NCBI RefSeq assembly: GCF_014836675.1
Contig: NZ_JACSQK010000003.1
Span: 182,763-246,762, forward strand
Reading direction: 5' to 3'
DNA from: Comamonas avium
GTDB lineage: Bacteria > Pseudomonadota > Gammaproteobacteria > Burkholderiales > Burkholderiaceae_C
Length of the DNA: 64,000 bases
In this document: positions 1 through 64,000 of the stretch, piece by piece
Layout of the letters: the number at the start of each line of letters is the position of its first letter
Position numbering within the stretch: the stretch's first letter is position 1
Program-made: the position numbers and the translations under genes
Notes under the pieces: model-generated
Told to the model about the DNA's origin: nothing
The model's input: only the letters and a program-made list of their open reading frames with translations
Database searches by the model: none

Positions 1-621
1 CCCCGCTTTAACAGCGGTGAGCGCGGCCCTCGCCCTGAAGGCGCAGACCGTCCACGCTTTAACAGCGACCGAGGCCCGCGTCCAGAGCGCAGCTTTGGCG
101 ACCGCCCACGCCGCGAAGAAGGCGGCTTTGGCCAGTCAGACCGCCCCCGTTTCAGCAGCGACGACCGTGGCCCACGCCGTGAAGGTGGTTTTGGCGGCGG
201 TGATCGCCCCCGCTTTAACAGCGGTGAGCGCGGCCCTCGCCCTGAAGGCGCAGACCGTCCACGCTTTAACAGCGACCGAGGCCCCCGTCCAGAGCGCAGC
301 TTTGGCGACCGCCCGCGCCGCGAAGAAGGCGGCTTTGGTCAGTCAGATCGCCCCCGTTTCAACAACGACGACCGTGGCCCACGCCGTGAAGGTGGCTTTG
401 GCGGTGGTGATCGCCCCCGTTTTAACAGCGGTGAGCGCGGCCCTCGTGCGGAAGGCGCAGACCGTCCACGCTTTAACAGCGACCGTGGCCCCCGCCCAGA
501 GCGCAACTTTGGCGACCGCCCTCGCCGTGAAGAAGGCGGCTTTGGGGGCGGTGATCGCCCGCGTGGCCCTCGTCCCGAACGCAGCTTTGGTGGTGGCGAC
601 CGTGCTCCCCGCCGTGAAGGT
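1..621 (+). repeat. 207-bp in-frame tandem repeat, about three copies
   Basis: The same sequence recurs at exactly 207 bases (69 codons): GCTTTAACAGCGGTGAGCGC starts at 5 and 212, and its G-to-T variant at 419. Copies are roughly 1-207, 208-414 and a diverging third copy to about 621. Each unit contains smaller DRPRF/RGPR submotifs. Copy number probably varies between strains, as is usual for near-identical in-frame repeats. Confidence 0.85.
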
Positions 622-954
622 GGTGCAGGCGGCGATCGTCCTCGCGTGAGCAGCGGCGACCGAGGCCCCCGTCCTGAGCGCAATTTTGGTGGTGACCGCG
701 GCCCCCGTCGCGAAGATAGCGCAGGCGGCGATCGTCCACGTTTTAACAAAGAGCGCAGCTTTGGCGGTGACCGTGCACGTTCGAATGCACCCCGCGAAGA
801 GCGTCCCGATTACGCCAACAGCGTGGGTGAAGTACGCCGTTCGTTCAGCGGTATTCGCACCTACCGTGCGCCCGCAGAACTCAAAGGCAAGCCAGCACCG
901 ATCAAGGTGATTCGCCCTGAAGAGGGTGATGAGGCTCCCAAGAAGAAGTGGTAA
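1..954 (+). CDS. RG/DR-rich tandem-repeat protein, C-terminal part (5' end outside window)
   Basis: Frame 1 is open from the first base to a TAA at 952-954 (317 residues visible, no start). It reads as repeats of DRPRFNS, RGPRPER and RREGGFGGG, then a non-repetitive tail with RSFSGIRTYRAP and a last stretch ending PKKKW. A terminator follows 60 bases later, which supports this frame and strand. Low-complexity Arg/Gly/Asp tails of this kind are typical of RNA-binding proteins such as DEAD-box helicases and rRNA pseudouridine synthases, but the catalytic part is missing, so the family cannot be fixed. A different forward frame and two reverse frames are also open here only because the DNA is repetitive and G+C rich. 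Confidence 0.75.
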   Translation, partial: PRFNSGERGPRPEGADRPRFNSDRGPRPERSFGDRPRREEGGFGQSDRPRFSSDDRGPRREGGFGGGDRPRFNSGERGPRPEGADRPRFNSDRGPRPERSFGDRPRREEGGFGQSDRPRFNNDDRGPRREGGFGGGDRPRFNSGERGPRAEGADRPRFNSDRGPRPERNFGDRPRREEGGFGGGDRPRGPRPERSFGGGDRAPRREGGAGGDRPRVSSGDRGPRPERNFGGDRGPRREDSAGGDRPRFNKERSFGGDRARSNAPREERPDYANSVGEVRRSFSGIRTYRAPAELKGKPAPIKVIRPEEGDEAPKKKW

Positions 955-1015
955 AAACATAGCGCTTAGCGCTGGTATTTAAAAGACTTCAAGGTAGAAA
1001 CACCTTGAAAACAAG

Positions 1016-1046
1016 AAAAGGAGCGCGTTAGCAGCTCCTTTTTTTT
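1016..1046 (+). terminator. Rho-independent terminator of the repeat-protein gene
   Basis: AAAAGGAGC at 1016-1024 pairs with GCTCCTTTT at 1034-1042 around a GCGTTAGCA loop, followed by a T run to 1046. A smaller stem, CAAGGT/ACCTTG, lies just upstream at about 990-1006. The A run on the 5' side could let it also serve aqpZ, which converges from the other strand. Confidence 0.8.
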
Positions 1047-1065
1047 GGAAGAGCGCTTTTTGCGG

Positions 1066-1770
1066 TCAGTCGTCGGTGCGGCCAGACAGCAAGGTTTTGT
1101 AGATCACCGCACCAATCAGAGCTCCCACAATGGGTGCCAGCCAGAACAGCCACAGCTGCTGCATGGCAATGTCGGGGCCAAACACTGCCACCCCTGTGGA
1201 GCGCGCTGGGTTAACCGATGTGTTGGTGACGGGAATGCTGATCAGGTGAATCAGCGTCAGGCACAGACCGATGGCCAGGCCTGCAAAACCGGGGGCTGCA
1301 CGCTTGGCTGTGGCACCCAGGATGACGATGAGAAACAGTGCAGTCATGACCACTTCGGTCACCAGCGCTGCAGTCATGCTGTAGCCACCGGGTGAGTGCG
1401 TGCCAAAACCGTTGGTGGCAAAACCACCCAGCTGTGCGCCCGCTTTGCCCGTGGCAATCACGTACAGGATGCCGCCGCCGATGATGGCACCCAGCACCTG
1501 TGCAATCACGTAGCCGGGCAACTCGCCCCAGGAAAACCGCCCGCCCATGGCCAGACCCACGGACACAGCAGGGTTGAAGTGCCCGCCAGAGATGGGGCCC
1601 AGCGCATAGGCACCAGTGACCACTGTCAAACCAAAAGCCAGGGAGACACCGACCAGGCCAATGCCAATTTCAGGAAAAGCCGCCGCCAGTACGGCGCTGC
1701 CGCAACCGCCCAGGGTGAGCCAGAACGTGCCAATGAATTCGGCCGACCATTTTTGAACCGACGTATGCAT
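1066..1770 (-). CDS. aqpZ: Aquaporin Z
   Basis: A 234-residue MIP-family water channel of the inner membrane. The N-terminus [20 protein letters not shown] matches AqpZ closely, and both pore motifs are present: NPA in GGHFNPAVS and in SVNPARS, with the AqpZ-like [17 protein letters not shown] segment. Six membrane helices are expected from length and hydrophobicity. I start at 1770 because AGGAGG lies four bases before this ATG; an upstream in-frame start has no such support. The gene stands alone, converging on the repeat-protein gene. Confidence 0.95.
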
Positions 1771-2047
1771 ATCGCCTCCTGTGAAAGCGCCAGGTGAGAG
1801 CCGGCAGACCATCTGTCAGCCTTCGCTATGCTAGGCATATTGGGTCCATCGTGGTTCATGTGTAACTGCAAAGAAATATCAACCGGCGTGCCGTGCGCAA
1901 GCGACAGAGGTTGCAGCATGTGGCAGCCCCAGGCACCTCAAAGCACGGGGCGGTTTAAGCGGCGCGGGCATAGGCATTGGGTACGTTGTTGCCTTGCCTT
2001 CATCACCCATCTTGCATGGCCCGGGGGCTTGGTAGCGTTAGCCGTTC

Positions 2048-3199
2048 TCAGGATGCGGGCGCAACGCTCCAGAGCACTTCCCGAGTGATGCGGTCCACGG
2101 TGGTGCAGCCCAGATGGGTCATGGTCAGCTCCAGCTCTGCGCGCAGCAAATGCAGCATGTGGGCAACACCCAGCAGACCTGCAGTGGCCAGGGCATGTAC
2201 TTGGGGGCGGCCAATCAGAACGGCGCTGGCCCCCATGGCCAGCGCTTTGACCACGTCAGTACCGTAGCGCACCCCGCTGTCCAGCAGCAAAGGCACGTGT
2301 GGGCCAACGCTGCTGGCAATGGCAGGCAGTACGTCGAGTGGGCTGACTACGCCATCCAGTACACGCCCGCCGTGGTTGGAGACGATGAGGGCGTCAGCCC
2401 CCAGTGACACGGCCTGCTGCGCCTGTGCAGGTGACAGTACACCTTTGACAATCAAGGGCAGTGCCGTGTGGGCGCGCAGCCAGCGCAGGTCATCCCAGGA
2501 GGGCACTTGCGCCATCAAGGGGGTGCCAAACAGAATCGGCCCCTGCAGGGGGCTGGTGTGCTGTGTGGCAGGCATGCCGTGCAGGTTGGCCGCTTCCACC
2601 CCATAGGGCAGCGGAAAACCAGATCGTTTGATGCTGGCATCCACCGTCCAGACAATAGCGGTGTAGCCAGCCGCTTCGGCACGGCGCAGCAACTGCAGGC
2701 TGTGGGCGCGGTCGGGTTGCAAATACAGCTGAAACCATCGCGGCGCGGCTTGGCCCATTTCTGCCTCAGCGGCTTGACCTGTTTGGGCAATTTCTTCCAG
2801 GGTGCAGCTCGAAAGAGTGCTCACCACCATGCCAGTTTGCAGGGCCACGGCAGCGCGTATGGTGGCAATTTCACCCTCCGGATGTACCAGGCGCTGGTAG
2901 GCCACGGGTGCAAGCAAGATGGGGCTGGAGAGCGTGTGGCCCAGCAGTTCGGTGCGCGTGTGGGCACCTTGCATGTCCGCCAAAGGGCGGGGCAGCAGTC
3001 GCAGGTTATTGAACGCCGTACGGTTGTGCGCCAGCGTCAGGTTCTGGTCGGCCCCACCCTGAATGTGCCGCCACGCCTGCGCTTCGATGTGGTGGGCAGC
3101 ATGGCGTTCGTAATCAGCGGCACAGGCAATGTCTGCTGGAATCTGGCTGTGTGCAGGGCGCAGTGGCTCGCCCAGAGCGTTGAGCATTCCGGCGTTCAT
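2048..3199 (-). CDS. FMN-dependent alpha-hydroxy-acid oxidase/dehydrogenase
   Basis: A 383-residue member of the LldD / glycolate oxidase family, which oxidises L-lactate or related 2-hydroxy acids with FMN. The C-terminal active-site block SNHGGRVLDGV (usual form SNHGGRQLDG) carries the catalytic His and substrate-binding Arg, followed by the FMN phosphate region LLLDSGVRYGTDVVKALAMG and IGRP. Substrate cannot be told from sequence. The start at 3199 overlaps the stop of the upstream hydroxylase (TGATG), so translation is probably coupled. A role in siderophore or iron physiology is only suggested by position. Confidence 0.88.
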   Translation of the reverse strand: MNAGMLNALGEPLRPAHSQIPADIACAADYERHAAHHIEAQAWRHIQGGADQNLTLAHNRTAFNNLRLLPRPLADMQGAHTRTELLGHTLSSPILLAPVAYQRLVHPEGEIATIRAAVALQTGMVVSTLSSCTLEEIAQTGQAAEAEMGQAAPRWFQLYLQPDRAHSLQLLRRAEAAGYTAIVWTVDASIKRSGFPLPYGVEAANLHGMPATQHTSPLQGPILFGTPLMAQVPSWDDLRWLRAHTALPLIVKGVLSPAQAQQAVSLGADALIVSNHGGRVLDGVVSPLDVLPAIASSVGPHVPLLLDSGVRYGTDVVKALAMGASAVLIGRPQVHALATAGLLGVAHMLHLLRAELELTMTHLGCTTVDRITREVLWSVAPAS

Positions 3200-3879
3200 C
3201 AGGCCTCCGACCACATGCGCAGCAGGTTGTGATAAGTGCCCGACAGGGCCGAGAGCCTGGGGTGGTCAGGGTGGTCCATGCTCAGCTGCTGAATGGACTG
3301 GTCCAGATCAAACAGCATGCGGCGTTGTTCATCGGACTTGACCAGACTTTGCGTCCAGAAAAACGACGCGTAACGCGTGCCTTGTGTCACAGGGTTCACG
3401 CGGTGCAAGCTGGTGCCGGGGTAGACAATCGCATCGCCCGCAGCCAGCTTTACGCTTTGGTGGCCGTAGGTGTCCTCCACGATCAGCTCGCCACCTTCGT
3501 ATTCATCGGGGTCGCTGAAGAACACGGTGGTCGAGACATCTGTGCGCACTTTGATGGCAGTGCCCGGAATGACAAACAGCGCGTTATCAATGTGGTTGCC
3601 ATAGGTGCCGCCGCCTTCATAGCGGTTAAAGCGCGGGGGGAGTACACGCAGGGGCAGGGCTGCAGAAAGATACAGGGGGTTGCGCCCCAATTTGTCGAGA
3701 ATCAGATTGCCCATCTTGGCGCCCAAAGGGCTGTCAATCGGTAACTGCCAATTGCTTTTGACTTTGACGGCCAGATGGCCTGCGGTCAGGCGTCCGTCTT
3801 GCCAGTCAGCCTCTTGCAGGGCTTGGCGGCATTCGCGTACTTCTTCGGCAGTCAGCAGGGAGGGGATACGCAGCATCAT
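3199..3879 (-). CDS. PKHD-type Fe(II)/2-oxoglutarate hydroxylase, PiuC/YbiX family
   Basis: A 226-residue double-stranded beta-helix dioxygenase. The GNHIDNALF segment carries the first iron ligands (HxD), [10 protein letters not shown] the distal His, and [12 protein letters not shown] the 2-oxoglutarate Arg region. Family members are Fe(II)-dependent hydroxylases, often next to Fiu/PiuA-type TonB receptors, as here with the receptor 144 bases upstream on the same strand. Two adjacent ATG codons (3879, 3876) are possible starts; AAAGG lies about 10 bases upstream. A terminator-like stem separates it from the receptor, so it may have its own promoter. Confidence 0.9.
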
Positions 3880-3905
3880 GGTGAAAGCAACCTTTCAAAT
3901 ATCAA

Positions 3906-3929
3906 CCAGCAGCGCGTTAGCGCTGCTGG
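3906..3929. repeat. Perfect palindromic hairpin of the AGCGCGTTAGCGCT type
   Basis: CCAGCAGCGC (3906-3915), loop GTTA, GCGCTGCTGG (3920-3929). It has no T run, and lies between the hydroxylase start and the terminator of the TonB receptor. It resembles the AGCGC-rich elements found between other genes in this window. Confidence 0.6.
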
Positions 3930-3940
3930 CAGTATCTATG

Positions 3941-3976
3941 TAAAAGCCCCGCAACAGCACGGGCTGGCGGGGCTTT
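3941..3976 (-). terminator. Terminator of the TonB receptor gene
   Basis: AAAGCCCCGC (3943-3952) pairs with GCGGGGCTTT (3967-3976). Read on the minus strand the stem ends in GGGGCTTTTA, 48 bases after the receptor stop codon. Confidence 0.7.
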
Positions 3977-4023
3977 CAGGGGGGCGTTATGTCTAAGTCA
4001 AACTCAGGTGTTGCCGGGAGTCC

Positions 4024-6321
4024 TCAGTACGTGAACTTGAGGGTTGCAACTGCCGAGCGGCCGGAGCCCAGCGTGGCGTAGTGGGCTGAGTAGGTGGAGG
4101 CGTAGTAGACCTTGTCGGTCAGGTTGTACACATTCACTTGTAGGCTGACATTCGGGTTGAAGATATAGCTCAGCATGGCGTCATAGCGTACGTAGCCAGC
4201 AGTCCCTTTCTTGATCAATGAGCCATTTTCAGTATATGAATAAGCCGCAACGACATCACTTTGGCCGGTTGCACCAAAACCAATATTCAGTTTAGGTGTG
4301 AACTTGTAGCTGCTCCACAAGCTGACGCTGTGCTTGGGGGTGTTGGGGAAAGCCAGGCCTGTGCCTGCGCTCGGCCTTCCGGGGTTGAACTTGTCGCTCA
4401 GTGCAACATTTCCAATCTTTTTCTGCTCGCTATCCATGTAGGTATAGCCGCCAAATACGTCCCATTGTTTGGTGATGCGCCCCGAAAATCCTAACTCTAG
4501 GCCATTGACCACTTTGTCACCTGCCATCGCAGCTAATGAAGTATTGGGGTCGCGCACACGTGCATTGGTGGTTTCGTTGCGAAACAGCGCTGCTGTCAGA
4601 GACAGTTGCTGGTCAAGCACATCCCATTTAGTACCCAACTCAAGGGAGCGTGTCTTTTCAGGAGACAGGTCGCTTGCGTTGAGTGTGGGCGCGCGGCCAC
4701 CAGGCGTAATACCTTGGTTTTCGAGGCCTTGTCCGTTTGCTCCTCCGCCTGGGGTGGATGAGGTGCCGATACTGGCGTAGATGCTGGCATTGGGTTGAAG
4801 CTTATAGACGACGCCTAACTGGTAGTTGAATAGTGTGTCGTTGCGGCTGAAGCTAGCGGTGCTATCCCATTGTTTGGTGCGGTAGTCATCCATTCGAATG
4901 CCACCGTTGATCAGCCACTGAGGGCTCAACGTGAGTGTGTCAAAGGCATACAGTGAGACGGTTTCTGTCTTGTAGTGCGTGAAAGCATTGTTGCGCACCA
5001 TGCGTCCAGTCCAAGGGTCATTGCCGTTGGGGCTGGGGAGTGTCGTACACATGTACGGGGATCCACCCGCTTTGCACTGGTTGCTGTTAGCAATGTCGGT
5101 GCCGTTCGCATCTACCATTTTGTAGCTGTCAACATCAGACTTTTCACGAGACAGCTCTAGGCCAATTGCAAATTGGTGTTTGACGCTCCCTGTGTTTGCT
5201 TGACCGGTAAGTTCCGTGATGTTCTGCAGCGTTTCAGTTTCACTGTAGCGAGAGTTAAAGCGGCGCCACACTTGGCCTTTCTCCACATTGCCCTGGCTGT
5301 CATCAGGCTGCGTCCAGACATAGTCCTGCTTGGATTTGCTAAAGCGCGTAGCGTTACGAATCTTGTTCGTGTCTGTGAATTTATGCTCCGCAGCGACAGT
5401 GAAAACATCACTTTTCTCTTTGCGGAAATCACGTGCTTTCAATCCGTACCAGTTTTCACGATTGCCACCAAATGTGGGGCGGATGGTTGTGTTCTGGGTT
5501 AAACCTGCCGGTTTTCCAATTGCAAAAGGCACTCCGCTGTCTGGCATATCGTCAGACTGCATGTGTTCATAAGAAAGGGTGATCTGCGTCGGCGTATTCA
5601 TGCCGAATGTCACGGTAGGTGCAATACCCCAGCGCTGGTTCTCAGGTCCATTGCGGCCGGGAACATCGGCATCGTGAGCCATTGCATTCAGGCGGAAACC
5701 AATGGTGTCGCTGAGCTTGCGGTTCAGATCGAGTGTCGTGCGCTTGTATTTGTCAGTGCCAAGGCCTACATCGCCAGAGACAAAGTTGTCATTTTTTGCT
5801 TTTTTGGTGAAGAGGTTGATCGAGCCGCCTGCTCCACCACGACCTGCATAGGCAGAGTCAGAGCCCTTGACGACTTCCACCGATTCCAGGTTGTAAACCT
5901 CGCGCGAACCGGCTGCAATATCTCGCATGCCATCGACAAAAATGCTCCCTTGTGCGTCGCTGCCACGCATGAAAGGACGATCACCCGATGGATTGCCCCC
6001 CTCGCCAGAACCAAAAGTGACGCCAGGACTTGCACGCAGAGCATCGGCCAGGCTGGTCGCGCCAGTTTGCTTCATGACCTCTTCATTGATTACCGTGACT
6101 GTCTTGGGGGTATCAATCAACGGTGCAGTGAACTTGGCCGAAGGCGCGATATCTGTCTTCAATGGCGAGGTCGCACTTTCCTGTACGGTCACCGTCGGCA
6201 GCGTAGCGGTAGCTTGGGCGAAAGCGGACGCACCCACGAAGCACAGACCAGTGGCCAAGGCCAATTGGGTGAGTTCGCAGTGCAGTCCCGCCTTGTTAGA
6301 TGTTTTTGTGGCGTGAGGCAT
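4024..6321 (-). CDS. TonB-dependent siderophore receptor, Fiu/catecholate type
   Basis: A 765-residue outer-membrane beta-barrel importing ferric siderophores with TonB-ExbBD energy. Residues 1-36 form a signal peptide ending in ASAFAQ. The plug domain follows (KTVTVINEEVMKQTG, then RPFMRGSD, SIFVDGMRD and VEVVKGSDSAYAGRGGAGG), then a long barrel ending in LKFTY with the terminal aromatic typical of Bam substrates. The Fiu-like plug and the PiuC-type gene downstream point to catecholate or monomeric DHB-type substrates; that is inference. A Fur-like box lies about 60 bases upstream. Confidence 0.92.
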   Translation of the reverse strand: MPHATKTSNKAGLHCELTQLALATGLCFVGASAFAQATATLPTVTVQESATSPLKTDIAPSAKFTAPLIDTPKTVTVINEEVMKQTGATSLADALRASPGVTFGSGEGGNPSGDRPFMRGSDAQGSIFVDGMRDIAAGSREVYNLESVEVVKGSDSAYAGRGGAGGSINLFTKKAKNDNFVSGDVGLGTDKYKRTTLDLNRKLSDTIGFRLNAMAHDADVPGRNGPENQRWGIAPTVTFGMNTPTQITLSYEHMQSDDMPDSGVPFAIGKPAGLTQNTTIRPTFGGNRENWYGLKARDFRKEKSDVFTVAAEHKFTDTNKIRNATRFSKSKQDYVWTQPDDSQGNVEKGQVWRRFNSRYSETETLQNITELTGQANTGSVKHQFAIGLELSREKSDVDSYKMVDANGTDIANSNQCKAGGSPYMCTTLPSPNGNDPWTGRMVRNNAFTHYKTETVSLYAFDTLTLSPQWLINGGIRMDDYRTKQWDSTASFSRNDTLFNYQLGVVYKLQPNASIYASIGTSSTPGGGANGQGLENQGITPGGRAPTLNASDLSPEKTRSLELGTKWDVLDQQLSLTAALFRNETTNARVRDPNTSLAAMAGDKVVNGLELGFSGRITKQWDVFGGYTYMDSEQKKIGNVALSDKFNPGRPSAGTGLAFPNTPKHSVSLWSSYKFTPKLNIGFGATGQSDVVAAYSYTENGSLIKKGTAGYVRYDAMLSYIFNPNVSLQVNVYNLTDKVYYASTYSAHYATLGSGRSAVATLKFTY

Positions 6322-6377
6322 AGGAAATTAGCAGTGATAAAGCCTGTGCGAAGACACAGGGTGGCGAATTTTAATCT

Positions 6378-6398
6378 TGACTGAGAACAATTCTTTTT
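6378..6398 (-). promoter_or_regulatory. Putative Fur box upstream of the TonB receptor
   Basis: TGAGAACAATTCTTT at 6382-6396 fits the 7-1-7 inverted hexamer form of Fur sites (TGAnAATnATTnTCA-like), in the 235-base divergent region between the receptor and htpG. Iron-dependent repression of the receptor is expected for the family. The match is imperfect on its right half. Confidence 0.55.
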
Positions 6399-6461
6399 TG
6401 CTTTTGTATTGGTGTGACTGGGCGTTGCCTTTGGGCAACAGCGCGAGCGGGGGCGATACAT

Positions 6462-6489
6462 CTTGAAATCGGCACTGTTGACCAGATAT
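6462..6489 (+). promoter_or_regulatory. Sigma-32-like heat-shock promoter of htpG
   Basis: CTTGAAA at 6462-6468, a 13-base spacer, then CCAGATAT at 6482-6489. The sigma-32 consensus is CTTGAAA-N13/14-CCCCATNT: the -35 element is exact and the -10 keeps CC, AT and the final T. It lies 68 bases before the htpG start, giving a leader of about 60 bases. Confidence 0.65.
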
Positions 6490-6556
6490 GGGCCAAGGCG
6501 CCGGGAAACTGGCTTTGCACCATTGGTTTCAACTTACGACTGCACAAGACAAATAC

Positions 6557-8503
6557 ATGAGCAAGCAAACCCATTCCTTTCAAGCTGAAGTTGCGCAACT
6601 GCTGCATTTGGTGACCCATTCGCTGTACTCGAACCCTGAAATTTTCTTGCGCGAGTTGGTCTCTAACGCTTCAGATGCCTGCGACAAGCTGCGTTTTGAA
6701 GCGCTGAACGACAGCAGCCTGTACGGCGATCAGCCCAATCTGGAGGTGCGCGTCTCGTTTGACGCGGATGCCAAGACGATCACCATCGCCGATACCGGCA
6801 TTGGCATGAGCCAGCAAGAGGCGATCGACAACTTGGGCACCATTGCCAAGAGCGGTACCAAGGCTTTCATGGACAAACTGTCTGGTGACCAAAAGAGCGA
6901 TGCCCAGTTGATTGGCCAGTTTGGTGTGGGCTTTTACTCTGGCTACATCGTTGCAGACAAAATCACCGTGGAAACGCGCCGTGCAGGCGCGCCTGCATCG
7001 GAAGGTGTGCGCTGGGTGAGCGGTGGCACGGGCGAGTTTGAGGTCGAGCAGATTGAGCGCGCTGAGCGCGGAACCAGCATTACGCTGCACTTGCGCGAAG
7101 AGGCTCAAGAGTTTCTGAATGCCTGGAAACTCAAGCAAGTCATCAGCAAGTACTCGGACCACATCAGCCTGCCCATCTTGATGGAAAAGCAAGAGTGGAA
7201 AGAGGGCGAAAACGACCAGCCCGGTGCGATGGTGAAAACAGGCGAATGGGAGACCATCAACAAAGCCAGTGCACTGTGGACACGCCCCAAAAAAGATATC
7301 ACTGAAGAGCAGTACAAAGAGTTCTACAAGGCCATCAGCCATGATTTTGAAGACCCGCTGAGCTGGAGCCATAACCGCGTTGAAGGCAATACCGAGTACA
7401 CGCAGTTGCTGTTTATTCCGGCCAAGGCTCCGTTTGATCTCTACAGCCGTGACAAGAAGGCGGGCGTCAAGCTGTATGTAAAGCGTGTCTTCATCATGGA
7501 CGATGCGGAAGCGCTACTGCCCGGTTACTTGCGCTTTGTGAAGGGCGTGATCGACTCGGCAGACCTGCCCTTGAACGTGAGCCGTGAGCTGCTGCAGGAA
7601 AGCCGCGATGTGAAGCTGATCCGTGATGGCTCGGTCAAGCGCGTGCTGGGCATGCTGGAAGATCTGGCCCGGCACGACAAGCACGATGCCGGGGCCGATG
7701 CAGCAGACGTCACTGATGTGGTCAGTGAAGAGGACAAGGCCAAGGAAGGCAAGTTCAGCCAGTTTTACACCGAGTTTGGCGCCGTGCTCAAAGAAGGCCT
7801 GGGTGAAGACGTGGCCAACAAGGAGCGCATTGCCAAGTTGCTGCGTTTTGCATCGACCACCTCCGATGCCGTGAACGTGTCACTGGCGGAATACAAGGCG
7901 CGCATGAAAGAGGGCCAGGAGGCCATCTACTACATCACGGCAGAGACTTTGGCGGCAGCCAAGAACAGCCCGCAGCTGGAAGTGTTCAAGAAAAAGGGCA
8001 TTGAAGTGCTCTTGATGACCGACCGTGTGGACGAGTGGGCCTTGAACTATCTGACACACTTTGATGACACCCCGCTGCAATCTGTGGCCAAGGGCGCCGT
8101 TGATTTGGGAAAACTGCAGGATGAAGAGGAGAAAAAGGCCGCAGAAGAAGCCGCTGAGGCTTTTAAACCCGTGCTGGCCAAGCTCAAGGACGCACTCAAG
8201 GACAAGGCCCAGGACGTCCGCGTGACAACGCGCTTGGTGGACTCCCCCGCCTGTCTGGTCGTCACTGAAGATGGCATGAGCGCTCAGCTGGCACGCCTGC
8301 TCAAGCAAGCAGGCCAGCCTGCGCCAGAGTCCAAGCCGGTGCTGGAGGTGAACCCTTCGCATGCGCTGGTAAAAAAGCTGGATGGCAGCGTGCATTTCCA
8401 CGACTTGGCGCATATTTTGTTTGACCAGGCATTGCTGGCTGAAGGTGGCCTGCCTGAAGATGCTGCGGCCTATGTCAAGCGTGTCAATGCATTGCTGGTG
8501 TAA
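6557..8503 (+). CDS. htpG: Molecular chaperone HtpG (Hsp90)
   Basis: A 648-residue cytoplasmic Hsp90. The N-terminal GHKL ATPase shows [26 protein letters not shown] and [16 protein letters not shown]; middle and dimerisation domains follow ([30 protein letters not shown]). Length is close to the usual 620-640. I start at ATG 6557 ([11 protein letters not shown]), where homology begins; an upstream ATG at 6488 would add 23 unrelated residues and lies across the likely transcription start. A heat-shock promoter precedes it and a strong terminator follows. Confidence 0.97.
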
Positions 8504-8522
8504 CGCGGATAAGTGATGAAAT

Positions 8523-8557
8523 AAAAGGCCCGATGACTTTTGTCATCGGGCCTTTTT
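8523..8557 (+). terminator. Terminator of htpG
   Basis: AAAAGGCCCGATGAC (8523-8537) and GTCATCGGGCCTTTTT (8542-8557) form a perfect 15-bp stem with a TTTT loop, 20 bases after the stop codon. Confidence 0.92.
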
Positions 8558-8769
8558 ATGTTTTTAGTCTTTAGCCGTTACATACAAAGCGTAGTGCGCC
8601 ATGCAGTGATAGTTGCTCGGCTGTGGCCGTGTGTGCGAAGTCTGCTGCTGCCTGTGCACTACGTCCAGGCATGTCAAGGCAAGCCCTGGCAATCACGTAT
8701 CAATGGTGGCGGGAGTGGCTCTAAGCTTAGCCATTTGTGGGGTTGCCCTCAGCTGCAGACAATAGAGCG

Positions 8770-9198
8770 ATGAAACAGCTATTTCTGCCCTTGATGTTCG
8801 TCTCTGTGCTGGCGGGTTGCTCAACCTCCGCAGGTGTGGGCATCGGCGTGCCAGTTGGACCTTTTAGTGTGGGTGTCGGGCTAGGCTCTGGCGGAGTCTC
8901 TGCTGGCGTCGGTACAGGGGTGGGGCCTGTAGGGGTTGGAGTTGGCGTCAACCAGCGTGGGCAAGTGACGGGCAACGCGGGCGTCGGTGCCTCGGTACCC
9001 GTAGGTGGAGCCAGAGTGGGGGCAGGAGTTGGTACTTCTACCGTACTGCATGATCCCCAGAGCCGGTCTCAACAGCCGTCTGACAAAGCCTCTGTAGCAC
9101 CCGTTTCTCCATCACCGGTGCCAGCCTCTGGTGCTGTGCAGTGGCGTGATGCCCATGGCAACGTTGTGCCCGAATGCCGTGTGCGTGGTACTTGCTAG
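8770..9198 (+). CDS. Gly/Val-rich lipoprotein, function unknown
   Basis: A 142-residue protein. Residues 1-18 are a lipoprotein signal with lipobox LAGC, so the mature protein should be anchored to a membrane facing the periplasm. Residues 20-100 are almost entirely Gly-Val-Ser-Ala in short VGVG/GVGTG alternations without aromatics; a Pro/Ser-rich linker and a short C-terminal piece ending PECRVRGTC with two cysteines follow. The ATG at 8770 is preferred because the signal peptide begins there. The stop overlaps the stop of the convergent response regulator gene in a shared CTAG. I recognise no specific family. Confidence 0.75.
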   Translation: MKQLFLPLMFVSVLAGCSTSAGVGIGVPVGPFSVGVGLGSGGVSAGVGTGVGPVGVGVGVNQRGQVTGNAGVGASVPVGGARVGAGVGTSTVLHDPQSRSQQPSDKASVAPVSPSPVPASGAVQWRDAHGNVVPECRVRGTC

Positions 9199-10142
9199 TC
9201 GCTATAGACAATGCGGTTGCGCCCACTGCGCTTGGCCCGGTACAGGCGTGCATCGGCAGACGCAAGCAGTTGCTGGCCGTCGGTCAGTGAGCTGGGTAAT
9301 GCTGCTGCTACCCCCATGCTCACAGTGACAAACTCGGCAGCTTGCGCTTGAACATGCGGCATTTTGAGCGCTGCAATAGCCGCCTGAATGTCGTGGGCCA
9401 GCTTGAGAGCGCCTTCCAGGGGCGTTTCTGGCAGCAAGCAGACAAATTCTTCACCGCCATAGCGAGCCACCATGTCGCCCGGGCGCTGCAGGCATTGCGC
9501 GATCGTCTGTGTCACGTTCTGCAGGCATTCGTCGCCATGCAGGTGCCCGTAGTGGTCGTTAAAAGCCTTGAAGTCATCGACGTCCAGCATCAGCAAAGCC
9601 AAAGGTTGCTGCTGCCGCTGCATGCGGCTGAACTCACGGGACAGCATGGTGTTGAAGTAACGGCGGTTGGCAATGCCGGTCAGGCCATCGCAGTGAGACA
9701 GGCGTTCGAGCAAATACCGCTGGTGTGCTAACTCCAGATGATTGCGAACGCGTGCAAGCAGCGCCGGTGTGCGAAAAGGCTTGGCAATGAAGTCTGCGGC
9801 CCCCATGTTGAGGCCCACTTCTTCAGCGCTGGCATCTGATACAGCGGTGAGGAAGATGACAGGAATGTGCGCCGTTCTGGAGTCATTTCTGAGTCTGCGA
9901 AACACCTCAAAACCGTCCATGCCGGGCATGAGGATGTCCAGCAAGATCAGATCAGGATTGTGTTGTATGGCCATGTCCAGACCTTGCTGGCTGGACGTGG
10001 CAATTTGTACATCACACAAAGTGCCTACCACGCTGGCAATCAGCGTCGCATTCATTTCCACATCATCGATCACCAGTACCTTTTGGGGATGAGGTGCGGA
10101 GAGCAAGTGGGGATGGATGGGAAGCAAACTCGCGTAGGTCAT
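9195..10142 (-). CDS. Response regulator with REC and GGDEF domains (diguanylate cyclase)
   Basis: A 315-residue PleD/WspR-like protein. REC domain about 21-138 with acidic pair D26/D27, phospho-acceptor D69 and K121. GGDEF domain about 145-312 with an intact active site GGEEF (229-233) and an intact inhibitory site RPGD (220-223), five residues before it. It should make cyclic di-GMP when phosphorylated and be product-inhibited. The ATG at 10142 overlaps the stop of the hybrid kinase gene (ATGA), a strong sign of coupled translation and of a cognate pair. Confidence 0.93.
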   Translation of the reverse strand: MTYASLLPIHPHLLSAPHPQKVLVIDDVEMNATLIASVVGTLCDVQIATSSQQGLDMAIQHNPDLILLDILMPGMDGFEVFRRLRNDSRTAHIPVIFLTAVSDASAEEVGLNMGAADFIAKPFRTPALLARVRNHLELAHQRYLLERLSHCDGLTGIANRRYFNTMLSREFSRMQRQQQPLALLMLDVDDFKAFNDHYGHLHGDECLQNVTQTIAQCLQRPGDMVARYGGEEFVCLLPETPLEGALKLAHDIQAAIAALKMPHVQAQAAEFVTVSMGVAAALPSSLTDGQQLLASADARLYRAKRSGRNRIVYSD

Positions 10143-12952
10143 GGCAGGGCTTCGTCTTGGGGTGTGATGACAGGGCAATATGCTTCAAGCTGAGCGACTC
10201 CGGTCTCTGCAGCGTGTGCAATGCTGCGTGCAAGCTCGGTGGCAAGCTCAAAGTCAGCGGCCTTTAATGCAGCGGATAGCTGACAGGACAGGTCGCCCAA
10301 ACGCATCAGCCCGAAGGTGGCTGCTGTGCCTGTCAGCTTATGCGCTTCGCCACGCACGGCCTGCCAGTCATGTTGGTCGGCAAGCTGCGCCAGCAGCTTT
10401 GCGCGTTGCAAACTGTCATGGGTGAACTGCGAGACCAGTTGCTGGCGTTTGCTGTCATCAAAAAGCTGTGCCAGTGCATCGATGGCCGTGGCATCAAAAT
10501 CAGGTTGCTGGTGCTCAGCATCTGGGGCCGCTGGTGTGTGGGGCAAGGGCTGATGGGTGCACGCGCCCAGCCATTGCTGCAGCACTTGGTGCAAGGCGGA
10601 CTCCAGCAGCGGCTTGCTCAAGTGGGCATTCATGCCCGCTGCTTGCGCCCGCTCTTTGTCCTGGACGCCCGTATGTGCAGTCATTGCAATGACTGGTAAA
10701 ACGCCAAAACCGGGCAGTTTGCGCAATGCTCGCGTGGCGCTGATGCCGTCCATTTGCGGCATTTGAATGTCCATTAAAACGCAGCTGTAATAGTCGGGCC
10801 CCACAGACTGCAGTCTCTGGAGGGCTTGGGCCCCATCTTCTGCGCATTCTGTTTGCAATCCCAAAGCGTGAAGCATGCCTTCAGCAACAGCGCGGTTCAG
10901 AGGATTGTCATCGGCCACCAAGATACGCAAACCTTGCCACGCCGATGCGATGCTGTGATGGTGGGGCATGAGCAGCGATTCGCGTTGCACCAGCATGCGT
11001 GCTGGCTCCAGTACGGCGGTGAACCAGAAGGTGCTGCCTTGGCCAATGCTGCTGTGCACGCCGGCAGTGCCTCCCATCAGCTGTGCCAGCGCACGGGAGA
11101 TGGTAAGGCCCAGGCCGGTGCCGCCGAAACGTCGAGTGATGGAGTTGTCGGCTTGCTGGAATGCCTCAAACAGCAAGGGCATGCGGTCTGCTGGAATGCC
11201 GGGGCCCGTATCTTTAACGCTTGCATGCAACACAATGCGATGCAAGGTGCTGCTGGGGTCGAGGCGCAGCGAAATATGGATGTGTCCGGAGGTCGTGAAC
11301 TTGATGGCGTTGTTCACATAATTGAGCAGAATCTGGGCGATCCGGTGCGGGTCACCGCGCAAACTGTCGGGGACCTCGCGTGCCATTTTGTAATTGAGCG
11401 ACAGGCCCTTTTTGCTGGCCTCTTCATGGCACATGCTGAGGACATCCAGCACCACATTTTCCAGGCTGAAATCCGTGCTTTCCAGCTGTAGTTGGCCGGC
11501 ATCAATTTTTGAAAAATCCAGCACTTCGTTCACGATGCCACGCAGGTGCTGGCCAGCGCGCAGTACGTTGTGCAATTGATCGCGCTGGGTTTGCGGTAGA
11601 TCCGCTTTTAATAACAGCTGCGTTAATCCCAGAATGGCGTTGAGTGGAGTGCGTATTTCGTGGCTGATACTGGCTTGGAGTACGGATTTTTCATTGGCAC
11701 TTTGTTCCGCCTCTCTCTTGGCTTTTTCCAGTGCGCGCGACTGCAGCATTTCTTTGGTGACATCCAGCCACACACCGTTAAAGGTGATGCTGCCATCGGC
11801 ATTTTTGTGTGGATTAGCACGGGTCTTGATCCAGCGTGTCACGCCATCGAGCATTTGGATGGAGACATCAAAATCTACAGGCTCCAGGGTCTCTGCACTT
11901 TGTGCGAAGTGTTTTTCCGCAATAGCCGTGGCATGTTCATCGTGGTGACGGATGACACTCGCTGCACAGCTTATGCTGGTGTCTGAATGAACGGGCATGC
12001 CCATGAGCTGCGCCCATTGAGGGCTGGCAAAGTGCAGCTTGAGCGCAGCTCCGGGCCTCAATTGCATTTGAAAAACCGCACCAGGCAGTGCACTGGTGAG
12101 CTGCTGGAGCTGCTCAATGAGCAAGTGGTTTTTCTGATGCTGCGTGAGCTCTTTCTCAAGTCTTTCGGCTTCTTGCAGGGATGTACCAAAGCTTTTCAAG
12201 GTACGCGCCATGCTGCCAATTTCGTCATTGCGATGTTGGTCTGCAATCAACGTATCGTAGTTGTGCAAGCTCATGCGTTGCATGCTGCGCGTCAGGCGGC
12301 CAATCGGGCGTGAAATGTAGCGCAGCGCAATCCATGCCGCCCAAGCTGAAATCAAGAGCACACTGAGCCAGCCGGCCCAAGTCGTTTTGGAGATGGTGTC
12401 CTGGGTATTGCGGGTTAACTCCTTGGAGGCCAGCGCAAAGACTTTTTGTGCGTCAAGGCGCAGGGTGTCTACTTCTGTCTGCAGGCGATCCAAGGCGGGT
12501 GTGAAGCTTTGAGAAAGCACGAGCAAGGCACTGTCACTTTGCCAGCGCAACGCGCAGGTAATGACGTGATGTCCCGCTGTAAACACGTGGCGTGCCTGCG
12601 TGAAGATGCCATCCAGTACCAGCTCGTGCTGAGGCAAAAGCGGGTAAATAGCCGCTAAATCAGCTTCAAACTGTGTCTGTATTTCCGTAAGGCGCTCTTT
12701 GGCCAGTAGCAACTGGTCTTCATCGTTGGACGTCAGAGCTGCATGCACCAGGGCTGATGCATCACTCAAATGCTGCCGCACGGTGCTCACTTTGCTCGAG
12801 GTCATAGCCTGCTGCCCCAAAAGCTCGTGGTATTGGGTCTCAATGTGCTGCATATGCCATGTGGCATAAGCCGTGATGAGTGCAGAGGCGATGCCCATGC
12901 AGGCGACCAGAAGCACAATTTTGGTGGTCAGACTAAGGAGTGGCCGTTTCAT
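10139..12952 (-). CDS. Hybrid sensor histidine kinase (TM-HAMP-PAS-HisKA-HATPase-REC-HPt)
   Basis: A 937-residue inner-membrane kinase. TM1 about 10-31; periplasmic helical sensor to about 190; TM2 about 192-211; HAMP about 212-265; PAS about 282-402. The HisKA H-box is SISHEIRTPLNA with H431; the ATPase has NYVNNAIKF, DTGPGIP and GGTGLGLTIS. A receiver follows (RILVADDNPLNR and LMDIQMPQMDG), then a C-terminal HPt with AHKLTGTAATFG. All four phosphorelay elements are in one chain, and the output is probably the REC-GGDEF protein downstream. No strong ribosome site precedes ATG 12952; an upstream start at 13093 would add 47 residues with no membrane or domain character. Confidence 0.92.
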   Translation of the reverse strand: MKRPLLSLTTKIVLLVACMGIASALITAYATWHMQHIETQYHELLGQQAMTSSKVSTVRQHLSDASALVHAALTSNDEDQLLLAKERLTEIQTQFEADLAAIYPLLPQHELVLDGIFTQARHVFTAGHHVITCALRWQSDSALLVLSQSFTPALDRLQTEVDTLRLDAQKVFALASKELTRNTQDTISKTTWAGWLSVLLISAWAAWIALRYISRPIGRLTRSMQRMSLHNYDTLIADQHRNDEIGSMARTLKSFGTSLQEAERLEKELTQHQKNHLLIEQLQQLTSALPGAVFQMQLRPGAALKLHFASPQWAQLMGMPVHSDTSISCAASVIRHHDEHATAIAEKHFAQSAETLEPVDFDVSIQMLDGVTRWIKTRANPHKNADGSITFNGVWLDVTKEMLQSRALEKAKREAEQSANEKSVLQASISHEIRTPLNAILGLTQLLLKADLPQTQRDQLHNVLRAGQHLRGIVNEVLDFSKIDAGQLQLESTDFSLENVVLDVLSMCHEEASKKGLSLNYKMAREVPDSLRGDPHRIAQILLNYVNNAIKFTTSGHIHISLRLDPSSTLHRIVLHASVKDTGPGIPADRMPLLFEAFQQADNSITRRFGGTGLGLTISRALAQLMGGTAGVHSSIGQGSTFWFTAVLEPARMLVQRESLLMPHHHSIASAWQGLRILVADDNPLNRAVAEGMLHALGLQTECAEDGAQALQRLQSVGPDYYSCVLMDIQMPQMDGISATRALRKLPGFGVLPVIAMTAHTGVQDKERAQAAGMNAHLSKPLLESALHQVLQQWLGACTHQPLPHTPAAPDAEHQQPDFDATAIDALAQLFDDSKRQQLVSQFTHDSLQRAKLLAQLADQHDWQAVRGEAHKLTGTAATFGLMRLGDLSCQLSAALKAADFELATELARSIAHAAETGVAQLEAYCPVITPQDEALP

Positions 12953-13541
12953 GACTGGGACTGGGTGGCGCAAAGCACGACAGTCACGGATTCGACGCGC
13001 ATGTGTGCTTGGCAGAGCGGGGCCACTGAGCGCCAAAAAATATTCTGCAGACCCATGTTTAGAGCGGAGTTTGTATATCCAGCGAGATAACAATGTATCG
13101 CTTGTCGTTCATGCACACAGGAGGGGCGGGCATTGACTGCCAAGGCAGCTTAGCCCGAGCCACTGCAGCATCAACGTAGGATAGTAAATCCATCATCGTG
13201 CGATAGATGGCTTTTTGTATTGTGGGACGTATCAGCCAAAAAATAAATCAGTGCACCGTGGGACAGGTTGTCTGAGGTCATGCGCTGCCTTGCTAGCTTG
13301 GGCTGCAAGGCCAGTCGCGGAGGTGCAGCTTCATTGCGTTACTTGGCAACGGGATGTTGAGCCAAACAGCTTCAGGCATGGCGAATGCTTGAAAAATTGT
13401 GCACGCAATCTACCTGATGGGTAAATCAAGTAGACGGTGCAGGTTTTTGTCTCCAGCGTACACGCCGCGCATGAGTGAAGGCGCTCTCCTGGCTAGAGGA
13501 TCTGGCCTGGCACGGAGTGAGCTAACCGTGCGATGCCAGTG
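12953..13541. other. Intergenic region of about 590 bases, no gene seen
   Basis: The region lies between the hybrid kinase start and the end of the OmpR-type regulator gene, both on the minus strand. Short open frames here have no recognisable product or ribosome site. It should hold the kinase promoter. An imperfect stem at 13190-13210 (CCATCATCG/CGATAGATGG) followed by CTTTTTGT is the only structure noted. Confidence 0.5.
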
Positions 13542-14282
13542 TCATGAAGTTTGCAGCTGCCTGCCGCTGGCTGCCGCGTGTTCTGGCGCGGGTAGTATTT
13601 CCATTCGATAGCCCAAGCCATAAATGGCGCTGAGCTGGTAAATCTGCCCAGCACCGTGGAACTGATTGAGCTGCAGCTTGGTTCGCAGGCGCGAGGCGTG
13701 GGTATCCAGTGTGCGTGAAGGTGTGGGGGTGATGTTCCCCCAAACGGCTTCCGTCAAGTGATTGCGTGAGAGCAAGCGGCCGCAGTTCTGGAACAAAAAT
13801 TCCGCCAGCTCGTACTCGCGGTGTTTGAGCTCGATGGGCTGTTTATGCAGGTACACCGTGCGTGCCACCGGGTCGAGACGGTAGGGTTCAAATTCCAGTC
13901 GCATGGTGGTGGCATCCGGATAGGCGCGGCGCATCAAGGCGGTGATGCGAGCCATGAGCTCCTGAACACGCAAAGGCTTGACCATAAAGTCATCCGCACC
14001 GGCATGAAAGGCCGCCACGATGTCTTGTTCTTCGTGGCGCTGGCTGGCAAACAGAATCGGCTGTTTGCAGCCTCCAGCTTCACGCAGGGCGCGCACAACT
14101 TCAATGCCGCTCAGCCCAGGCAGGAGCCAGTCGACGATCAACAGATCAAAGCTTTCGCGCCGCATGGCGCGCAGCAAATCTTCTCCTGTCTCGAACAAAA
14201 TGGTTGCGTGCCCCATTTGGTGAATGGTGGCTTCTACCAGCCGAAGAAAGATTGGGTCGTCGTCGAGAACAGCAATGCGCAT
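13542..14282 (-). CDS. OmpR/PhoB-family response regulator
   Basis: A 246-residue two-domain regulator. REC: acidic residues D7-D9, phospho-acceptor D51 and K102 (FMVKPLR). C-terminal winged helix about 130-235, with ELKHREYELAEFLFQNCGR, the recognition-helix region SRTLDTHASRLRTKL, and YGLGYRM. I choose ATG 14282 (MRIAVLDDD, the usual start of a receiver); a GTG at 14309 is possible. No cognate kinase gene overlaps it; the hybrid kinase lies 590 bases downstream with its own output partner, so this regulator may be an orphan. Confidence 0.92.
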   Translation of the reverse strand: MRIAVLDDDPIFLRLVEATIHQMGHATILFETGEDLLRAMRRESFDLLIVDWLLPGLSGIEVVRALREAGGCKQPILFASQRHEEQDIVAAFHAGADDFMVKPLRVQELMARITALMRRAYPDATTMRLEFEPYRLDPVARTVYLHKQPIELKHREYELAEFLFQNCGRLLSRNHLTEAVWGNITPTPSRTLDTHASRLRTKLQLNQFHGAGQIYQLSAIYGLGYRMEILPAPEHAAASGRQLQTS

Positions 14283-14451
14283 GGCGTTGGTTGTAACAAA
14301 GAATTTCACATCATGGTGCCCGTTAATGCAAATGAATGCAAAACGTCAGAGGATGTATCCATTGGTGGTTACATGCTTTTCGCAGATTTGAGTAGACGAA
14401 TGCGAAATTCCATTGCAATTGCTAGAGTTTAGAGGGAGTGTGTGCAAACTT

Positions 14452-15915
14452 CTATGTTGTGATTTCAGTGTGCGAAGTTTGCAACTGACTGAGTGCTTCG
14501 AAAGGTAATTGCTGCTTGACCAGGATGACGGTGCAAGGCGCATCGCGTGCTACGCGCATGGGGACGGTGGAAATCAAGCGCTGCATCTGCAAGCCATGGG
14601 TGGCTGCGCCCAGAATCAGCAAGCCTACGTTATTGCCTTGCGCGTAGCGAACGATGGCCTGCGCCACGTCAGATGCTTCCAGGACGTGGTAGCTCACACC
14701 GTGTCCGCCCACCTGCAGGCCTTGTGCCCATTGTTTAAGCCGCGCCAAGTGCGTGCGGTGCAGCTGCGTTTCACTGCGGCTGCTGTCAGTGGCGCTGCTG
14801 GCTGAGGGCGAGATGACAGTCACCACGGCCAGGCGTGCACCGGGGCGGGTGGAAAGGGACCGGGCGACAGCTTGGCGCAGGCTGTAGAGAGTGGCATCGC
14901 TGACGTCTTTGTGCGGAACGGCCACCATGAGGATGGGCACTTCGGTGATTTGCTGTGACGGCAGGGGGCTGGGATGGTATTGCATGCCCGCAGCTTTGAT
15001 CCAGCGGCGCATCTTTCCAAAGAAGGAGATGCCGTGAAGGCGCATGCCGCGCTGGGTAATGGGCACTTGCTCGGGGTTGGCCAGATCGAATGCCAGCTCT
15101 GCAGCGGTGGCATAACGCTGCGCTGCTTCTGGTTCCAGGCAGCGCAAGATAATTTCTTGCAACCAATCTGGGACATCGGCGCGCAAAGCACGGGGTGGCG
15201 TGGGGGCCATCCACATGCGCTGGCGCATGCCGCCGTCAGTGGCAGGACTGCCAAACGGCAGTTCGCGTGTGGTGAGCTCATAGAGCATGACCCCGATGGC
15301 AAAAATATCGCTGCGCAAGTCACCGCGCACACCTACGATTTGTTCCGGTGAAATCCATGCTGGAGACCCGACGGCCTTGCGCAGCTCTTCGGCCAGAAGA
15401 TCAGGGTAGTGCGCGTGGCTGGAGAGCCCAAAGTCCAGCAGCACGGCATTGCCGCTGTCTTGAATAAGTACGTTGCCGGGCTTGAGGTCCAGGTGACAGC
15501 AGTTTTGCTGGTGCAAGCTGTGTGCTGCCTGGGCCATGGCAGAGCCCAGCTGGGCAATGGTGGTGATGGGCTGTGCAGAGGGTTGATCGAGCCAGTGCTG
15601 CAGCGTGTGGCCCGCCATGTGTTCCATGACCAGATAGGGCAGCCGTATCAAATCTCCTGCGGCCACAAAGCGAGGGACGTGAGGCCCGTGCAGGGTGGGC
15701 AAAATTTGCAGCTCCATCTCAAAGCTGACAATGTTTTCTGCCCCGTCTCCGGCGGTCATCCGCGGGATTTTCATCACCATGGGAAAGCCGGGGGCTGTGG
15801 CGGGCCGCAGCGCCTGTGCATAGCGCACGCTGTAGATGTGGGCCATGCCTCCCGCATGAATGCAGTCTTCGACTAAAAAACCATCAATTTCGGTGCCGGG
15901 TGTCAGTTTTTTCAT
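14452..15915 (-). CDS. Ser/Thr protein kinase fused to a universal stress protein domain
   Basis: A 487-residue fusion. Kinase domain about 8-275: glycine loop IHAGGMAHIY, catalytic Lys K49 in VMKIP, catalytic loop HLDLKPGN (141-148), DFG (161-163) and an APE-like SPEQ. The loop has HLD where most kinases have HRD, so activation-loop control of the RD type is unlikely. After a linker, residues about 335-480 form a UspA fold ending in LLILGAATHG and DAPCTVILVKQQ. No membrane segment is seen. Its ATG overlaps the stop of the phosphoesterase gene (ATGA), suggesting an antagonistic kinase/phosphatase pair, which is inference. Confidence 0.9.
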   Translation of the reverse strand: MKKLTPGTEIDGFLVEDCIHAGGMAHIYSVRYAQALRPATAPGFPMVMKIPRMTAGDGAENIVSFEMELQILPTLHGPHVPRFVAAGDLIRLPYLVMEHMAGHTLQHWLDQPSAQPITTIAQLGSAMAQAAHSLHQQNCCHLDLKPGNVLIQDSGNAVLLDFGLSSHAHYPDLLAEELRKAVGSPAWISPEQIVGVRGDLRSDIFAIGVMLYELTTRELPFGSPATDGGMRQRMWMAPTPPRALRADVPDWLQEIILRCLEPEAAQRYATAAELAFDLANPEQVPITQRGMRLHGISFFGKMRRWIKAAGMQYHPSPLPSQQITEVPILMVAVPHKDVSDATLYSLRQAVARSLSTRPGARLAVVTVISPSASSATDSSRSETQLHRTHLARLKQWAQGLQVGGHGVSYHVLEASDVAQAIVRYAQGNNVGLLILGAATHGLQMQRLISTVPMRVARDAPCTVILVKQQLPFEALSQLQTSHTEITT

Positions 15916-16667
15916 CGGCCCTGCTCCAGGCGTTCTGCAAAAGTGCTGGGCATGCCACTTTTTTGCACCGCTTCAATGGCGGCGGCGTGGTCATAGGCAA
16001 TGCGGTGAAACGTCATGGTGGCCGCGCTGTCGTCATACAGGGCATACATGGCGCGCAAATCGCCATCGCGCGGCTGGCCGCATGAGCCGACAATCGCCAG
16101 CCACTGCCGGTGTGTCGGCACGGGGATGGGAACGCCCGGTTGCGGCACAAAGCGCATGAGCTTGGCGGTGGGAGTGAGGTAGTACAGCGATTGCTGGTGC
16201 ACATGGCCGCTAAAGACGTAGCGGATGCTGGGGTCGATATCGCTGGCCGCAGTCATGCTGCGTTCGGCCATGACACTGTTTTCTACATAGGGCCAGCGCT
16301 CAGGCCGATGGGCGCTGGCATGCACCAGCAGCACGCTGCCGTGCTGATCCAGCAAAGGCAGCTGTGCCAGAAATTGGGTGTGTACGGGCGCAAGCTGATC
16401 ATGTGTCCACTGCGCGCCTTGCTCGCCCGTGTGCTGAATGTGACTGGGCGGGTGCAGTGCCAGATCGTCGTGGTTGCCCCGCACAATCCATGCGCCTTCT
16501 TGTACGGCATGCATGATGGTGTCCAGCACTGCTGCGGGACTGCCCCCGTAGCCCACCAGGTCGCCCAGAAATGCCAATTGTGTGGCGCCTTGTGAGCGCG
16601 CGTGTTCCATGCAAGCCTGTAGTGCTTGGATGTTGGCGTGAATATCGGAAAACAGAGCCAGTTTCAT
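15912..16667 (-). CDS. Calcineurin-like metallophosphoesterase
   Basis: A 251-residue cytoplasmic hydrolase with the full metal-ligand set: SDIHAN (D8, H10), GDLVGYG (D36), GNHDD (N65, H66), LLVHAS (H116) and SGHVHQ (H155, H157). The family covers protein phosphatases, phosphodiesterases and nucleotidases, and the substrate cannot be read from sequence. ATG 16667 gives the standard N-terminus MKLALFSDIH; a GTG five codons earlier is also open. The four-base overlap with the downstream kinase gene suggests they act together. Confidence 0.88.
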   Translation of the reverse strand: MKLALFSDIHANIQALQACMEHARSQGATQLAFLGDLVGYGGSPAAVLDTIMHAVQEGAWIVRGNHDDLALHPPSHIQHTGEQGAQWTHDQLAPVHTQFLAQLPLLDQHGSVLLVHASAHRPERWPYVENSVMAERSMTAASDIDPSIRYVFSGHVHQQSLYYLTPTAKLMRFVPQPGVPIPVPTHRQWLAIVGSCGQPRDGDLRAMYALYDDSAATMTFHRIAYDHAAAIEAVQKSGMPSTFAERLEQGR

Positions 16668-16884
16668 AGCCGCTATATTCACGGCTCAAGCTGGCGGCAG
16701 ACTTGCAGCATGTACTGGTGCTTACCCGATGATTATTTGAAAAGATAGCTGCTGTCGCTTGTAGTACGGGTGTTTGAGATATATTTGATATGGAAAGTGT
16801 TGTTGGCTTTGCGTTGGCAGCTATTGTCTTTAATGTGCATATGCCTTGGCATGCCCCAAAGCGTGCAACCACGGGGAGCCACTG

Positions 16885-17559
16885 ATGAGAGGTTCTGAAC
16901 CGTTGCAAACACAGGCCTGCGAAGACCGTGATTTTTCAGAGTGGCACGGCGGCTGCCCATGGTGTGCCGTGTGGGTGGTGCGTGTGGATGGTATGCAAGT
17001 GCAGGCTTTGTTAGACCAGTTGCGTGCCGCCATACAGCCTTGGCTGCTGCCGCGCTACGAACGGCAGCCGCACGTCACCGTGGCCTACCGTGGGCTGATG
17101 GTGGATGCGCAGCCCCTGCATGCATGCCCGCAAGCCACATTTGGCACCACTCAGCTGGGTGCTGACATTGCTGCTTTTCAGGCGGCAGAGCTGGCTCCTT
17201 TTTCGCTGATGCTGCAGGGCGTGGGGAGTTTTTCGACCGTGCCTTATCTGGCGGTCAGCGCGAATGCCCGCTTGCAGCAGGCGCACGATGCGGTCGCGGC
17301 CTCTGAGCCCTTCCCAGGCTGGCGCTATGTGCCGCATCTGACACTGGGGCATTACGCCTGTCAGATGCCCATGCACAGGGTGCTGCAGCCGTTGCAAGCC
17401 TGTATAGCTGAAGCGCTAGGCTTGCCGGTGCCTGTGGATGCACTGTGGCTGGCCCGCTATCGCACCAGCGACATTGCGGGTGCACTGCATTTTGAAGGGC
17501 GTTTTGACCTGCGCACCCAGACTTACCACGCAGAGCCGGGTGCGCTGATTGTGCTGTAA
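16885..17559 (+). CDS. 2H phosphoesterase / 2'-5' RNA ligase family protein
   Basis: A 224-residue protein with the two HxT motifs that define the superfamily: HVT at 63-65 (PHVTVAYRG) and HLT at 151-153 (PHLTLGHY). Such enzymes act on 2',3'-cyclic or 2'-5' phosphodiester bonds in RNA or nucleotides (ThpR/LigT type). ATG 16885 has GGGGAG eight bases upstream; a longer TTG-started form is less likely. It is divergent from the phosphoesterase/kinase pair and converges on ohr with a 7-base gap. Confidence 0.85.
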   Translation: MRGSEPLQTQACEDRDFSEWHGGCPWCAVWVVRVDGMQVQALLDQLRAAIQPWLLPRYERQPHVTVAYRGLMVDAQPLHACPQATFGTTQLGADIAAFQAAELAPFSLMLQGVGSFSTVPYLAVSANARLQQAHDAVAASEPFPGWRYVPHLTLGHYACQMPMHRVLQPLQACIAEALGLPVPVDALWLARYRTSDIAGALHFEGRFDLRTQTYHAEPGALIVL

Positions 17560-17566
17560 CGCGCGT

Positions 17567-17986
17567 TCAGGCGAGGGTCAGCGTCACGGGTATGTTGCCG
17601 CGTGTCGCGTTGGAGTACGGGCAGACTTGGTGGGCGGCATCTACCAGTTGCTGGGCCTGGGCTTTGTCCATGCCAGGCAAGTGAATGTGCATGCGCACGG
17701 CAATGCCAAAGGCTTGGCCGACGGGGCCCAGGTCGACTTCAGCATCCACCGACAGGTCTTGGGGAAGATTGATTTTTTGACGCGCAGCGACTGCTTTGAG
17801 CGCCCCAATAAAGCAGGCGGAATAGCCGGCTGCAAATAGCTGTTCGGGGTTGGTGCCTGCACCACTGCCACCGGGCGGGGACAGTTGGATATCAAGTTTG
17901 CCATCATTGGTGCGTGAGGCACCTTCGCGCCCGCCTGTGGTGTGCGCGTGGGCGGTGTAAAGCACTTTGTCCAGTGGTTGAGTCAT
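17567..17986 (-). CDS. ohr: Organic hydroperoxide resistance protein Ohr
   Basis: A 139-residue OsmC/Ohr-family thiol peroxidase that reduces organic peroxides using lipoylated partners. The peroxidatic Cys is C58 ([11 protein letters not shown]) and the resolving Cys C122 ([13 protein letters not shown]); the active-site Arg/Glu are in GGREG and NPEQL. The protein is full length. AAGGAGATCGTC before ATG 17986 fixes the start. No OhrR-type regulator is adjacent. Confidence 0.95.
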
Positions 17987-18084
17987 GACGATCTCCTTGA
18001 GTGGGTGTGAAAACACGGGTACCCCGCGTTGCAGGCGACCAATCTAAGGGCATATGCCGCCAAGACGCGTAGGCCGGCATGCCA

Positions 18085-18123
18085 AAGAAAAATGCGCCCA
18101 GCAATCAGGATTGCTGGGCGCAT
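18085..18123 (-). terminator. Terminator of the 3-hydroxyacyl-CoA dehydrogenase gene
   Basis: ATGCGCCCAGCAATC (18092-18106) pairs with GATTGCTGGGCGCAT (18109-18123). On the minus strand the stem is followed by TTTTCTTT. It lies about 45 bases after the stop of the dehydrogenase. Confidence 0.88.
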
Positions 18124-18168
18124 GGGAAAATATGCATGGCCCCTGTGATCAGGGGCTGCAGCGGGGGG

Positions 18169-19017
18169 TTAGTACGTGTACACGCCTTGTCCCGTTTTCC
18201 GGCCCAGACGGCCAGCGGCCACCATTTCGCGCAGCAAGTAGCAAGGGCGATATTTGCTGTCGCCAAACTCCTCCAGGTACACCTCCATCACGGCCAGGCA
18301 AACGTCCAGGCCAATCATGTCAGCCAGCGCCAGAGGGCCAATGGGCTGGTTGCAGCCCAGTTTCATGCCAGCGTCGATGTCTTGTGCGGTGGCGGTGCCT
18401 TCAGACAGCACATAGAAGGCTTCATTGATCATGGGCACCAGGATGCGGTTGACCACAAAGCCGGGGGCGTTCTTGACGGTAATAGGGCTCTTGCCCAGCT
18501 TTTCAGACAGTGCCTTGACCGTGTCGTGTGTGGCATCGCTGGTTTGCAGACCGCGAATAATTTCAACCAGCGCCATCATGGGCACAGGGTTGAAAAAGTG
18601 CATGCCGATGAACTTGTCAGCGCGCTGGGTGACCGCGCCCAGCTTGGTGATGGAGATCGAGGAGGTGTTGGTTGCGATCAATACTTCAGCGGGCAAGACC
18701 GTGTCCAGCTGCTTGAGAATTTTGACCTTCAGGTCGTAGTTTTCAGTGGCCGCCTCAATCACCAGCTGGGCTGCTTGGAGGTCATCGTAGTTGGTGGAGG
18801 TTTTGATCAGCGACAAGGCTTTTTCTTTGTCGCTGACAGTCATTTTTTCTTTTTTGATCAAGCGGTCCAGACTGCCTGCAATGGTGGCCAGGCCCTTTTG
18901 TACGGCAGCCTCGGAAATATCCACCATCACCACAGCCACGCCAGACACAGCACAAGCCTGCGCAATGCCATTGCCCATGGTGCCCGCACCCACGATGCCT
19001 ACGGTTTGAATGCTCAC
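18169..19017 (-). CDS. 3-hydroxybutyryl-CoA dehydrogenase
   Basis: A 282-residue NAD(P)-dependent dehydrogenase interconverting acetoacetyl-CoA and 3-hydroxybutyryl-CoA. Rossmann motif GIVGAGTMGNGIAQ, catalytic His in IGMHFFNPVPMM, then the C-terminal helical domain with NRILVPMINEAF and LGCNQPIGPLALADMIGLD. The start is a GTG at 19017 with GGGAG nine or so bases before it; there is no usable ATG. Possible roles are butanoyl-CoA, PHB or aromatic degradation metabolism. It is divergent from the GMC oxidoreductase gene. Confidence 0.93.
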   Translation of the reverse strand: MSIQTVGIVGAGTMGNGIAQACAVSGVAVVMVDISEAAVQKGLATIAGSLDRLIKKEKMTVSDKEKALSLIKTSTNYDDLQAAQLVIEAATENYDLKVKILKQLDTVLPAEVLIATNTSSISITKLGAVTQRADKFIGMHFFNPVPMMALVEIIRGLQTSDATHDTVKALSEKLGKSPITVKNAPGFVVNRILVPMINEAFYVLSEGTATAQDIDAGMKLGCNQPIGPLALADMIGLDVCLAVMEVYLEEFGDSKYRPCYLLREMVAAGRLGRKTGQGVYTY

Positions 19018-19124
19018 GATCTCATCTCCCTGGTTAATTCATGATTGGTATACGGGGAAGATGGTATCCAAATTCTCTGACAGGTCACGTAACGTAGGTG
19101 CCTTCTACATGGGGAGCGGTCAGC

Positions 19125-20774
19125 ATGGATGAAACATTTGACTTTGTCATCGTTGGTGCAGGCTCTGCAGGCAGTGTTCTGGCGGGACGATTGAGTGCAT
19201 GCGGGCAGTACCAGGTCTGTGTACTGGAGGCTGGAGGCTCTGATGACATCAGCCTGGTGCAATGCCCTGCAGGCATCGCCGGTATCGCCAAGAGCCATCG
19301 CTTGAACTGGTCCATGCAGACAGTACCGCAGCCGGGCTTGAATGGTCGCAGAGGGTTTCAGCCTCGGGGCAAGGTGCTGGGGGGGAGCAGCTCGGTCAAT
19401 GCCATGATTTACCTGCGGGGCCAGCCGCAAGACTTTGACTGGTGGGCAGCCCAAGGTAACCCCGGGTGGTCTTGGCAGGATGTCAAACCTTGGTTTTTAA
19501 AAGCGCAGAACAATGAGCGCGCAGCAGATGCCTTTCATGCCAAGGGTGGTCCCTTGAATGTGGCTGATTTGCAGCAACCCAACCCATTGAGCATGGATTT
19601 CATCGAGGCGGGCGTTCAGGCTGGGCATGTACACAACACGGACTTCAACGGACACAGCCAGGAAGGGATTGGTCTCTATCAGGTGACACAAAAGGACGGA
19701 GAGCGTTGCAGTGCAGCCAAGGCTTATCTCACGCCCCATCTGCATCGCAGCAATTTGCATGTGCGCACGGGGGCGCAAGTACTGCGAATTTTGTTGGCAC
19801 AGACGGATGAAGGCTGTCGTGCCACTGGTGTGGAATATGTACGTGGCGGTGTGCGCCGGACAGTGCATGCGCGCCGTGAAGTTCTGCTCAGCGCCGGGGC
19901 CTTGCTTTCACCGCAAATTTTGATGGTTTCGGGCATCGGTCCAGCGGACCATTTGCGGGACACCGGTGTGCCTTTGCTGCATGAACTGCCGGGTGTGGGT
20001 AGCCATCTGCACGACCATCTGGACGCCGTCTTGGTTGCAGATGCACCAGCTCTCACGCAGTCGTTTGGCTTGTCTGCGCCTGGGCTGATGCATATCGCCC
20101 GTGGTGCCTGGGAGTGGCACCGCAAGCGCACAGGTATGTTGACGACCAATTTTGCAGAGGCGGGTGCTTTCCTGCGCAGTCACCCAGATTTGGCGCAGCC
20201 TGATTTGCAGTTGCATTTTGTCGTTGCTAAGTTGCTGGACCATGGTCGAAAAACAGTGTGGGGGCATGGTTTTTCATGTCACGTCTGTGTGTTGCAGCCC
20301 CAAAGCCGCGGGAAGGTGCGCTTGCGCAGCTCCAATCCGTTGGCCCTGCCTGATATTGACCCCAATTTCTTGGGGCATGCCGCTGATCTGCAGCGCACAG
20401 TACAGGGCGTGCAGATGGTGCGCCGCATCCTGGCGCAACCAGCGCTGGCGCGGCATAACGCCAAAGAGCTGGCCGCCTCTGCCGCTGCACAAACACCTGA
20501 GCAAATCGCGCAATGGGTCAAGCAAACTGCGGACACCATCTACCACCCTGTAGGGACGTGCCGTATGGGGCCTGGCCCCATGGATGTGGTGGACAGCCGG
20601 CTGCGCGTACACGGTGTGCAGGGCCTGCGTGTGGTGGATGCGTCGATCTTCCCGCGCATCACCAGCGGCAACACCAACGCCCCCACGATCATGGTGGCTG
20701 AAAAGGCGGCCCATATGGTGCTGGAAGCCACACAGCAAGCAGTATCTCAAGCAGGTAGCGCAGTGCTGGCCTGA
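19125..20774 (+). CDS. GMC-family FAD oxidoreductase (alcohol/choline dehydrogenase type)
   Basis: A 549-residue flavoprotein. The ADP-binding motif is FVIVGAGSAGSVLAGRLS, the GMC signature 1 region RGKVLGGSSSVNAMIYLRG, signature 2 GALLSPQILMVSGIGP, and the C-terminal catalytic His/Asn part IYHPVGTCRMG...ITSGNTNAPTIMVAEKAA. Closest in character to AlkJ-type acceptor-linked alcohol dehydrogenases and choline dehydrogenase; the alcohol substrate is unknown. ATG 19125 has GGGGAG eight bases upstream. Confidence 0.92.
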   Translation: MDETFDFVIVGAGSAGSVLAGRLSACGQYQVCVLEAGGSDDISLVQCPAGIAGIAKSHRLNWSMQTVPQPGLNGRRGFQPRGKVLGGSSSVNAMIYLRGQPQDFDWWAAQGNPGWSWQDVKPWFLKAQNNERAADAFHAKGGPLNVADLQQPNPLSMDFIEAGVQAGHVHNTDFNGHSQEGIGLYQVTQKDGERCSAAKAYLTPHLHRSNLHVRTGAQVLRILLAQTDEGCRATGVEYVRGGVRRTVHARREVLLSAGALLSPQILMVSGIGPADHLRDTGVPLLHELPGVGSHLHDHLDAVLVADAPALTQSFGLSAPGLMHIARGAWEWHRKRTGMLTTNFAEAGAFLRSHPDLAQPDLQLHFVVAKLLDHGRKTVWGHGFSCHVCVLQPQSRGKVRLRSSNPLALPDIDPNFLGHAADLQRTVQGVQMVRRILAQPALARHNAKELAASAAAQTPEQIAQWVKQTADTIYHPVGTCRMGPGPMDVVDSRLRVHGVQGLRVVDASIFPRITSGNTNAPTIMVAEKAAHMVLEATQQAVSQAGSAVLA

Positions 20775-20835
20775 GACGCAAGCCAGGGGGCTGAGGAAGA
20801 TAGTCAAGGTTTCACACCCTCCTTTATGAGAAGGC

Positions 20836-20849
20836 TTGATCCGCATCAA
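20836..20849. promoter_or_regulatory. Perfect FNR/ANR-type box upstream of phaC
   Basis: TTGAT-CCGC-ATCAA matches the FNR/ANR consensus TTGAT-N4-ATCAA at all ten fixed positions. It is embedded in a longer inverted repeat, GGCTTGAT/ATCAAGCC (20833-20852). It lies 62 bases after the GMC gene stop and about 85 bases before phaC, in the only gap where a promoter for the phaC-ackA cluster is expected. Without T residues after it, it is a poor terminator. Confidence 0.65.
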
Positions 20850-20931
20850 GCCGCAAGGCTTCGTATTTGATGGAAGGCATGGTTTTCCCGAGAATGACGT
20901 TGGCTGCTACAAGTTGTAACCCCGTTTTGAG

Positions 20932-22728
20932 GTGAATGTGACTACCGAAAATACCCCGACATGCACGCAAGGTGCAGACATGCAGGCAGAAGCTGCTCAG
21001 GCGCTTGATGACCGTGTCCGTGCCGCATTAAGTGCAACCACCATGGGCTTGTCGCCTGTGGCATTGGGCTTGGCCAGCGCAGACTGGCTGATGCACCTGG
21101 CAACGTCGCCCGGCAAGCAAATGACTCTGGCGCAACGTGCCATGCAGTTATCGCAGCAGGCAGCGCAAGCCAGTTTGCAGCCGGTCGGGGAGAGCGATGC
21201 GCGGTTCAAAGATGCCGCCTGGCAGCAGTGGCCCTACAACGCACTCAAAGAAGGCTTCAAAGCCAGCGATAGCTGGTGGCATGAAGCCGCACAGGTGGAG
21301 GGCATGACGCGTCACCACCGGCAATTGATCGATTTTTTTGCGCGCCAGTGGATGGATGCGTTGTCCCCCTCGAACTGGGCGGCCACAAATCCGGAAGTGC
21401 TGGCGAAAGCCAAAGAGACCGGCGGAGAAAGCCTGCGCAAGGGGCTGCAGCTGTACATGCAGGACCAGCAAGCCGCGCAAAAAGCCAAGGCAGAAACTGC
21501 AGCCAAGGATTTAGAGCCGCTGGAGTATGCGGTAGGCAAAGACGTCGCCTGCACTCCGGGCAAGGTGGTATTTCGCAACCACCTGATCGAGCTGATCCAG
21601 TACAGCCCTAGTACCGATAAGGTGTTGCCAGAGCCTGTACTGATCGTGCCGTCTTGCATCATGAAGTACTACATTTTGGATCTGTCTCCGCACAATTCCA
21701 TGGTTAAGTACTTGGTCGGCCAGGGGCACACGGTTTTCATTGTTTCTTGGCGCAATCCAGATGCTTCGGACCGTGACCTGAAGATGCAGGACTATCTCAG
21801 TACCGGGGTGCTGCAAGCCATGGCGGCTGTTAAAAAATTCACAGGCGCAGCCAGCATTCACACGATGGGATATTGCCTGGGCGGCACTTTCCTTGCGATT
21901 GCTGCAGCCGCATTGGGTCGTGTCAAGCGCAAGAAAACGCTGACTGCCAAAGAGCAGGCGCTGATCCCCGCAGACATGCCCAGCCTGAGCTCGGTCATGC
22001 TGCTGGCAGCACAGACGGACTTTTCAGAGCCGGGTGAGCTGGGCGTTTTCATCGACGAAGAGCAATTGGCAAACCTGCGCCAAAGCATGAATGAGCGTGG
22101 GTATTTGTCCGGCAAGCAAATGGGCGGCTCTTTCCAGTTTTTGGCATCCAAGGACCTGGTGTGGTCGCGCAATACACGCCGTTATCTCATGGGCGAAGAC
22201 GATGCCAGCTTCGATTTGATGAGCTGGAACGCTGACCAAACCCGTTTGCCTGCACGCATGCACAACGAGTACCTGACATCAATGTTCCTCAATAACGCCC
22301 TGGCATCCGGCCAATATCGGTTTGCGGGTGCGACGGTGGCGCTGATGGATATTGATGCTCCGATGATGGTCGTGGGTACGACGCGTGATCACGTGTCCCC
22401 CTGGAAATCGGTGTACAAAATTCACCTGCAGACCGATACCCATGTCACCTTCGTCTTGGCAGCAGGGGGACATAACGCCGGCATTGTCTCTGAGCCAGGG
22501 CGCCCGCGCCGTAGCTATCAGATTGCCAGCGTTGAAGAAGGCCACGGCTGGGTGGACCCGGATGACTGGGTCGCACAGACGCCTGTGGTGCAGGGCTCGT
22601 GGTGGGAGGCGATGGACCAGTGGATCAAGCAGCGCTCTGGCACACCTGTCAAAGCCAAGCCTATTAAAGCTGAGCATGTGCTGGCTGATGCCCCGGGCGA
22701 ATACGTCATGGTGCGCTACGCAGATTAA
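20932..22728 (+). CDS. phaC: Class I poly(3-hydroxyalkanoate) synthase
   Basis: A 598-residue polymerase that builds PHB-type polyester from hydroxyacyl-CoA on granule surfaces. The lipase-like box is MGYCLGGTF with the catalytic Cys about residue 315, followed by the Asp in RDHVSPWKS and the His in AAGGHNAGIV. The PhaC N-terminal domain (DFFARQWMDALSPSNWAATNPE) is present. The start is uncertain: GTG at 20932, GTG at 20938 (GAGGTGA before it) or ATG at 20980 (AAGG seven bases before it). It heads a same-strand cluster with fabI, the fused hydratase/phosphotransacetylase and ackA. Confidence 0.93.
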   Translation: MNVTTENTPTCTQGADMQAEAAQALDDRVRAALSATTMGLSPVALGLASADWLMHLATSPGKQMTLAQRAMQLSQQAAQASLQPVGESDARFKDAAWQQWPYNALKEGFKASDSWWHEAAQVEGMTRHHRQLIDFFARQWMDALSPSNWAATNPEVLAKAKETGGESLRKGLQLYMQDQQAAQKAKAETAAKDLEPLEYAVGKDVACTPGKVVFRNHLIELIQYSPSTDKVLPEPVLIVPSCIMKYYILDLSPHNSMVKYLVGQGHTVFIVSWRNPDASDRDLKMQDYLSTGVLQAMAAVKKFTGAASIHTMGYCLGGTFLAIAAAALGRVKRKKTLTAKEQALIPADMPSLSSVMLLAAQTDFSEPGELGVFIDEEQLANLRQSMNERGYLSGKQMGGSFQFLASKDLVWSRNTRRYLMGEDDASFDLMSWNADQTRLPARMHNEYLTSMFLNNALASGQYRFAGATVALMDIDAPMMVVGTTRDHVSPWKSVYKIHLQTDTHVTFVLAAGGHNAGIVSEPGRPRRSYQIASVEEGHGWVDPDDWVAQTPVVQGSWWEAMDQWIKQRSGTPVKAKPIKAEHVLADAPGEYVMVRYAD

Positions 22729-22836
22729 GCACTGGCCGCAGTCATTCAACGCACATTCGTGCGTTGTCAATCAGTCATTTATTCACAGCACCGTGGGCGG
22801 TGCTGTGCACAGAAAAAACAATGAGGGAGCAGAAGT

Positions 22837-23613
22837 ATGAGTAAAGCAGCAGCGTTCAGCTTGGCTGGGAAAAAAGGTTTGATACTGGGTGTGGCCAATG
22901 AGCGATCCATTGCTTGGGGATGCACCGAGCTGGCACGTGCACAGGGTGCAGACGTTGTGGTTTCTTGTCTGAACGAAAAAGCCCGCAAGTGGGTGGAGCC
23001 ATTGACAGCACCTATTGGTGCAGAACTCATGAATTGCAACGTTGAGGAGCCCGGTGAGCTGGAAGCTTTGGTGCAGCATGCGGTGCAAAAGTTTGGCAAG
23101 CTGGACTTTGTCATTCACTCGATTGCATGGGCTCCTTTGGATGACCTGCACGGCGATGTGGTGGACAGCTCACGTGAAGGTTTTGCACGGGCGGTGAGTG
23201 TGTCGTGCCACTCTTTTGCGGAACTGGCCAAACTGTGCGCGCCGCATATGCCCGATGGTGGCAGCATGCTCTCGATGAGCTATCTGGGCTCGGGCGAGGC
23301 TGTGCCCAACTATGGATTGATGGGCCCCGTGAAGGCAGCGCTGGAGTCCATGGTGCGCTACATGGCCATGGAATTGGGTCCTCGAAATATTCGAGTGCAT
23401 GCGGTCTCGCCAGGCCCGATCTTGACGCGCGCAGCCTCGGGTATTGCAGACTTTGATGGTCTGATGGCAACGGCCCAGGCGAAGGCGCCGCTGCAGCGTT
23501 TGGTGACGTTGGAAGAAATTGCACAGCTCAGTGCCTTCCTGTGTTCAGACGCTGCCTCTGGCATGTCGGGGCAAACCATTTATGTCGATGGTGGTGTGCA
23601 CGCAGTAGATTGA
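22837..23613 (+). CDS. fabI: Enoyl-[acyl-carrier-protein] reductase (NADH), FabI type
   Basis: A 258-residue SDR enzyme reducing trans-2-enoyl thioesters. GVANERSIAWG is the FabI cofactor region, SIAWAP follows beta-4, and the catalytic Tyr/Lys pair is in the YX6K motif YGLMGPVK; GQTIYVDGGVHAVD is the usual C-terminus. GGGAG lies eight to nine bases before the ATG. Because it sits between phaC and a PhaJ-Pta fusion, it may be a second, cluster-specific reductase feeding or draining crotonyl-type intermediates; that is inference. Confidence 0.93.
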   Translation: MSKAAAFSLAGKKGLILGVANERSIAWGCTELARAQGADVVVSCLNEKARKWVEPLTAPIGAELMNCNVEEPGELEALVQHAVQKFGKLDFVIHSIAWAPLDDLHGDVVDSSREGFARAVSVSCHSFAELAKLCAPHMPDGGSMLSMSYLGSGEAVPNYGLMGPVKAALESMVRYMAMELGPRNIRVHAVSPGPILTRAASGIADFDGLMATAQAKAPLQRLVTLEEIAQLSAFLCSDAASGMSGQTIYVDGGVHAVD

Positions 23614-23691
23614 TTGCCCTTTCTTTCGATCATCAATTTACACACAACACGCTAGCAAGGCTGGCAAGTTTGACGGAATCAGGAGAGCAGT

Positions 23692-25125
23692 ATGAATACC
23701 CAGGCACCTGCCATCGAATGGATGGAAAACGTAACGTACGACGAGCTGCAAGTTGGTCACAGTGCGCGCTTGCTACGGACCGTAACGTTGGAAGACATTC
23801 AGGCCTTTGCAGCGGTTTCTGGTGACATCAATCCCGCGCACTTGAATGCCGAATATGCCGATGCCACCATGTTTCATGGTGTGATTGCGCATGGCATGCT
23901 GGGTGCGGCATTGATTTCCGCCTTGTTTGGCACGCGGTTTCCTGGCCCCGGCACCATTTACTTGGGGCAAGAGCTGAAGTTCACCAAGCCTGTGCGTATT
24001 GGCGACACCTTGACCGTGCTAGCTACGGTGGCTGAAAAGGACGATGAGAAAAAGCGCGTCAAGATGGACTGCCTAGTCACCAACCAAAAGGGGGAGGTGG
24101 TACTCAAGGGTGAGGCCAAGCTGATGCCTCCATCGCAAAAGGTCAAAGTTCCAAAAATCGATGCGCCGCAGATTCAGTTGTTCGATCCAGAAGCGCGCTT
24201 CAAAGATTTGCTCTCTCGTGCACAGTCTCTGGAGGCGGTGCGCTGTGCCGTGGTACATCCTTGCGATGAAGGCTCGCTCAGTGGTGCCATGGATTCGGCA
24301 CGCCATGGCTTGATCCATCCGGTGCTTATCGGTCCAGAAGGTCGTATTCGCAAGGTAGCGCTGGATGCAGGCATCAGCCTTGAAGGCGCAGAAATTATCT
24401 CGGTAGAGCACAGCCACGCGGCAGCCGAGCTTGCCGCTGGCATGGCTGCGCGGCAAGAGGTGGAAATTTTGATGAAGGGCAGTTTGCATACAGATGAACT
24501 GCTCAAGGCGGTGCTGGCGCAGCCTGCTTTGCGCACGGGGCGACGCCTGTCGCATGTCTTCCGTTTTGATGTGCCGCTGTATGCCAAACCCTTGCTGATT
24601 ACAGACGCCGCAATCAATATACGTCCGACCTTGCAGGAAAAGGCGGACATCATTCAGAACGCGATCGATTTCGCTCGGGTGATGGGCACCGAGACCCCCA
24701 AGGTTGCGATTTTGTCTGCTGTCGAAACGGTGACCCCTAGCATCCCTTCGACGCTCGATGCCGCTGCGCTGTGCAAGATGGCTGATCGGGGCCAGATTCA
24801 AGGGGGACAGCTGGATGGGCCGCTGGCATTTGACAACGCCATTTCCATGGAGGCTGCGCGCATCAAAGGCATTGCTTCTGGGGTAGCTGGGCAGGCCGAC
24901 ATCTTGGCCGTACCAGACCTGGAAAGCGGCAACATGGTGGCCAAGCAGCTGGAGTATTTTGCCGGTGCATCGGGATCTGGTCTGGTGCTGGGTGCACGTG
25001 TGCCGATTGCGCTCACCAGCCGTGCAGATGGCCCACGCGCGCGCGTCGCCTCGTGTGTGCTGGCCGTGCTGTCAGCGCATGATCAACGCCAGCGCAAAGC
25101 GGCCAATGCCTGGAAGCAAGGCTAA
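23692..25125 (+). CDS. Bifunctional enoyl-CoA hydratase / phosphate acyltransferase
   Basis: A 477-residue fusion. Residues about 10-145 are a MaoC/PhaJ-type (R)-specific hydratase with the hot-dog catalytic Asp/His segment SGDINPAHLN and FHGVIAHGMLGAAL. Residues about 165-475 are a phosphate acetyl/butyryl transferase (SLEAVRCAVVHPCDEGSLSG, GRRLSHVFRFDVP, SGVAGQADILAVPDLESGN). It can link crotonyl-CoA/3-hydroxybutyryl-CoA to acyl phosphate. A 19-base gap to ackA supports joint expression and an acyl-CoA to acetate plus ATP route. Confidence 0.94.
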   Translation: MNTQAPAIEWMENVTYDELQVGHSARLLRTVTLEDIQAFAAVSGDINPAHLNAEYADATMFHGVIAHGMLGAALISALFGTRFPGPGTIYLGQELKFTKPVRIGDTLTVLATVAEKDDEKKRVKMDCLVTNQKGEVVLKGEAKLMPPSQKVKVPKIDAPQIQLFDPEARFKDLLSRAQSLEAVRCAVVHPCDEGSLSGAMDSARHGLIHPVLIGPEGRIRKVALDAGISLEGAEIISVEHSHAAAELAAGMAARQEVEILMKGSLHTDELLKAVLAQPALRTGRRLSHVFRFDVPLYAKPLLITDAAINIRPTLQEKADIIQNAIDFARVMGTETPKVAILSAVETVTPSIPSTLDAAALCKMADRGQIQGGQLDGPLAFDNAISMEAARIKGIASGVAGQADILAVPDLESGNMVAKQLEYFAGASGSGLVLGARVPIALTSRADGPRARVASCVLAVLSAHDQRQRKAANAWKQG

Positions 25126-25144
25126 CTACGGTAAGGAGATGGAA

Positions 25145-26371
25145 ATGGCCATTTTGGCAGTGAATGCGGGGTCGTCCTCACTGAAGTTTTCCTTGCACCC
25201 TCTGCAAGACGGGCAGGTGCAGCCATTTGTTCTGTCCGGCAATATTCAAGGTCTGGAGCCCCAAGGGTCACCATGCATGGATTGGACCTATAGAGGCAAG
25301 AAGCACTCGGAACCACTTGCTGTAAGCGCAGGCAGCTCTTCTTTTGAGGCTGCTTTGCACAATGTGCGTGCTTTGGTAAATCGCCTTGAAGCGGCCCCAG
25401 ATATTGAAGCTATTGCTCACCGGGTGGTGCACGGTGGCGGAGTCTTTACTCAGTCAGTGCTGGTGACCGATGAGGTACTGCAGCGGCTGGCCAGCTTTAA
25501 CTCCTTGGCGCCACTGCATCAGCCGCACAATTTGGAAGGCATTCGGCAGTTCCGTGCTGCGTTTGCGCATTTGCCGCAGATTGCCTGCTTTGATACAGCG
25601 TTCCATGCGTCCATGCCTGAGGTGGATTTTGCGTTTGCACTGCCTCAATCTTTGCAGGCGCAGGGTGTGCGCCGCTATGGCTTTCATGGGCTGTCCTACC
25701 AGTACATCATGTCTGTGCTGCAAGAGCAGACCCTGCGCGGACGTGGCCGTGTTGTGATGGCGCATCTGGGCAATGGCGCCAGTCTGTGTGCCGCGCTCGC
25801 TGGCAGCAGTGTGGCCACCACCATGGGGTTTTCTGCACTGGATGGTTTGATGATGGGCACACGCAGCGGCGCTCTCGATGCCGGTGTGCTGCTGTATCTC
25901 ATGGAGCAAGGCTGGACGCATGCGCAGATGGAAAAGCTGCTCTACAAGCAAAGCGGTTTGCTGGGGGTCTCAGGTATTTCCGCTGACATGCGCAAGCTGC
26001 GTGCAGATGGCAGCGAGAACGCACAACGCGCCATTAACCAGTTTACGCACCGTGTGATTCGCGAAACAGGTGCACTGGTGGCATGTCTGGGGGGGCTGGA
26101 TGTGCTGGCATTCAGCGGTGGGATTGGTGAAAACGATGTGGAGCTGCGTGCACACGTGTGTGAAAGGCTGTCGTGGCTGGGCATACGCATGGATGCGCAG
26201 CGCAACCAGGAGGCAACCGGCAAACACGCTTACGCGATCCATGCGCCAGATAGTTCGGTGGAAGTTTGGGTGATTCCTACCGATGAAGGGCGTGTGGCGG
26301 CCCGCGAAGCTGCCGCACTTTTGGAGCAGCAGCGTACACCTTTGGTCGCGGCAGGATCTGCCCTGGCCTAG
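25145..26371 (+). CDS. ackA: Acetate kinase
   Basis: A 408-residue ASKHA kinase making ATP and acetate from acetyl phosphate (or the reverse). The signature NAGSSSLKFSL opens the protein; DTAFHASMPE, HLGNGASLCA, TRSGALDAGVLLYLM and FSGGIGEND are the family motifs. AAGGAG at 25133-25138 touches an ATG at 25139 but stands six bases before ATG 25145, so the latter is the start. Its stop overlaps that of the convergent cyclase gene in a shared CTAG. Confidence 0.96.
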   Translation: MAILAVNAGSSSLKFSLHPLQDGQVQPFVLSGNIQGLEPQGSPCMDWTYRGKKHSEPLAVSAGSSSFEAALHNVRALVNRLEAAPDIEAIAHRVVHGGGVFTQSVLVTDEVLQRLASFNSLAPLHQPHNLEGIRQFRAAFAHLPQIACFDTAFHASMPEVDFAFALPQSLQAQGVRRYGFHGLSYQYIMSVLQEQTLRGRGRVVMAHLGNGASLCAALAGSSVATTMGFSALDGLMMGTRSGALDAGVLLYLMEQGWTHAQMEKLLYKQSGLLGVSGISADMRKLRADGSENAQRAINQFTHRVIRETGALVACLGGLDVLAFSGGIGENDVELRAHVCERLSWLGIRMDAQRNQEATGKHAYAIHAPDSSVEVWVIPTDEGRVAAREAAALLEQQRTPLVAAGSALA

Positions 26372-27576
26372 GGTGCCGGGGATGGCTCCTGTGCCGCGCG
26401 CGCAGGAGCCAGTGCGGGCGCAATGGAGGTTCGTTCAAACACCAGCCGGCCACGGCCATTGCTCTTTGCCTCGTACAGCGCGGTATCGGCATGCTGCAGC
26501 AACTGTGGCAGGCTTTGTGGCTGCTGCAGCGACTGCAGCGCACAGCCGCCACTGAGATGCAGAGCGAAGCCCAGCTCTTGCAGTGATTGCTGCTGCACCA
26601 TTACGCACAGGCGCTGATAAAAAGCATCCACTGCGGCCGGATGGGCGTAGAGCAGCAGGCAAAACTCTTCCCCTCCCCAGCGTGCAGCCATTTCGTCGGA
26701 GCGCACTTCGGACTTCAGCGCCCTTGCCAAAAGCTGAAGTGCTTGATCGCCGACGCTGTGGCCGTGCTGGTCATTGACGTCTTTGAAGTGGTCAATATCA
26801 AGAAGCAATACGGCCAAAGGCAACTGCTGGCGTTTGGCCAGGGCCTGCATCAGTGGCGCGGCCTGGAGCAAGGCGTGGCGGTTTGCCAGCCCTGTGAGCT
26901 GGTCGTTCATTGCCAGCTCACGCAGCTTCTGGTTGGTTTCGTCACGCCAGGCCACCAGCATGCACACCAGCACCAGACTGCCACAGACCTGTGCAATCAC
27001 GGCAAACACATGGTTGGCGACACCATCCTGTGTAAAGGCATTGAGCCATTGCGTGTAAGTTGCTAAATAGGCGCGCGTGAACAGGCTGCAGCTCATGACC
27101 AAGGCACAACCTGCCATAAGGTAGCGCCAGTAAGGGGCTGCAGGGCGTTGTGGTTGCAGGCACATCCACCCCAGGCATGCAATGGACAGGCCGTGGCACA
27201 GGCTGTACCAGGCCATGCGCTGTGCCGTGCTGTCTATGAAAAAGATGAAACCCAGAGGCCCCAGGACACACAAGCCGAGTACCACCCGGCTCAGCGGGTG
27301 ATGGCCCAGCCAGCTTTGCAGTGTTTGGGCCATCAACCACTGCGCTGCAGAGGCTGCGCATGTCGCTGCAACACTGAAGATGGGGTCCCATGTGGTGCCA
27401 CGAATGCGGCTGGCAGCCAGGATAAGTGCCCAGCCCAGTGCCTGAAGCAGGAAGTAGCCCTGCATGTGCTGCGCAGCACGGCTGATCGGGGTCCCCATTG
27501 CAAGCGGCAGCGCCACGCCAATAACGGCCAAATTGATGGCTATCAAAATGGCCATGGAGGCGAAGTCAAGCTGCAT
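26368..27576 (-). CDS. Membrane-bound diguanylate cyclase (GGDEF)
   Basis: A 402-residue protein. About six hydrophobic segments fill residues 1-215; a GGDEF domain follows (DQLTGLANRHALL, LLLDIDHFKDVNDQHGH) with active-site motif GGEEF preceded by RSDE where an inhibitory RxxD would be, so product inhibition may be weak. A proline/alanine-rich tail ends the protein. It follows amn on the same strand after 29 bases and is likely the last gene of a GGDEF-EAL / amn / GGDEF operon. No clear ribosome site; ATG 27576 is the first in-frame ATG. Confidence 0.9.
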   Translation of the reverse strand: MQLDFASMAILIAINLAVIGVALPLAMGTPISRAAQHMQGYFLLQALGWALILAASRIRGTTWDPIFSVAATCAASAAQWLMAQTLQSWLGHHPLSRVVLGLCVLGPLGFIFFIDSTAQRMAWYSLCHGLSIACLGWMCLQPQRPAAPYWRYLMAGCALVMSCSLFTRAYLATYTQWLNAFTQDGVANHVFAVIAQVCGSLVLVCMLVAWRDETNQKLRELAMNDQLTGLANRHALLQAAPLMQALAKRQQLPLAVLLLDIDHFKDVNDQHGHSVGDQALQLLARALKSEVRSDEMAARWGGEEFCLLLYAHPAAVDAFYQRLCVMVQQQSLQELGFALHLSGGCALQSLQQPQSLPQLLQHADTALYEAKSNGRGRLVFERTSIAPALAPARAAQEPSPAP

Positions 27577-27605
27577 GATGGGTGGGTGCCGGCAGGATGG
27601 AGAAA

Positions 27606-29105
27606 TTACTGAAAAGCTACTTCGGAGAAACTGCGCAGCTTGCGACTGTGCAGACGCTGTGCACCACCCTCTCGCAAAAGCTCAACGGCACGCATGCCGA
27701 TGCGCAGATGCTGATCAACGCGTTCACGGTAAAAGTGATTGGCCATGCCAGGCAGTTTGATCTCTCCGTGCAATGGTTTATCGCTCACGCACAGAAGTGT
27801 GCCGTAAGGCACACGAAAGCGAAACCCGTTTGCAGCGATGGTCGCACTCTCCATATCCAAGGCAACGGCACGGCTTTGGCTAAAGCGCCGCTGTGGCAGG
27901 TTGTCGGGTAGCAGCTCCCAGTTGCGGTTGTCGGTGCTGGCCACAGTGCCAGTGCGCATGATGCGCTTGAGGTCGTCGTCTGAGACTTGCGCTACATCTG
28001 CCACAGCTTGTTGCAGCGCCTGTTGAATTTCGGCCAGCGCAGGGATTGGTACCCACAGAGGCAGTTCCTCATCCAGGACATGGTCTTCCCGCACATAGGC
28101 ATGGGCGAGCACATAGTCGCCCAGCCTTTGACTGTTGCGCAAACCGGCGCAGTGACCCAGCATCATCCAGGCATGGGGGCGCAGTACGGCAATGTGGTCG
28201 GTAATGGTTTTGGCATTGGCCGGGCCAACACCAATGTTCACCATGGTGATGCCCCCACGGTCGGCACGCACGAGGTGGTAGGCCGGCATCTGGGGCAAGC
28301 GCGGCGGGGTATTGCCCAACGCATCTACATCTTCTGCGGCTAAGCCGGTACGGCGTGTGACGACATTGCCCGGCTCGATGAATGCAATGTATTCACTGTC
28401 GGGCTTGGCCATCTCGGCATGCCCCAGGCGAATGAATTCATCAATGTAAAACTGGTAGTTGGTAAACAGCACATAGTTTTGAAACCACTCAGGGGCTGTG
28501 CCGGTGTAGTGGCGCAGGCGATGCAAAGAGTAGTCAATACGTGGAGCCGTAAACAGCGACAGGGGAAGCGCACCGCCGGGCTGTGGCTGCCAGGTGCCGT
28601 TGGCAATGCCATCGTCCATGGCTGCCAGGTCTGGCAGATCAAATACCTCGCGCATCATTTGCCGGCGCTGGGCGCTGAGACTGCCCTCGACGTGGTCGTT
28701 GTCAGCAAAAGAGAAATGAATCGGAATGGGCTGTGTGCTCAGGCCCACTTCAAATTGCACGGCATGGTTGCGCTCTAGCAAATCCAGTTGTGTGTGCAGG
28801 TAATTGGCAAAGAGATCGGGGCGCGTGACCGTGGTTTCGTACACCCCGGGGTGGTCAAGGAAACCATATGCCAGCCCTGTGTCCGGCCTGCGCACGCTGT
28901 GTGCCTGGATGCGCAGCATGGGGTACCACGCGCGCACGACGCGAGGAAAGTCCTGGCCTTCTACATAGGCTTGCATGGCGCTGCGCAGATGTTGAATCTG
29001 CTGCTGATACAGCGTCTGCAGATGCTGGATGGCATCTCTGGCATGCGTGAAGACCGCCGTGGCGGCAGTACTAGAAGAAGTGGCTGGCGATGGGGTGTAG
29101 TGCAT
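27606..29105 (-). CDS. amn: AMP nucleosidase
   Basis: A 499-residue enzyme (E. coli Amn is 484) splitting AMP into adenine and ribose 5-phosphate. The N-terminal Amn-specific region includes RAWYPMLRIQ and HFSFADNDHVEG; the C-terminal PNP-fold domain has VNIGVGPANAKTITDHIAVLRPHAWMMLGHCAGLR and the catalytic region VALDMESATIAANGFRFRVPYG. The start lies 3 bases after the stop of the GGDEF-EAL gene, so they are co-transcribed and probably coupled. Pairing with cyclic-di-GMP enzymes is unusual. Confidence 0.95.
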   Translation of the reverse strand: MHYTPSPATSSSTAATAVFTHARDAIQHLQTLYQQQIQHLRSAMQAYVEGQDFPRVVRAWYPMLRIQAHSVRRPDTGLAYGFLDHPGVYETTVTRPDLFANYLHTQLDLLERNHAVQFEVGLSTQPIPIHFSFADNDHVEGSLSAQRRQMMREVFDLPDLAAMDDGIANGTWQPQPGGALPLSLFTAPRIDYSLHRLRHYTGTAPEWFQNYVLFTNYQFYIDEFIRLGHAEMAKPDSEYIAFIEPGNVVTRRTGLAAEDVDALGNTPPRLPQMPAYHLVRADRGGITMVNIGVGPANAKTITDHIAVLRPHAWMMLGHCAGLRNSQRLGDYVLAHAYVREDHVLDEELPLWVPIPALAEIQQALQQAVADVAQVSDDDLKRIMRTGTVASTDNRNWELLPDNLPQRRFSQSRAVALDMESATIAANGFRFRVPYGTLLCVSDKPLHGEIKLPGMANHFYRERVDQHLRIGMRAVELLREGGAQRLHSRKLRSFSEVAFQ

Positions 29106-29108
29106 CCC

Positions 29109-31193
29109 TCATTGTGGCGCAATCATTTGACAACGGTGTTGCTGCCAGCGCAGAGCGTCTTCAGCGGTCATGGGGCGAGACAGGTAGTACCCTTGAATCA
29201 AATCGCACCCCATGGCCTTGAGCAAATCCCATTGCGCCTTGGTTTCTACACCTTCACCCACGACGCGCAGACTTAGACTGTGCGCCATCTGAATGATGGC
29301 TTTGATCAGACTGACATCGTCTGCATCTTCCGGCGTGTCTTTGACGAACGAGCGGTCAATTTTGATTTTGTCCAGCGGATAGCGCTTCAAGTAAGCCAGG
29401 GATGAGTAGCCCGTTCCAAAATCATCAATCGACAGTCGAACGCCCAGTTTTTGCAAGGCGTTCAGGGTGGCAAGGACATGCTCTGACTGCTTCATGAGAG
29501 TGGTCTCTGTCAGCTCAATTTCCAGCCACTGGGGGTCAATGCCCGTGTCAGACAGCACGTGCTGCACCTCGGTCACCAAATTGCTTTGATTGAATTCAAT
29601 CGCAGACATGTTGACGGAAACTACAACAGACGGCAGGCCCGCATCGCACCAGGCGCGCAATTGCTTGCAGGCAGCCCGCATGACCCAGCGATCGATGATG
29701 GAGATCAACCCCCGCGCTTCTGCAAAACTGATGAACTCGCTGGGGGGCAGCAAACCCCGCTCTGGGTGTTGCCAGCGCACCAGTGCCTCAAAACCTTCGA
29801 GTCGATTGGTTGCCAGGTTCCACAGGGGCTGATAGTGCAAGACCAGGCCGTGGTCTTTTTCAACAGCTTCGCGCAATAACTGATCCTGCGCCAGCAAACG
29901 GCTGGGGCGCACTTCCATGTGGGTGCTGTAGTACTGGTGGTTGCCTTGGCCAAGGCTCTTGGCTGTTTCCATGGCTGCGCTGGCATTGAGCATCAACTCC
30001 TCGGCGCAATTGCCATCTTCCGGGTAGAGGCTGATGCCGATGCACGCAGGCAGGTTGGCCATCGTGTTGTGCAAGGCATAGGGCTTGTTGAGCACGAAGC
30101 GGATTTCACGCAAGATGCAGTCAGGCTGGCAGGCTGTAAGTGGGGAGGCCAGTACCACCACAAACTCATCGGCCCCCAGGCGTGCCACGCAATCGTCCGG
30201 GTGTACTTTGCTGCGCAAACGGCGGGCCGTTTCTATCAGTAGTTTGTCGCCTGCATCGTGTCCCAGCGAGTCGTTGACGTCTTTGAACCGGGACAAATCC
30301 ACATACAGCACGGCAACATGCTGCTGGCACTGTTCTGCGTGGCACAGTATCTGGCGCAGTTGCAGCATCAAGCCCTTGCGATTGGGCAGGCGGGTGAGCG
30401 GGTCGTGGTAGGCCAGAAAGTGGCGGTCGGCCTCTACCCGCTTGCGCTCTGTAATGTCGCGCAGCACTACCAGCCCGAAATGTCCTGAATCACAGCCATC
30501 TTCCGGAAGCAGGGTGACGGATACCGCCACATCCAGCTCCTGCCCGCTGTGGTGCAGCAAGCGCGTGTCTTGGGCATGGGTGGTGCCCTGGTCAATCAAT
30601 ACCTGCGCGTTGGCGCGCAGCACATGGGGCAGCAAGTGCAAAACGGGGCGATCCAGCAACTGACTCAGTGGGTAACCCGTGAGCGTGACCGCTGCAGGGT
30701 TGGCATCAAAAATGAGTCCGTGGCGAAAGAAAATGAGGGCTTCACTGGTGGCCTGGGCATAGCGACGCATGCGCGTATCGCTTTGCTGCACCATCTGCCG
30801 CGCGTCCACCAGTGACAGGTCTTGCAAAGGGGTCACCACGATGGCGAAGACACCCTCTGCATTGGCATGTGCCACCAGCTGGCTTTGGATGCGTTGATTG
30901 CTGCTAAATGGCAGCTGCGTTTGCAGGCTGGCTCCATGCACGTGTGTAAGCGCCAGACGTTCCAGTTCGCATTTCCAGTCGTTCCATTCGCAGGGAGAGA
31001 GGTAGTTTTGCGGCTCTTTACCCACCAATTCTTGGGAGGGCATGTTCAGCAATTTGGCGTACGTCGCCGTGGCCCACAGGCAGAGCCCGCCAGGCCATTG
31101 CAGATAGGCCATGGGTGCACCTGTGGCAATGGCTACGGCGTGCAGAATGTCCAGCGATATTTCACTGGGCGCACGGGGAAGCACATGAATCAT
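29109..31193 (-). CDS. PAS-GGDEF-EAL protein, probable cyclic-di-GMP phosphodiesterase
   Basis: A 694-residue cytoplasmic protein without membrane segments. An N-terminal PAS-like region (1-130), a PAS domain (about 145-250), GGDEF (about 258-420) and EAL (about 435-685). The GGDEF site is degenerate (GADEF, 340-344), so cyclase activity is unlikely. The EAL domain keeps EAL (469-471), ELTETTLM, IDDFGTGYSSL, KIDRSFV and GEGVET, the residues for metal and water activation. AGGTG lies upstream of ATG 31193. First gene of the operon with amn and the membrane cyclase. Confidence 0.93.
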   Translation of the reverse strand: MIHVLPRAPSEISLDILHAVAIATGAPMAYLQWPGGLCLWATATYAKLLNMPSQELVGKEPQNYLSPCEWNDWKCELERLALTHVHGASLQTQLPFSSNQRIQSQLVAHANAEGVFAIVVTPLQDLSLVDARQMVQQSDTRMRRYAQATSEALIFFRHGLIFDANPAAVTLTGYPLSQLLDRPVLHLLPHVLRANAQVLIDQGTTHAQDTRLLHHSGQELDVAVSVTLLPEDGCDSGHFGLVVLRDITERKRVEADRHFLAYHDPLTRLPNRKGLMLQLRQILCHAEQCQQHVAVLYVDLSRFKDVNDSLGHDAGDKLLIETARRLRSKVHPDDCVARLGADEFVVVLASPLTACQPDCILREIRFVLNKPYALHNTMANLPACIGISLYPEDGNCAEELMLNASAAMETAKSLGQGNHQYYSTHMEVRPSRLLAQDQLLREAVEKDHGLVLHYQPLWNLATNRLEGFEALVRWQHPERGLLPPSEFISFAEARGLISIIDRWVMRAACKQLRAWCDAGLPSVVVSVNMSAIEFNQSNLVTEVQHVLSDTGIDPQWLEIELTETTLMKQSEHVLATLNALQKLGVRLSIDDFGTGYSSLAYLKRYPLDKIKIDRSFVKDTPEDADDVSLIKAIIQMAHSLSLRVVGEGVETKAQWDLLKAMGCDLIQGYYLSRPMTAEDALRWQQHRCQMIAPQ

Positions 31194-31383
31194 TCAGACA
31201 CCTGTGGCGTGGAGCGAGTGAGTTTGAGCAGGCCACGCAGGCGCGCAGCAGTGCTAGACGGTGGTGGATGAAAGAGTTCGGACATGGCTGTGGGTATAAC
31301 CGAGGCGATGTGTGCCTGTTTTGCGTTACGGCAAGAGCAGAAAATCGAGTGCATGTCTGGTGCGGCAGACCAACAGCTCCGTG

Positions 31384-31491
31384 TGCTGCAAGAATAGGAG
31401 CTGTTAGCGCTCTCTCTTGATGGAGATTACTCCTATTTGTATTCAAGATGCTTACGTGGGAAGCATCGATAGCTATCAATTTATTTAAATC
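31384..31491. repeat. AGGAGCTGTTAGCGC-type intergenic element ahead of dtd
   Basis: AGGAGCTGTTAGCGCTC at about 31396-31412, followed by an AT-rich stretch with ATTACTCCTATTTGTATTC and GCTTACGTGGGAAGC. The same AGGAGC..TTAGC..GC core occurs at 1019-1042 and, as a terminator stem, at 36691-36771. The region may also carry the dtd promoter; no clear promoter hexamers were found. Confidence 0.45.
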
Positions 31492-31947
31492 ATGATCACT
31501 GTATTGCAGCGCGTGCGCGAAGCACGTGTCGACATCGAAGGGCGCACCGTTGGTCAGATTGGCCATGGTCTACTGGTGCTGGTGTGCGCCGAACAAGGCG
31601 ACAGCGAAAAAGAGGCTGACAAGCTGCTCGCCAAGCTCATGAAGCTGCGCATCTTTATGGATGACGCCGGCAAGATGAACCGCAGCGTGCAGGATGTGCA
31701 AGGGGGGCTGCTGATCGTCAGCCAGTTCACGCTGGCGGCAGATACGACCGGTGGCAACCGGCCCAGCTTTACCAGGGCGGCCAATCCGCAAGAGGGACAG
31801 CGCCTGTATGACTATCTGGTAGAGCAAGCAAAAGTGCTGCACAACGTGGGGCCAGTAGCGACTGGGGCCTTTGGGGCTGATATGCAGGTGCACCTGGTCA
31901 ATGACGGGCCGGTGACCATTCCTTTGCGCATGGCACCAGCGGCATAG
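31492..31947 (+). CDS. dtd: D-aminoacyl-tRNA deacylase
   Basis: A 151-residue cytoplasmic enzyme that removes D-amino acids (and glycine from tRNA-Ala) from tRNA. The catalytic SQFTLAAD motif and the Gly-cisPro loop NDGPVTIPL are both intact, and length is the usual 145-150. ATG 31492 begins MITVLQRV, the typical N-terminus. It stands alone between the GGDEF-EAL gene (divergent) and the riboswitch-ahcY unit. Confidence 0.95.
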
Positions 31948-32097
31948 CGTGCTGAGGCGGGTGATGGCTGTGGGGGGCGTACCAAGCCCAGCTACGGCTG
32001 TCTGCGTTTTAGGCCGTGTATTTGAGCGGCTTGCCCGTATAAAACGCTGACACCGCATGCCAGCCAGCAGGCTCGATTACAATCTCCCACCTCTTTT

Positions 32098-32210
32098 CCT
32101 TTCCGAGGAGCGTTGCAGCGTCCACCCCATTGAGCGGTGGCGTGAGGCTCGGAAAGACGGCGGCCACCTGCAGTGGCTTGGCCTCTAGGCAAACGACGCT
32201 CACCCACGCT
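32098..32210 (+). promoter_or_regulatory. S-adenosylhomocysteine (SAH) riboswitch
   Basis: The conserved blocks of the SAH aptamer are in order: CCGAGGAGCGTTGCAGCG (32103-32120), AGGCTCGG (32145-32152) and CAAACGACGCTCACCCAC (about 32190-32207). CCGAG (32103-32107) pairs with CTCGG (32148-32152), and GAGCGT (32108-32113) pairs with ACGCTC (32196-32201). A variable hairpin, CCACC...GGTGG, lies at 32122-32140. It sits 74 bases before ahcY, its usual target in betaproteobacteria; binding of SAH raises expression of the SAH-degrading enzyme. Confidence 0.9.
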
Positions 32211-32283
32211 TTCTGTGCGGTGAGATGGCTTATCCCTCTTCTTCCTCAGAACGTGGTTTTTCATTCAATTGTTGGAGAAAACC

Positions 32284-33714
32284 ATGAACGCTGCTGTTCG
32301 CTTTAACCCTGCCGATTCGGCCATTACCGACATCAATCTGGCTGATTGGGGACGTAAAGAAATTCGCATCGCTGAAACCGAGATGCCCGGCCTGATGGCC
32401 ATCCGTGAAGAATTCGCTGCTGCTCAGCCCCTGAAGGGCGCACGCATCACTGGCTCGCTGCACATGACCATTCAAACGGCCGTGCTGATCGAGACATTGA
32501 AGGACCTGGGCGCGACTGTGCGCTGGGCTTCGTGCAACATTTTCTCGACCCAGGACCACGCAGCAGCTGCTATTGCCGCTACTGGCACGCCAGTGTTTGC
32601 GATCAAGGGTGAGTCGCTCAAAGATTACTGGGATTACACCCACAGCATCTTTGAATTCGGTGCCAAGGGCACTGAAGGCGAAGGCCCCAACATGATTTTG
32701 GACGACGGCGGCGATGCCACCGTGCTGCTGCACCTGGGTCAAAAGGCCGAGAAAGATATCTCCGTGCTGGCCAACCCCGGCTCGGAAGAAGAAAAGATCA
32801 TGTTCGCGGCCATCAAGGCCAAGCTGGCAGTGGACAGCACCTGGTACACCCGCAAGTCGGCTGAGATTCGCGGCGTGACCGAAGAAACCACCACCGGTGT
32901 GCACCGCCTGAACGAAATGTCGGCCAAGGGCACGCTGCTGTTCCGTGCTATCAACGTCAACGATTCGGTCACCAAGTCCAAGTTCGACAATCTGTACGGC
33001 TGCCGCGAATCGCTGGTGGACGGCATCAAGCGCGCCACCGACGTCATGATCGCCGGCAAGGTGGCTGTGGTGGCTGGCTACGGTGACGTGGGCAAGGGTT
33101 GCGCGCAGGCCCTGTCCGCTCTGCGCGCCCAAGTGTGGGTGACTGAGATTGACCCCATCAACGCCCTGCAAGCGTCGATGGAAGGCTACAAGGTCGTGAC
33201 CATGGAATATGCCGCCGACAAGTGCGACATCTTCGTGACCACCACCGGCAACAAGGACATCATCCGTCACGAGCACATGGTGGCCATGAAGGACGAAGCC
33301 ATCGTCTGCAATATTGGTCACTTCGACAACGAAATCGACGTCGCCTCGATCGAACAGTACGAGTGGGAAGAAATCAAGCCCCAGGTTGACCACATCAAGT
33401 TTCCCGACGGCAAGAAGATCATCTTGCTGGCCAAGGGTCGCCTGGTGAACCTGGGCTGTGCCACTGGCCACCCCAGCTTTGTGATGAGTGCTTCGTTTGC
33501 CAACCAGACCATCGCCCAGATCGAGCTGTTCACCCGCCCTGAAGCCTACGAAGTGGGCAAGGTGTACGTGCTGCCCAAGGTGCTGGACGAAAAGGTAGCC
33601 CGCTTGCACCTGAAGAAGGTGGGCGCACAGCTGACCGAGTTGAGCGATGCGCAAGCCGCTTATATCGGTGTGAAGAAGGAAGGCCCTTACAAGCCTGAAA
33701 CCTACCGCTATTAA
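32284..33714 (+). CDS. ahcY: Adenosylhomocysteinase (SAH hydrolase)
   Basis: A 476-residue NAD-dependent hydrolase splitting SAH into homocysteine and adenosine. Motifs include the Rossmann [45 protein letters not shown], and the C-terminal NAD-binding KxxxY tail [10 protein letters not shown]. The proteobacterial insertion is present, which explains the length beyond 430. TTGGAG lies six bases before ATG 32284. The SAH riboswitch controls it; a TlyA-type methyltransferase and metF follow on the same strand. Confidence 0.97.
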
Positions 33715-33848
33715 TCATGGCGGGGCAAAGCGGCAGCACGTGCTGCAGCTTTGCAACCTTCGGTGCTGATATGAAGACATGGAGCGCGGCTTGCGCAGTC
33801 TGGATCAGCGCTGGAGGCTAATTTGAGTGAATAAAAGGAAACTACGCC

Positions 33849-35012
33849 ATGCGCGCAGATGTATTTTTGGTGGACCACGGACATGCCACCACCCGTTCGC
33901 AGGCCCAGCGCCTGATCGCTTCGGGCGTGGAATGGCGCCTGACGCCGTTGGCCCCATGGAAAAAAGTTGCTAAGAATGGTGACGACATCCCTGCAGGTGC
34001 AGAGCTGAAGCTGCTCGACGATGCGGAAGTCAAATACATCTCTCGCGGTGGTTTGAAGCTGGAAGGCGCGTTGAACGCCACAGGCCTGAAAGTGCAAGGC
34101 TTGCGTTGCCTGGATGTGGGCCAAAGCACTGGCGGCTTTACCGACTGTCTGTTGCAGCGCGGTGCCGCACAGGTGATTGGCGTGGACGTGGGTCAGGGCC
34201 AGCTGCATGACCGTTTGCGTGAAGATGTGCGTGTGATCTGCGTGGAAGGGGTGAACGCCCGTTTCATGACCACAGCCATTTTGGAAGATGCCTGTGAAGA
34301 AGTGATTTCTGAGCGCTGGGAAGAGGAAGAGGACAACGAGACTTTGCCCCAGGCTCCTTATGCATGGATGCGCAATGGCGGTCAGGTTGACGAGGAGTAC
34401 GACGACAGCCGCGATGCCAAGGATTCGGACATCGAAGCCTTCAAGGCTGAGCGTGCCGCCAAGGCCAAAGCCCGTGCGGAAGGCACTGTTCCTACCGAGC
34501 GCCGCCGCAAGGCAGAGTACGCAGATGTGAACATTACGCCCGAGTTTGACTTTGTGACCGGCGATGTCTCCTTCATCTCGTTGACGCTGGTGCTGCCTGC
34601 TGTGGTGCGCATGCTCAAACCCCACGGTCATTTGCTGATGCTGGTCAAGCCTCAGTTTGAGCTGCAGCCTGGTCAGGTTGGCAAGGGCGGCATTGTGCGT
34701 GATCCTGCCTTGTTCAAAGAGGTAGAAGCACGCGTGCGCACGTGCTTGGCCGAGCTGGGTCTGGAGGTGAAGGCCTGGATGGAGTCTGCCATCGAAGGTG
34801 GCGATGGCAACCACGAGTTCTTTGTGCATGCGGTACAGGGCGCCCAGATCAAAAATTTAGACCAGCCGTTGCCTGATATGCCTGCGGCAACTGCCACCAA
34901 GCGTGTTTCGCGCACGGTGCTGCGTGAGCTCAAGCGCATCGATGTCATTGATGACGAAGAAGATGGCTACAACGTACCGGGGCCTGCGCGTCCCAAGCGC
35001 AAAAAGGCTTAA
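33849..35012 (+). CDS. TlyA-family rRNA 2'-O-methyltransferase with a long acidic/basic insert
   Basis: A 387-residue protein; TlyA proteins are usually 240-275. N-terminal S4 RNA-binding domain (1-62), then an FtsJ-like SAM domain with LDVGQSTGGF (88-97). The expected catalytic tetrad is K70, D239, K267 and E323. Against the M. tuberculosis K69-D154-K182-E238 spacing, this shows about 84 extra residues, at about 145-228, rich in E/D then K/R. A lysine-rich C-terminal tail ends in KRKKA. The family methylates 16S/23S rRNA cytidines. It lies between ahcY and metF, both SAM-cycle genes. Confidence 0.88.
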   Translation: MRADVFLVDHGHATTRSQAQRLIASGVEWRLTPLAPWKKVAKNGDDIPAGAELKLLDDAEVKYISRGGLKLEGALNATGLKVQGLRCLDVGQSTGGFTDCLLQRGAAQVIGVDVGQGQLHDRLREDVRVICVEGVNARFMTTAILEDACEEVISERWEEEEDNETLPQAPYAWMRNGGQVDEEYDDSRDAKDSDIEAFKAERAAKAKARAEGTVPTERRRKAEYADVNITPEFDFVTGDVSFISLTLVLPAVVRMLKPHGHLLMLVKPQFELQPGQVGKGGIVRDPALFKEVEARVRTCLAELGLEVKAWMESAIEGGDGNHEFFVHAVQGAQIKNLDQPLPDMPAATATKRVSRTVLRELKRIDVIDDEEDGYNVPGPARPKRKKA

Positions 35013-35040
35013 GCCGCACGAAAAGCGGTGCTAAGAGGTG

Positions 35041-35070
35041 GGCAAAGGTGCCGTGTCTGTCACCTTTGCC
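35041..35070 (+). other. Intercistronic hairpin between the TlyA-type gene and metF
   Basis: GGCAAAGGTG (35041-35050) and CACCTTTGCC (35061-35070) form a perfect 10-bp stem with a 10-base loop. There is no T run, so it is not a standard terminator. It could stabilise or process mRNA, or be half of an attenuator. Confidence 0.55.
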
Positions 35071-35123
35071 GCACAGAGACAGTCAGCAGCTTGCCGGGAG
35101 GGCAGGCGACAGGAGTGATGAAC

Positions 35124-35957
35124 ATGGCAAATACATTTCCCATCAGCTTTGAGTTTTTCCCCACCAAAACGGCTGAAGGCGCTGCCAAACATGTGCAGGT
35201 GCGCCAGGCGCTGTATGCGCGCAAGCCCGAGTTCTGCTCTGTCACTTACGGAGCGGGTGGCTCCACCCAGGCAGGCACTTTCAGCATGGTGCGCGATATT
35301 CAGGCAGAAGGGGTGCAGGCTGCATCACACTTTTCGTGCATTGGCGCGACCAGCGACAAGGTGCGCTCAGAGCTGCAAGAGCTCAAAGACATGGGTGTTC
35401 GGCGCATTGTGGCCTTGCGTGGAGACTTGCCCAGCGGCTATGGGCTGGGAGGCGAGTTTCACTACGCCAGCGATCTGGTGGCCTTCATCCGCAAAGAGTT
35501 TGGCGACTGGTTTCATATCGAGGTTGCCGCCTACCCAGAGACCCATCCGCAAGCCAAGTCTCCAGAGACAGATCTGAAAGCTTTTGCTACAAAAATTCAG
35601 GCTGGCGCGAGTGCAGGAATCACCCAGTACTTCTACAATGCGGACGCATATTTCCGTTTTTGTGAAGGGATTCAAGCACTTGGCGTGTCGACTCCGGTTG
35701 TTCCGGGTATCATGCCAATCCTTAATTCCTCTCAACTCATGCGCTTTTCCGATGCGACCGGCGCTGAGATTCCCCGCTGGATTCGCCTGCGTCTGCAGGC
35801 CTACGGGGACGACGTAACCTCTATCCGAGCCTTCGGCATGGATGTGGTTACTCGCTTGTGCGAGCAGTTGCGTGACCAAGGCGCACCCGGCTTGCACTTT
35901 TATACGATGAACCAGAGCGCAGCCACTTTGGAGCTTTGCGACCGCCTCGGCCTGTAA
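35124..35957 (+). CDS. metF: 5,10-methylenetetrahydrofolate reductase
   Basis: A 277-residue FAD TIM-barrel enzyme making 5-methyl-THF for methionine synthesis. FEFFPTKT, SVTYGAGGSTQ, LRGD (in VALRGDLPSGYG) and QYFYNADAYFRFC are the MetF motifs. AGGAG at 35111-35115 is only two bases before ATG 35118 but eight before ATG 35124, so the latter is chosen. Following ahcY and the SAM-dependent methyltransferase, it closes a methyl-cycle gene group. Confidence 0.95.
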   Translation: MANTFPISFEFFPTKTAEGAAKHVQVRQALYARKPEFCSVTYGAGGSTQAGTFSMVRDIQAEGVQAASHFSCIGATSDKVRSELQELKDMGVRRIVALRGDLPSGYGLGGEFHYASDLVAFIRKEFGDWFHIEVAAYPETHPQAKSPETDLKAFATKIQAGASAGITQYFYNADAYFRFCEGIQALGVSTPVVPGIMPILNSSQLMRFSDATGAEIPRWIRLRLQAYGDDVTSIRAFGMDVVTRLCEQLRDQGAPGLHFYTMNQSAATLELCDRLGL

Positions 35958-36027
35958 TTCAGACTTTGCGGATGCCGCTGGCCCCTGGTGTCGCTTTTTG
36001 TGCGCTCACCGTTAGAAGGGTTAGACC

Positions 36028-36666
36028 ATGCCTGCACTAGGGTGCCAGTCTGCTTGCGCTGATACGTCTTTGTCTTTGTTGTCTTTGGCACGCCGTCGTG
36101 CCATGCCCGCAGCCTCGCTGCTTGTGGCTGCTTTGTTGAGTGCTTGTGCTCCCATGCCGCCTTCTGCTGAAGGCGCTATCTCCACCAAAGGAGATACGAC
36201 CTCCGATACCCGGGTGGGCATGCGTTTCGGCTCAGAGCTGCTGGCCAAAATTGCACCACCGCCTGCACGCGGGCTGGGTGATCCCGCCAAGGCGCTCAAG
36301 CAAAGCCTGTATGAGCTTGAATTGCCAGAGGTTGACCAGCAAGGCGTTGCCTCATGGTACGGGCCGGGCTTTCATGGCCGCAAAACAGCCAATGGCGAGC
36401 GTTTCAACCAGTATGAGCTCACTGCCGCTCACCCCACTTACGCGTTTGGTACGCAACTGTGCGTGCGCAGCAAGGCCACGGGGCAGGCCGTTGTGGTTCG
36501 TGTGAATGACCGCGGACCTTTTGTGAAAAACCGTGTGATTGATTTGAGCAAGGCCGCTGCTGAAGAAATTGGCATGCTGGACCGTGGCGTGAAGGCGGTG
36601 GAAATCTACAAGCTCGATGAAGGCCAGGACGATTGCCCTGACGCATTGCTGCAAGCCAAAGGCTGA
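36028..36666 (+). CDS. RlpA-like lipoprotein (septal ring lytic transglycosylase family)
   Basis: A 212-residue lipoprotein with lipobox LLSAC (C40) after an unusually long, Arg-rich n-region. The double-psi beta-barrel occupies about 103-195 (GVASWYGPGFHGRKTANGE, LTAAHPTYAFGT, VRVNDRGPFVKNRVIDLSKAAA), with the catalytic Asp in VNDRGPF. RlpA cleaves denuded peptidoglycan strands at the septum. There is no SPOR domain at the C-terminus, so septal targeting would need another route. AGAAGG eight bases before ATG 36028 favours this start over ATG 36103. Confidence 0.9.
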   Translation: MPALGCQSACADTSLSLLSLARRRAMPAASLLVAALLSACAPMPPSAEGAISTKGDTTSDTRVGMRFGSELLAKIAPPPARGLGDPAKALKQSLYELELPEVDQQGVASWYGPGFHGRKTANGERFNQYELTAAHPTYAFGTQLCVRSKATGQAVVVRVNDRGPFVKNRVIDLSKAAAEEIGMLDRGVKAVEIYKLDEGQDDCPDALLQAKG

Positions 36667-36685
36667 ATGAACGCCAGTTGCACAT

Positions 36686-36780
36686 AAAAAAGGAGCTGTT
36701 TGCGCAGTGTTTATAAGGTTTTTAAGGTGTTTTAACCTTAAAAACAAGTAAGCACGGGCGCTGACAGCTCCTTTTTTTTG
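36686..36780 (+). terminator. Large two-stem terminator between the RlpA-like gene and rlmJ
   Basis: Outer stem AAAAAAGGAGCTGT (36686-36699) / ACAGCTCCTTTTTT (36764-36777) encloses an 11-bp perfect inner stem, GTTTTTAAGGT (36718-36728) / ACCTTAAAAAC (36735-36745). A and T runs on both sides make it usable in both directions for the two convergent genes. It shares the AAGGAGC...AGCTCC core with the terminator at 1016. Confidence 0.8.
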
Positions 36781-36788
36781 TCTGTCAG

Positions 36789-37691
36789 TTACTCGCCAAA
36801 CTCCAGTGTGTGGGTGGCATTCTTGTCTTGTGCCAACAGCTTTTGCATTTGAGGCAAAGCCTCTTTCAGTGCTGCACGCAGCGTGAAGGGCGGGTTGATC
36901 AAGAACATGCCGCTGGCGGGCAGGCCTGGACGCTTGGCAGCGCCGGTGTCGCCGTAGTCGTTCACTTCACTGCGCAGTTTGCTGGATTTGACGGTCAGCG
37001 TGGCGTGCAGCCAGCTTTTGCCAGCCTTGTTGGCCATGGTTTTCAGGCGCTTGGGCAGGTCATGCGCATCCTGGCGCGGAATGATGGGGTACCAAACGGC
37101 GTACGTGCCAGTAGAAAAGCGCACCAAGGCATCGTCCATCATGCTGATGACGCGGCCATAGTCGGTTTTCATTTCGTAGCTGGGGTCGCACAGCAAAAAG
37201 CCGCGGCGCGAAGGTGGCGGCAAGAAACGCTTGACGCCGTTAAAGCCGTCTTCCAGCAGCACTTCGACCTGCTTGCCAGCATCCAGCTGAGACATGTTGC
37301 CGTCCAGCGCGCGCCAGTCAGCAGGGTGCAGCTCAAACAGGCGCAGCTTGTCCTGGGGACGCAGCAGGCTTTGCGTAATGAAGGGGGAGCCGGGGTAGGT
37401 CTTGACGCCCTTGCCCTGATTGACGCTGCGCACGGCCTGTACGTAGGCGCGCAGGGCGGGAGTCAATTCCTCTTCAGGGGTGTCCAGCAGGCGGGCAATG
37501 CCGTCTTTGGATTCACCGCTGGTGTTGGCAAAGTCGCCGTCCAGACGGTACAGGCCAGCACCCGCGTGGGTGTCGATTACGCTGATGGCGGTTTCTTTTT
37601 GTGCCATGTGCTGCAAGGCAGCAATCAAGACGGTGTGCTTCAGGACGTCGGCATGGTTGCCGGCGTGAAAGCCGTGGCGGTAGCTGAACAT
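36789..37691 (-). CDS. rlmJ: 23S rRNA (adenine(2030)-N6)-methyltransferase RlmJ
   Basis: A 300-residue SAM-dependent enzyme. The N-terminus MFSYRHGFHAGNHADVLKH is the RlmJ signature; DTHAGAGLY is the SAM motif and LLCDPSYEMK the DPPY-like catalytic motif (here DPSY, expected for RlmJ is DPPY), with INPPF near the end. ATG 37691 gives this canonical N-terminus; upstream in-frame starts do not. It is transcribed away from rplM. Confidence 0.93.
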   Translation of the reverse strand: MFSYRHGFHAGNHADVLKHTVLIAALQHMAQKETAISVIDTHAGAGLYRLDGDFANTSGESKDGIARLLDTPEEELTPALRAYVQAVRSVNQGKGVKTYPGSPFITQSLLRPQDKLRLFELHPADWRALDGNMSQLDAGKQVEVLLEDGFNGVKRFLPPPSRRGFLLCDPSYEMKTDYGRVISMMDDALVRFSTGTYAVWYPIIPRQDAHDLPKRLKTMANKAGKSWLHATLTVKSSKLRSEVNDYGDTGAAKRPGLPASGMFLINPPFTLRAALKEALPQMQKLLAQDKNATHTLEFGE

Positions 37692-38024
37692 AGGTCGTAA
37701 TTCTTTTCGTTTCAGTGCGGCAGCCGGGCTGCAGCGGGGCGGGCGGCCCAAGGCCGCAGTTGGTTTACCAGTGTGGGCCGATTTCAGTTTGAGCGACTAA
37801 TTCCACACAAGCACAAGGTGCTGATGGCGCTATTGGACGCTATTTCGTATAATGGCGGGCTTCGCAGCGATTTTATGGGTCCCGCGGCGAAGTGTTGAAT
37901 CCCTGGTGTAAAGCCTTGGCTTCAATACATACTGCCTAAGAGGCTTCCTGGTTCAGCAATGAATTTAAGAAGAAGCACCGACCGCAGAAAAGGATTCTTC
38001 AAACCTTCTTGAAAGAGAAATCTC
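37692..38024 (+). promoter_or_regulatory. Leader/promoter region of rplM-rpsI (333 bases, no gene)
   Basis: A TATAAT hexamer stands at 37848-37853 without a good -35 at 16-18 bases. About 170 bases of leader would follow, with a stem CTTCGC (37860-37865) / GCGAAG (37887-37892). Ribosomal-protein leaders often carry autoregulatory structures, but I do not recognise a named one here. Confidence 0.4.
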
Positions 38025-38453
38025 ATGTCTACATTCAGCGCAAAACCCGCTGAGGTGCAACACGAGTGGTTTGTGATTGACGCCACCGATAAGGTGCTCG
38101 GACGTGTCGCCAGCGAAGTGGCACTCCGTCTGCGCGGCAAGCACAAGGCAATCTACACACCTCACGTTGACACCGGTGACTACATCGTCATCATCAACGC
38201 TGCCAAGATCAAGGTCACTGGCACCAAGAACCTGGACAAGGTGTACTACCGTCACTCGGGTTATCCAGGCGGCATCACTGCCACCAACTTCCGCGACCTC
38301 CAGGCTAAGTTCCCTGGCCGTGCGCTCGAGAAGGCCGTCAAGGGCATGCTGCCCAAGGGTCCTCTGGGCTACGCCATGATCAAGAAGCTGAAGGTTTATG
38401 GTGGTGCTGAGCATCCCCACACCGCACAGCAGCCTAAGGCTCTGGAAATCTAA
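38025..38453 (+). CDS. rplM: 50S ribosomal protein L13
   Basis: A 142-residue protein, the exact usual length. [28 protein letters not shown] and [10 protein letters not shown] are diagnostic, as is [27 protein letters not shown] lies upstream of the ATG. It forms the standard rplM-rpsI operon with a 10-base gap. Confidence 0.98.
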
Positions 38454-38463
38454 GGAGACTTGA

Positions 38464-38856
38464 ATGATTGGTGATTGGAACAATGGTACCGGCCGTCGCA
38501 AGTCCAGCGTCGCACGTGTATTCCTGAAGAAGGGCTCCGGCAAAATTACTGTGAATGGCAAAGACATTCAAGAGTACTTCGGCCGCGAAACTTCTATCAT
38601 GATCTCTAAGCAGCCTCTGGTGCTGACTGGCAATATCGAAGCTTTCGATATTCAAGTCAACGTCCACGGCGGCGGTGAATCCGGCCAGGCGGGCGCAGTC
38701 CGCCACGGCGTGACCCGTGCTTTGATCGACTATGACGCAGCGCTGAAGCCTGTCCTGAGCCAAGCTGGCTACGTGACACGTGACGCCCGCGAAGTCGAGC
38801 GTAAGAAGGTTGGTCTGCGTGGTGCTCGTCGCGCCAAGCAGTTCTCGAAGCGTTAA
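38464..38856 (+). CDS. rpsI: 30S ribosomal protein S9
   Basis: A 130-residue protein. [20 protein letters not shown] opens it, with [21 protein letters not shown] and the basic tail [10 protein letters not shown] whose end contacts P-site tRNA. AAGGAG six bases before the ATG. A strong terminator follows. Confidence 0.98.
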
Positions 38857-38901
38857 TTCGTTTCAGACCTTCGGAAAAGGCTGTTTCTTCGGGAATGGCC
38901 T

Positions 38902-38951
38902 GCCCACAAAAAAGCCGCCTTGCCTTCGGGTGTGGCGGCTTTTTTGTGGGC
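38902..38951 (+). terminator. Terminator of rplM-rpsI
   Basis: GCCCACAAAAAAGCCGCC (38902-38919) and GGCGGCTTTTTTGTGGGC (38934-38951) are perfect inverted repeats of 18 bases. Confidence 0.9.
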
Positions 38952-39092
38952 TTCAGATGCGGTGGCGCAGCAGCTTGTCTGCACGGCCAATGTCCCCACT
39001 GGTACTGACGTCAAACCCTGCGCTTGCTTAATTCCTGAGCAAACTGCAGTACCATTCGAACCGATTTTCAGAAGAACACTCGGAGTATCCCC

Positions 39093-39458
39093 ATGAGCGC
39101 CGTTGCAGAAAACATCAGCACAGAAATGCCCGCCCCTATTCTCTTTACCGACAGTGCAGCTGCCAAGGTGGCGGACTTGATTGCGGAAGAGGGTAACCCT
39201 GACCTGAAGCTGCGCGTGTTTGTGCAAGGCGGAGGCTGCTCGGGCTTTCAGTACGGTTTCACCTTTGATGAGATCACCAACGACGACGACACCACCATGA
39301 CCAAAAATGGTGTTTCCCTGCTCATTGATGCCATGAGCTACCAGTACCTGGTGGGCGCAGAGATTGATTACAAGGAAGACCTGCAGGGCGCGCAGTTTGT
39401 GATCAAGAACCCCAATGCAACCACCACTTGCGGTTGCGGCTCCAGCTTCTCGGCCTAA
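39093..39458 (+). CDS. erpA: Iron-sulfur cluster insertion protein ErpA
   Basis: A 121-residue A-type carrier (HesB/IscA family) delivering Fe-S clusters to apoproteins. The three ligand cysteines are C49 ([11 protein letters not shown]) and C113/C115 ([10 protein letters not shown]). An acidic loop, DEITNDDDT, is typical of ErpA. CGGAG lies before the ATG. It stands alone, with its own terminator. Confidence 0.96.
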
Positions 39459-39490
39459 TGACCGAATGAGGGCTTGTCCCTTGTGCCATC

Positions 39491-39518
39491 AAAGCCGCTG
39501 CCAGTCAGCGGCTTTTTT
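39491..39518 (+). terminator. Terminator of erpA
   Basis: AAAGCCGCTG (39491-39500), loop CCAGT, CAGCGGCTTTTTT (39506-39518). Confidence 0.88.
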
Positions 39519-39593
39519 GTGTGCAAATCACATTCAAGCCTCAGCCCAGCAGGTATTGATGGCGATGGAACATAAGACGAATCAACAAGAAAA

Positions 39594-40997
39594 ATGAACA
39601 AGCAAACCATTGAAAAAGAGCCCTTGCTGTGGCTGGTCGCGGTGGGCTTTTTCATGCAGACACTGGATGCCACCATTCTCAATACAGCGTTGCCCAGCAT
39701 GGCCGCCTCATTGGGAGAAAGCCCGCTGCAGATGCAGTCTGTGGTCGTGGCGTATGCCTTGACGACGGCCATGCTGATTCCCGCGACGGGGTGGGTGGCC
39801 GATCGCTTTGGTACGCGCCGCATCTATACAGTGGCCATGGCGCTGTTTGTTCTGGGCTCTGTCTTGTGTGCCATGGCGCCCAGTCTGCAGTTTCTGGTGA
39901 TGGCACGGGTAGTGCAGGGCGTGGGTGGGGCCATGATGCTGCCCGTGGGGCGGCTGGCGGTGCTGCGCGCCTACCCGCGCGAGGCCTTTATCAGGGCCAT
40001 GACCTTTATTGCCATTCCTGGGCAGATTGGTCCGCTGCTGGGGCCTACCCTGGGTGGGTGGCTGGTGGAATATGCATCGTGGCACTGGATTTTCTGGATC
40101 AATGTGCCTGTGGGTGTACTGGGGGTGTGTGCTGCTTGGCGGTGGATGCCCCAAAACGATCAGCAGCCCAGGCGCTCGTTCGATGGCGTGGGCTTTGCGC
40201 TGCTGGCACTGGGCATGGTGGGTGTTTCGCTGGCGCTGGATGGCTTGTCTGGCGCGGGCATGGGTCGCGCCTTGGTGGCGGTGCTGCTGGTCTTTGGCAT
40301 GGCCAGCCTGGCGGCGTACTGGATGCATGCATTGCGCAGCCCCACACCGTTGTTTGCGCCTGCGCTGTTTGGCATACGGTCATTGCGTGTAGGGCTGCTG
40401 GGCAATTTGTTTGCACGCCTTGGCAGTGGCGCCGCACCATTTCTGGTGCCTTTGATGCTGCAGGTGGGCTTGGGGCTGTCGCCCTTTCACGCGGGCACCA
40501 TGATGCTGGCGACAGTGCTGGGCAGCATGCTTGTCAAACGGATTGCGGTGCACACGGTGATGCGTTTTGGCTATAAGCGTGTGTTGCAGGTGAATTCGAT
40601 TCTGCTGGGGCTCATGATCGCCTGTCTGGGCCTGGTCAGCCCCAGTCAGCCGCATTGGCTGATTCTGCTGCAGTTGTTTGCCTTTGGCTGTGTGAACTCG
40701 ATGCAGTTCTCCGCCATGAACTCGGTGACCCTCAAAGACTTGAGTGGTGAATCGGCAAGCAGCGGCAATAGCTTGCTGTCCATGGTGCAAATGCTTGCCA
40801 TGAGCATGGGGGTGGCTGTGGCGGGTGCTGTTTTGGCGGGGTTCGCCGATATGTGGCAAGCCAAAGAGGGTTACAAGCTGATGGCGTTGCAAGCCACGTT
40901 CGTGACGGTGGGGGTCATGACGCTGGCTGCAACGTTGGTATTCAGTCAGCTCGAGCCTGATGAGCGCGTGCGCCCGGCACCAGACACCCATGACTGA
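39594..40997 (+). CDS. mdtD: MFS multidrug transporter, MdtD-like (DHA2 family)
   Basis: A 467-residue inner-membrane proton antiporter with about 14 hydrophobic segments. TLDATILNTALPSMA is the DHA2 TM1 motif, GWVADRFGTRR motif A, and GQIGPLLGPTLGGWL the antiporter motif C. The N-terminus EPLLWLVAVGFFMQTLDATI resembles E. coli MdtD. In E. coli the gene belongs to mdtABCD; here no RND genes are adjacent, so the substrate is open. It converges on anmK. Confidence 0.88.
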   Translation: MNKQTIEKEPLLWLVAVGFFMQTLDATILNTALPSMAASLGESPLQMQSVVVAYALTTAMLIPATGWVADRFGTRRIYTVAMALFVLGSVLCAMAPSLQFLVMARVVQGVGGAMMLPVGRLAVLRAYPREAFIRAMTFIAIPGQIGPLLGPTLGGWLVEYASWHWIFWINVPVGVLGVCAAWRWMPQNDQQPRRSFDGVGFALLALGMVGVSLALDGLSGAGMGRALVAVLLVFGMASLAAYWMHALRSPTPLFAPALFGIRSLRVGLLGNLFARLGSGAAPFLVPLMLQVGLGLSPFHAGTMMLATVLGSMLVKRIAVHTVMRFGYKRVLQVNSILLGLMIACLGLVSPSQPHWLILLQLFAFGCVNSMQFSAMNSVTLKDLSGESASSGNSLLSMVQMLAMSMGVAVAGAVLAGFADMWQAKEGYKLMALQATFVTVGVMTLAATLVFSQLEPDERVRPAPDTHD

Positions 40998-41017
40998 CCG
41001 TTGACTGGCGCTGTGGT

Positions 41018-42187
41018 TCAGGCGGGGTAAATCGCCCCAAGGATGCGTGGACCCTGAGCGCCAGTGACAGCCGGCAGGTTGCCCGGGAGCCCATGCAGGC
41101 ACTGGCGGGCCAGCCACGCAAAAGCCGCAGCTTCTACCTGCAGGGGAGGAAGGCCGCGCGCGCTCGTGCTTTCTACTTTTGCCTGTGGCAGCAAAGCCTG
41201 CAGTTGGCGCATCAGCTCTGTATTCAAGGCGCCACCTCCGCAGACCAGCAGGCTGCAGCTGCCTTGTCCGTAGCGCCGAATGGCATCTGCACAGCTATGG
41301 GCCGTAAAGGCTGTGAGCGTGGCTTGCACATCCTGGGGGGAAATGTTGCAAGCCACCGCTTGAAGCTGGGACTGCAGCCACGTAGGGTTGAACAAGTCAC
41401 GCCCCGTGCTTTTTGGGGGAGGCTGCTGCAAAAAAGGCTCGGCCAGCAGGCGCGCCAGAAGCGCTGGGTGGACCACCCCGCCAGCAGCCCAGCGGCCTTG
41501 GTCGTCATAGCTTGCGCCGGTGTGCTGCAGGCACCACCAGTCCATCAGGGCGTTGCCAGGACCGCAATCAAAGCCACAGACCGGTGCTGCGGGGCTGCTG
41601 TATGCAGGCAGGACACTCAGATTGGCAATCCCGCCAATATTGAGGACCACGGTTGCTTGATCCGCACGGCTGAATACGCCCTGGTGGAAGGCCGGAACCA
41701 GCGGAGCACCCTGGCCGCCTGCGGCAACATCACGGCTGCGCAGGTCTGCAACCACGGCAATGCCTGTGAGTTCTGCCAGCAAAGCGGGGTTTTGCAATTG
41801 CAAGGTGTAGCCCGTGCCATCGTGCAGCTGGGGCTGGTGGCGCACGGTTTGTCCGTGGGCGCCCACGGCGCGTACTTGAGAGGCGGTGGTGCTGCTTTGC
41901 TGCAATAGCTGCATCACCACATCTGCGTAGGCGCGGCTGACGGCATTGCCTGCCAAAGCTGCACGGTGCAGCTCATTGGCTCCGTTGGGGCTGTTCAGGG
42001 CAAGCAGTTCTTGGCGCAGGTTGCCGGGAAACGCCTGCGCTGCATAGGCCAGCACGTGCATCTGCTGTGGCTGTGCGCCATCCCACTGCACCAGCACGCC
42101 ATCCACGCCGTCCAGTGAGGTGCCTGACATCAGGCCGATATAAAGCTCGCAATGGTGGGCTTGGGCTGGCTTTGGCAGGGTGCTCAT
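41018..42187 (-). CDS. anmK: Anhydro-N-acetylmuramic acid kinase
   Basis: A 389-residue ASKHA kinase that opens and phosphorylates 1,6-anhydro-MurNAc in cell-wall recycling. The ATP/phosphate loop is GLMSGTSLDGVDGVL; AVGAHGQTVRH, VLNIGGIANLSVLP, GFDCGPGNALMDWW and VCGGGALN are family motifs. ATG 42187 (MSTLPKP) is preferred to a TTG six codons earlier. It follows the M23 peptidase gene, another wall enzyme, on the same strand behind a terminator. Confidence 0.95.
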   Translation of the reverse strand: MSTLPKPAQAHHCELYIGLMSGTSLDGVDGVLVQWDGAQPQQMHVLAYAAQAFPGNLRQELLALNSPNGANELHRAALAGNAVSRAYADVVMQLLQQSSTTASQVRAVGAHGQTVRHQPQLHDGTGYTLQLQNPALLAELTGIAVVADLRSRDVAAGGQGAPLVPAFHQGVFSRADQATVVLNIGGIANLSVLPAYSSPAAPVCGFDCGPGNALMDWWCLQHTGASYDDQGRWAAGGVVHPALLARLLAEPFLQQPPPKSTGRDLFNPTWLQSQLQAVACNISPQDVQATLTAFTAHSCADAIRRYGQGSCSLLVCGGGALNTELMRQLQALLPQAKVESTSARGLPPLQVEAAAFAWLARQCLHGLPGNLPAVTGAQGPRILGAIYPA

Positions 42188-42202
42188 AGGGGCTTCAAGG
42201 GG

Positions 42203-42236
42203 CAAAGAAAAAGGGCTTCGATTGCTCGAAGCCCTT
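42203..42236 (-). terminator. Terminator of the M23 peptidase gene
   Basis: AAGGGCTTCG (42211-42220) pairs with CGAAGCCCTT (42227-42236). On the minus strand the stem runs into TTTTTCTTT, 17 bases after the peptidase stop codon. Confidence 0.85.
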
Positions 42237-42253
42237 GAGAGGGTAGCACAGGC

Positions 42254-43612
42254 TTATTGGGCGCTGGCTTGTCGAATCAGCTCGGCAGAAGCCAGTTGCA
42301 TGTGCATGAACTGTGCATGCTGGGTGAACTGTTTGCGCACCTTTTCAGAGATTTCGCTGGCTTCGCTCTTGGCAATCACCGTCTGCGGATCCTGGTGCGC
42401 GCCGTTCACGCGGAATTCAAAATGCAGGTGCGGGCCCGTGGACCAGCCTGTGGTGCCCACTGCACCAATGAATTGACCTTGCTCGACAGACTGCCCCTTT
42501 TTCACGTCAATGCGGCTCAAGTGCGCATAGACCGTGACGTGGGAGGTGTTGGCGTGCTTGACGTAAATCACGTTGCCGTAGCCGTTTTGCCAGCCTGCAA
42601 ACTCAATCGAGCCATCGCCCACGGTGCGCACTTTGGTGCCTGTGGGTGCGGCAAAGTCCGTACCCAGGTGCTTGCGCCATGTGTTGAGAATCGGATGCTT
42701 GCGCATGGAAAAACCGCTGCTGATGCGCGAGAACTCCACAGGGGTGCTCAGGTAAGCGCGGCGCAGACTGGAGCCGTCCATGGCGTAGTAGGAGCCACGC
42801 TGACCGGGCTCTTGGAACCACATGGCGTTGTGCACCTTGTCGCGGTTTTGGAATTCTGCGGCCAGCACGCGGCCTGAGCGCAGGAATTCACCGTCGGCTT
42901 CCAGCGTTTCGTAGATGACGGAGAAACGGTCGCCCTTGTGCAGGCGGTGGAAGTTGATGTCCGAGAAGATATCTGCCACCTGCACAGCCACTGCATCTGG
43001 CAGGCCTGCAGCGTCGGTGGCTGCAAACAAGGTGCTGTGGATGGTTCCGCCAGTCAGGCGTGTGGTTGCCGTCAGGGGTGCTGTCGAGATGTCTGCGGCA
43101 AACTTGCCTTCGGCATTGCGCTCAAGCACCAGGCGCTGGAAGTTCTGGCTGGTTTCGTCTTGAATCCAGCGCACTGTCAGCTTGCGCAACTGGTGGTCGT
43201 TGCTGGCCTCGGCAGAGATCAGGCGGCCATTGCGGCTGAAGATGTGCTGGCGAACCAGTTCATTGCTGCGCAGAAAAGCGGAAGCGCTGGGGTCGGCAAT
43301 GCCAAGACGCTGCAGCAGGGACTCAGGGGTGTCGCTGGAGCGGGTGTAATCCGTGCGGTACAGCGAGAAGTCGTTGAGGTCGGTCAGATCCGCCAGCGTG
43401 CTGCCATCTACCAAAGAGGGGATGGTCTGGGTCAGTGTGCGCACCGGCATGTCGGCGGGGTCTGGACCCAGGGAGGCGACGGCAAACGCACCGCCGCCTG
43501 CGGTCAGCATCAGGGCGGCAATTGCGGCGGTCAGCCTTTTTGGATGGCGCTGGATGGACCGGGCCAGCTGTGCAAGCAAAGCGGTGCTGGCAGAAACTAG
43601 TTTGTGGCTCAA
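42254..43612 (-). CDS. M23-family peptidoglycan endopeptidase (MepM-like)
   Basis: A 452-residue protein with one N-terminal membrane segment (about 28-48), a central OapA/LysM-like helper region and a C-terminal LytM domain. The zinc ligands are in KHLGTDFA (H and D) and GPHLHFEF (HxH). Such enzymes cut peptide crosslinks during wall growth. The start is odd: no in-frame ATG precedes the membrane segment, and the frame opens with TTG at 43612; an ATG five bases upstream is out of frame and runs straight into a stop. It is divergent from tyrS, with anmK downstream. Confidence 0.9.
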   Translation of the reverse strand: MSHKLVSASTALLAQLARSIQRHPKRLTAAIAALMLTAGGGAFAVASLGPDPADMPVRTLTQTIPSLVDGSTLADLTDLNDFSLYRTDYTRSSDTPESLLQRLGIADPSASAFLRSNELVRQHIFSRNGRLISAEASNDHQLRKLTVRWIQDETSQNFQRLVLERNAEGKFAADISTAPLTATTRLTGGTIHSTLFAATDAAGLPDAVAVQVADIFSDINFHRLHKGDRFSVIYETLEADGEFLRSGRVLAAEFQNRDKVHNAMWFQEPGQRGSYYAMDGSSLRRAYLSTPVEFSRISSGFSMRKHPILNTWRKHLGTDFAAPTGTKVRTVGDGSIEFAGWQNGYGNVIYVKHANTSHVTVYAHLSRIDVKKGQSVEQGQFIGAVGTTGWSTGPHLHFEFRVNGAHQDPQTVIAKSEASEISEKVRKQFTQHAQFMHMQLASAELIRQASAQ

Positions 43613-43796
43613 AACATGGGTTCCCGGGAATGGTGTGTACCCTGAAGGCAGGAAAGCGTGTCAGTGATGGGGTACGTAATCTGTCAGCATAGTGGCCATT
43701 GAGCAGTATGTAAATGGCTTGCCGACTAGAATTCATCACTGCAATCGAGCCCGAAGTATACCGGGGAGGAACATCCCCGCGCTGGAAAAAACCCTT

Positions 43797-45029
43797 ATGA
43801 ATCAAAATGCTGTTACAACATACCCAGTCACTGAGGCTGTAAGACAAGCGCTTGAAATCACCTTGCGCGGCGTTGACGAATTGTTACCAGTTGCTGACTG
43901 GACGCAAAAGCTGGCCCGCTCTGCGGCCACAGGCGTGCCGCTGCGCATCAAGCTGGGTCTGGACCCGACGGCTCCAGACATTCACCTGGGCCATACCGTG
44001 GTGCTCAACAAGATGCGCCAGCTGCAGGACCTGGGTCATACCGTGATCTTTCTGATCGGCGATTTCACAACGTTGATTGGCGACCCCTCGGGCCGCAACT
44101 CCACCCGCCCGCCGCTGACTGCCGAGCAAATCAAGGTCAACGCCGAGACGTATTACACGCAGGCCGCCAAGGTGCTGGACCCTGCCCGCACGGAAGTGCG
44201 CTACAACAGCGAGTGGTGTGACAAGCTGGGCGCGCGCGGCATGATTGAGCTGTCGGCCAAGTACACCGTGGCTCGCATGATGGAGCGCAATGACTTTCAC
44301 ACGCGTTTCAGCGAAGGCAGCTCGATCAGTCTGCACGAGTTTTTGTACCCGCTGCTGCAAGGCTATGACTCGGTCGCGTTGCAAAGTGATCTGGAGCTGG
44401 GCGGCACCGACCAGAAGTTCAACCTGTTGATGGGCCGCCATCTGCAGGCTGAATATGGCCAGGAGCAGCAGTGCGTGCTGACAATGCCTTTGCTGGTGGG
44501 CCTGGATGGCGTGGACAAGATGTCCAAGTCCAAGCACAACTACATTGGTATTACTGAAGATGCCAACACCATGTTTGCCAAGGTGCTGTCAATCTCTGAC
44601 ACGCTGATGTGGGACTGGTACACCCTGCTGTCGTTCAAGAGCCTGGCCGAGATTGCGGCGCTGAAGGCCGAGATTGAAGCAGGCGGCAACCCCAAGCACG
44701 CCAAGGTGGTGCTGGCCAAGGAAATTACTGCGCGCTTTCACAGTGCTGCGGCAGCCGATGCGGCGGAGCAAGATTTCATGAACCGCTCCAAGGGCGGCAT
44801 TCCTGACGACATTCCCGAGGTGAGCCTGAGCGGCGCGCCGCTGGGCATTGGTGCGCTGCTCAAGCAGGCCAATCTGGCTCCGTCGACCAGCGAGGCCAAT
44901 CGCCTGATGGACGGTGGCGGTGTGCGTGTGGATGGCAATGTGGTCAGCGACCGTGGTCTGAAGCTGGACGTGGGCACCTTTGTGGTGCAAGTGGGCAAGC
45001 GCAAGTTTGCCCGTGTGACGCTGAGCTAA
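43797..45029 (+). CDS. tyrS: Tyrosyl-tRNA synthetase
   Basis: A 410-residue class I synthetase. HLGH (in [13 protein letters not shown]) stands for the HIGH motif and KMSKS ([14 protein letters not shown]) is intact; the C-terminal S4 domain carries the [15 protein letters not shown] stretch. ATG 43797 starts the homologous part; the open frame reaches further up without start support. Ribosome site weak (GGAAAAA). A terminator follows. Confidence 0.96.
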
Positions 45030-45050
45030 GCAGAGCCTTTGCGACCAGCA

Positions 45051-45089
45051 AAAAAGGCGGCTGTCTCGCAATGAGGCAGCCGCCTTTTT
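45051..45089 (+). terminator. Terminator of tyrS
   Basis: AAAAAGGCGGCTG (45051-45063) pairs with CAGCCGCCTTTTT (45077-45089). Confidence 0.9.
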
Positions 45090-45099
45090 GATGGTGTAT

Positions 45100-45200
45100 C
45101 TGAAATAAGAGCGCACAGCGCTTGTCTGCTGGTGTTTTTGGATACTTTTGTATTTGAAAGCATTGAATTTAAAGCGCTGATAACTATCTTTATTATTTCT
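45100..45200. repeat. Dispersed intergenic element, second type
   Basis: AGAGCGCACAGCGCTTGT, then GGTGTTTTTGGATACTTTTG and AAAGCGCTGATAACTATC. The GCTTGT-N5-GGTGTTT-GATA-TTTG order is repeated at about 16750-16790 (GCTTGTAGTACGGGTGTTTG, then AGATATATTTG) ahead of the 2H phosphoesterase gene. Confidence 0.4.
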
Positions 45201-45632
45201 TCATGCCGTACTGAGGCTTGGTGCATGTGCTGTGAGGGCGGCTTTCAGAAAGGGCACATAGGCGCGGTCTTCTTGCAGAATGTGGTGCAGCAGCCAGTCT
45301 TTGAGAAAGTCCATGGCCTCAAGGTTGATGTCCTCGCCATCTTCAAAGCGCATCAGCCAGTCCATGGCCTTGGCGGTGAACTGGCTGTGTTCGGCAGTAT
45401 GCGCGGTGGTCTGGGGATAGCCGTAACACTGGAACATCACCTCTTCTTCAATGAAGTGGTTGTGCGTGTAGTCGACCAGCCCCTCCAGCACTTCGGCCAG
45501 GGTGGTGCGCGAAGGGGTGGGCTTGCCCAGCTCATCGTGCAAAGCGTTGATCAATTCCACCAGGACCTGGTGCTGGGCATCGATCTTGGGGATGCCCAGC
45601 ATGAGCGCGCTGGACCATGCAATGAAGGCCAT
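45201..45632 (-). CDS. Bacteriohemerythrin
   Basis: A 143-residue four-helix di-iron protein that binds O2. Ligands in order: H21 (DAQHQVLVELIN), H57/H59 and E63 (THNHFIEEEVMF), H78 and H82 (AHTAEHSQF), H116/H117 and D122 (LLHHILQEDRAY), the standard set. AAGGA precedes ATG 45632; a longer open frame upstream has no homology. It is a single-domain form, likely for oxygen delivery, storage or sensing. Converges on tyrS. Confidence 0.93.
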   Translation of the reverse strand: MAFIAWSSALMLGIPKIDAQHQVLVELINALHDELGKPTPSRTTLAEVLEGLVDYTHNHFIEEEVMFQCYGYPQTTAHTAEHSQFTAKAMDWLMRFEDGEDINLEAMDFLKDWLLHHILQEDRAYVPFLKAALTAHAPSLSTA

Positions 45633-45896
45633 GGAGCTTCCTTCTGGATGTGGTTGGGGTAAGGGTGCAGCCGTTGCCAGCGCAAAGATCTGTACAGAAT
45701 GCATAAAGCCCGAGCGCACACCAATGGGTAAAGCAGGGTGTTGCTGGGGATGTCTGATAAAAATCAAACACTTAATCAGGGGCTGTCGTGTGCGACCCAC
45801 GTAAATCCGTATGCACGCTCGCTTTCAGCGCCGACAGAGCGCGAGATAATTGCGCACCTCCGCGCTGGGGGTTGTCAGACCTCACAAAGAATGTTT

Positions 45897-47339
45897 ATGT
45901 CTTCTCAGAACGCACTCCCCCTTGATATCGTCATCATGGCTGCCGGCAAAGGCACCCGCATGAAAAGCCGTTTGCCCAAGGTGCTGCAAAAGCTGGCGGG
46001 GCGTGCTTTGCTGCAGCATGTGCTGGATACGGCCGTGCAATTGCAGGCGCGTTCCGCGGTAGTGATTACCGGGCATGGCGCGCCAGAGGTAGAAGCTGCC
46101 ATCAGCCAGTGCAGCAGTGCGAAAGCTGGGGTGGAGTTGAAATTTGTGCGCCAGGAGCAGCAACTGGGCACCGGCCATGCTGTGCAGCAGGCGGTACCTG
46201 CCCTGGCCGATGACGGCATGGTGATTGTGCTGTCGGGCGATGTGCCGCTGACGCAGGCGCAAACGCTGCATGATCTGGTGCAGGCTGCAGACGGCTCGCG
46301 CATGGCATTGCTGACCGTGGCGCTGGACAACCCCACCGGGTATGGCCGCATCGTGCGCAACGCTGCTGGCACGGTGCAGCGCATCGTCGAGCAAAAAGAC
46401 GCCAGCGATGCCGAGCGCGCCATCCAAGAAATTTACAGCGGCATCATGGCCGTGCCCGCCAGACGCCTGGCGCAATGGCTTGCGCAACTGAACAACCACA
46501 ACGCCCAGGGCGAGTACTACCTCACCGATATTGTCGCAATGGCTGTGGCAGACGGGGTGGATGTGGTGGCGCACCGCATCAGCGATGCGGTGCAGGTGGC
46601 AGGCGTGAACAGCCCGCTGCAACTGGCCGAGCTGGAGCGGGCCCACCAGCTGCGCCAAGCCAGCCATTACATGGAGCAGGGCGTGCGGCTGGCAGACCCG
46701 GCACGCTTTGATGTGCGTGACGACGTGCGTGGCAATGCGGCGCAGCTTGTCTGCGCGCAAGACGTAGAAATTGACGTGGGCTGCATCTTTACCGGCAAGG
46801 TGCAAATTGGTGAAGGTGCCAGCATTGGCGCGCACTGTCACATCAGCAATGCCACCATTGCGGCGGGTGCAGTGATCCATCCATTCACGCATATCGACGG
46901 AGAAAAGCTCGGTGCCAGCGTGGGCGAAGGTGCCTTGATTGGCCCGTTTGCCCGCCTGCGCCCGGGTGCACAGCTGGGCAAGGACGTGCACATCGGCAAT
47001 TTTGTGGAGGTGAAAAACTCCATCATGGCCGAAGGCGCCAAAGCCAACCACCTGGCTTATCTGGGTGACGCAACGGTGGGTGAGCGCGTGAACTACGGCG
47101 CGGGTGCCATCACCGCCAATTACGACGGTGCCAACAAGCATCGCACCGTGATTGAGGCTGATGTGCACGTGGGCAGCAACTGCGTGCTGGTAGCACCCAT
47201 CACCATTGGTGCGGGCAGCACCGTGGGCGGCGGCTCCACCATAACGAAGTCAGTGGACGCAGGCGTTTTGGCCGTCTCGCGCGGCAAGCAGGTATCGATT
47301 ACGAACTGGAAGCGCCCCACCAAACAACCCAAACCCTGA
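45897..47339 (+). CDS. glmU: Bifunctional UDP-N-acetylglucosamine pyrophosphorylase / GlcN-1-P acetyltransferase
   Basis: A 480-residue enzyme making UDP-GlcNAc from GlcN-1-P. The N-terminal uridyltransferase shows VIMAAGKGTRMKSRLPKVLQ and VLSGDVPL; the C-terminal left-handed beta-helix has IGPFARLRPGAQLG, KNSIMAEGAKANHLAYLGDA and GAGAITANYDGANKHRT with the catalytic His. ATG 45897 has AAAGA six bases upstream; ATG 45891 is the alternative. It is 12 bases from an orphan histidine kinase and close to glmS. Confidence 0.96.
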   Translation: MSSQNALPLDIVIMAAGKGTRMKSRLPKVLQKLAGRALLQHVLDTAVQLQARSAVVITGHGAPEVEAAISQCSSAKAGVELKFVRQEQQLGTGHAVQQAVPALADDGMVIVLSGDVPLTQAQTLHDLVQAADGSRMALLTVALDNPTGYGRIVRNAAGTVQRIVEQKDASDAERAIQEIYSGIMAVPARRLAQWLAQLNNHNAQGEYYLTDIVAMAVADGVDVVAHRISDAVQVAGVNSPLQLAELERAHQLRQASHYMEQGVRLADPARFDVRDDVRGNAAQLVCAQDVEIDVGCIFTGKVQIGEGASIGAHCHISNATIAAGAVIHPFTHIDGEKLGASVGEGALIGPFARLRPGAQLGKDVHIGNFVEVKNSIMAEGAKANHLAYLGDATVGERVNYGAGAITANYDGANKHRTVIEADVHVGSNCVLVAPITIGAGSTVGGGSTITKSVDAGVLAVSRGKQVSITNWKRPTKQPKP

Positions 47340-47351
47340 AGGCCCACCACC

Positions 47352-48143
47352 ATGCAGCAGGCGCAATCACCCACCCCCGGCACGCTGAACGAGGCGCTGG
47401 CCCTGATTGCGCAGCAGCAGGCAGACATGGCGCGCCTGCACGCCGCCCATGCGTCGTGGATGCGTGCCGTGGCACATGACTTGCGTGCGCCGTTGCGACA
47501 TTTGGTGTCGTTTGCGCCTTTGCTCAAAGAATCGGTGGATGAGCTGGCAGCCGCTGCGCCGCAAGCGGTGCATGCCGCCGAAGATGCGCACGAATTTGCA
47601 TCCACCATGGAGCGCGCTGCGCGCAAGATGTCGGCCATGCTCGATGGGCTGGTACACATCTCGCGTGCAGCCCGTGCCGAGCTGCAGCCCGAGTTGGTGG
47701 ACTGGGTGGCATTGACCGTGCCCCTGGTGCAGGCCCTGCAAGCCCAGTACCCGCAAGTGCAGTGGAGCTTGCCCACGCCAGCTCAGGTGCCCGTGCTGGC
47801 GCATGCCGAGTGGCTGCGCGTGGCGATGCAAGCTTTGCTGGATAACGCCATCAAGTTCTCTGCCCGCCAGGAGCCACCGCAAGTGCAGGTGCAAGCCTGG
47901 CCGCTGGCCGATGGCTGGTGGCGCCTGGTGGTGCAGGACAACGGTGCTGGCTTTAACGACAGCCGTGCCCAGCAACTGGGTGAGCTGTTTCAGCGCATGC
48001 ACCACGAGAACGAATTTGACGGCGTAGGCTGCGGGCTGGCCCTGGTCAGCACGGTGGCGCAGCGCCATGGCGCACGCTGGGGCGTTCAATCACAGCCCGG
48101 AATGGGTTGCACGGTCAGCCTGGACTGGCCGGGTGCGCGCTGA
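47352..48143 (+). CDS. Small cytoplasmic sensor histidine kinase, orphan
   Basis: A 263-residue kinase with no membrane segment and no sensory domain except a short N-terminal coiled coil (about 10-38). H-box AVAHDLRAPLRHL (H42), N-box ALLDNAIKFS, DNGAGFN and GVGCGLALV are intact; the protein resembles the phytochrome/bacteriophytochrome-type HisKA-HATPase core. There is no response regulator nearby. The 12-base gap to glmU suggests co-transcription, which would tie it to cell-wall precursor supply. Confidence 0.85.
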   Translation: MQQAQSPTPGTLNEALALIAQQQADMARLHAAHASWMRAVAHDLRAPLRHLVSFAPLLKESVDELAAAAPQAVHAAEDAHEFASTMERAARKMSAMLDGLVHISRAARAELQPELVDWVALTVPLVQALQAQYPQVQWSLPTPAQVPVLAHAEWLRVAMQALLDNAIKFSARQEPPQVQVQAWPLADGWWRLVVQDNGAGFNDSRAQQLGELFQRMHHENEFDGVGCGLALVSTVAQRHGARWGVQSQPGMGCTVSLDWPGAR

Positions 48144-48210
48144 CTGCTTCAGGCGGCAGGCGTCTCCAGCACTTGTGCAGCAACAGATAACAGCGATCCA
48201 TCACGCTGCT

Positions 48211-48245
48211 CTTGAGTCTTGAGTCTTGAGTCTTGAGTCTTGAGT
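48211..48245. repeat. Heptanucleotide tandem repeat CTTGAGT x5
   Basis: Five exact copies of CTTGAGT, followed directly by CTTTA. The last bases abut the TAA stop of the convergent Lrp-type gene (48248-48250). The repeat lies in the 100-base gap between the two convergent genes, in the 3' untranslated region of both. Confidence 0.9.
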
Positions 48246-48247
48246 CT

Positions 48248-48760
48248 TTAGGGCTTGGTGGCGAGCAGTGGCAAGTGGGGGCTGAACTTGGCCCGCTTGG
48301 TGGCAAAAAAGGTTTTGACATTGCGCACATTGCCCTGCGCCGTGAACAGTTGCTGCGACAGCGCCAAGTAGGCCGGCATGTCGCGGCAGGCCACCACCAG
48401 CACAAAGTCGGGCCCCGGCGAAACGCGCCAGCATTGCTGCACCCCTTCGTGGGCCACAGCTGCGGCTTCAAATGCATCCAGCGCTTCGGCGTTCTGGCGC
48501 TCCAGCGTCACTTCAACCAAGGCTTGCAAACCATGGCCAACCAGGTGGGCCAGAGCCTGCGGTCGCACAATGGCTACCTGGCGCTCAATCAGGCCCAAAG
48601 CATGCAGACGGCGGATGCGCCGCAAACAGGTGGGGGGCGAAATGTGCACTTGTTGTGCAAGGTGCACATTGCTTTGCCCGGCATCGCGTTGCAGCAAATC
48701 CAGCAGTTGCAGGTCAGTCAGATCGAGTGCAGAGTCTGATAAATTAATTTCATCATTCAT
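48248..48760 (-). CDS. Lrp/AsnC-family transcriptional regulator
   Basis: A 170-residue regulator. Winged helix-turn-helix about 14-72 (DLQLLDLLQRDAG, SNVHLAQQVHISPPTCLRRIRRL), then the RAM ligand/oligomerisation domain (VEVTLERQN, GPDFVLVVACRDM, NVRNVKTFF). ATG 48760. It is divergent from glmS across an AT-rich gap holding three regularly spaced palindromic motifs, probably its own operators. Confidence 0.92.
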   Translation of the reverse strand: MNDEINLSDSALDLTDLQLLDLLQRDAGQSNVHLAQQVHISPPTCLRRIRRLHALGLIERQVAIVRPQALAHLVGHGLQALVEVTLERQNAEALDAFEAAAVAHEGVQQCWRVSPGPDFVLVVACRDMPAYLALSQQLFTAQGNVRNVKTFFATKRAKFSPHLPLLATKP

Positions 48761-48812
48761 ATATTTGTGAAATTTAATTTCTTCGGTGTTTTTCTATGAA
48801 ATTTAATTTCTT
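48741..48812. promoter_or_regulatory. Three phased palindromic sites between the Lrp-type gene and glmS
   Basis: TGAAATTTAATTTCTT occurs exactly at 48768-48783 and 48797-48812; a third, looser copy AAATTAATTTCAT is at 48741-48753. The core is the inverted repeat GAAAT-TTA-ATTTC. Spacings are 29-30 bases, about three helical turns, as expected for wrapping of DNA around Lrp-type octamers. Autoregulation, and possible control of glmS, are inference. Confidence 0.6.
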
Positions 48813-48893
48813 AAATATCAAAAAATAGATCATAAGTTTTATTGCGTTGCTTTTAGCATCGTGCATCGTTCCAACCTTTTCGGAGTACAGCCT

Positions 48894-50792
48894 ATGTGTG
48901 GCATCGTCGGCGCCGTTTCCACGCGCAATATCGTTCCTGTTCTGGTTCAAGGCCTGCAGCGCCTGGAATACCGCGGGTATGACTCCTGCGGCGTAGCTGT
49001 ACACCGCATGGTGGCTGGCTCACCCATCAGCCAGGGCCTGCAGCGCGCACGCAGCACAGCGCGCGTATCGGAGCTGCTGGAGCAAGTGACCCAAGATGAC
49101 CTGCAAGGCCTGGCAGGCATTGCTCACACACGCTGGGCCACGCACGGTGAACCTGCTGTGCGCAACGCCCACCCCCACTTCAGCTACGGACCGGGCGAAA
49201 CCGTGGACAGCGGCAAACCGCCCCGCGTAGCGCTGGTACACAACGGCATCATCGAAAACTACGAACAACTGCGCACCGAGCTGCAAGCCAAGGGTTATGT
49301 GTTTGCCAGCCAGACCGACACCGAAGTGATCTGCCACTTGGTGGACAGCCACTACAACGGCGACCTGTTTGACGCTGTCAAAACAGCGCGTGCACAACTG
49401 CATGGCGCTTACGCGATTGCCGTGATGCACAAGGACGAGCCACACCGCGTGGTGGGAGCCCGCGCCGGATCACCTCTGGTGCTGGGTGTGGGGCGCGACA
49501 ACAGTGAATTCTTTCTGGCCAGTGATGCAATGGCGGTGGCTGGCGTGACCGACCAGATCGTGTATCTGGAAGAGGGCGATCTGGTAGACCTGCAGCCGGG
49601 CCGCTACTGGATTGCAGACAAAACTGGCCATGCGGTACTGCCCGAGCAGCGGCCCGTAAAAACTGTGCATGCGCACAGCGGTGCTGTAGAGCTGGGCCCC
49701 TACCGCCACTACATGCAAAAGGAAATCTTTGAACAGCCACGCGCTATTGGTGACACGCTGGAAGGCATTGTCAACATCGCCCCCGAGCTGTTCGACGGCG
49801 CAGAGGGTGCAGCAGCGTGGCGTGTATTCAATGAAATCGACAACGTGCTGATTTTGGCCTGCGGCACCAGCTACTACAGCGGCTGCACGGCCAAGTACTG
49901 GCTGGAATCGATTGCGGGCATTCCCTGCAACGTGGAAGTGGCCAGTGAATACCGCTACCGCACCAGCGTACCTAATCCGAAAACCTTGGTGGTCACCATC
50001 AGCCAGTCCGGTGAGACTGCCGACACCCTGGCCGCACTGCGGCATGCGCAAAGCCTTGGCATGCACCATACGCTGACCATTTGCAACGTCGCCACCAGTG
50101 CCATGGTGCGTGAATGCAAACTGGCGTACATCACCCGTGCGGGCATGGAGATTGGCGTAGCTTCCACCAAGGCGTTTACCACGCAACTGGCGGGCTTGTT
50201 CTTGCTGACCCTGGCTCTGGCGCAATCCAAGGGCAAGCTAAGCGAAGCGCAGGAGCAGGAATATCTGACCGCCATGCGCCATTTGCCTGTGGCCCTGCAG
50301 TCGGTGCTGGCGCTGGAGCCTCAAGTGGTGAGCTGGGCAGAAAACTTTGCCAAGCAGCAAAACGCCTTGTTCCTGGGCCGTGGCATGCACTACCCCATCG
50401 CCATGGAAGGTGCGCTCAAGCTCAAAGAAATTACCTACATTCATGCGGAAGCCTACCCCGCTGGAGAACTCAAGCACGGCCCGCTGGCGCTGGTCGACAG
50501 CAGCATGCCCGTGGTCACGGTCGCTCCCAATGACGAACTGCTGGAAAAGCTCAAAAGCAACATGCAGGAAGTGCGTGCGCGCGGCGGCGTGCTGTATGTG
50601 CTGGCAGATGCCAAAACCAACATCGAAAACGCCGAAGGCATGCACGTGATTCGCATGCCCGAAAACTACGGCGCTCTCAGCCCCATCTTGCACGTGGTGC
50701 CACTGCAGCTGCTGTCCTACCACACCGCTGTGGCGCGCGGCACCGATGTAGACAAGCCGCGCAACCTTGCCAAAAGCGTGACCGTGGAGTGA
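48894..50792 (+). CDS. glmS: Glutamine-fructose-6-phosphate aminotransferase (isomerizing)
   Basis: A 632-residue enzyme making glucosamine-6-phosphate. The N-terminal class II glutaminase begins MCGIVGAV with catalytic Cys as residue 2; two SIS domains follow ([54 protein letters not shown]), ending [13 protein letters not shown], the conserved tail recognised by TnsD in Tn7-type insertion. GGAG precedes ATG 48894. No ribozyme structure is seen upstream. Confidence 0.97.
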
Positions 50793-50826
50793 AAACTCAG
50801 TTTCCAGCGTTGCTTTTATTCTGGGT

Positions 50827-50922
50827 AATTAAAGTCGTAAACTCGCAATTAAAGTCGTAAACCCCGGGCTAGTATTCATGCGGTTTTGCGGGGCGATGGT
50901 TTGTAACTGCAAAGTCGTAAAC
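50827..50922. repeat. Direct repeats AAAGTCGTAAAC just downstream of glmS
   Basis: AATTAAAGTCGTAAAC is exact at 50827-50842 and 50847-50862 (period 20); AAAGTCGTAAAC recurs at 50911-50922 (60 bases from the second copy). The first copy begins 35 bases after the glmS stop. Multiple short direct repeats at this place resemble TnsB-type binding sites at the end of a Tn7-like element, but no transposase gene or second end is seen in the window. Confidence 0.65.
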
Positions 50923-50994
50923 TCAGAAACATCTGAGTGTTTTTTCTTGCAATATCTAAACGTCTGGCTTTACGGTGTTACCTTAAATGCTATG

Positions 50995-51022
50995 AAAAAA
51001 GCGCTCCAATGGAGCGCTTTTT
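50995..51022 (+). terminator. Terminator downstream of glmS
   Basis: AAAAAAGCGCTCC (50995-51007), loop AAT, GGAGCGCTTTTT (51011-51022), then GTTTT. It is about 200 bases from the glmS stop, farther than is usual for the other genes here, with the direct repeats in between. Confidence 0.85.
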
Positions 51023-51337
51023 GTTTTGATGCTTAGTTAGGCTTGTATGTGTTGTCTGAGATCGCCAAAGCACTTTGGTTGTAGGTCTGTTATGCAGCGG
51101 TTGCTGTCGGTCATGCCTGCAACTCTAAATTCCGGTTTCACACAGATACCATCCGTTCCGAGGATCACGGCTACGAATCTACAACGGCAGCTTTGGGGTG
51201 AGTAGCAGTCAACGGATACAGAGGAGTCAAGTTGATGCTGACTGTCTGTTATCACGCGGGGGCTAATGGTTCTTTCGACTCAAAGCGGAGGGTCCACCTA
51301 ATGAAGAACTCTGACTGATTTCCGACAGGCACCGAAT
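51023..51337. other. Gene-free stretch with a degenerate GCAGTC-type repeat
   Basis: No supported gene. The segment AACGGCAGCTTTGGGGTGAG followed by TAGCAGTCAACG (about 51182-51214) resembles blocks at 52895-52960 and 55535-55680 that combine a CTGCTTT/GCTTTGGG box with AGCAGTC. Confidence 0.45.
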
Positions 51338-52747
51338 TTAAGTGTCAAACCGGGCACCATAGTCCACTAGCAAATCTTCAACGCGGATTCCTGAGGATTG
51401 AAATAGTGCTCCAAACGTACACCCTTCAATGTTCCCAGCGGAATCATGTAACAAAGCTATTGGTAGGCCCGTCCTAGGATCAAACCTTCCAATGCATTCT
51501 CCGCTCACTTGGAAAGGACATCCGTTGAAAACTTTAAATTTCGAAAACCCACATTCAATGCTATTGGTGTGGCGTGCAGACGCAGAAGGGCTACCGAGCA
51601 ACTGATCATTAAACGCTTGGTAGTGCAGCTCACCAATCAACTCGGTGACCATGTCGGCATTTACCGGTGATTGAGCCTGATAACGCCCCTCAACTAGCAC
51701 TGCCGGAATGCGAAACTCCTCAAAGAGCTCCATGAGTTCAACTTCGGTGCCTGTGGGGTAGACCGAAATCCATGGTTGCTCGATCCTGAGCTCCAAGGCT
51801 TTCTTCATGATGCGCTGCATAGGCGATATGCCAGGATGGTGCTCAAGATCGGTGAGTGCTTGCAATCGCTCAGAAAGAATCTGATTGAGCCCTTTAAATT
51901 GGCAGCGTTCTAGTAACTGATCGCAGAATGCCGTATAGCGCTCTTGCCAGTCCCCTTCCATATCTATGAAGATCTCTGGCGCAGCTGCGAGCGCATTGGT
52001 TAGCAAATAGAACCTCCATGAAGGGTTCGATGCCCGCCATTCCTCTTCAGTAGAGGGTGTCAGTGGCTCCCAACTTATCTGCAAAGAGAGATCGCACAGT
52101 ATGGGGAATAGCTCGCTGGCGGACTCTCCGCACCGCTCCACAAACCAATCGTATGCTGCTGTGTAAACATCAGGGACCCCTGATCTGTCCCATGCAACGT
52201 CCTGTGGCATTCCAAGGATCTGATTTCCGAAAGAGCGTTCAAGGAAAAAGGCGTGACCTTCCAATATGTCCTTGGTACACAATTCTCGTGCCCTCTGGGC
52301 GATTGTGATCTCAGGGTTGATTCGCCAAGATTGAGTGATAAGCGTCAGCTTCAAAGCGTCAAGTGTCTTAGCGCCCGGGATAGTGATGAACCTAGCTTGG
52401 TTCATCTTATTCTGCTCCTCGAACACTTTGTAGAGGAAATGGGCGTACTGGTGTACATCCAACCTCGTATTGCAGTTGGCTAGAGGGATCCTAGGTCCGC
52501 CCATAACCGGCCACATCTCTTTCCATTTACGGAAAGTGAAGCCTGAAGCTTGCCTGTAACTACTCCATTGAATATGGCCGTAACCTGTGAACAATGTCTG
52601 GAAATAGTGAACGTGCTCATGGAAATATGTGAGCAAGTTCCCATTCGTAGCGGCTTCCCTTGAAAATTTCTCCGCCTTATCGAAAAGGCGCATTTCCAAC
52701 CGAGGGGTAAAAAACGTGCCAAGTGTTGCATTAAGAAAGGAGTCCAT
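51338..52747 (-). CDS. HEXXH-containing protein with C-terminal Cys4 motif, function unknown
   Basis: A 469-residue soluble protein I do not recognise. HEHVH at 43-47 (TYFHEHVHYFQTL) fits the HEXXH zinc-peptidase motif; EGHAFFLE at 163-170 could supply the third ligand, as in gluzincins. Four cysteines at 399, 410, 418 and 443 (C-x10-C-x7-C-x24-C) could bind zinc or a cluster. There is no signal peptide or membrane segment. Base composition is lower in G+C than its neighbours (two 60-base lines count 32 and 29 G+C, against 40 in a glmS line), suggesting transfer. ATG 52747; weak ribosome site. Confidence 0.75.
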   Translation of the reverse strand: MDSFLNATLGTFFTPRLEMRLFDKAEKFSREAATNGNLLTYFHEHVHYFQTLFTGYGHIQWSSYRQASGFTFRKWKEMWPVMGGPRIPLANCNTRLDVHQYAHFLYKVFEEQNKMNQARFITIPGAKTLDALKLTLITQSWRINPEITIAQRARELCTKDILEGHAFFLERSFGNQILGMPQDVAWDRSGVPDVYTAAYDWFVERCGESASELFPILCDLSLQISWEPLTPSTEEEWRASNPSWRFYLLTNALAAAPEIFIDMEGDWQERYTAFCDQLLERCQFKGLNQILSERLQALTDLEHHPGISPMQRIMKKALELRIEQPWISVYPTGTEVELMELFEEFRIPAVLVEGRYQAQSPVNADMVTELIGELHYQAFNDQLLGSPSASARHTNSIECGFSKFKVFNGCPFQVSGECIGRFDPRTGLPIALLHDSAGNIEGCTFGALFQSSGIRVEDLLVDYGARFDT

Positions 52748-53228
52748 TGCATTCCAAAAAAATGTGCGATGCGCTCGGTGATGAAGCTGACGCCGAGTTT
52801 ATTTGGTCGCTGCGTTCCGTAAAGCATCCACTTTTGGCTGAAAGTACGCGATCGTCATGGCTACCCAAAGCGTGCCCATCAGTGCCACTCAGTGACTGCT
52901 TTCGGGGACATGAGTGAAATGGCACTACCGGCCAGGAAGCAGCCGATCAACGCTTTGTCGCAGTTGGCTGCTTTAAGCTGATTGTGGTCTCTCGCGCAGC
53001 GGCATCGGTTGTACCGATCTCGGTGCAAAGTTGTTACAAGAGACATAATGGGCGACATAGGAAACGAATGGAATTCGCCATGATCGCGACGGGCGCAGCG
53101 TCTCGAAGTATTCCTCAATCCCGCACAGCATCTGTGTTAGCAGAGGACTTTGCTCTTACTAATCCGACTAGAAAGGCTAGCTCCAATACACCCACTGCGG
53201 TCTGCGGGTAGGCTTCGGGCTCGTCGCA
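52748..53228. other. Gene-free 481-base stretch between the two accessory genes
   Basis: No convincing gene. It contains a degenerate repeat block, GACTGCTTTCGGGGACATGA to CCAGGAAGCAGCCGATC (about 52892-52949), and the related CAGTTGGCTGCTTTAAGC. A separate promoter for the HEXXH gene may be here; none is obvious. Confidence 0.5.
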
Positions 53229-55112
53229 TCAAGCCTGAGGCTTAAACGCCTGCAAGTCCTCGATTGCAAGGGTTATATTTGCAAAGAGTTGGGTGTGGTA
53301 GGCATGCTCATGGCCAAGACGGTAGTCTGGCTTCCGAGGTGACTTGCGAAGGTCGCGAATATTGATTGCAGTGCTTTTCATTTGCATTTGCAATGCGCGC
53401 TCGATGGACTGTGTTGTCGCCATCGCCAGGTGCTCTTTCCTGAAGGCGGTGGCTTGAAGTCGGGTACCGCCGCGAGATGAGACGATGCATTGAACCCCCT
53501 GCGCACTGCTGTGCGTCCCAAAGAGCTCGCATAGTGCGTCGGATTCAAGAACAAGGAACCCATTCGCGTGAGCGAGCTCTCCGCGCGGTAGCCGCGTATC
53601 CTCCACAATCAGTAGGGATCCTTCGTCGCTTAGCAAGGAATGGGCGTCGCTCAACACAGACGCCCAGTGCTGTACTTCGATTTCGTGCAGAACGTTGATC
53701 AGAACTGCAACATCGGCACGCTCATGCACCGCGGCCAGATAGTCCGACGCAGAGACAAACACTCGCTCGATTCCGTCATCGAAATAGCGGCGAACCTGCT
53801 TGGTGCACTCCGCCCGCGTTGTCGGATTAGGCTCGATAGCGTAGTACGACACCCGGCTGGTGAGCTTACCTGCGAGGGTCGCCGCCAAACCGTTGAGGAG
53901 TCGTCCCTGTCCAGCACCGATGTCGACGATGGTTATGCGTCTCGCGCCTGCAAACGCTAGGAAGTCGTTGATTTGCTTGACTTGCGGGTCGTTAGGTTTG
54001 TAGACCGCGGTCTCAGGTGGACTTAGGCAATCTGCCGAGAATGCACATGCTGCAAACTGGTCGGCGCGGATACAAAAATCGCTGATCTGCTCTGCTCCCG
54101 CTGGCCCGCCGAGAAGGCCATTCACTACTTTCTCCTGAGTGAGTCCCGCGCGTTCGAAATGCCCATCTGCTCCGAACCAGATCGCGCGCGGCTCCACAGC
54201 AGCGAGATGGGCCGTCAATGCAAGGCTGTGTGTAGCGATCCACAGCTGCGCGTGCGGCAAGTACTCGCGCAGTGCATCGACGAGTGCAATTAGCCGAGAG
54301 GGATGAAGGTGTCGCTCGGGCTCGTCGAGAAGAATTGGTATCGCCGCGTTTTTGAGAACCTTTGAGTGCAGCAGCACGACGATACGGAATAGCGCCATCT
54401 GCCCGTCCGAGAACGATGTGTTACGGATACTGCGGCCGTCGAGGCTCCCATGGCCGCTTGCAATATCCAACTCCATTCCAGCTAGGTCGCTGAACAGCTT
54501 GCGAAGCCGGTCGTAGTCGCCCGCAACTGCATTGTTTGGACTGTGAAATCCGACGGTCTCGTAGCCGCTGGCACTGGCCTGCCGTATGCAGACGTCGTCG
54601 ATATAAGCGAGCGGTGTTCCAATAAGGATCGGGTCTGTCTCGTCGTCGCCTCGCGGGACGCCGATTGCAAGGCGCGCGAAGTGCTCGCGGTTGGAGGAGA
54701 GTGAGTTTCGGAGGATGTCGGAGAGTTCGCAGTACGTCGACAGTGACTCGTCAACAGTCTCACCGCTCTCGACAGCCAGCTCAAACCCCTCAAAGGGCGA
54801 AAGCAAGGCGTTGTACGCATCAATGTCGTCGCCGGCGGCTGCAAACGTGTAGTGGTCATCGGGCGGCTCGCTTGCTAGCGCGTCAAAGAACTCCTTCTTC
54901 TTTGCACGACCTTTTCGAAGCCCAGATAGTCGATCAAAGCCGACATGCCGTGTGCGACGAAGTAGCCAGTCGATAGCTTCAAGAAGTCGGGTCTTACCGC
55001 AGCCGTTTTCACCGACCAGAACGACCAGTGGCCCCAAATCGCTCAGAGTGGTGTTCCTTAAACCAAGGCGCGACGCGATATGTTCGTTGACAGCGAAACT
55101 AGAGACATGCAT
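53229..55112 (-). CDS. AAA/RecF-like ATPase fused to a class I methyltransferase
   Basis: A 627-residue fusion, numbered from ATG 55112. ATPase: Walker A GENGCGKT (34-41), ABC-type signature SFSDGQMALFRI (233-244), Walker B PILLDEPERHLHP (259-271) and H-loop ATHS (293-296), an OLD/RecF/AAA_21-type layout. A linker with several cysteines (347-362) leads to a methyltransferase: motif I VDIGAGQGRLL (396-406), acidic EPNP (427-430), and LINVLHEIE (471-479). No target-recognition domain is visible. The frame is open upstream to 55331 (other starts at 55187 and a GTG at 55331). Fusion and location suggest a defence or stress role; this is inference. Confidence 0.8.
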   Translation of the reverse strand: MHVSSFAVNEHIASRLGLRNTTLSDLGPLVVLVGENGCGKTRLLEAIDWLLRRTRHVGFDRLSGLRKGRAKKKEFFDALASEPPDDHYTFAAAGDDIDAYNALLSPFEGFELAVESGETVDESLSTYCELSDILRNSLSSNREHFARLAIGVPRGDDETDPILIGTPLAYIDDVCIRQASASGYETVGFHSPNNAVAGDYDRLRKLFSDLAGMELDIASGHGSLDGRSIRNTSFSDGQMALFRIVVLLHSKVLKNAAIPILLDEPERHLHPSRLIALVDALREYLPHAQLWIATHSLALTAHLAAVEPRAIWFGADGHFERAGLTQEKVVNGLLGGPAGAEQISDFCIRADQFAACAFSADCLSPPETAVYKPNDPQVKQINDFLAFAGARRITIVDIGAGQGRLLNGLAATLAGKLTSRVSYYAIEPNPTTRAECTKQVRRYFDDGIERVFVSASDYLAAVHERADVAVLINVLHEIEVQHWASVLSDAHSLLSDEGSLLIVEDTRLPRGELAHANGFLVLESDALCELFGTHSSAQGVQCIVSSRGGTRLQATAFRKEHLAMATTQSIERALQMQMKSTAINIRDLRKSPRKPDYRLGHEHAYHTQLFANITLAIEDLQAFKPQA

Positions 55113-55331
55113 GGGGTCGAGAGAGGGGGTAGGCGTGAAACACAATGATACCAATTGACACAGCCTTAAAGATTTTGTTCGTCGCATTTCAAGCGCGTGT
55201 CGCAGCGGAAGGTGAGGCCCGTTAATGAACAGATGCGAGTCCACAGCTGCTTCAATGCCACCGGGCTGATTGGCCTTCGGTGGTGACGCCGCCTTCCGGT
55301 CCATCCTGCTTTTGCAGAAAGCACACGGCAC

Positions 55332-55758
55332 GGAGCGCCGCCCGCTGCTCGATCGCCTAATTACATCGTCAGCCTACGTATGTCCGTCCTGAAAAGCAGG
55401 CATTGATCGACCACACTGCGACCGACCGCAATGGGTCGATAGCACAAGGTCAGCACACACCAAAGCAGTCACTTGGCGATGCTCGGATTCCACTGGCAGC
55501 TTTAAGGGGTAGAGCTGACCTTCTCGAAAGTCCTGTGCAATCACTGCTTTGGGATGCAGCAGTCGTTGGCTTTGCGGAATTGATCGACCGCAATCAGCCT
55601 GAAGCAGTCGTAAATGGGAAGACCTCCAAGGATGACTTCTGGCCGGTAGCTCCATTTCAGAATCTTCACTGAAAGCAGTCACAGATTAACTTTCGGCTGT
55701 GTGCTTGCAGCCTTCAGCTGTTCCAAAGGGGTGGAGACCAATTCGTCTTTTCCACTGG
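55332..55758. other. Gene-free stretch rich in degenerate repeats
   Basis: Several imperfect copies of one theme: AATCACTGCTTTGGGATGCA then GCAGTCGTTGGCTTTGCGG (about 55537-55578), GACCGCAATCAGCCTGAAGC then AGTCG (about 55586-55611), and CTGAAAGCAGTCACAG (about 55669-55684). No transposase or integrase frame is seen. Confidence 0.5.
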
Positions 55759-56241
55759 CTAATGAACTCTAAGCACTTCAAACTGCTGTCGGATTTGAGC
55801 GATCTGTATCGACACTTCATCACCCTCGAACTTTCCCAGCATGGCCCTGCCCAGTGGTGTTTCGCTGCTGATGACCTGAATGGGTTCAGCGCCGCTGACC
55901 AACTTCATGCTGCCCCCGTTGGGACCGAGAAAAAGTAGTTGCTGCTTTTCGTCGGAATCAACCAGACAGACCAATGCGCCGAGCTCTATGCCTTTGCTGG
56001 CGTTGTAGGGGTGTGGGTGAAACCTGCGCCAATTGGCCATAGTCTGACGGATAGCTTCAGCGCGTCGAGCCTGGCCTGTGGCCAGGTAGGCGGCTTCTAG
56101 ACCCAATGTGTCGTATTTGTTTTCAGCGACATTTTCTTCGTGAGTCGCAGCTTCATGTGCTTGGCGCGCTGCCTCTTCAACTTGTAGCAGGTCTTCGGCC
56201 AGCCGTTCTAACACCTGCTTTTGCAGAAACAATTTATCCAT
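55759..56241 (-). CDS. GreA/GreB-family elongation factor-like protein
   Basis: A 160-residue protein. The N-terminal 75 residues are helical and Gln/Glu/Ala rich, consistent with a coiled coil. The C-terminal domain fits the GreA_GreB FKBP-like fold, with SSETPLGRAMLGKFEGDEVSI matching the conserved SPLGRALLGK.xGDxV pattern. Gre factors rescue backtracked RNA polymerase. The coiled-coil tip lacks the clear acidic pair seen in GreA, so it could be a Gfh/Rnk-like competitor. ATG 56241 is preferred to a TTG two codons earlier. It marks the right-hand edge of the accessory stretch. Confidence 0.8.
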   Translation of the reverse strand: MDKLFLQKQVLERLAEDLLQVEEAARQAHEAATHEENVAENKYDTLGLEAAYLATGQARRAEAIRQTMANWRRFHPHPYNASKGIELGALVCLVDSDEKQQLLFLGPNGGSMKLVSGAEPIQVISSETPLGRAMLGKFEGDEVSIQIAQIRQQFEVLRVH

Positions 56242-56349
56242 AATCAACGCAAATCGAGAGTGAGTTCTGGATTATCAAATGCCATGCCAACTTTGACGCT
56301 GCTGCTGGCTGCAGGTCAAGTAGCTCTGGGGAGGAAAAAGCTGTTGATG

Positions 56350-56372
56350 GCAGGCTGCTGAGAGCAGCCTGC
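56350..56372. other. Perfect hairpin upstream of the GreA-like gene
   Basis: GCAGGCTGCT (56350-56359), loop GAG, AGCAGCCTGC (56363-56372). There is no T run on either strand directly after it, so it is not a classical terminator. Confidence 0.55.
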
Positions 56373-56464
56373 AAGACCCTCAACGCGATAGGAGTGCGCT
56401 GGGCTGCTGCCGGTCTCGTTGACACTGGGCCGTAACCATTTCCTGGCTTCTTGTCTGCATTTTG

Positions 56465-56493
56465 AAAAAGCCGAGAGCCCCCTTTTCAGGGGC
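56465..56493 (-). terminator. Possible terminator of the LysR gene
   Basis: GCCCC at 56477-56481 pairs with GGGGC at 56489-56493. On the minus strand TCTCGGCTTTTTC follows, so the T run is displaced by about seven bases. Confidence 0.4.
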
Positions 56494-56497
56494 AAGG

Positions 56498-57382
56498 TCA
56501 CGTACTTCCAAACGCTTGCATCACAAAGCGGCGTACGCGCTCGGCGGCGGGTGCCAGGACATGCTGCTTGCTCCAGATCAGGTTCAGGCAAGTGGTCAGC
56601 ACGGGCTCTTCCAGCGGCACCATGTGCATCTGTTGTGCCAGTTGCAGCTGGGAAAAGCTGTACGGGGCAAAAGCCACGCCCAGGCCCTGCTGCACCATCA
56701 GCAGCATGGGGATTGTTTCTCCCCCTAAATACACCACATTGGGTACGAACCCTGCTTGCTGGCAGGCCTGCATTTCCACCTCGTGCAGCCCCGAGTCTGC
56801 CGAAGAGCGATGAATTAAAAAGCGCTCGCCCTTTAGTTCTTCCAGCCGGATGCTGTGGCGCTGGCCCAGCGGGTGTGCTGGCGGCAGCGCCACCAGCAAA
56901 GGTTCGTGCAAGATGGGGCATACCTCCATCTCCGGGGCGTGCAAGCGGCTGCGGCTGATCAGCAAGTCCAGGCTGCGCTCACGCAAGCGCTGCAGCATAA
57001 GACCTGCCTCACCCTCATGCACATGGATGGCGCATTCATGCTTAACCTCTTCCATCACGGACGGAATCACAAACAGGCTGCCCGCCGTGGGGCAACCAAT
57101 ATTGACCACACCGCCTGCGCCTCGCTCCACCTTGCGCAGCTCACGCCGGGTGGACTCCATGTTTGCCAACATAGCCCTGGCGCGTACATAAAAAAGCTGA
57201 CCCACCTCGGTAGGCACCAGGCGCTTGCTGCTGCGGTCAAAAAGCTGCACGCCCAGCTCATCTTCCAGTTTACGCAGCAGCATGCTCAGCGGCGGCTGTG
57301 TCATATGCAGGCGCACTGCAGCCGCTGAGACACTGCCCAGTTCATACACAGCAGCAAAGCATTTGAGACGATGCTCATCCAT
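56498..57382 (-). CDS. LysR-family transcriptional regulator
   Basis: A 294-residue regulator. Winged helix-turn-helix at 1-60 (AAVYELGSVSAAAVRLHMTQPPLS, LEDELGVQLFDRSSKRLVPT), then a PBP2-type effector domain from about 90. The variable effector domain does not reveal the ligand. It is divergent from the M81 peptidase/TauE/Bug genes across 139 bases and is the likely regulator of that set. Confidence 0.93.
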   Translation of the reverse strand: MDEHRLKCFAAVYELGSVSAAAVRLHMTQPPLSMLLRKLEDELGVQLFDRSSKRLVPTEVGQLFYVRARAMLANMESTRRELRKVERGAGGVVNIGCPTAGSLFVIPSVMEEVKHECAIHVHEGEAGLMLQRLRERSLDLLISRSRLHAPEMEVCPILHEPLLVALPPAHPLGQRHSIRLEELKGERFLIHRSSADSGLHEVEMQACQQAGFVPNVVYLGGETIPMLLMVQQGLGVAFAPYSFSQLQLAQQMHMVPLEEPVLTTCLNLIWSKQHVLAPAAERVRRFVMQAFGST

Positions 57383-57390
57383 ATAAAAAA

Positions 57391-57420
57391 TATATATTGA
57401 AAGACTAACTATATATTAGA
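57391..57420. promoter_or_regulatory. AT-rich candidate LysR operator
   Basis: TATATATTGAAAGACTAACTATATAT: two TATATA arms flank a 14-base centre in the divergent region, the normal location of a LysR T-N11-A site. Evidence is limited to symmetry and position. Confidence 0.3.
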
Positions 57421-57521
57421 CATTGCTTTTCATGCTTTCTAAACTTTCGTTGAACGGGTAGCCGCGGGCTTCATCCACCGCGCTGAAACCCTCCCAGCAC
57501 ACTCACCGAAAGCGCAGCACC

Positions 57522-59072
57522 ATGAAGTTCGTCATTGCCATGATCCGCCATGAGACCAACACGTTCTCTCCTGTCTCCACGCAGTTGTCGGACTTTCGGC
57601 GCGGCACTGGCAACCCGCATGGCCCTTCCTTCGGCGCACTTGCTCGTCAAGCCTGCGAAGGCACCAACAGTGCAGCAGCAGCTTTCCTGGATTTGGCTCA
57701 AGCCATGGGCGCTGAGGTGGAGTTTGCCGTGTGTGCCAGCGCAGTGCCCAGCGGGCTGGTCGCCCGCGATGCTTTTGAAACGCTGGCCAGCGCTTTGACC
57801 GATTCTGCACGGCAAGGTTGTGACGCCATTCTTTTGGACTTGCACGGCGCCATGGTGGTAGACGGGATTCAAGACGCCGAAGGCGAGCTGCTGCGCCGTC
57901 TGCGGGCATGTACGCCCCCCGGCCTGCCCATTGGCGTGGCTCTGGACTTTCACGCCAACTTCAGCGAAGCCTTGGTACGCAACGCCTCAGTCATTGCTGG
58001 TTACTGCACCTATCCGCATGTGGATATCTATGAAACTGGTGCGCGCGTGGGGCGCACCATCCGGGCGCAGCTAGAAGGCCGCGTGAATCCCGTGATGCTG
58101 TGGAGCCGCCTGCCGATGCTCACACACATGCTCAAACAAACCCCTGCCATGCAGCCCATGAAAGACATCATGGACCTGGCCATGGAGGCAGAGCGCAGCG
58201 GACAATTGCTCAACGCCTCGGTGTTTGGCGGGTTCCCATTGTCTGATGTGAACTGTGCAGGCTTATCGACTGTCTTGATCGCAGATGCCTCTCAAGTGGC
58301 CTACGCCGAGCAGCTGCTAACACAGCTGACCGACATGGCCTGGGAGCGCCGTGCTGACTTTGTCTTTCCCTCCGAGCCCATCCATACCTCCATTGCCTAC
58401 GCCAAAACGCTGCAAGAAGGCCCGGTGATCCTGGTCGACCACGGTGACAACTGCGGCGCGGGTGGCACCACCGATGTCATGGCGGTACTGCAAGAGGTAC
58501 TGGCACAGGGGCTGGAAGACGTAGTGGCCGGCCCATTTTGCGACCCTGCTGCCGTGGAACACTTGTTTGCCCAAGGTGTAGGTGCCAGCGTTTCGCTGAA
58601 TGTGGGAGGGAAAACCGATTTACCCGCCCTGCATTTGCAGGGGCAGCCCCTGCCACTTTGCGGAGTGGTTGAGCAACTCACAGACGGTCAATACACCGTG
58701 ACTGGCCCGATGTTCACTGGCATCAAACTCAGCTTGGGCCGCACCGCCGTCCTGCGAGTGGGCACATCCGTGCGTATTTTTATTTCTGAACGTCCTCAGG
58801 AGCCTTACGACACCGGCGTCTTCACCCATGCGGGGGTAGACCCCGCACAGTGCAAATACGTGCTGATCAAATCGCGCCAGCATTTCCGTGCAGGATTTGA
58901 AGCGTTTGCCAAGCACATTGTGCTGATCAGCGGCCCCGGTGTCTGCAGCTCTGACTATGACATCTTCCCCTTCGAGCACCTGAACCGCCCCATCTACCCG
59001 CTGGACCCAGGCACCACGCGCAGCAGTGAGGTGCGCTGGTCGTCTGCACCGCAGGCAGCCCTCGCCACTTAA
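57522..59072 (+). CDS. M81-family (MlrC-like) metallopeptidase
   Basis: A 516-residue protein of the MlrC family, named for a microcystin-degradation enzyme; most members have unknown peptides or amides as substrates. The N-terminus MKFVIAMIRHETNTFSPV carries the first metal-site His-Glu; LLDLHGAMV, VALDFHANFS, YCTYPHVDIYETG and LVDHGDNCGAGG are further conserved blocks. There is no signal peptide, so it acts in the cytoplasm. It heads a same-strand set: 8 bases to the TauE-like permease, then the Bug receptor. Confidence 0.92.
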   Translation: MKFVIAMIRHETNTFSPVSTQLSDFRRGTGNPHGPSFGALARQACEGTNSAAAAFLDLAQAMGAEVEFAVCASAVPSGLVARDAFETLASALTDSARQGCDAILLDLHGAMVVDGIQDAEGELLRRLRACTPPGLPIGVALDFHANFSEALVRNASVIAGYCTYPHVDIYETGARVGRTIRAQLEGRVNPVMLWSRLPMLTHMLKQTPAMQPMKDIMDLAMEAERSGQLLNASVFGGFPLSDVNCAGLSTVLIADASQVAYAEQLLTQLTDMAWERRADFVFPSEPIHTSIAYAKTLQEGPVILVDHGDNCGAGGTTDVMAVLQEVLAQGLEDVVAGPFCDPAAVEHLFAQGVGASVSLNVGGKTDLPALHLQGQPLPLCGVVEQLTDGQYTVTGPMFTGIKLSLGRTAVLRVGTSVRIFISERPQEPYDTGVFTHAGVDPAQCKYVLIKSRQHFRAGFEAFAKHIVLISGPGVCSSDYDIFPFEHLNRPIYPLDPGTTRSSEVRWSSAPQAALAT

Positions 59073-59080
59073 GCGCCCAC

Positions 59081-59818
59081 ATGTTCGAATTTGCCTACCC
59101 TGCACTGACCGTGCTGCTGGGCTATGTGGTGCTCGGCATCACAGGCTTTGGATCGGCGCTCGTCATCGTGCCGCTGCTCAGCTGGCAGTGGCCACTCACC
59201 GAAGTGGTGGCACTGGCTCTGTTGCTGGATGTGCCTGCATCCTTGCTGCAAGCTGGCCTGAACTTCAAAAACGTAGCCCGCTCAGAGCTGCAACGCCTGT
59301 TGCCCGGTGTACTGGCTGGCGCCTTGCTGGGGCTATGGCTCAGCGGCGTGCTGGCACCGCAGTGGCCGTTGCTGGCGCTGGGTCTGTACATCTCCGCCGT
59401 GGGAGCCATGACTTTGCGCCCGCGCGTTGCTCCGCAGACTGTCGCAACTGCAGCTTGGAGCCCTGTGGCAGGCTTGCTGATTGGCTTGATTGAAATGCTG
59501 TTTGGTACCGCAGGCCCGGTCGTGGCGGTCTGGCTCAGCCGGCGCCTGTCCCACATCGCTGCCTTGCGCGCCACGATTCCCCTGGTCATTGCAGTGGCCG
59601 CCTGCACCGTGCTTCTGGCCATGGGCTTGTCAGGACGCCTCAGCCATGCCGTGCTGTGGCAGCGCTGGGCAGTTTTGCTCTGTGTGGCGCTGCTCGGTGT
59701 GGTCATCGGCCATCGCCTCACCCGCAGGCTAACGCCAGAGAGGGTGAAGAAAATCATCGGCTTTTTACTTGTACTCAGCGGAATTTCGCTGGCCTTGCAT
59801 TCGATTTTCAAGCGCTAA
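59081..59818 (+). CDS. TauE/SafE-family (TSUP) membrane permease
   Basis: A 245-residue polytopic inner-membrane protein with about seven to eight hydrophobic segments. GITGFGSALVIVPLLS in the first third and the internal repeat region LIGLIEMLFGTAGPVVAVWLS are typical of TSUP proteins, which export sulfite or small organic sulfonates and acids. The 8-base gap to the M81 gene indicates a shared transcript. The cargo may be a product of the peptidase step; that is inference. Confidence 0.9.
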   Translation: MFEFAYPALTVLLGYVVLGITGFGSALVIVPLLSWQWPLTEVVALALLLDVPASLLQAGLNFKNVARSELQRLLPGVLAGALLGLWLSGVLAPQWPLLALGLYISAVGAMTLRPRVAPQTVATAAWSPVAGLLIGLIEMLFGTAGPVVAVWLSRRLSHIAALRATIPLVIAVAACTVLLAMGLSGRLSHAVLWQRWAVLLCVALLGVVIGHRLTRRLTPERVKKIIGFLLVLSGISLALHSIFKR

Positions 59819-59867
59819 ACCGAGGCAGTACTTCTGCCCTTCTCACAATAAGCACCAGGAGACAAGC

Positions 59868-60848
59868 ATGAAATCTATCCTTAAAACTTCGCTGTACATG
59901 GCTTTGGCAGCAGGCGCGCTCACTTCGGCGCCCACACTGTATGCGCAAAGCAGCACACCGCTCAAAATCGTGATTGGTTTTTCTGCTGGCGGTGGCCTAG
60001 ACAACATGTCGCGCGCACTGGCCGAAAAACTGCGCACCGAACTGGGCACCACCGTGATTGTGGAAAACCGCCCCGGCGCAGGCACCCAGCTGGCTGTTCA
60101 AGCCGTAAAGCGGGCCGCCCCTGATGGCAACACCATCTTGATTTCACCAGCCACACCTTTCATCATTTTTCCGCTGACCTATGACAAGCTGGGCTACGAC
60201 CCGGATCGGGACTTCATCCCTCTTGCACATTTGGCCGACGCGCCCATGGTGGCCTCAACCTCTGTCAACAGCTCCTACAACACCATGTCAGAGTACCTGG
60301 CTTGGGTGAAGCAACAAAAAGACCAGACAGGCGTGGGCATGGTTTCACTCGGTGGCACCGTGCACTTTGGACTGTTGAATCTCAACAAAAACACAGGTCA
60401 CAGCTTGCAACCCGTAGCCTATAAAGGAGCACCTGGCATGCTGACCGACGAAATCGGCGGTGTACTGCCTATCGGCATTGACACGGTGGGAGGCCAAAGC
60501 GAGCTGCAGCGCTCCGGCAAGATCAAGTATTTGGGCGTAACAGGCACCCAGCGCACGCCCTTGCTGCCCAACGTACCCACCATGAGTGAAAGTGGTGCAC
60601 CTGGCTTTGAGCTGTCGACTGCCTGGTATGGCGCGTTTGCCCCGGCTGGCACACCGGCGCCCGTGGTAGAGAAGCTGCAAGCGGTCTTGATCAAAATTGT
60701 GAAAACACCCGATTTCTCGGCCAGCATGGCACAGCTGGGCCTGGTGACCACAGGCCTGCCTGCCAGCGCGTTGAGCCAGACCATTCACACGCAGCGTGAA
60801 GCATTTCGCCCCGTGGTGCAGAAGTCAGGCTTCAAAGCGAACCAGTAA
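59868..60848 (+). CDS. Bug/TctC-family periplasmic substrate-binding protein
   Basis: A 326-residue protein with an N-terminal signal peptide (KTSLYMALAAGALTSAPTLYAQ). KIVIGFSAGGGLDNMSRALAEKL and VIVENRPGAGTQLAVQAVKRA are classic Bug motifs, and VPTMSESGAPGFELSTAWYG marks the C-terminal lobe. Bug proteins bind carboxylates and amides for tripartite (TctAB) transporters; no TctA/B genes are adjacent, as is common. AGGAG before ATG 59868. Third gene of the LysR-controlled set. Confidence 0.94.
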   Translation: MKSILKTSLYMALAAGALTSAPTLYAQSSTPLKIVIGFSAGGGLDNMSRALAEKLRTELGTTVIVENRPGAGTQLAVQAVKRAAPDGNTILISPATPFIIFPLTYDKLGYDPDRDFIPLAHLADAPMVASTSVNSSYNTMSEYLAWVKQQKDQTGVGMVSLGGTVHFGLLNLNKNTGHSLQPVAYKGAPGMLTDEIGGVLPIGIDTVGGQSELQRSGKIKYLGVTGTQRTPLLPNVPTMSESGAPGFELSTAWYGAFAPAGTPAPVVEKLQAVLIKIVKTPDFSASMAQLGLVTTGLPASALSQTIHTQREAFRPVVQKSGFKANQ

Positions 60849-61194
60849 GTTCGCATCAGGCAAGAGCTGGCGCAGGGCAAAGAGCCTTCGGATAAAACCG
60901 TAGCTCTTAGCCTTGTCAAAAATGCATATGAATCGAGCGGCCTTTTCTGGACTGCATTTGCGGTGCAGAGCCGATCACCGAGTGCGTCTGGGCGCGATGG
61001 CTGCTTGCGCCAAAAGCAGTCCTTGGCATTTCTGAGGTGATCGGCAGCTGCCAGCTTTAAGCCTTGCTTTACCGACTGATGACGGTGACCCTGAAGCTGT
61101 TTTAAAGTGGTGGTTCAAAAAAATAAAAGCAATTTATTCAGAAATTTCTCTAGGAAAGAGCACCTCTTCAATCCCGGAAATGCTGGTTGATCTC
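60849..61194. other. Gene-free 346 bases with a long inverted repeat
   Basis: GCCGATCACC (60970-60979) and GGTGATCGGC (61036-61045) are exact inverted repeats 56 bases apart, with an inner CTGCTT/AAGCAG pair (about 61001-61019). Together they could fold into a 76-base stem-loop. No T run. AT-rich DNA follows near 61120-61145. Confidence 0.5.
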
Positions 61195-62112
61195 TTAGCC
61201 TAAATTGGTTTGGCAGCTGTTCATGATGACCTGCCGCAGCCAGGACAATCCGGGGTCATTGTCTTTGCGCGCATGCCATGCCTGTTGATACGCCATCTTT
61301 GCCAGTGGCAGCTGGTGCGGCGGTGCAAACTGCCGTAAGTTTTTAGACAAGCGCTGCGAACTGACTGCACGGCGGGCAATCGTCAGTACCAAATCTGTTT
61401 CCGGCAACAACTCCAGCGCAGCACTCCAGTGCGGCAAGGTCACAGCGATCCGTCTCTTGCGCCCCAGAGCTGCCAGTGCCCGTTCAATTTCATCAAAGGC
61501 GTCCGGCCTCACTGCCAGCATGACATGCGGGCGCTCCAGCCACTGCTGTAGCGTCAGACCTCCTTTTGCGGGGACGGTGGTCTTGTCTGCCAGGCAGATG
61601 AAATCATCTTCAAACAGTGTTTCAAACTGGATGTCCTGAGGGCGGTCAGGAAAGATGCCGAGCGCCAGATCCAGCTCACCATCAGCAAGCTGAACCAGCA
61701 TCGCCTCTCGACTGGCCAGACTGATTGCGAAATCAAAGCCCGGAGCGTGTTTGCGGACATGTCGCAGCAGGTTGGGCAGCACCAGACGAGCCGCATAGTC
61801 AGACAGTGCAAGCCGGAATCTGCGCTGAGCATGCTGCGGGTCGAACGCAGGCGCCCCCAGCAAAGTATTGAGGTTCCCTAGCGCTTCGGACAGCGGCTGC
61901 AAAAGCATGCTGCCTTTTGTCGTCAGCTCCAGCTTGCCCTGCTTGCGTACCAGCAAAGGGTCGTTGAAATGCTCCCGCAGTTGGGACAGCGAATGACTGA
62001 CTGCCGGCTGGCTTTTGTGCAGGCGCAGCGCTGCCCGGGTCACATGCTTTTCAGTCAGCAGCGCATGAAGTGCCAGCAAGAGATTGAGGTCAATACGGCG
62101 CAGTTCATCCAT
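61195..62112 (-). CDS. LysR-family transcriptional regulator
   Basis: A 305-residue regulator of the subgroup beginning RRIDLNLLLALHALLTEKHV (NodD/LinR-like). HTH at about 18-65 (VTRAALRLHKSQPAVSHSLSQL); effector domain from about 95. Divergent from the YdcZ-like gene across 98 bases, so that gene is the most likely target. The effector is unknown. Confidence 0.92.
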   Translation of the reverse strand: MDELRRIDLNLLLALHALLTEKHVTRAALRLHKSQPAVSHSLSQLREHFNDPLLVRKQGKLELTTKGSMLLQPLSEALGNLNTLLGAPAFDPQHAQRRFRLALSDYAARLVLPNLLRHVRKHAPGFDFAISLASREAMLVQLADGELDLALGIFPDRPQDIQFETLFEDDFICLADKTTVPAKGGLTLQQWLERPHVMLAVRPDAFDEIERALAALGRKRRIAVTLPHWSAALELLPETDLVLTIARRAVSSQRLSKNLRQFAPPHQLPLAKMAYQQAWHARKDNDPGLSWLRQVIMNSCQTNLG

Positions 62113-62210
62113 GCGGCGAATAGTACATGTGCACAGAAGCGATTTTCATAAATCACTCAGATGCAAGACCATGCAGCTCTTGGTTTTTGACGCTTGATGG
62201 AGTCGCAGGT

Positions 62211-62732
62211 ATGGACAACAAAATGGTATGGATGACGGTGGCCTCATTGGGCATAGCGCTGCTGGCAGGTGCGCTGCTGCCCTTTCAGGCAGCTGCGAAT
62301 GTCGGCGTGGGCCGGGCACTGGGGCACGCTTTCTGGGGTGCAGCCACATCGCTCATCGTCAGTCTTGCTGTCATGGTTCCCATGCTGATACTGGCCAAAG
62401 CACCTGTGCCGAATTTTGCACATGCGCTGCACGGCCCATGGTGGCTGTGGATTGGTGGCGTGCTTGGTGCTTTCTACATCATCAGCGCCACAATGTTGAC
62501 CCCCAGGCTGGGTGCTGGTGGTTTTCTGGTTGCGGTGGTCGCAGGTCAGATGGTGATGGCCGTGCTGGTGGATCACTTTGGCCTGATGGGTCTTGAGCCC
62601 AAGCCAGTCAATCTCATGCGCGTGCTGGGCGTACTCCTGATCCTGGGTGGCGTTTTCCTGATTCAAGGTGGTGGTGTCAAAAAGCCTGCTAGCTCGTCAG
62701 CCCCCGATGCCTGCAGTACAGCTCTGCCTTAA
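62211..62732 (+). CDS. DMT-superfamily YdcZ-like (DUF606) membrane protein
   Basis: A 173-residue inner-membrane protein with about five hydrophobic segments. PFQAAANVGVGRALGH, GGVLGAFYIISATMLTPRLGAG and VVAGQMVMAVLVDHFGLMG fit the YdcZ pattern, half-size relatives of drug/metabolite transporters. ATG 62211 (MDNKMVWM) has GGAG about nine bases upstream. Transported compound unknown. Confidence 0.88.
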   Translation: MDNKMVWMTVASLGIALLAGALLPFQAAANVGVGRALGHAFWGAATSLIVSLAVMVPMLILAKAPVPNFAHALHGPWWLWIGGVLGAFYIISATMLTPRLGAGGFLVAVVAGQMVMAVLVDHFGLMGLEPKPVNLMRVLGVLLILGGVFLIQGGGVKKPASSSAPDACSTALP

Positions 62733-62795
62733 CCACACGGGCCCGCATTGAAAAATGACAGAAAGATAACGAGAGTCGATGCAAGTCCAATGGGT

Positions 62796-62814
62796 AATGA
62801 GAATGCGCATTAAT
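62796..62814 (+). promoter_or_regulatory. Putative Fur box upstream of the iron ABC receptor
   Basis: AATGAGAATGCGCATTAAT at 62796-62814 is close to the symmetrical AATGATAATCATTATT-type Fur sequence: AATGAGAAT/GCGCATTA keeps the TGA-AAT and ATT arms. It stands about 80 bases before the iron-binding protein gene. Confidence 0.55.
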
Positions 62815-62894
62815 CGCACTCTATAAAATCGCGGCCAGCCACCGCCATGCCTCTCCAAATGGTGCGTGTTCAGTGATTTTTTCAGGATGCTGCC

Positions 62895-63932
62895 ATGAAA
62901 TTTGCTTCTCCCTCTCTTGCACTTGTGGCCATATGTGCTGCGACCGTCTCGCTGGCAAACACCGCCATGGCTGCAGGTGAAGTGAACCTGTACACAACGC
63001 GTGAACCTGCATTGATTCAGCCTTTGATTGACGCTTTCACCAAGCAGCAAGATGGCGCGATCAAGGTCAATACGGTGTTTGTCAAAGATGGCTTGCTCGA
63101 GCGCGTGAAGGCAGAAGGAGCGCGCTCTCCTGCAGATGTCCTGATGACGGTAGACATTGGTAACCTGGTAGACCTTGTCGATGGTGGTGTGACGCAGCCC
63201 ATCAAGTCTGCAACACTTGAATCCGTATTGCCAGCCAATCTGCGTGATGCTCAGAATCACTGGTTTGCGCTGTCTTTGCGTGACCGCGTGCTGTATGCAG
63301 ACAAAAATTTGCCCATCACACAGTTCACCTATGAAGAGCTGGCAGACCCCAAGTGGAAGGGCAAAGTCTGCATCCGTGCGGGGCAGCATCCGTACAACAC
63401 GGCGCTCATCGCCGCAAAGATTGCGAACGATGGTGCCGCAGAGGCTGAACAATGGCTGCGTGGTGTCAAGGCCAATCTGGCACGCAAGGCCGCTGGTGGC
63501 GATCGCGATGTAGCGCGTGACATCTTGGGCGGCATTTGCGATATCGGAATTGCCAACTCCTACTATGTTGGCCAGATGAAGAACGCAGCTGCAGGCACTG
63601 ACAACCGGAAATGGGGCGATGGCATTCAGGCCATCCGTCCCACCTTTGCCAAAACCGGTGGCACGCACGTCAATATCTCTGGTGCAGCGGTAGCCAAACA
63701 TGCTCCCAATAAGAGCAATGCAGTCACGCTGCTGGAGTACCTGGTATCTGAGCCTGCCCAGGCTTTGTATGCCCGCGCCAATTATGAATATCCCATCCGC
63801 GCCAACGTGCAGCAAGATGCCGTGATGTCGGCCATGGGGCCATTGAAAATAGATACGCTGTCCGTTGTAGAGATTGCCAAATATCGCAAACAAGCCAGCC
63901 AGCTGGTCGACAAGGTCGGCTTCGACAACTAA
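62895..63932 (+). CDS. Fe(3+) ABC transporter periplasmic substrate-binding protein
   Basis: A 345-residue FbpA/FutA-type receptor with a signal peptide ending ANTAMAAG. VNLYTTREPALIQPLIDAF is the N-lobe start (FbpA pattern VNVYSxRxxxL), LSLRDRVLYADK a core block, and IANSYYVGQM carries the paired tyrosines that bind ferric iron. AGGA precedes the ATG. The permease and ATPase genes are expected downstream, beyond the window. A Fur-like box lies upstream. Confidence 0.94.
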   Translation: MKFASPSLALVAICAATVSLANTAMAAGEVNLYTTREPALIQPLIDAFTKQQDGAIKVNTVFVKDGLLERVKAEGARSPADVLMTVDIGNLVDLVDGGVTQPIKSATLESVLPANLRDAQNHWFALSLRDRVLYADKNLPITQFTYEELADPKWKGKVCIRAGQHPYNTALIAAKIANDGAAEAEQWLRGVKANLARKAAGGDRDVARDILGGICDIGIANSYYVGQMKNAAAGTDNRKWGDGIQAIRPTFAKTGGTHVNISGAAVAKHAPNKSNAVTLLEYLVSEPAQALYARANYEYPIRANVQQDAVMSAMGPLKIDTLSVVEIAKYRKQASQLVDKVGFDN

Positions 63933-64000
63933 CAGCTGCAATCATGCGGCACGGGGTTTTTCAAGCGTTGCCTGAGCTCGCTCAGGGCTGAAATGCGTTT

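Follow-up and report, generated by a model that had tools for sequence, protein, structure and literature searches.

A PtuA-like ATPase joined to a class I methyltransferase in Comamonas avium, a candidate one-gene mobile defense protein

Does a Comamonas avium gene that joins an ATPase to a methyltransferase act in defense against phages and, if it does, does it act alone or together with its neighbor? The gene lies in the window, the 64,000-nucleotide stretch of contig NZ_JACSQK010000003.1 analyzed here. The initial annotation described an AAA/RecF-like ATPase fused to a SAM methyltransferase, in an order for which no characterized system was known, and proposed that the fusion and a nearby HEXXH protein form an undescribed defense module, in a setting where methyl marks often tell self from non-self.

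A single reading frame encodes both domains

The minus-strand frame has a stop-free translation of 627 residues; it is also open upstream, up to a GTG at 55331, and we prefer the ATG at 55112 as the start because the starts of the homologues agree with that position. The chain and its parts are as follows:

53229..55112, minus strand: fusion of an AAA/ABC-type ATPase and a class I SAM methyltransferase, 627 aa, recognized by Pfam, motifs, and an alignment of seven full-length members
54078..55112, minus strand: ATPase half, PtuA-like by predicted fold, residues about 1-345, with Walker A at 34, the SDGQ signature at 235, Walker B at 263-264, and the H-loop at 293-296
53430..54014, minus strand: class I methyltransferase domain, residues about 367-561, with motif I at 397, NVLHEI at 473, and VED..P.GE at 503
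53229..53429, minus strand: C-terminal helical tail, residues about 562-627, present in all seven members

The ATPase motifs read GENGCGKT (residue 34), SDGQ (235), ILLDEPERHLHP (260), and ATHS (293), and those of the methyltransferase DIGAGQGRL (397), NVLHEI (473), and VEDTRLPRGE (503). Pfam models for both halves exceed their curated cut-offs, with AAA_21 at residues 29-299 (E 9.7e-20), Methyltransf_23 at 383-530 (E 6e-10), and Methyltransf_12 at 396-499 (E 1e-9); SMC_N gives a RecF/SMC-type match under its cut-off, and the Pfam scan of the chain found no nuclease or target-recognition domain. The description of two intact domains in one chain is therefore borne out by the frame, the Pfam matches, and the motifs, and it extends to all seven members. 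The claim of novelty is also supported: Pfam, NCBIfam, PADLOC, and PHROGs contain no full-length match, and neither this architecture nor any ATPase-methyltransferase defense effector was found in the open-license literature searched. An Rfam scan gave no match, and a promoter scan found none, compared with 3.1 expected.

The fusion is rare and keeps its domain order

Six further full-length members share 28-32% identity with the window protein, two of them in genomes of the same family (G184 and G243) and four on IMG/VR contigs (L068-L071). Pairwise identity among the seven reaches 48%, and 80 residues are invariant in the alignment (n=7). The same domain order in one frame and every motif are found in all seven, with small variations: SDGQ is once SSGQ, and the methyltransferase motifs take the forms NV(L/F)HE and VED..(I/L)P.GE. 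The EPNP string noted initially is present in the window protein, but what is kept across the seven members is only its acidic residue, E427, as D or E. AAA_21 passes its Pfam cut-off in all seven members and a methyltransferase model in four, the other three falling just under. Because both domains occupy a single frame in 7/7 full-length members, the fusion is not a chance event. The methyltransferase half is the better conserved (31-50% identity among the seven members, versus 25-46% for the ATPase half), a difference that points to methyl transfer as important for the protein's function.

Few genomes carry the gene. The full protein matched three of 299 family genomes at E 1e-20, the window genome included, and the C-terminal half matched the same three among 399 family genomes (best five or fewer candidates scored per genome). 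The window genome alone was recovered by the full protein among 398 phylum genomes (best three or fewer candidates scored per genome among the matches listed) and by the full alignment among 399 genomes of the order (best 3 of 9-75 candidates scored per genome). The order search is insensitive because so few candidates were scored per genome, and the family search with the C-terminal half provides the better count.

Among viral contigs, L068 and L069 were identified with the C-terminal half, and L070 and L071 with a five-row alignment; the ten loci of the latter scan comprise the four full-length members and six ATPase-only partials (L073-L078), which were left out. Several contigs are duplicates, with L072 and L081 corresponding to L069, L079 to L070, and L080 to L071. 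A further viral-contig scan with the C-terminal alignment gave no additional contig, and one with the ATPase motifs found nothing; scanning genome contigs with generic ATPase motifs gave one partial ATPase match (L028, residues 225-299), which was also left out. The window protein matched no plasmid or phage record, the L068 protein matched no phage record and had two partial matches in plasmids, and the DNA of the island has no near match in plasmids. Another partial match led to a Phocaeicola plasmid (L084; NZ_CP096966.1, 67555-75851) that carries a cluster of RloB, TIR, SIR2, and retron-type HNH genes.

The window gene lies beyond a Tn7-like end at glmS

The fusion gene is located between glmS and a gene encoding a GreA/B-domain protein, with these flanking features:

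48861..50792, plus strand: glmS, with SIS and glutamine amidotransferase domains, a flank outside the system; named by inspection, and the start codon may be later
50817..50922, plus strand: Tn7-like right end with terminus TATTCTGGGTAATTAAAG, 24 bp past the glmS stop, with three repeats at 50827, 50847, and 50907
55759-56247, minus strand: border gene whose short product has a GreA/GreB C-terminal domain; 20 of 41 genus genomes, its own included, have a match

The 3′ end of glmS is the usual Tn7 attachment site, and the three repeats are presumably of the TnsB-site type, given their likeness to Tn7 ends. Ends with such repeats follow the glmS stop by 24 bp in the window, and by 23 bp in both G243 and G709; within the genus they occur at five of 30 glmS loci (30 of 40 matches), namely the window's and those of G219, G701, G709, and G714. 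In G709 (L061) the end adjoins an AAA gene whose own end resembles the defense protein Ppl. An exact search with the core of two of the repeats finds no other copy in the window genome, and mismatch and weight-matrix scans of the window found no left end, the best other site scoring 11.0 against a mean shuffled maximum of 10.3. Beyond the Tn7-like end, at 50996-51022, there is a glmS-type terminator stem-loop, so the locus could also hold a solo end, or a very short element and then native sequence. No TnsA match was found in the window genome, and its TniQ matches are on another contig.

The fusion gene is itself flanked by a 56-nt inverted repeat with 73% complementarity (52889-52944 and 55630-55685); related motifs occur at near chance frequency in the window. 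The GreA/GreB-domain gene does not define an empty site, as no glmS was found near it at any of the 19 other genus loci as far as they could be read (three end at contig ends).

Relatives are carried on viral contigs and at a second Tn7-like site

The G243 member lies inside a two-ended Tn7-like element of 6,650 bp (L006 9205-15854), 23 bp from glmS, with 27-bp inverted ends and a 5-bp target duplication, TCTAG. No TnsA- or TniQ-like gene is present inside the element; the genome carries both on another contig. The cargo includes a type I restriction/HerA frame and a gene that weakly matches metallo-beta-lactamases. The former is a single frame (L006 14212-15690) that begins with a match to the C-terminal region of a type I restriction protein and continues with one to HerA; from its sequence it looks like a junction of two defense genes. 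A repeat-like sequence just outside the element, at L006 about 9166-9200, suggests older ends.

The settings of the other relatives vary. The G184 member has recC on one side and a flavocytochrome-type oxidoreductase gene on the other. On L068 baseplate genes lie upstream of the member, separated from it by a bPH_3/SHOCT ORF, and on L069 a tail assembly gene lies upstream, with further ORFs in between and an SRAP gene after the member; L070 is a 50-kb contig with a tail-fiber gene 4 kb away, and the L071 contig has a Zot-family gene, as in filamentous phages. All four contigs look like prophages from their gene content. The fusion's carriers include viral contigs and Tn7-like ends, which share no partner gene, and its presence on one filamentous-phage contig, on tailed-phage contigs, and in a Tn7-like element suggests that it travels as stand-alone cargo.

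The initial annotation held that recurrent defense or HEXXH genes beside homologues would support a system; the HEXXH gene does not recur in the 9-20 kb covered around each of the six other members, and the picture for defense genes is mixed. PADLOC matched three of 17 neighbor ORFs at these loci and left 14 without a match (one batch of ten gave none). In G243 the matches are the HerA/restriction frame and a gene weakly resembling RTasMBL, of metallo-beta-lactamase type; at L070 the match is an HTH 'control protein', a generic helix-turn-helix. The direct neighborhood therefore supports defense at one locus only, G243, the only one of the six other members with clear defense genes at its flanks. 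This and the position of the G184 member between recC and an oxidoreductase gene are points against a defense role, and the scarcity of defense genes lowers our confidence in it.

Mobile carriage also fits counter-defense or host-fitness genes. The fusion could be a moron for counter-defense or superinfection exclusion that modifies a component of the host or of a rival phage, with the ATPase as a DNA- or protein-remodeling motor. Four of the seven members are on viral contigs, and those of L068 and L069, separated from the tail or baseplate genes upstream by small or unassigned ORFs, have a usual moron position; the small number of defense genes among the neighbors also speaks for this reading. 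However, the window and G243 members are at glmS and the G184 member at recC, with no phage genes seen nearby when translations were inspected, and the nearest ATPases, PtuA and AriA, are from immune systems. We consider a moron possible but rather unlikely.

We give somewhat less credence to a role outside genetic conflict, either in housekeeping or repair as a RecF/RecN-like protein or as a stand-alone metabolic methyltransferase. The RecF/SMC-type matches and the member adjoining recC would fit such a role, which is hard to reconcile with so patchy a distribution (three of 399 family genomes, and its own genome alone under the same scoring of the 398 phylum genomes) and with the presence of members on viral contigs and in a Tn7-like element.

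The methyltransferase half lacks motif IV of DNA methylases

The C-terminal half is predicted to have a generic class I methyltransferase fold, and it contains motif I and the acidic end of strand 2. Confidence in the model of the whole chain is middling, and pLDDT falls below 50 at residues 134-165 and 324-372, the latter being the linker. The PDB matches listed for this half are mostly small-molecule or lipid enzymes. Four class I small-molecule methyltransferases, 6c5b, 3mcz, MmcR (3gwz), and DnrK (1tw3), share the fold; 6c5b has the conserved H and E of the fusion at matching positions, and the other three are 14-20% identical to this half; none of the four is fused to such an ATPase. In a viral fold library, the matches listed include mRNA-capping and FtsJ-type enzymes and one N6-adenine DNA methylase entry (row 48 among the 50 listed).

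Such an entry, and the pairing of a methyltransferase with a RecF/OLD-type ATPase in a single chain, would fit a self-marking system in which the ATPase restricts any DNA that the methyltransferase has not marked as the host's. However, motif IV of DNA methylases, of either amino or cytosine type, is absent from all seven methyltransferase halves: [DNS]PP[YFWH] occurs in 0/7 members and PCQ, PCN, or PPC in 0/7, and the single ENV string is in the ATPase half of member P0008. With motif IV missing in 7/7 we reject a DNA methylase, and with the missing Pfam nuclease or target-recognition domain and the predominance of small-molecule and lipid enzymes among the listed PDB folds, self-marking is very improbable; the initial suggestion of methyl marks that tell self from non-self is not sustained.

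The HEXXH gene is a neighbor but not a conserved partner

51338..52747, minus strand: HEXXH (HEHVH) orphan protein, 469 aa; a neighbor, judged outside the system

As first described, the HEXXH ORF is downstream of the fusion gene on the same strand, 481 bases away, and this adjacency is what recommends a two-gene module. No family in Pfam, NCBIfam, or PADLOC matches the protein. No homologue was found around the six other members (9-20 kb each), where tblastn gave only chance-level matches (E 1.9 or worse) and no frame of at least 150 residues has a HEXXH motif; at E 1e-8 the window genome is the only one of 399 in the family with the protein, which matches nothing in plasmids or viral contigs. 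Its G+C content also differs (0.491 vs 0.571 for the fusion gene). The HEXXH gene is thus a neighbor rather than a conserved partner, and we reject the proposed module as largely refuted and highly unlikely.

The ATPase half is closest to PtuA in predicted fold

By predicted fold, the ATPase half is nearest to PtuA of Septu and of retrons Ec78 and Ec83, with which it shares an ABC ATPase and intact motifs; the matches listed are largely retron PtuA entries. The initial assignment to OLD/RecF-like ATPases stands, and PtuA-like is the more exact term. The likeness is distant in sequence, as the fusion scores 31.9 bits with the NCBIfam PtuA model, below the cut-off of 500, and the best NCBIfam match of the ATPase half is the Mad3 ATPase of MADS (methylation-associated defense), a multi-gene system, at 33.7 bits against a cut-off of 420. 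ATPases of the PtuA, OLD, and AriA types are known to be paired with nucleases (HNH, TOPRIM, REase) as their effectors, and PtuAB acts on tRNA. Septu PtuAB has an HNH gene, ptuB, as a neighbor, whereas the fusion has a methyltransferase in the same chain; Pfam found no HNH domain in 14 neighbor ORFs (two in the window, three in G243, and nine at the other five loci), the remaining flanking ORFs being judged by inspection. Nor did it find an AriB-type TOPRIM/DUF4435 domain in the fusion chain or the same 14 ORFs.

In PtuAB the regulatory ATPase is PtuA (PMC11980606), AriA of PARIS works with the Toprim nuclease AriB (PMC12409363), and WonAB, another ATPase-plus-effector pair, stops translation (PMC12137116). 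PtuXYZ has a PtuA-like ATPase with DUF262 and RelE-type partners (PMC11980606); it resembles the fusion in combining such an ATPase with another class of effector, and differs in having three genes and nuclease-type partners where the fusion has one gene and a methyltransferase.

Although the nearest folds listed are largely retron PtuA entries, type I-A retrons have a reverse transcriptase in the locus, and we reject the fusion as a retron ATPase effector, which has next to no likelihood, because no reverse transcriptase was found near members: RVT_1 is absent from the window genome (G000), G184, and the four viral records, which are possibly fragments, and the sole G243 match is on another contig.

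Discussion

We favor, with moderate confidence, a one-gene mobile protein of defense type in which a PtuA-like ATPase gates a methyltransferase effector in cis. Because PtuA is the regulatory ATPase of PtuAB, the fusion would by analogy be a sensor ATPase with its effector attached. The defense role, dimerization, gating by ATP, the effector role of the methyltransferase, and its substrate are what we infer. The ATPase half would dimerize around ATP and sense infection, and the methyltransferase half would take the place of PtuB, the separate HNH nuclease of Septu and retron systems. The ATP-bound ATPase assembly would keep the methyltransferase inactive until a phage trigger, either a phage component or loss of ATP, releases it; the freed enzyme would then methylate an essential cellular molecule, with tRNA, a metabolite, or a protein as candidate acceptors, such that the infected cell no longer supports phage growth.

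More tentatively, and with doubts that outweigh our confidence, we speculate that the fusion represents a PtuA-type immune ATPase whose killing or arresting output, encoded by one mobile gene, is phage-triggered methylation, perhaps of tRNA or an essential metabolite, and not cleavage of nucleic acid. What is new is that the effector joined to a PtuA-like ATPase is of another kind and part of the same chain, an arrangement that may have been mentioned earlier in other literature. The single-gene form means that both halves are easily tested by point mutation, and if the methyltransferase does replace the nuclease, the same sensor could drive a non-nucleolytic output.
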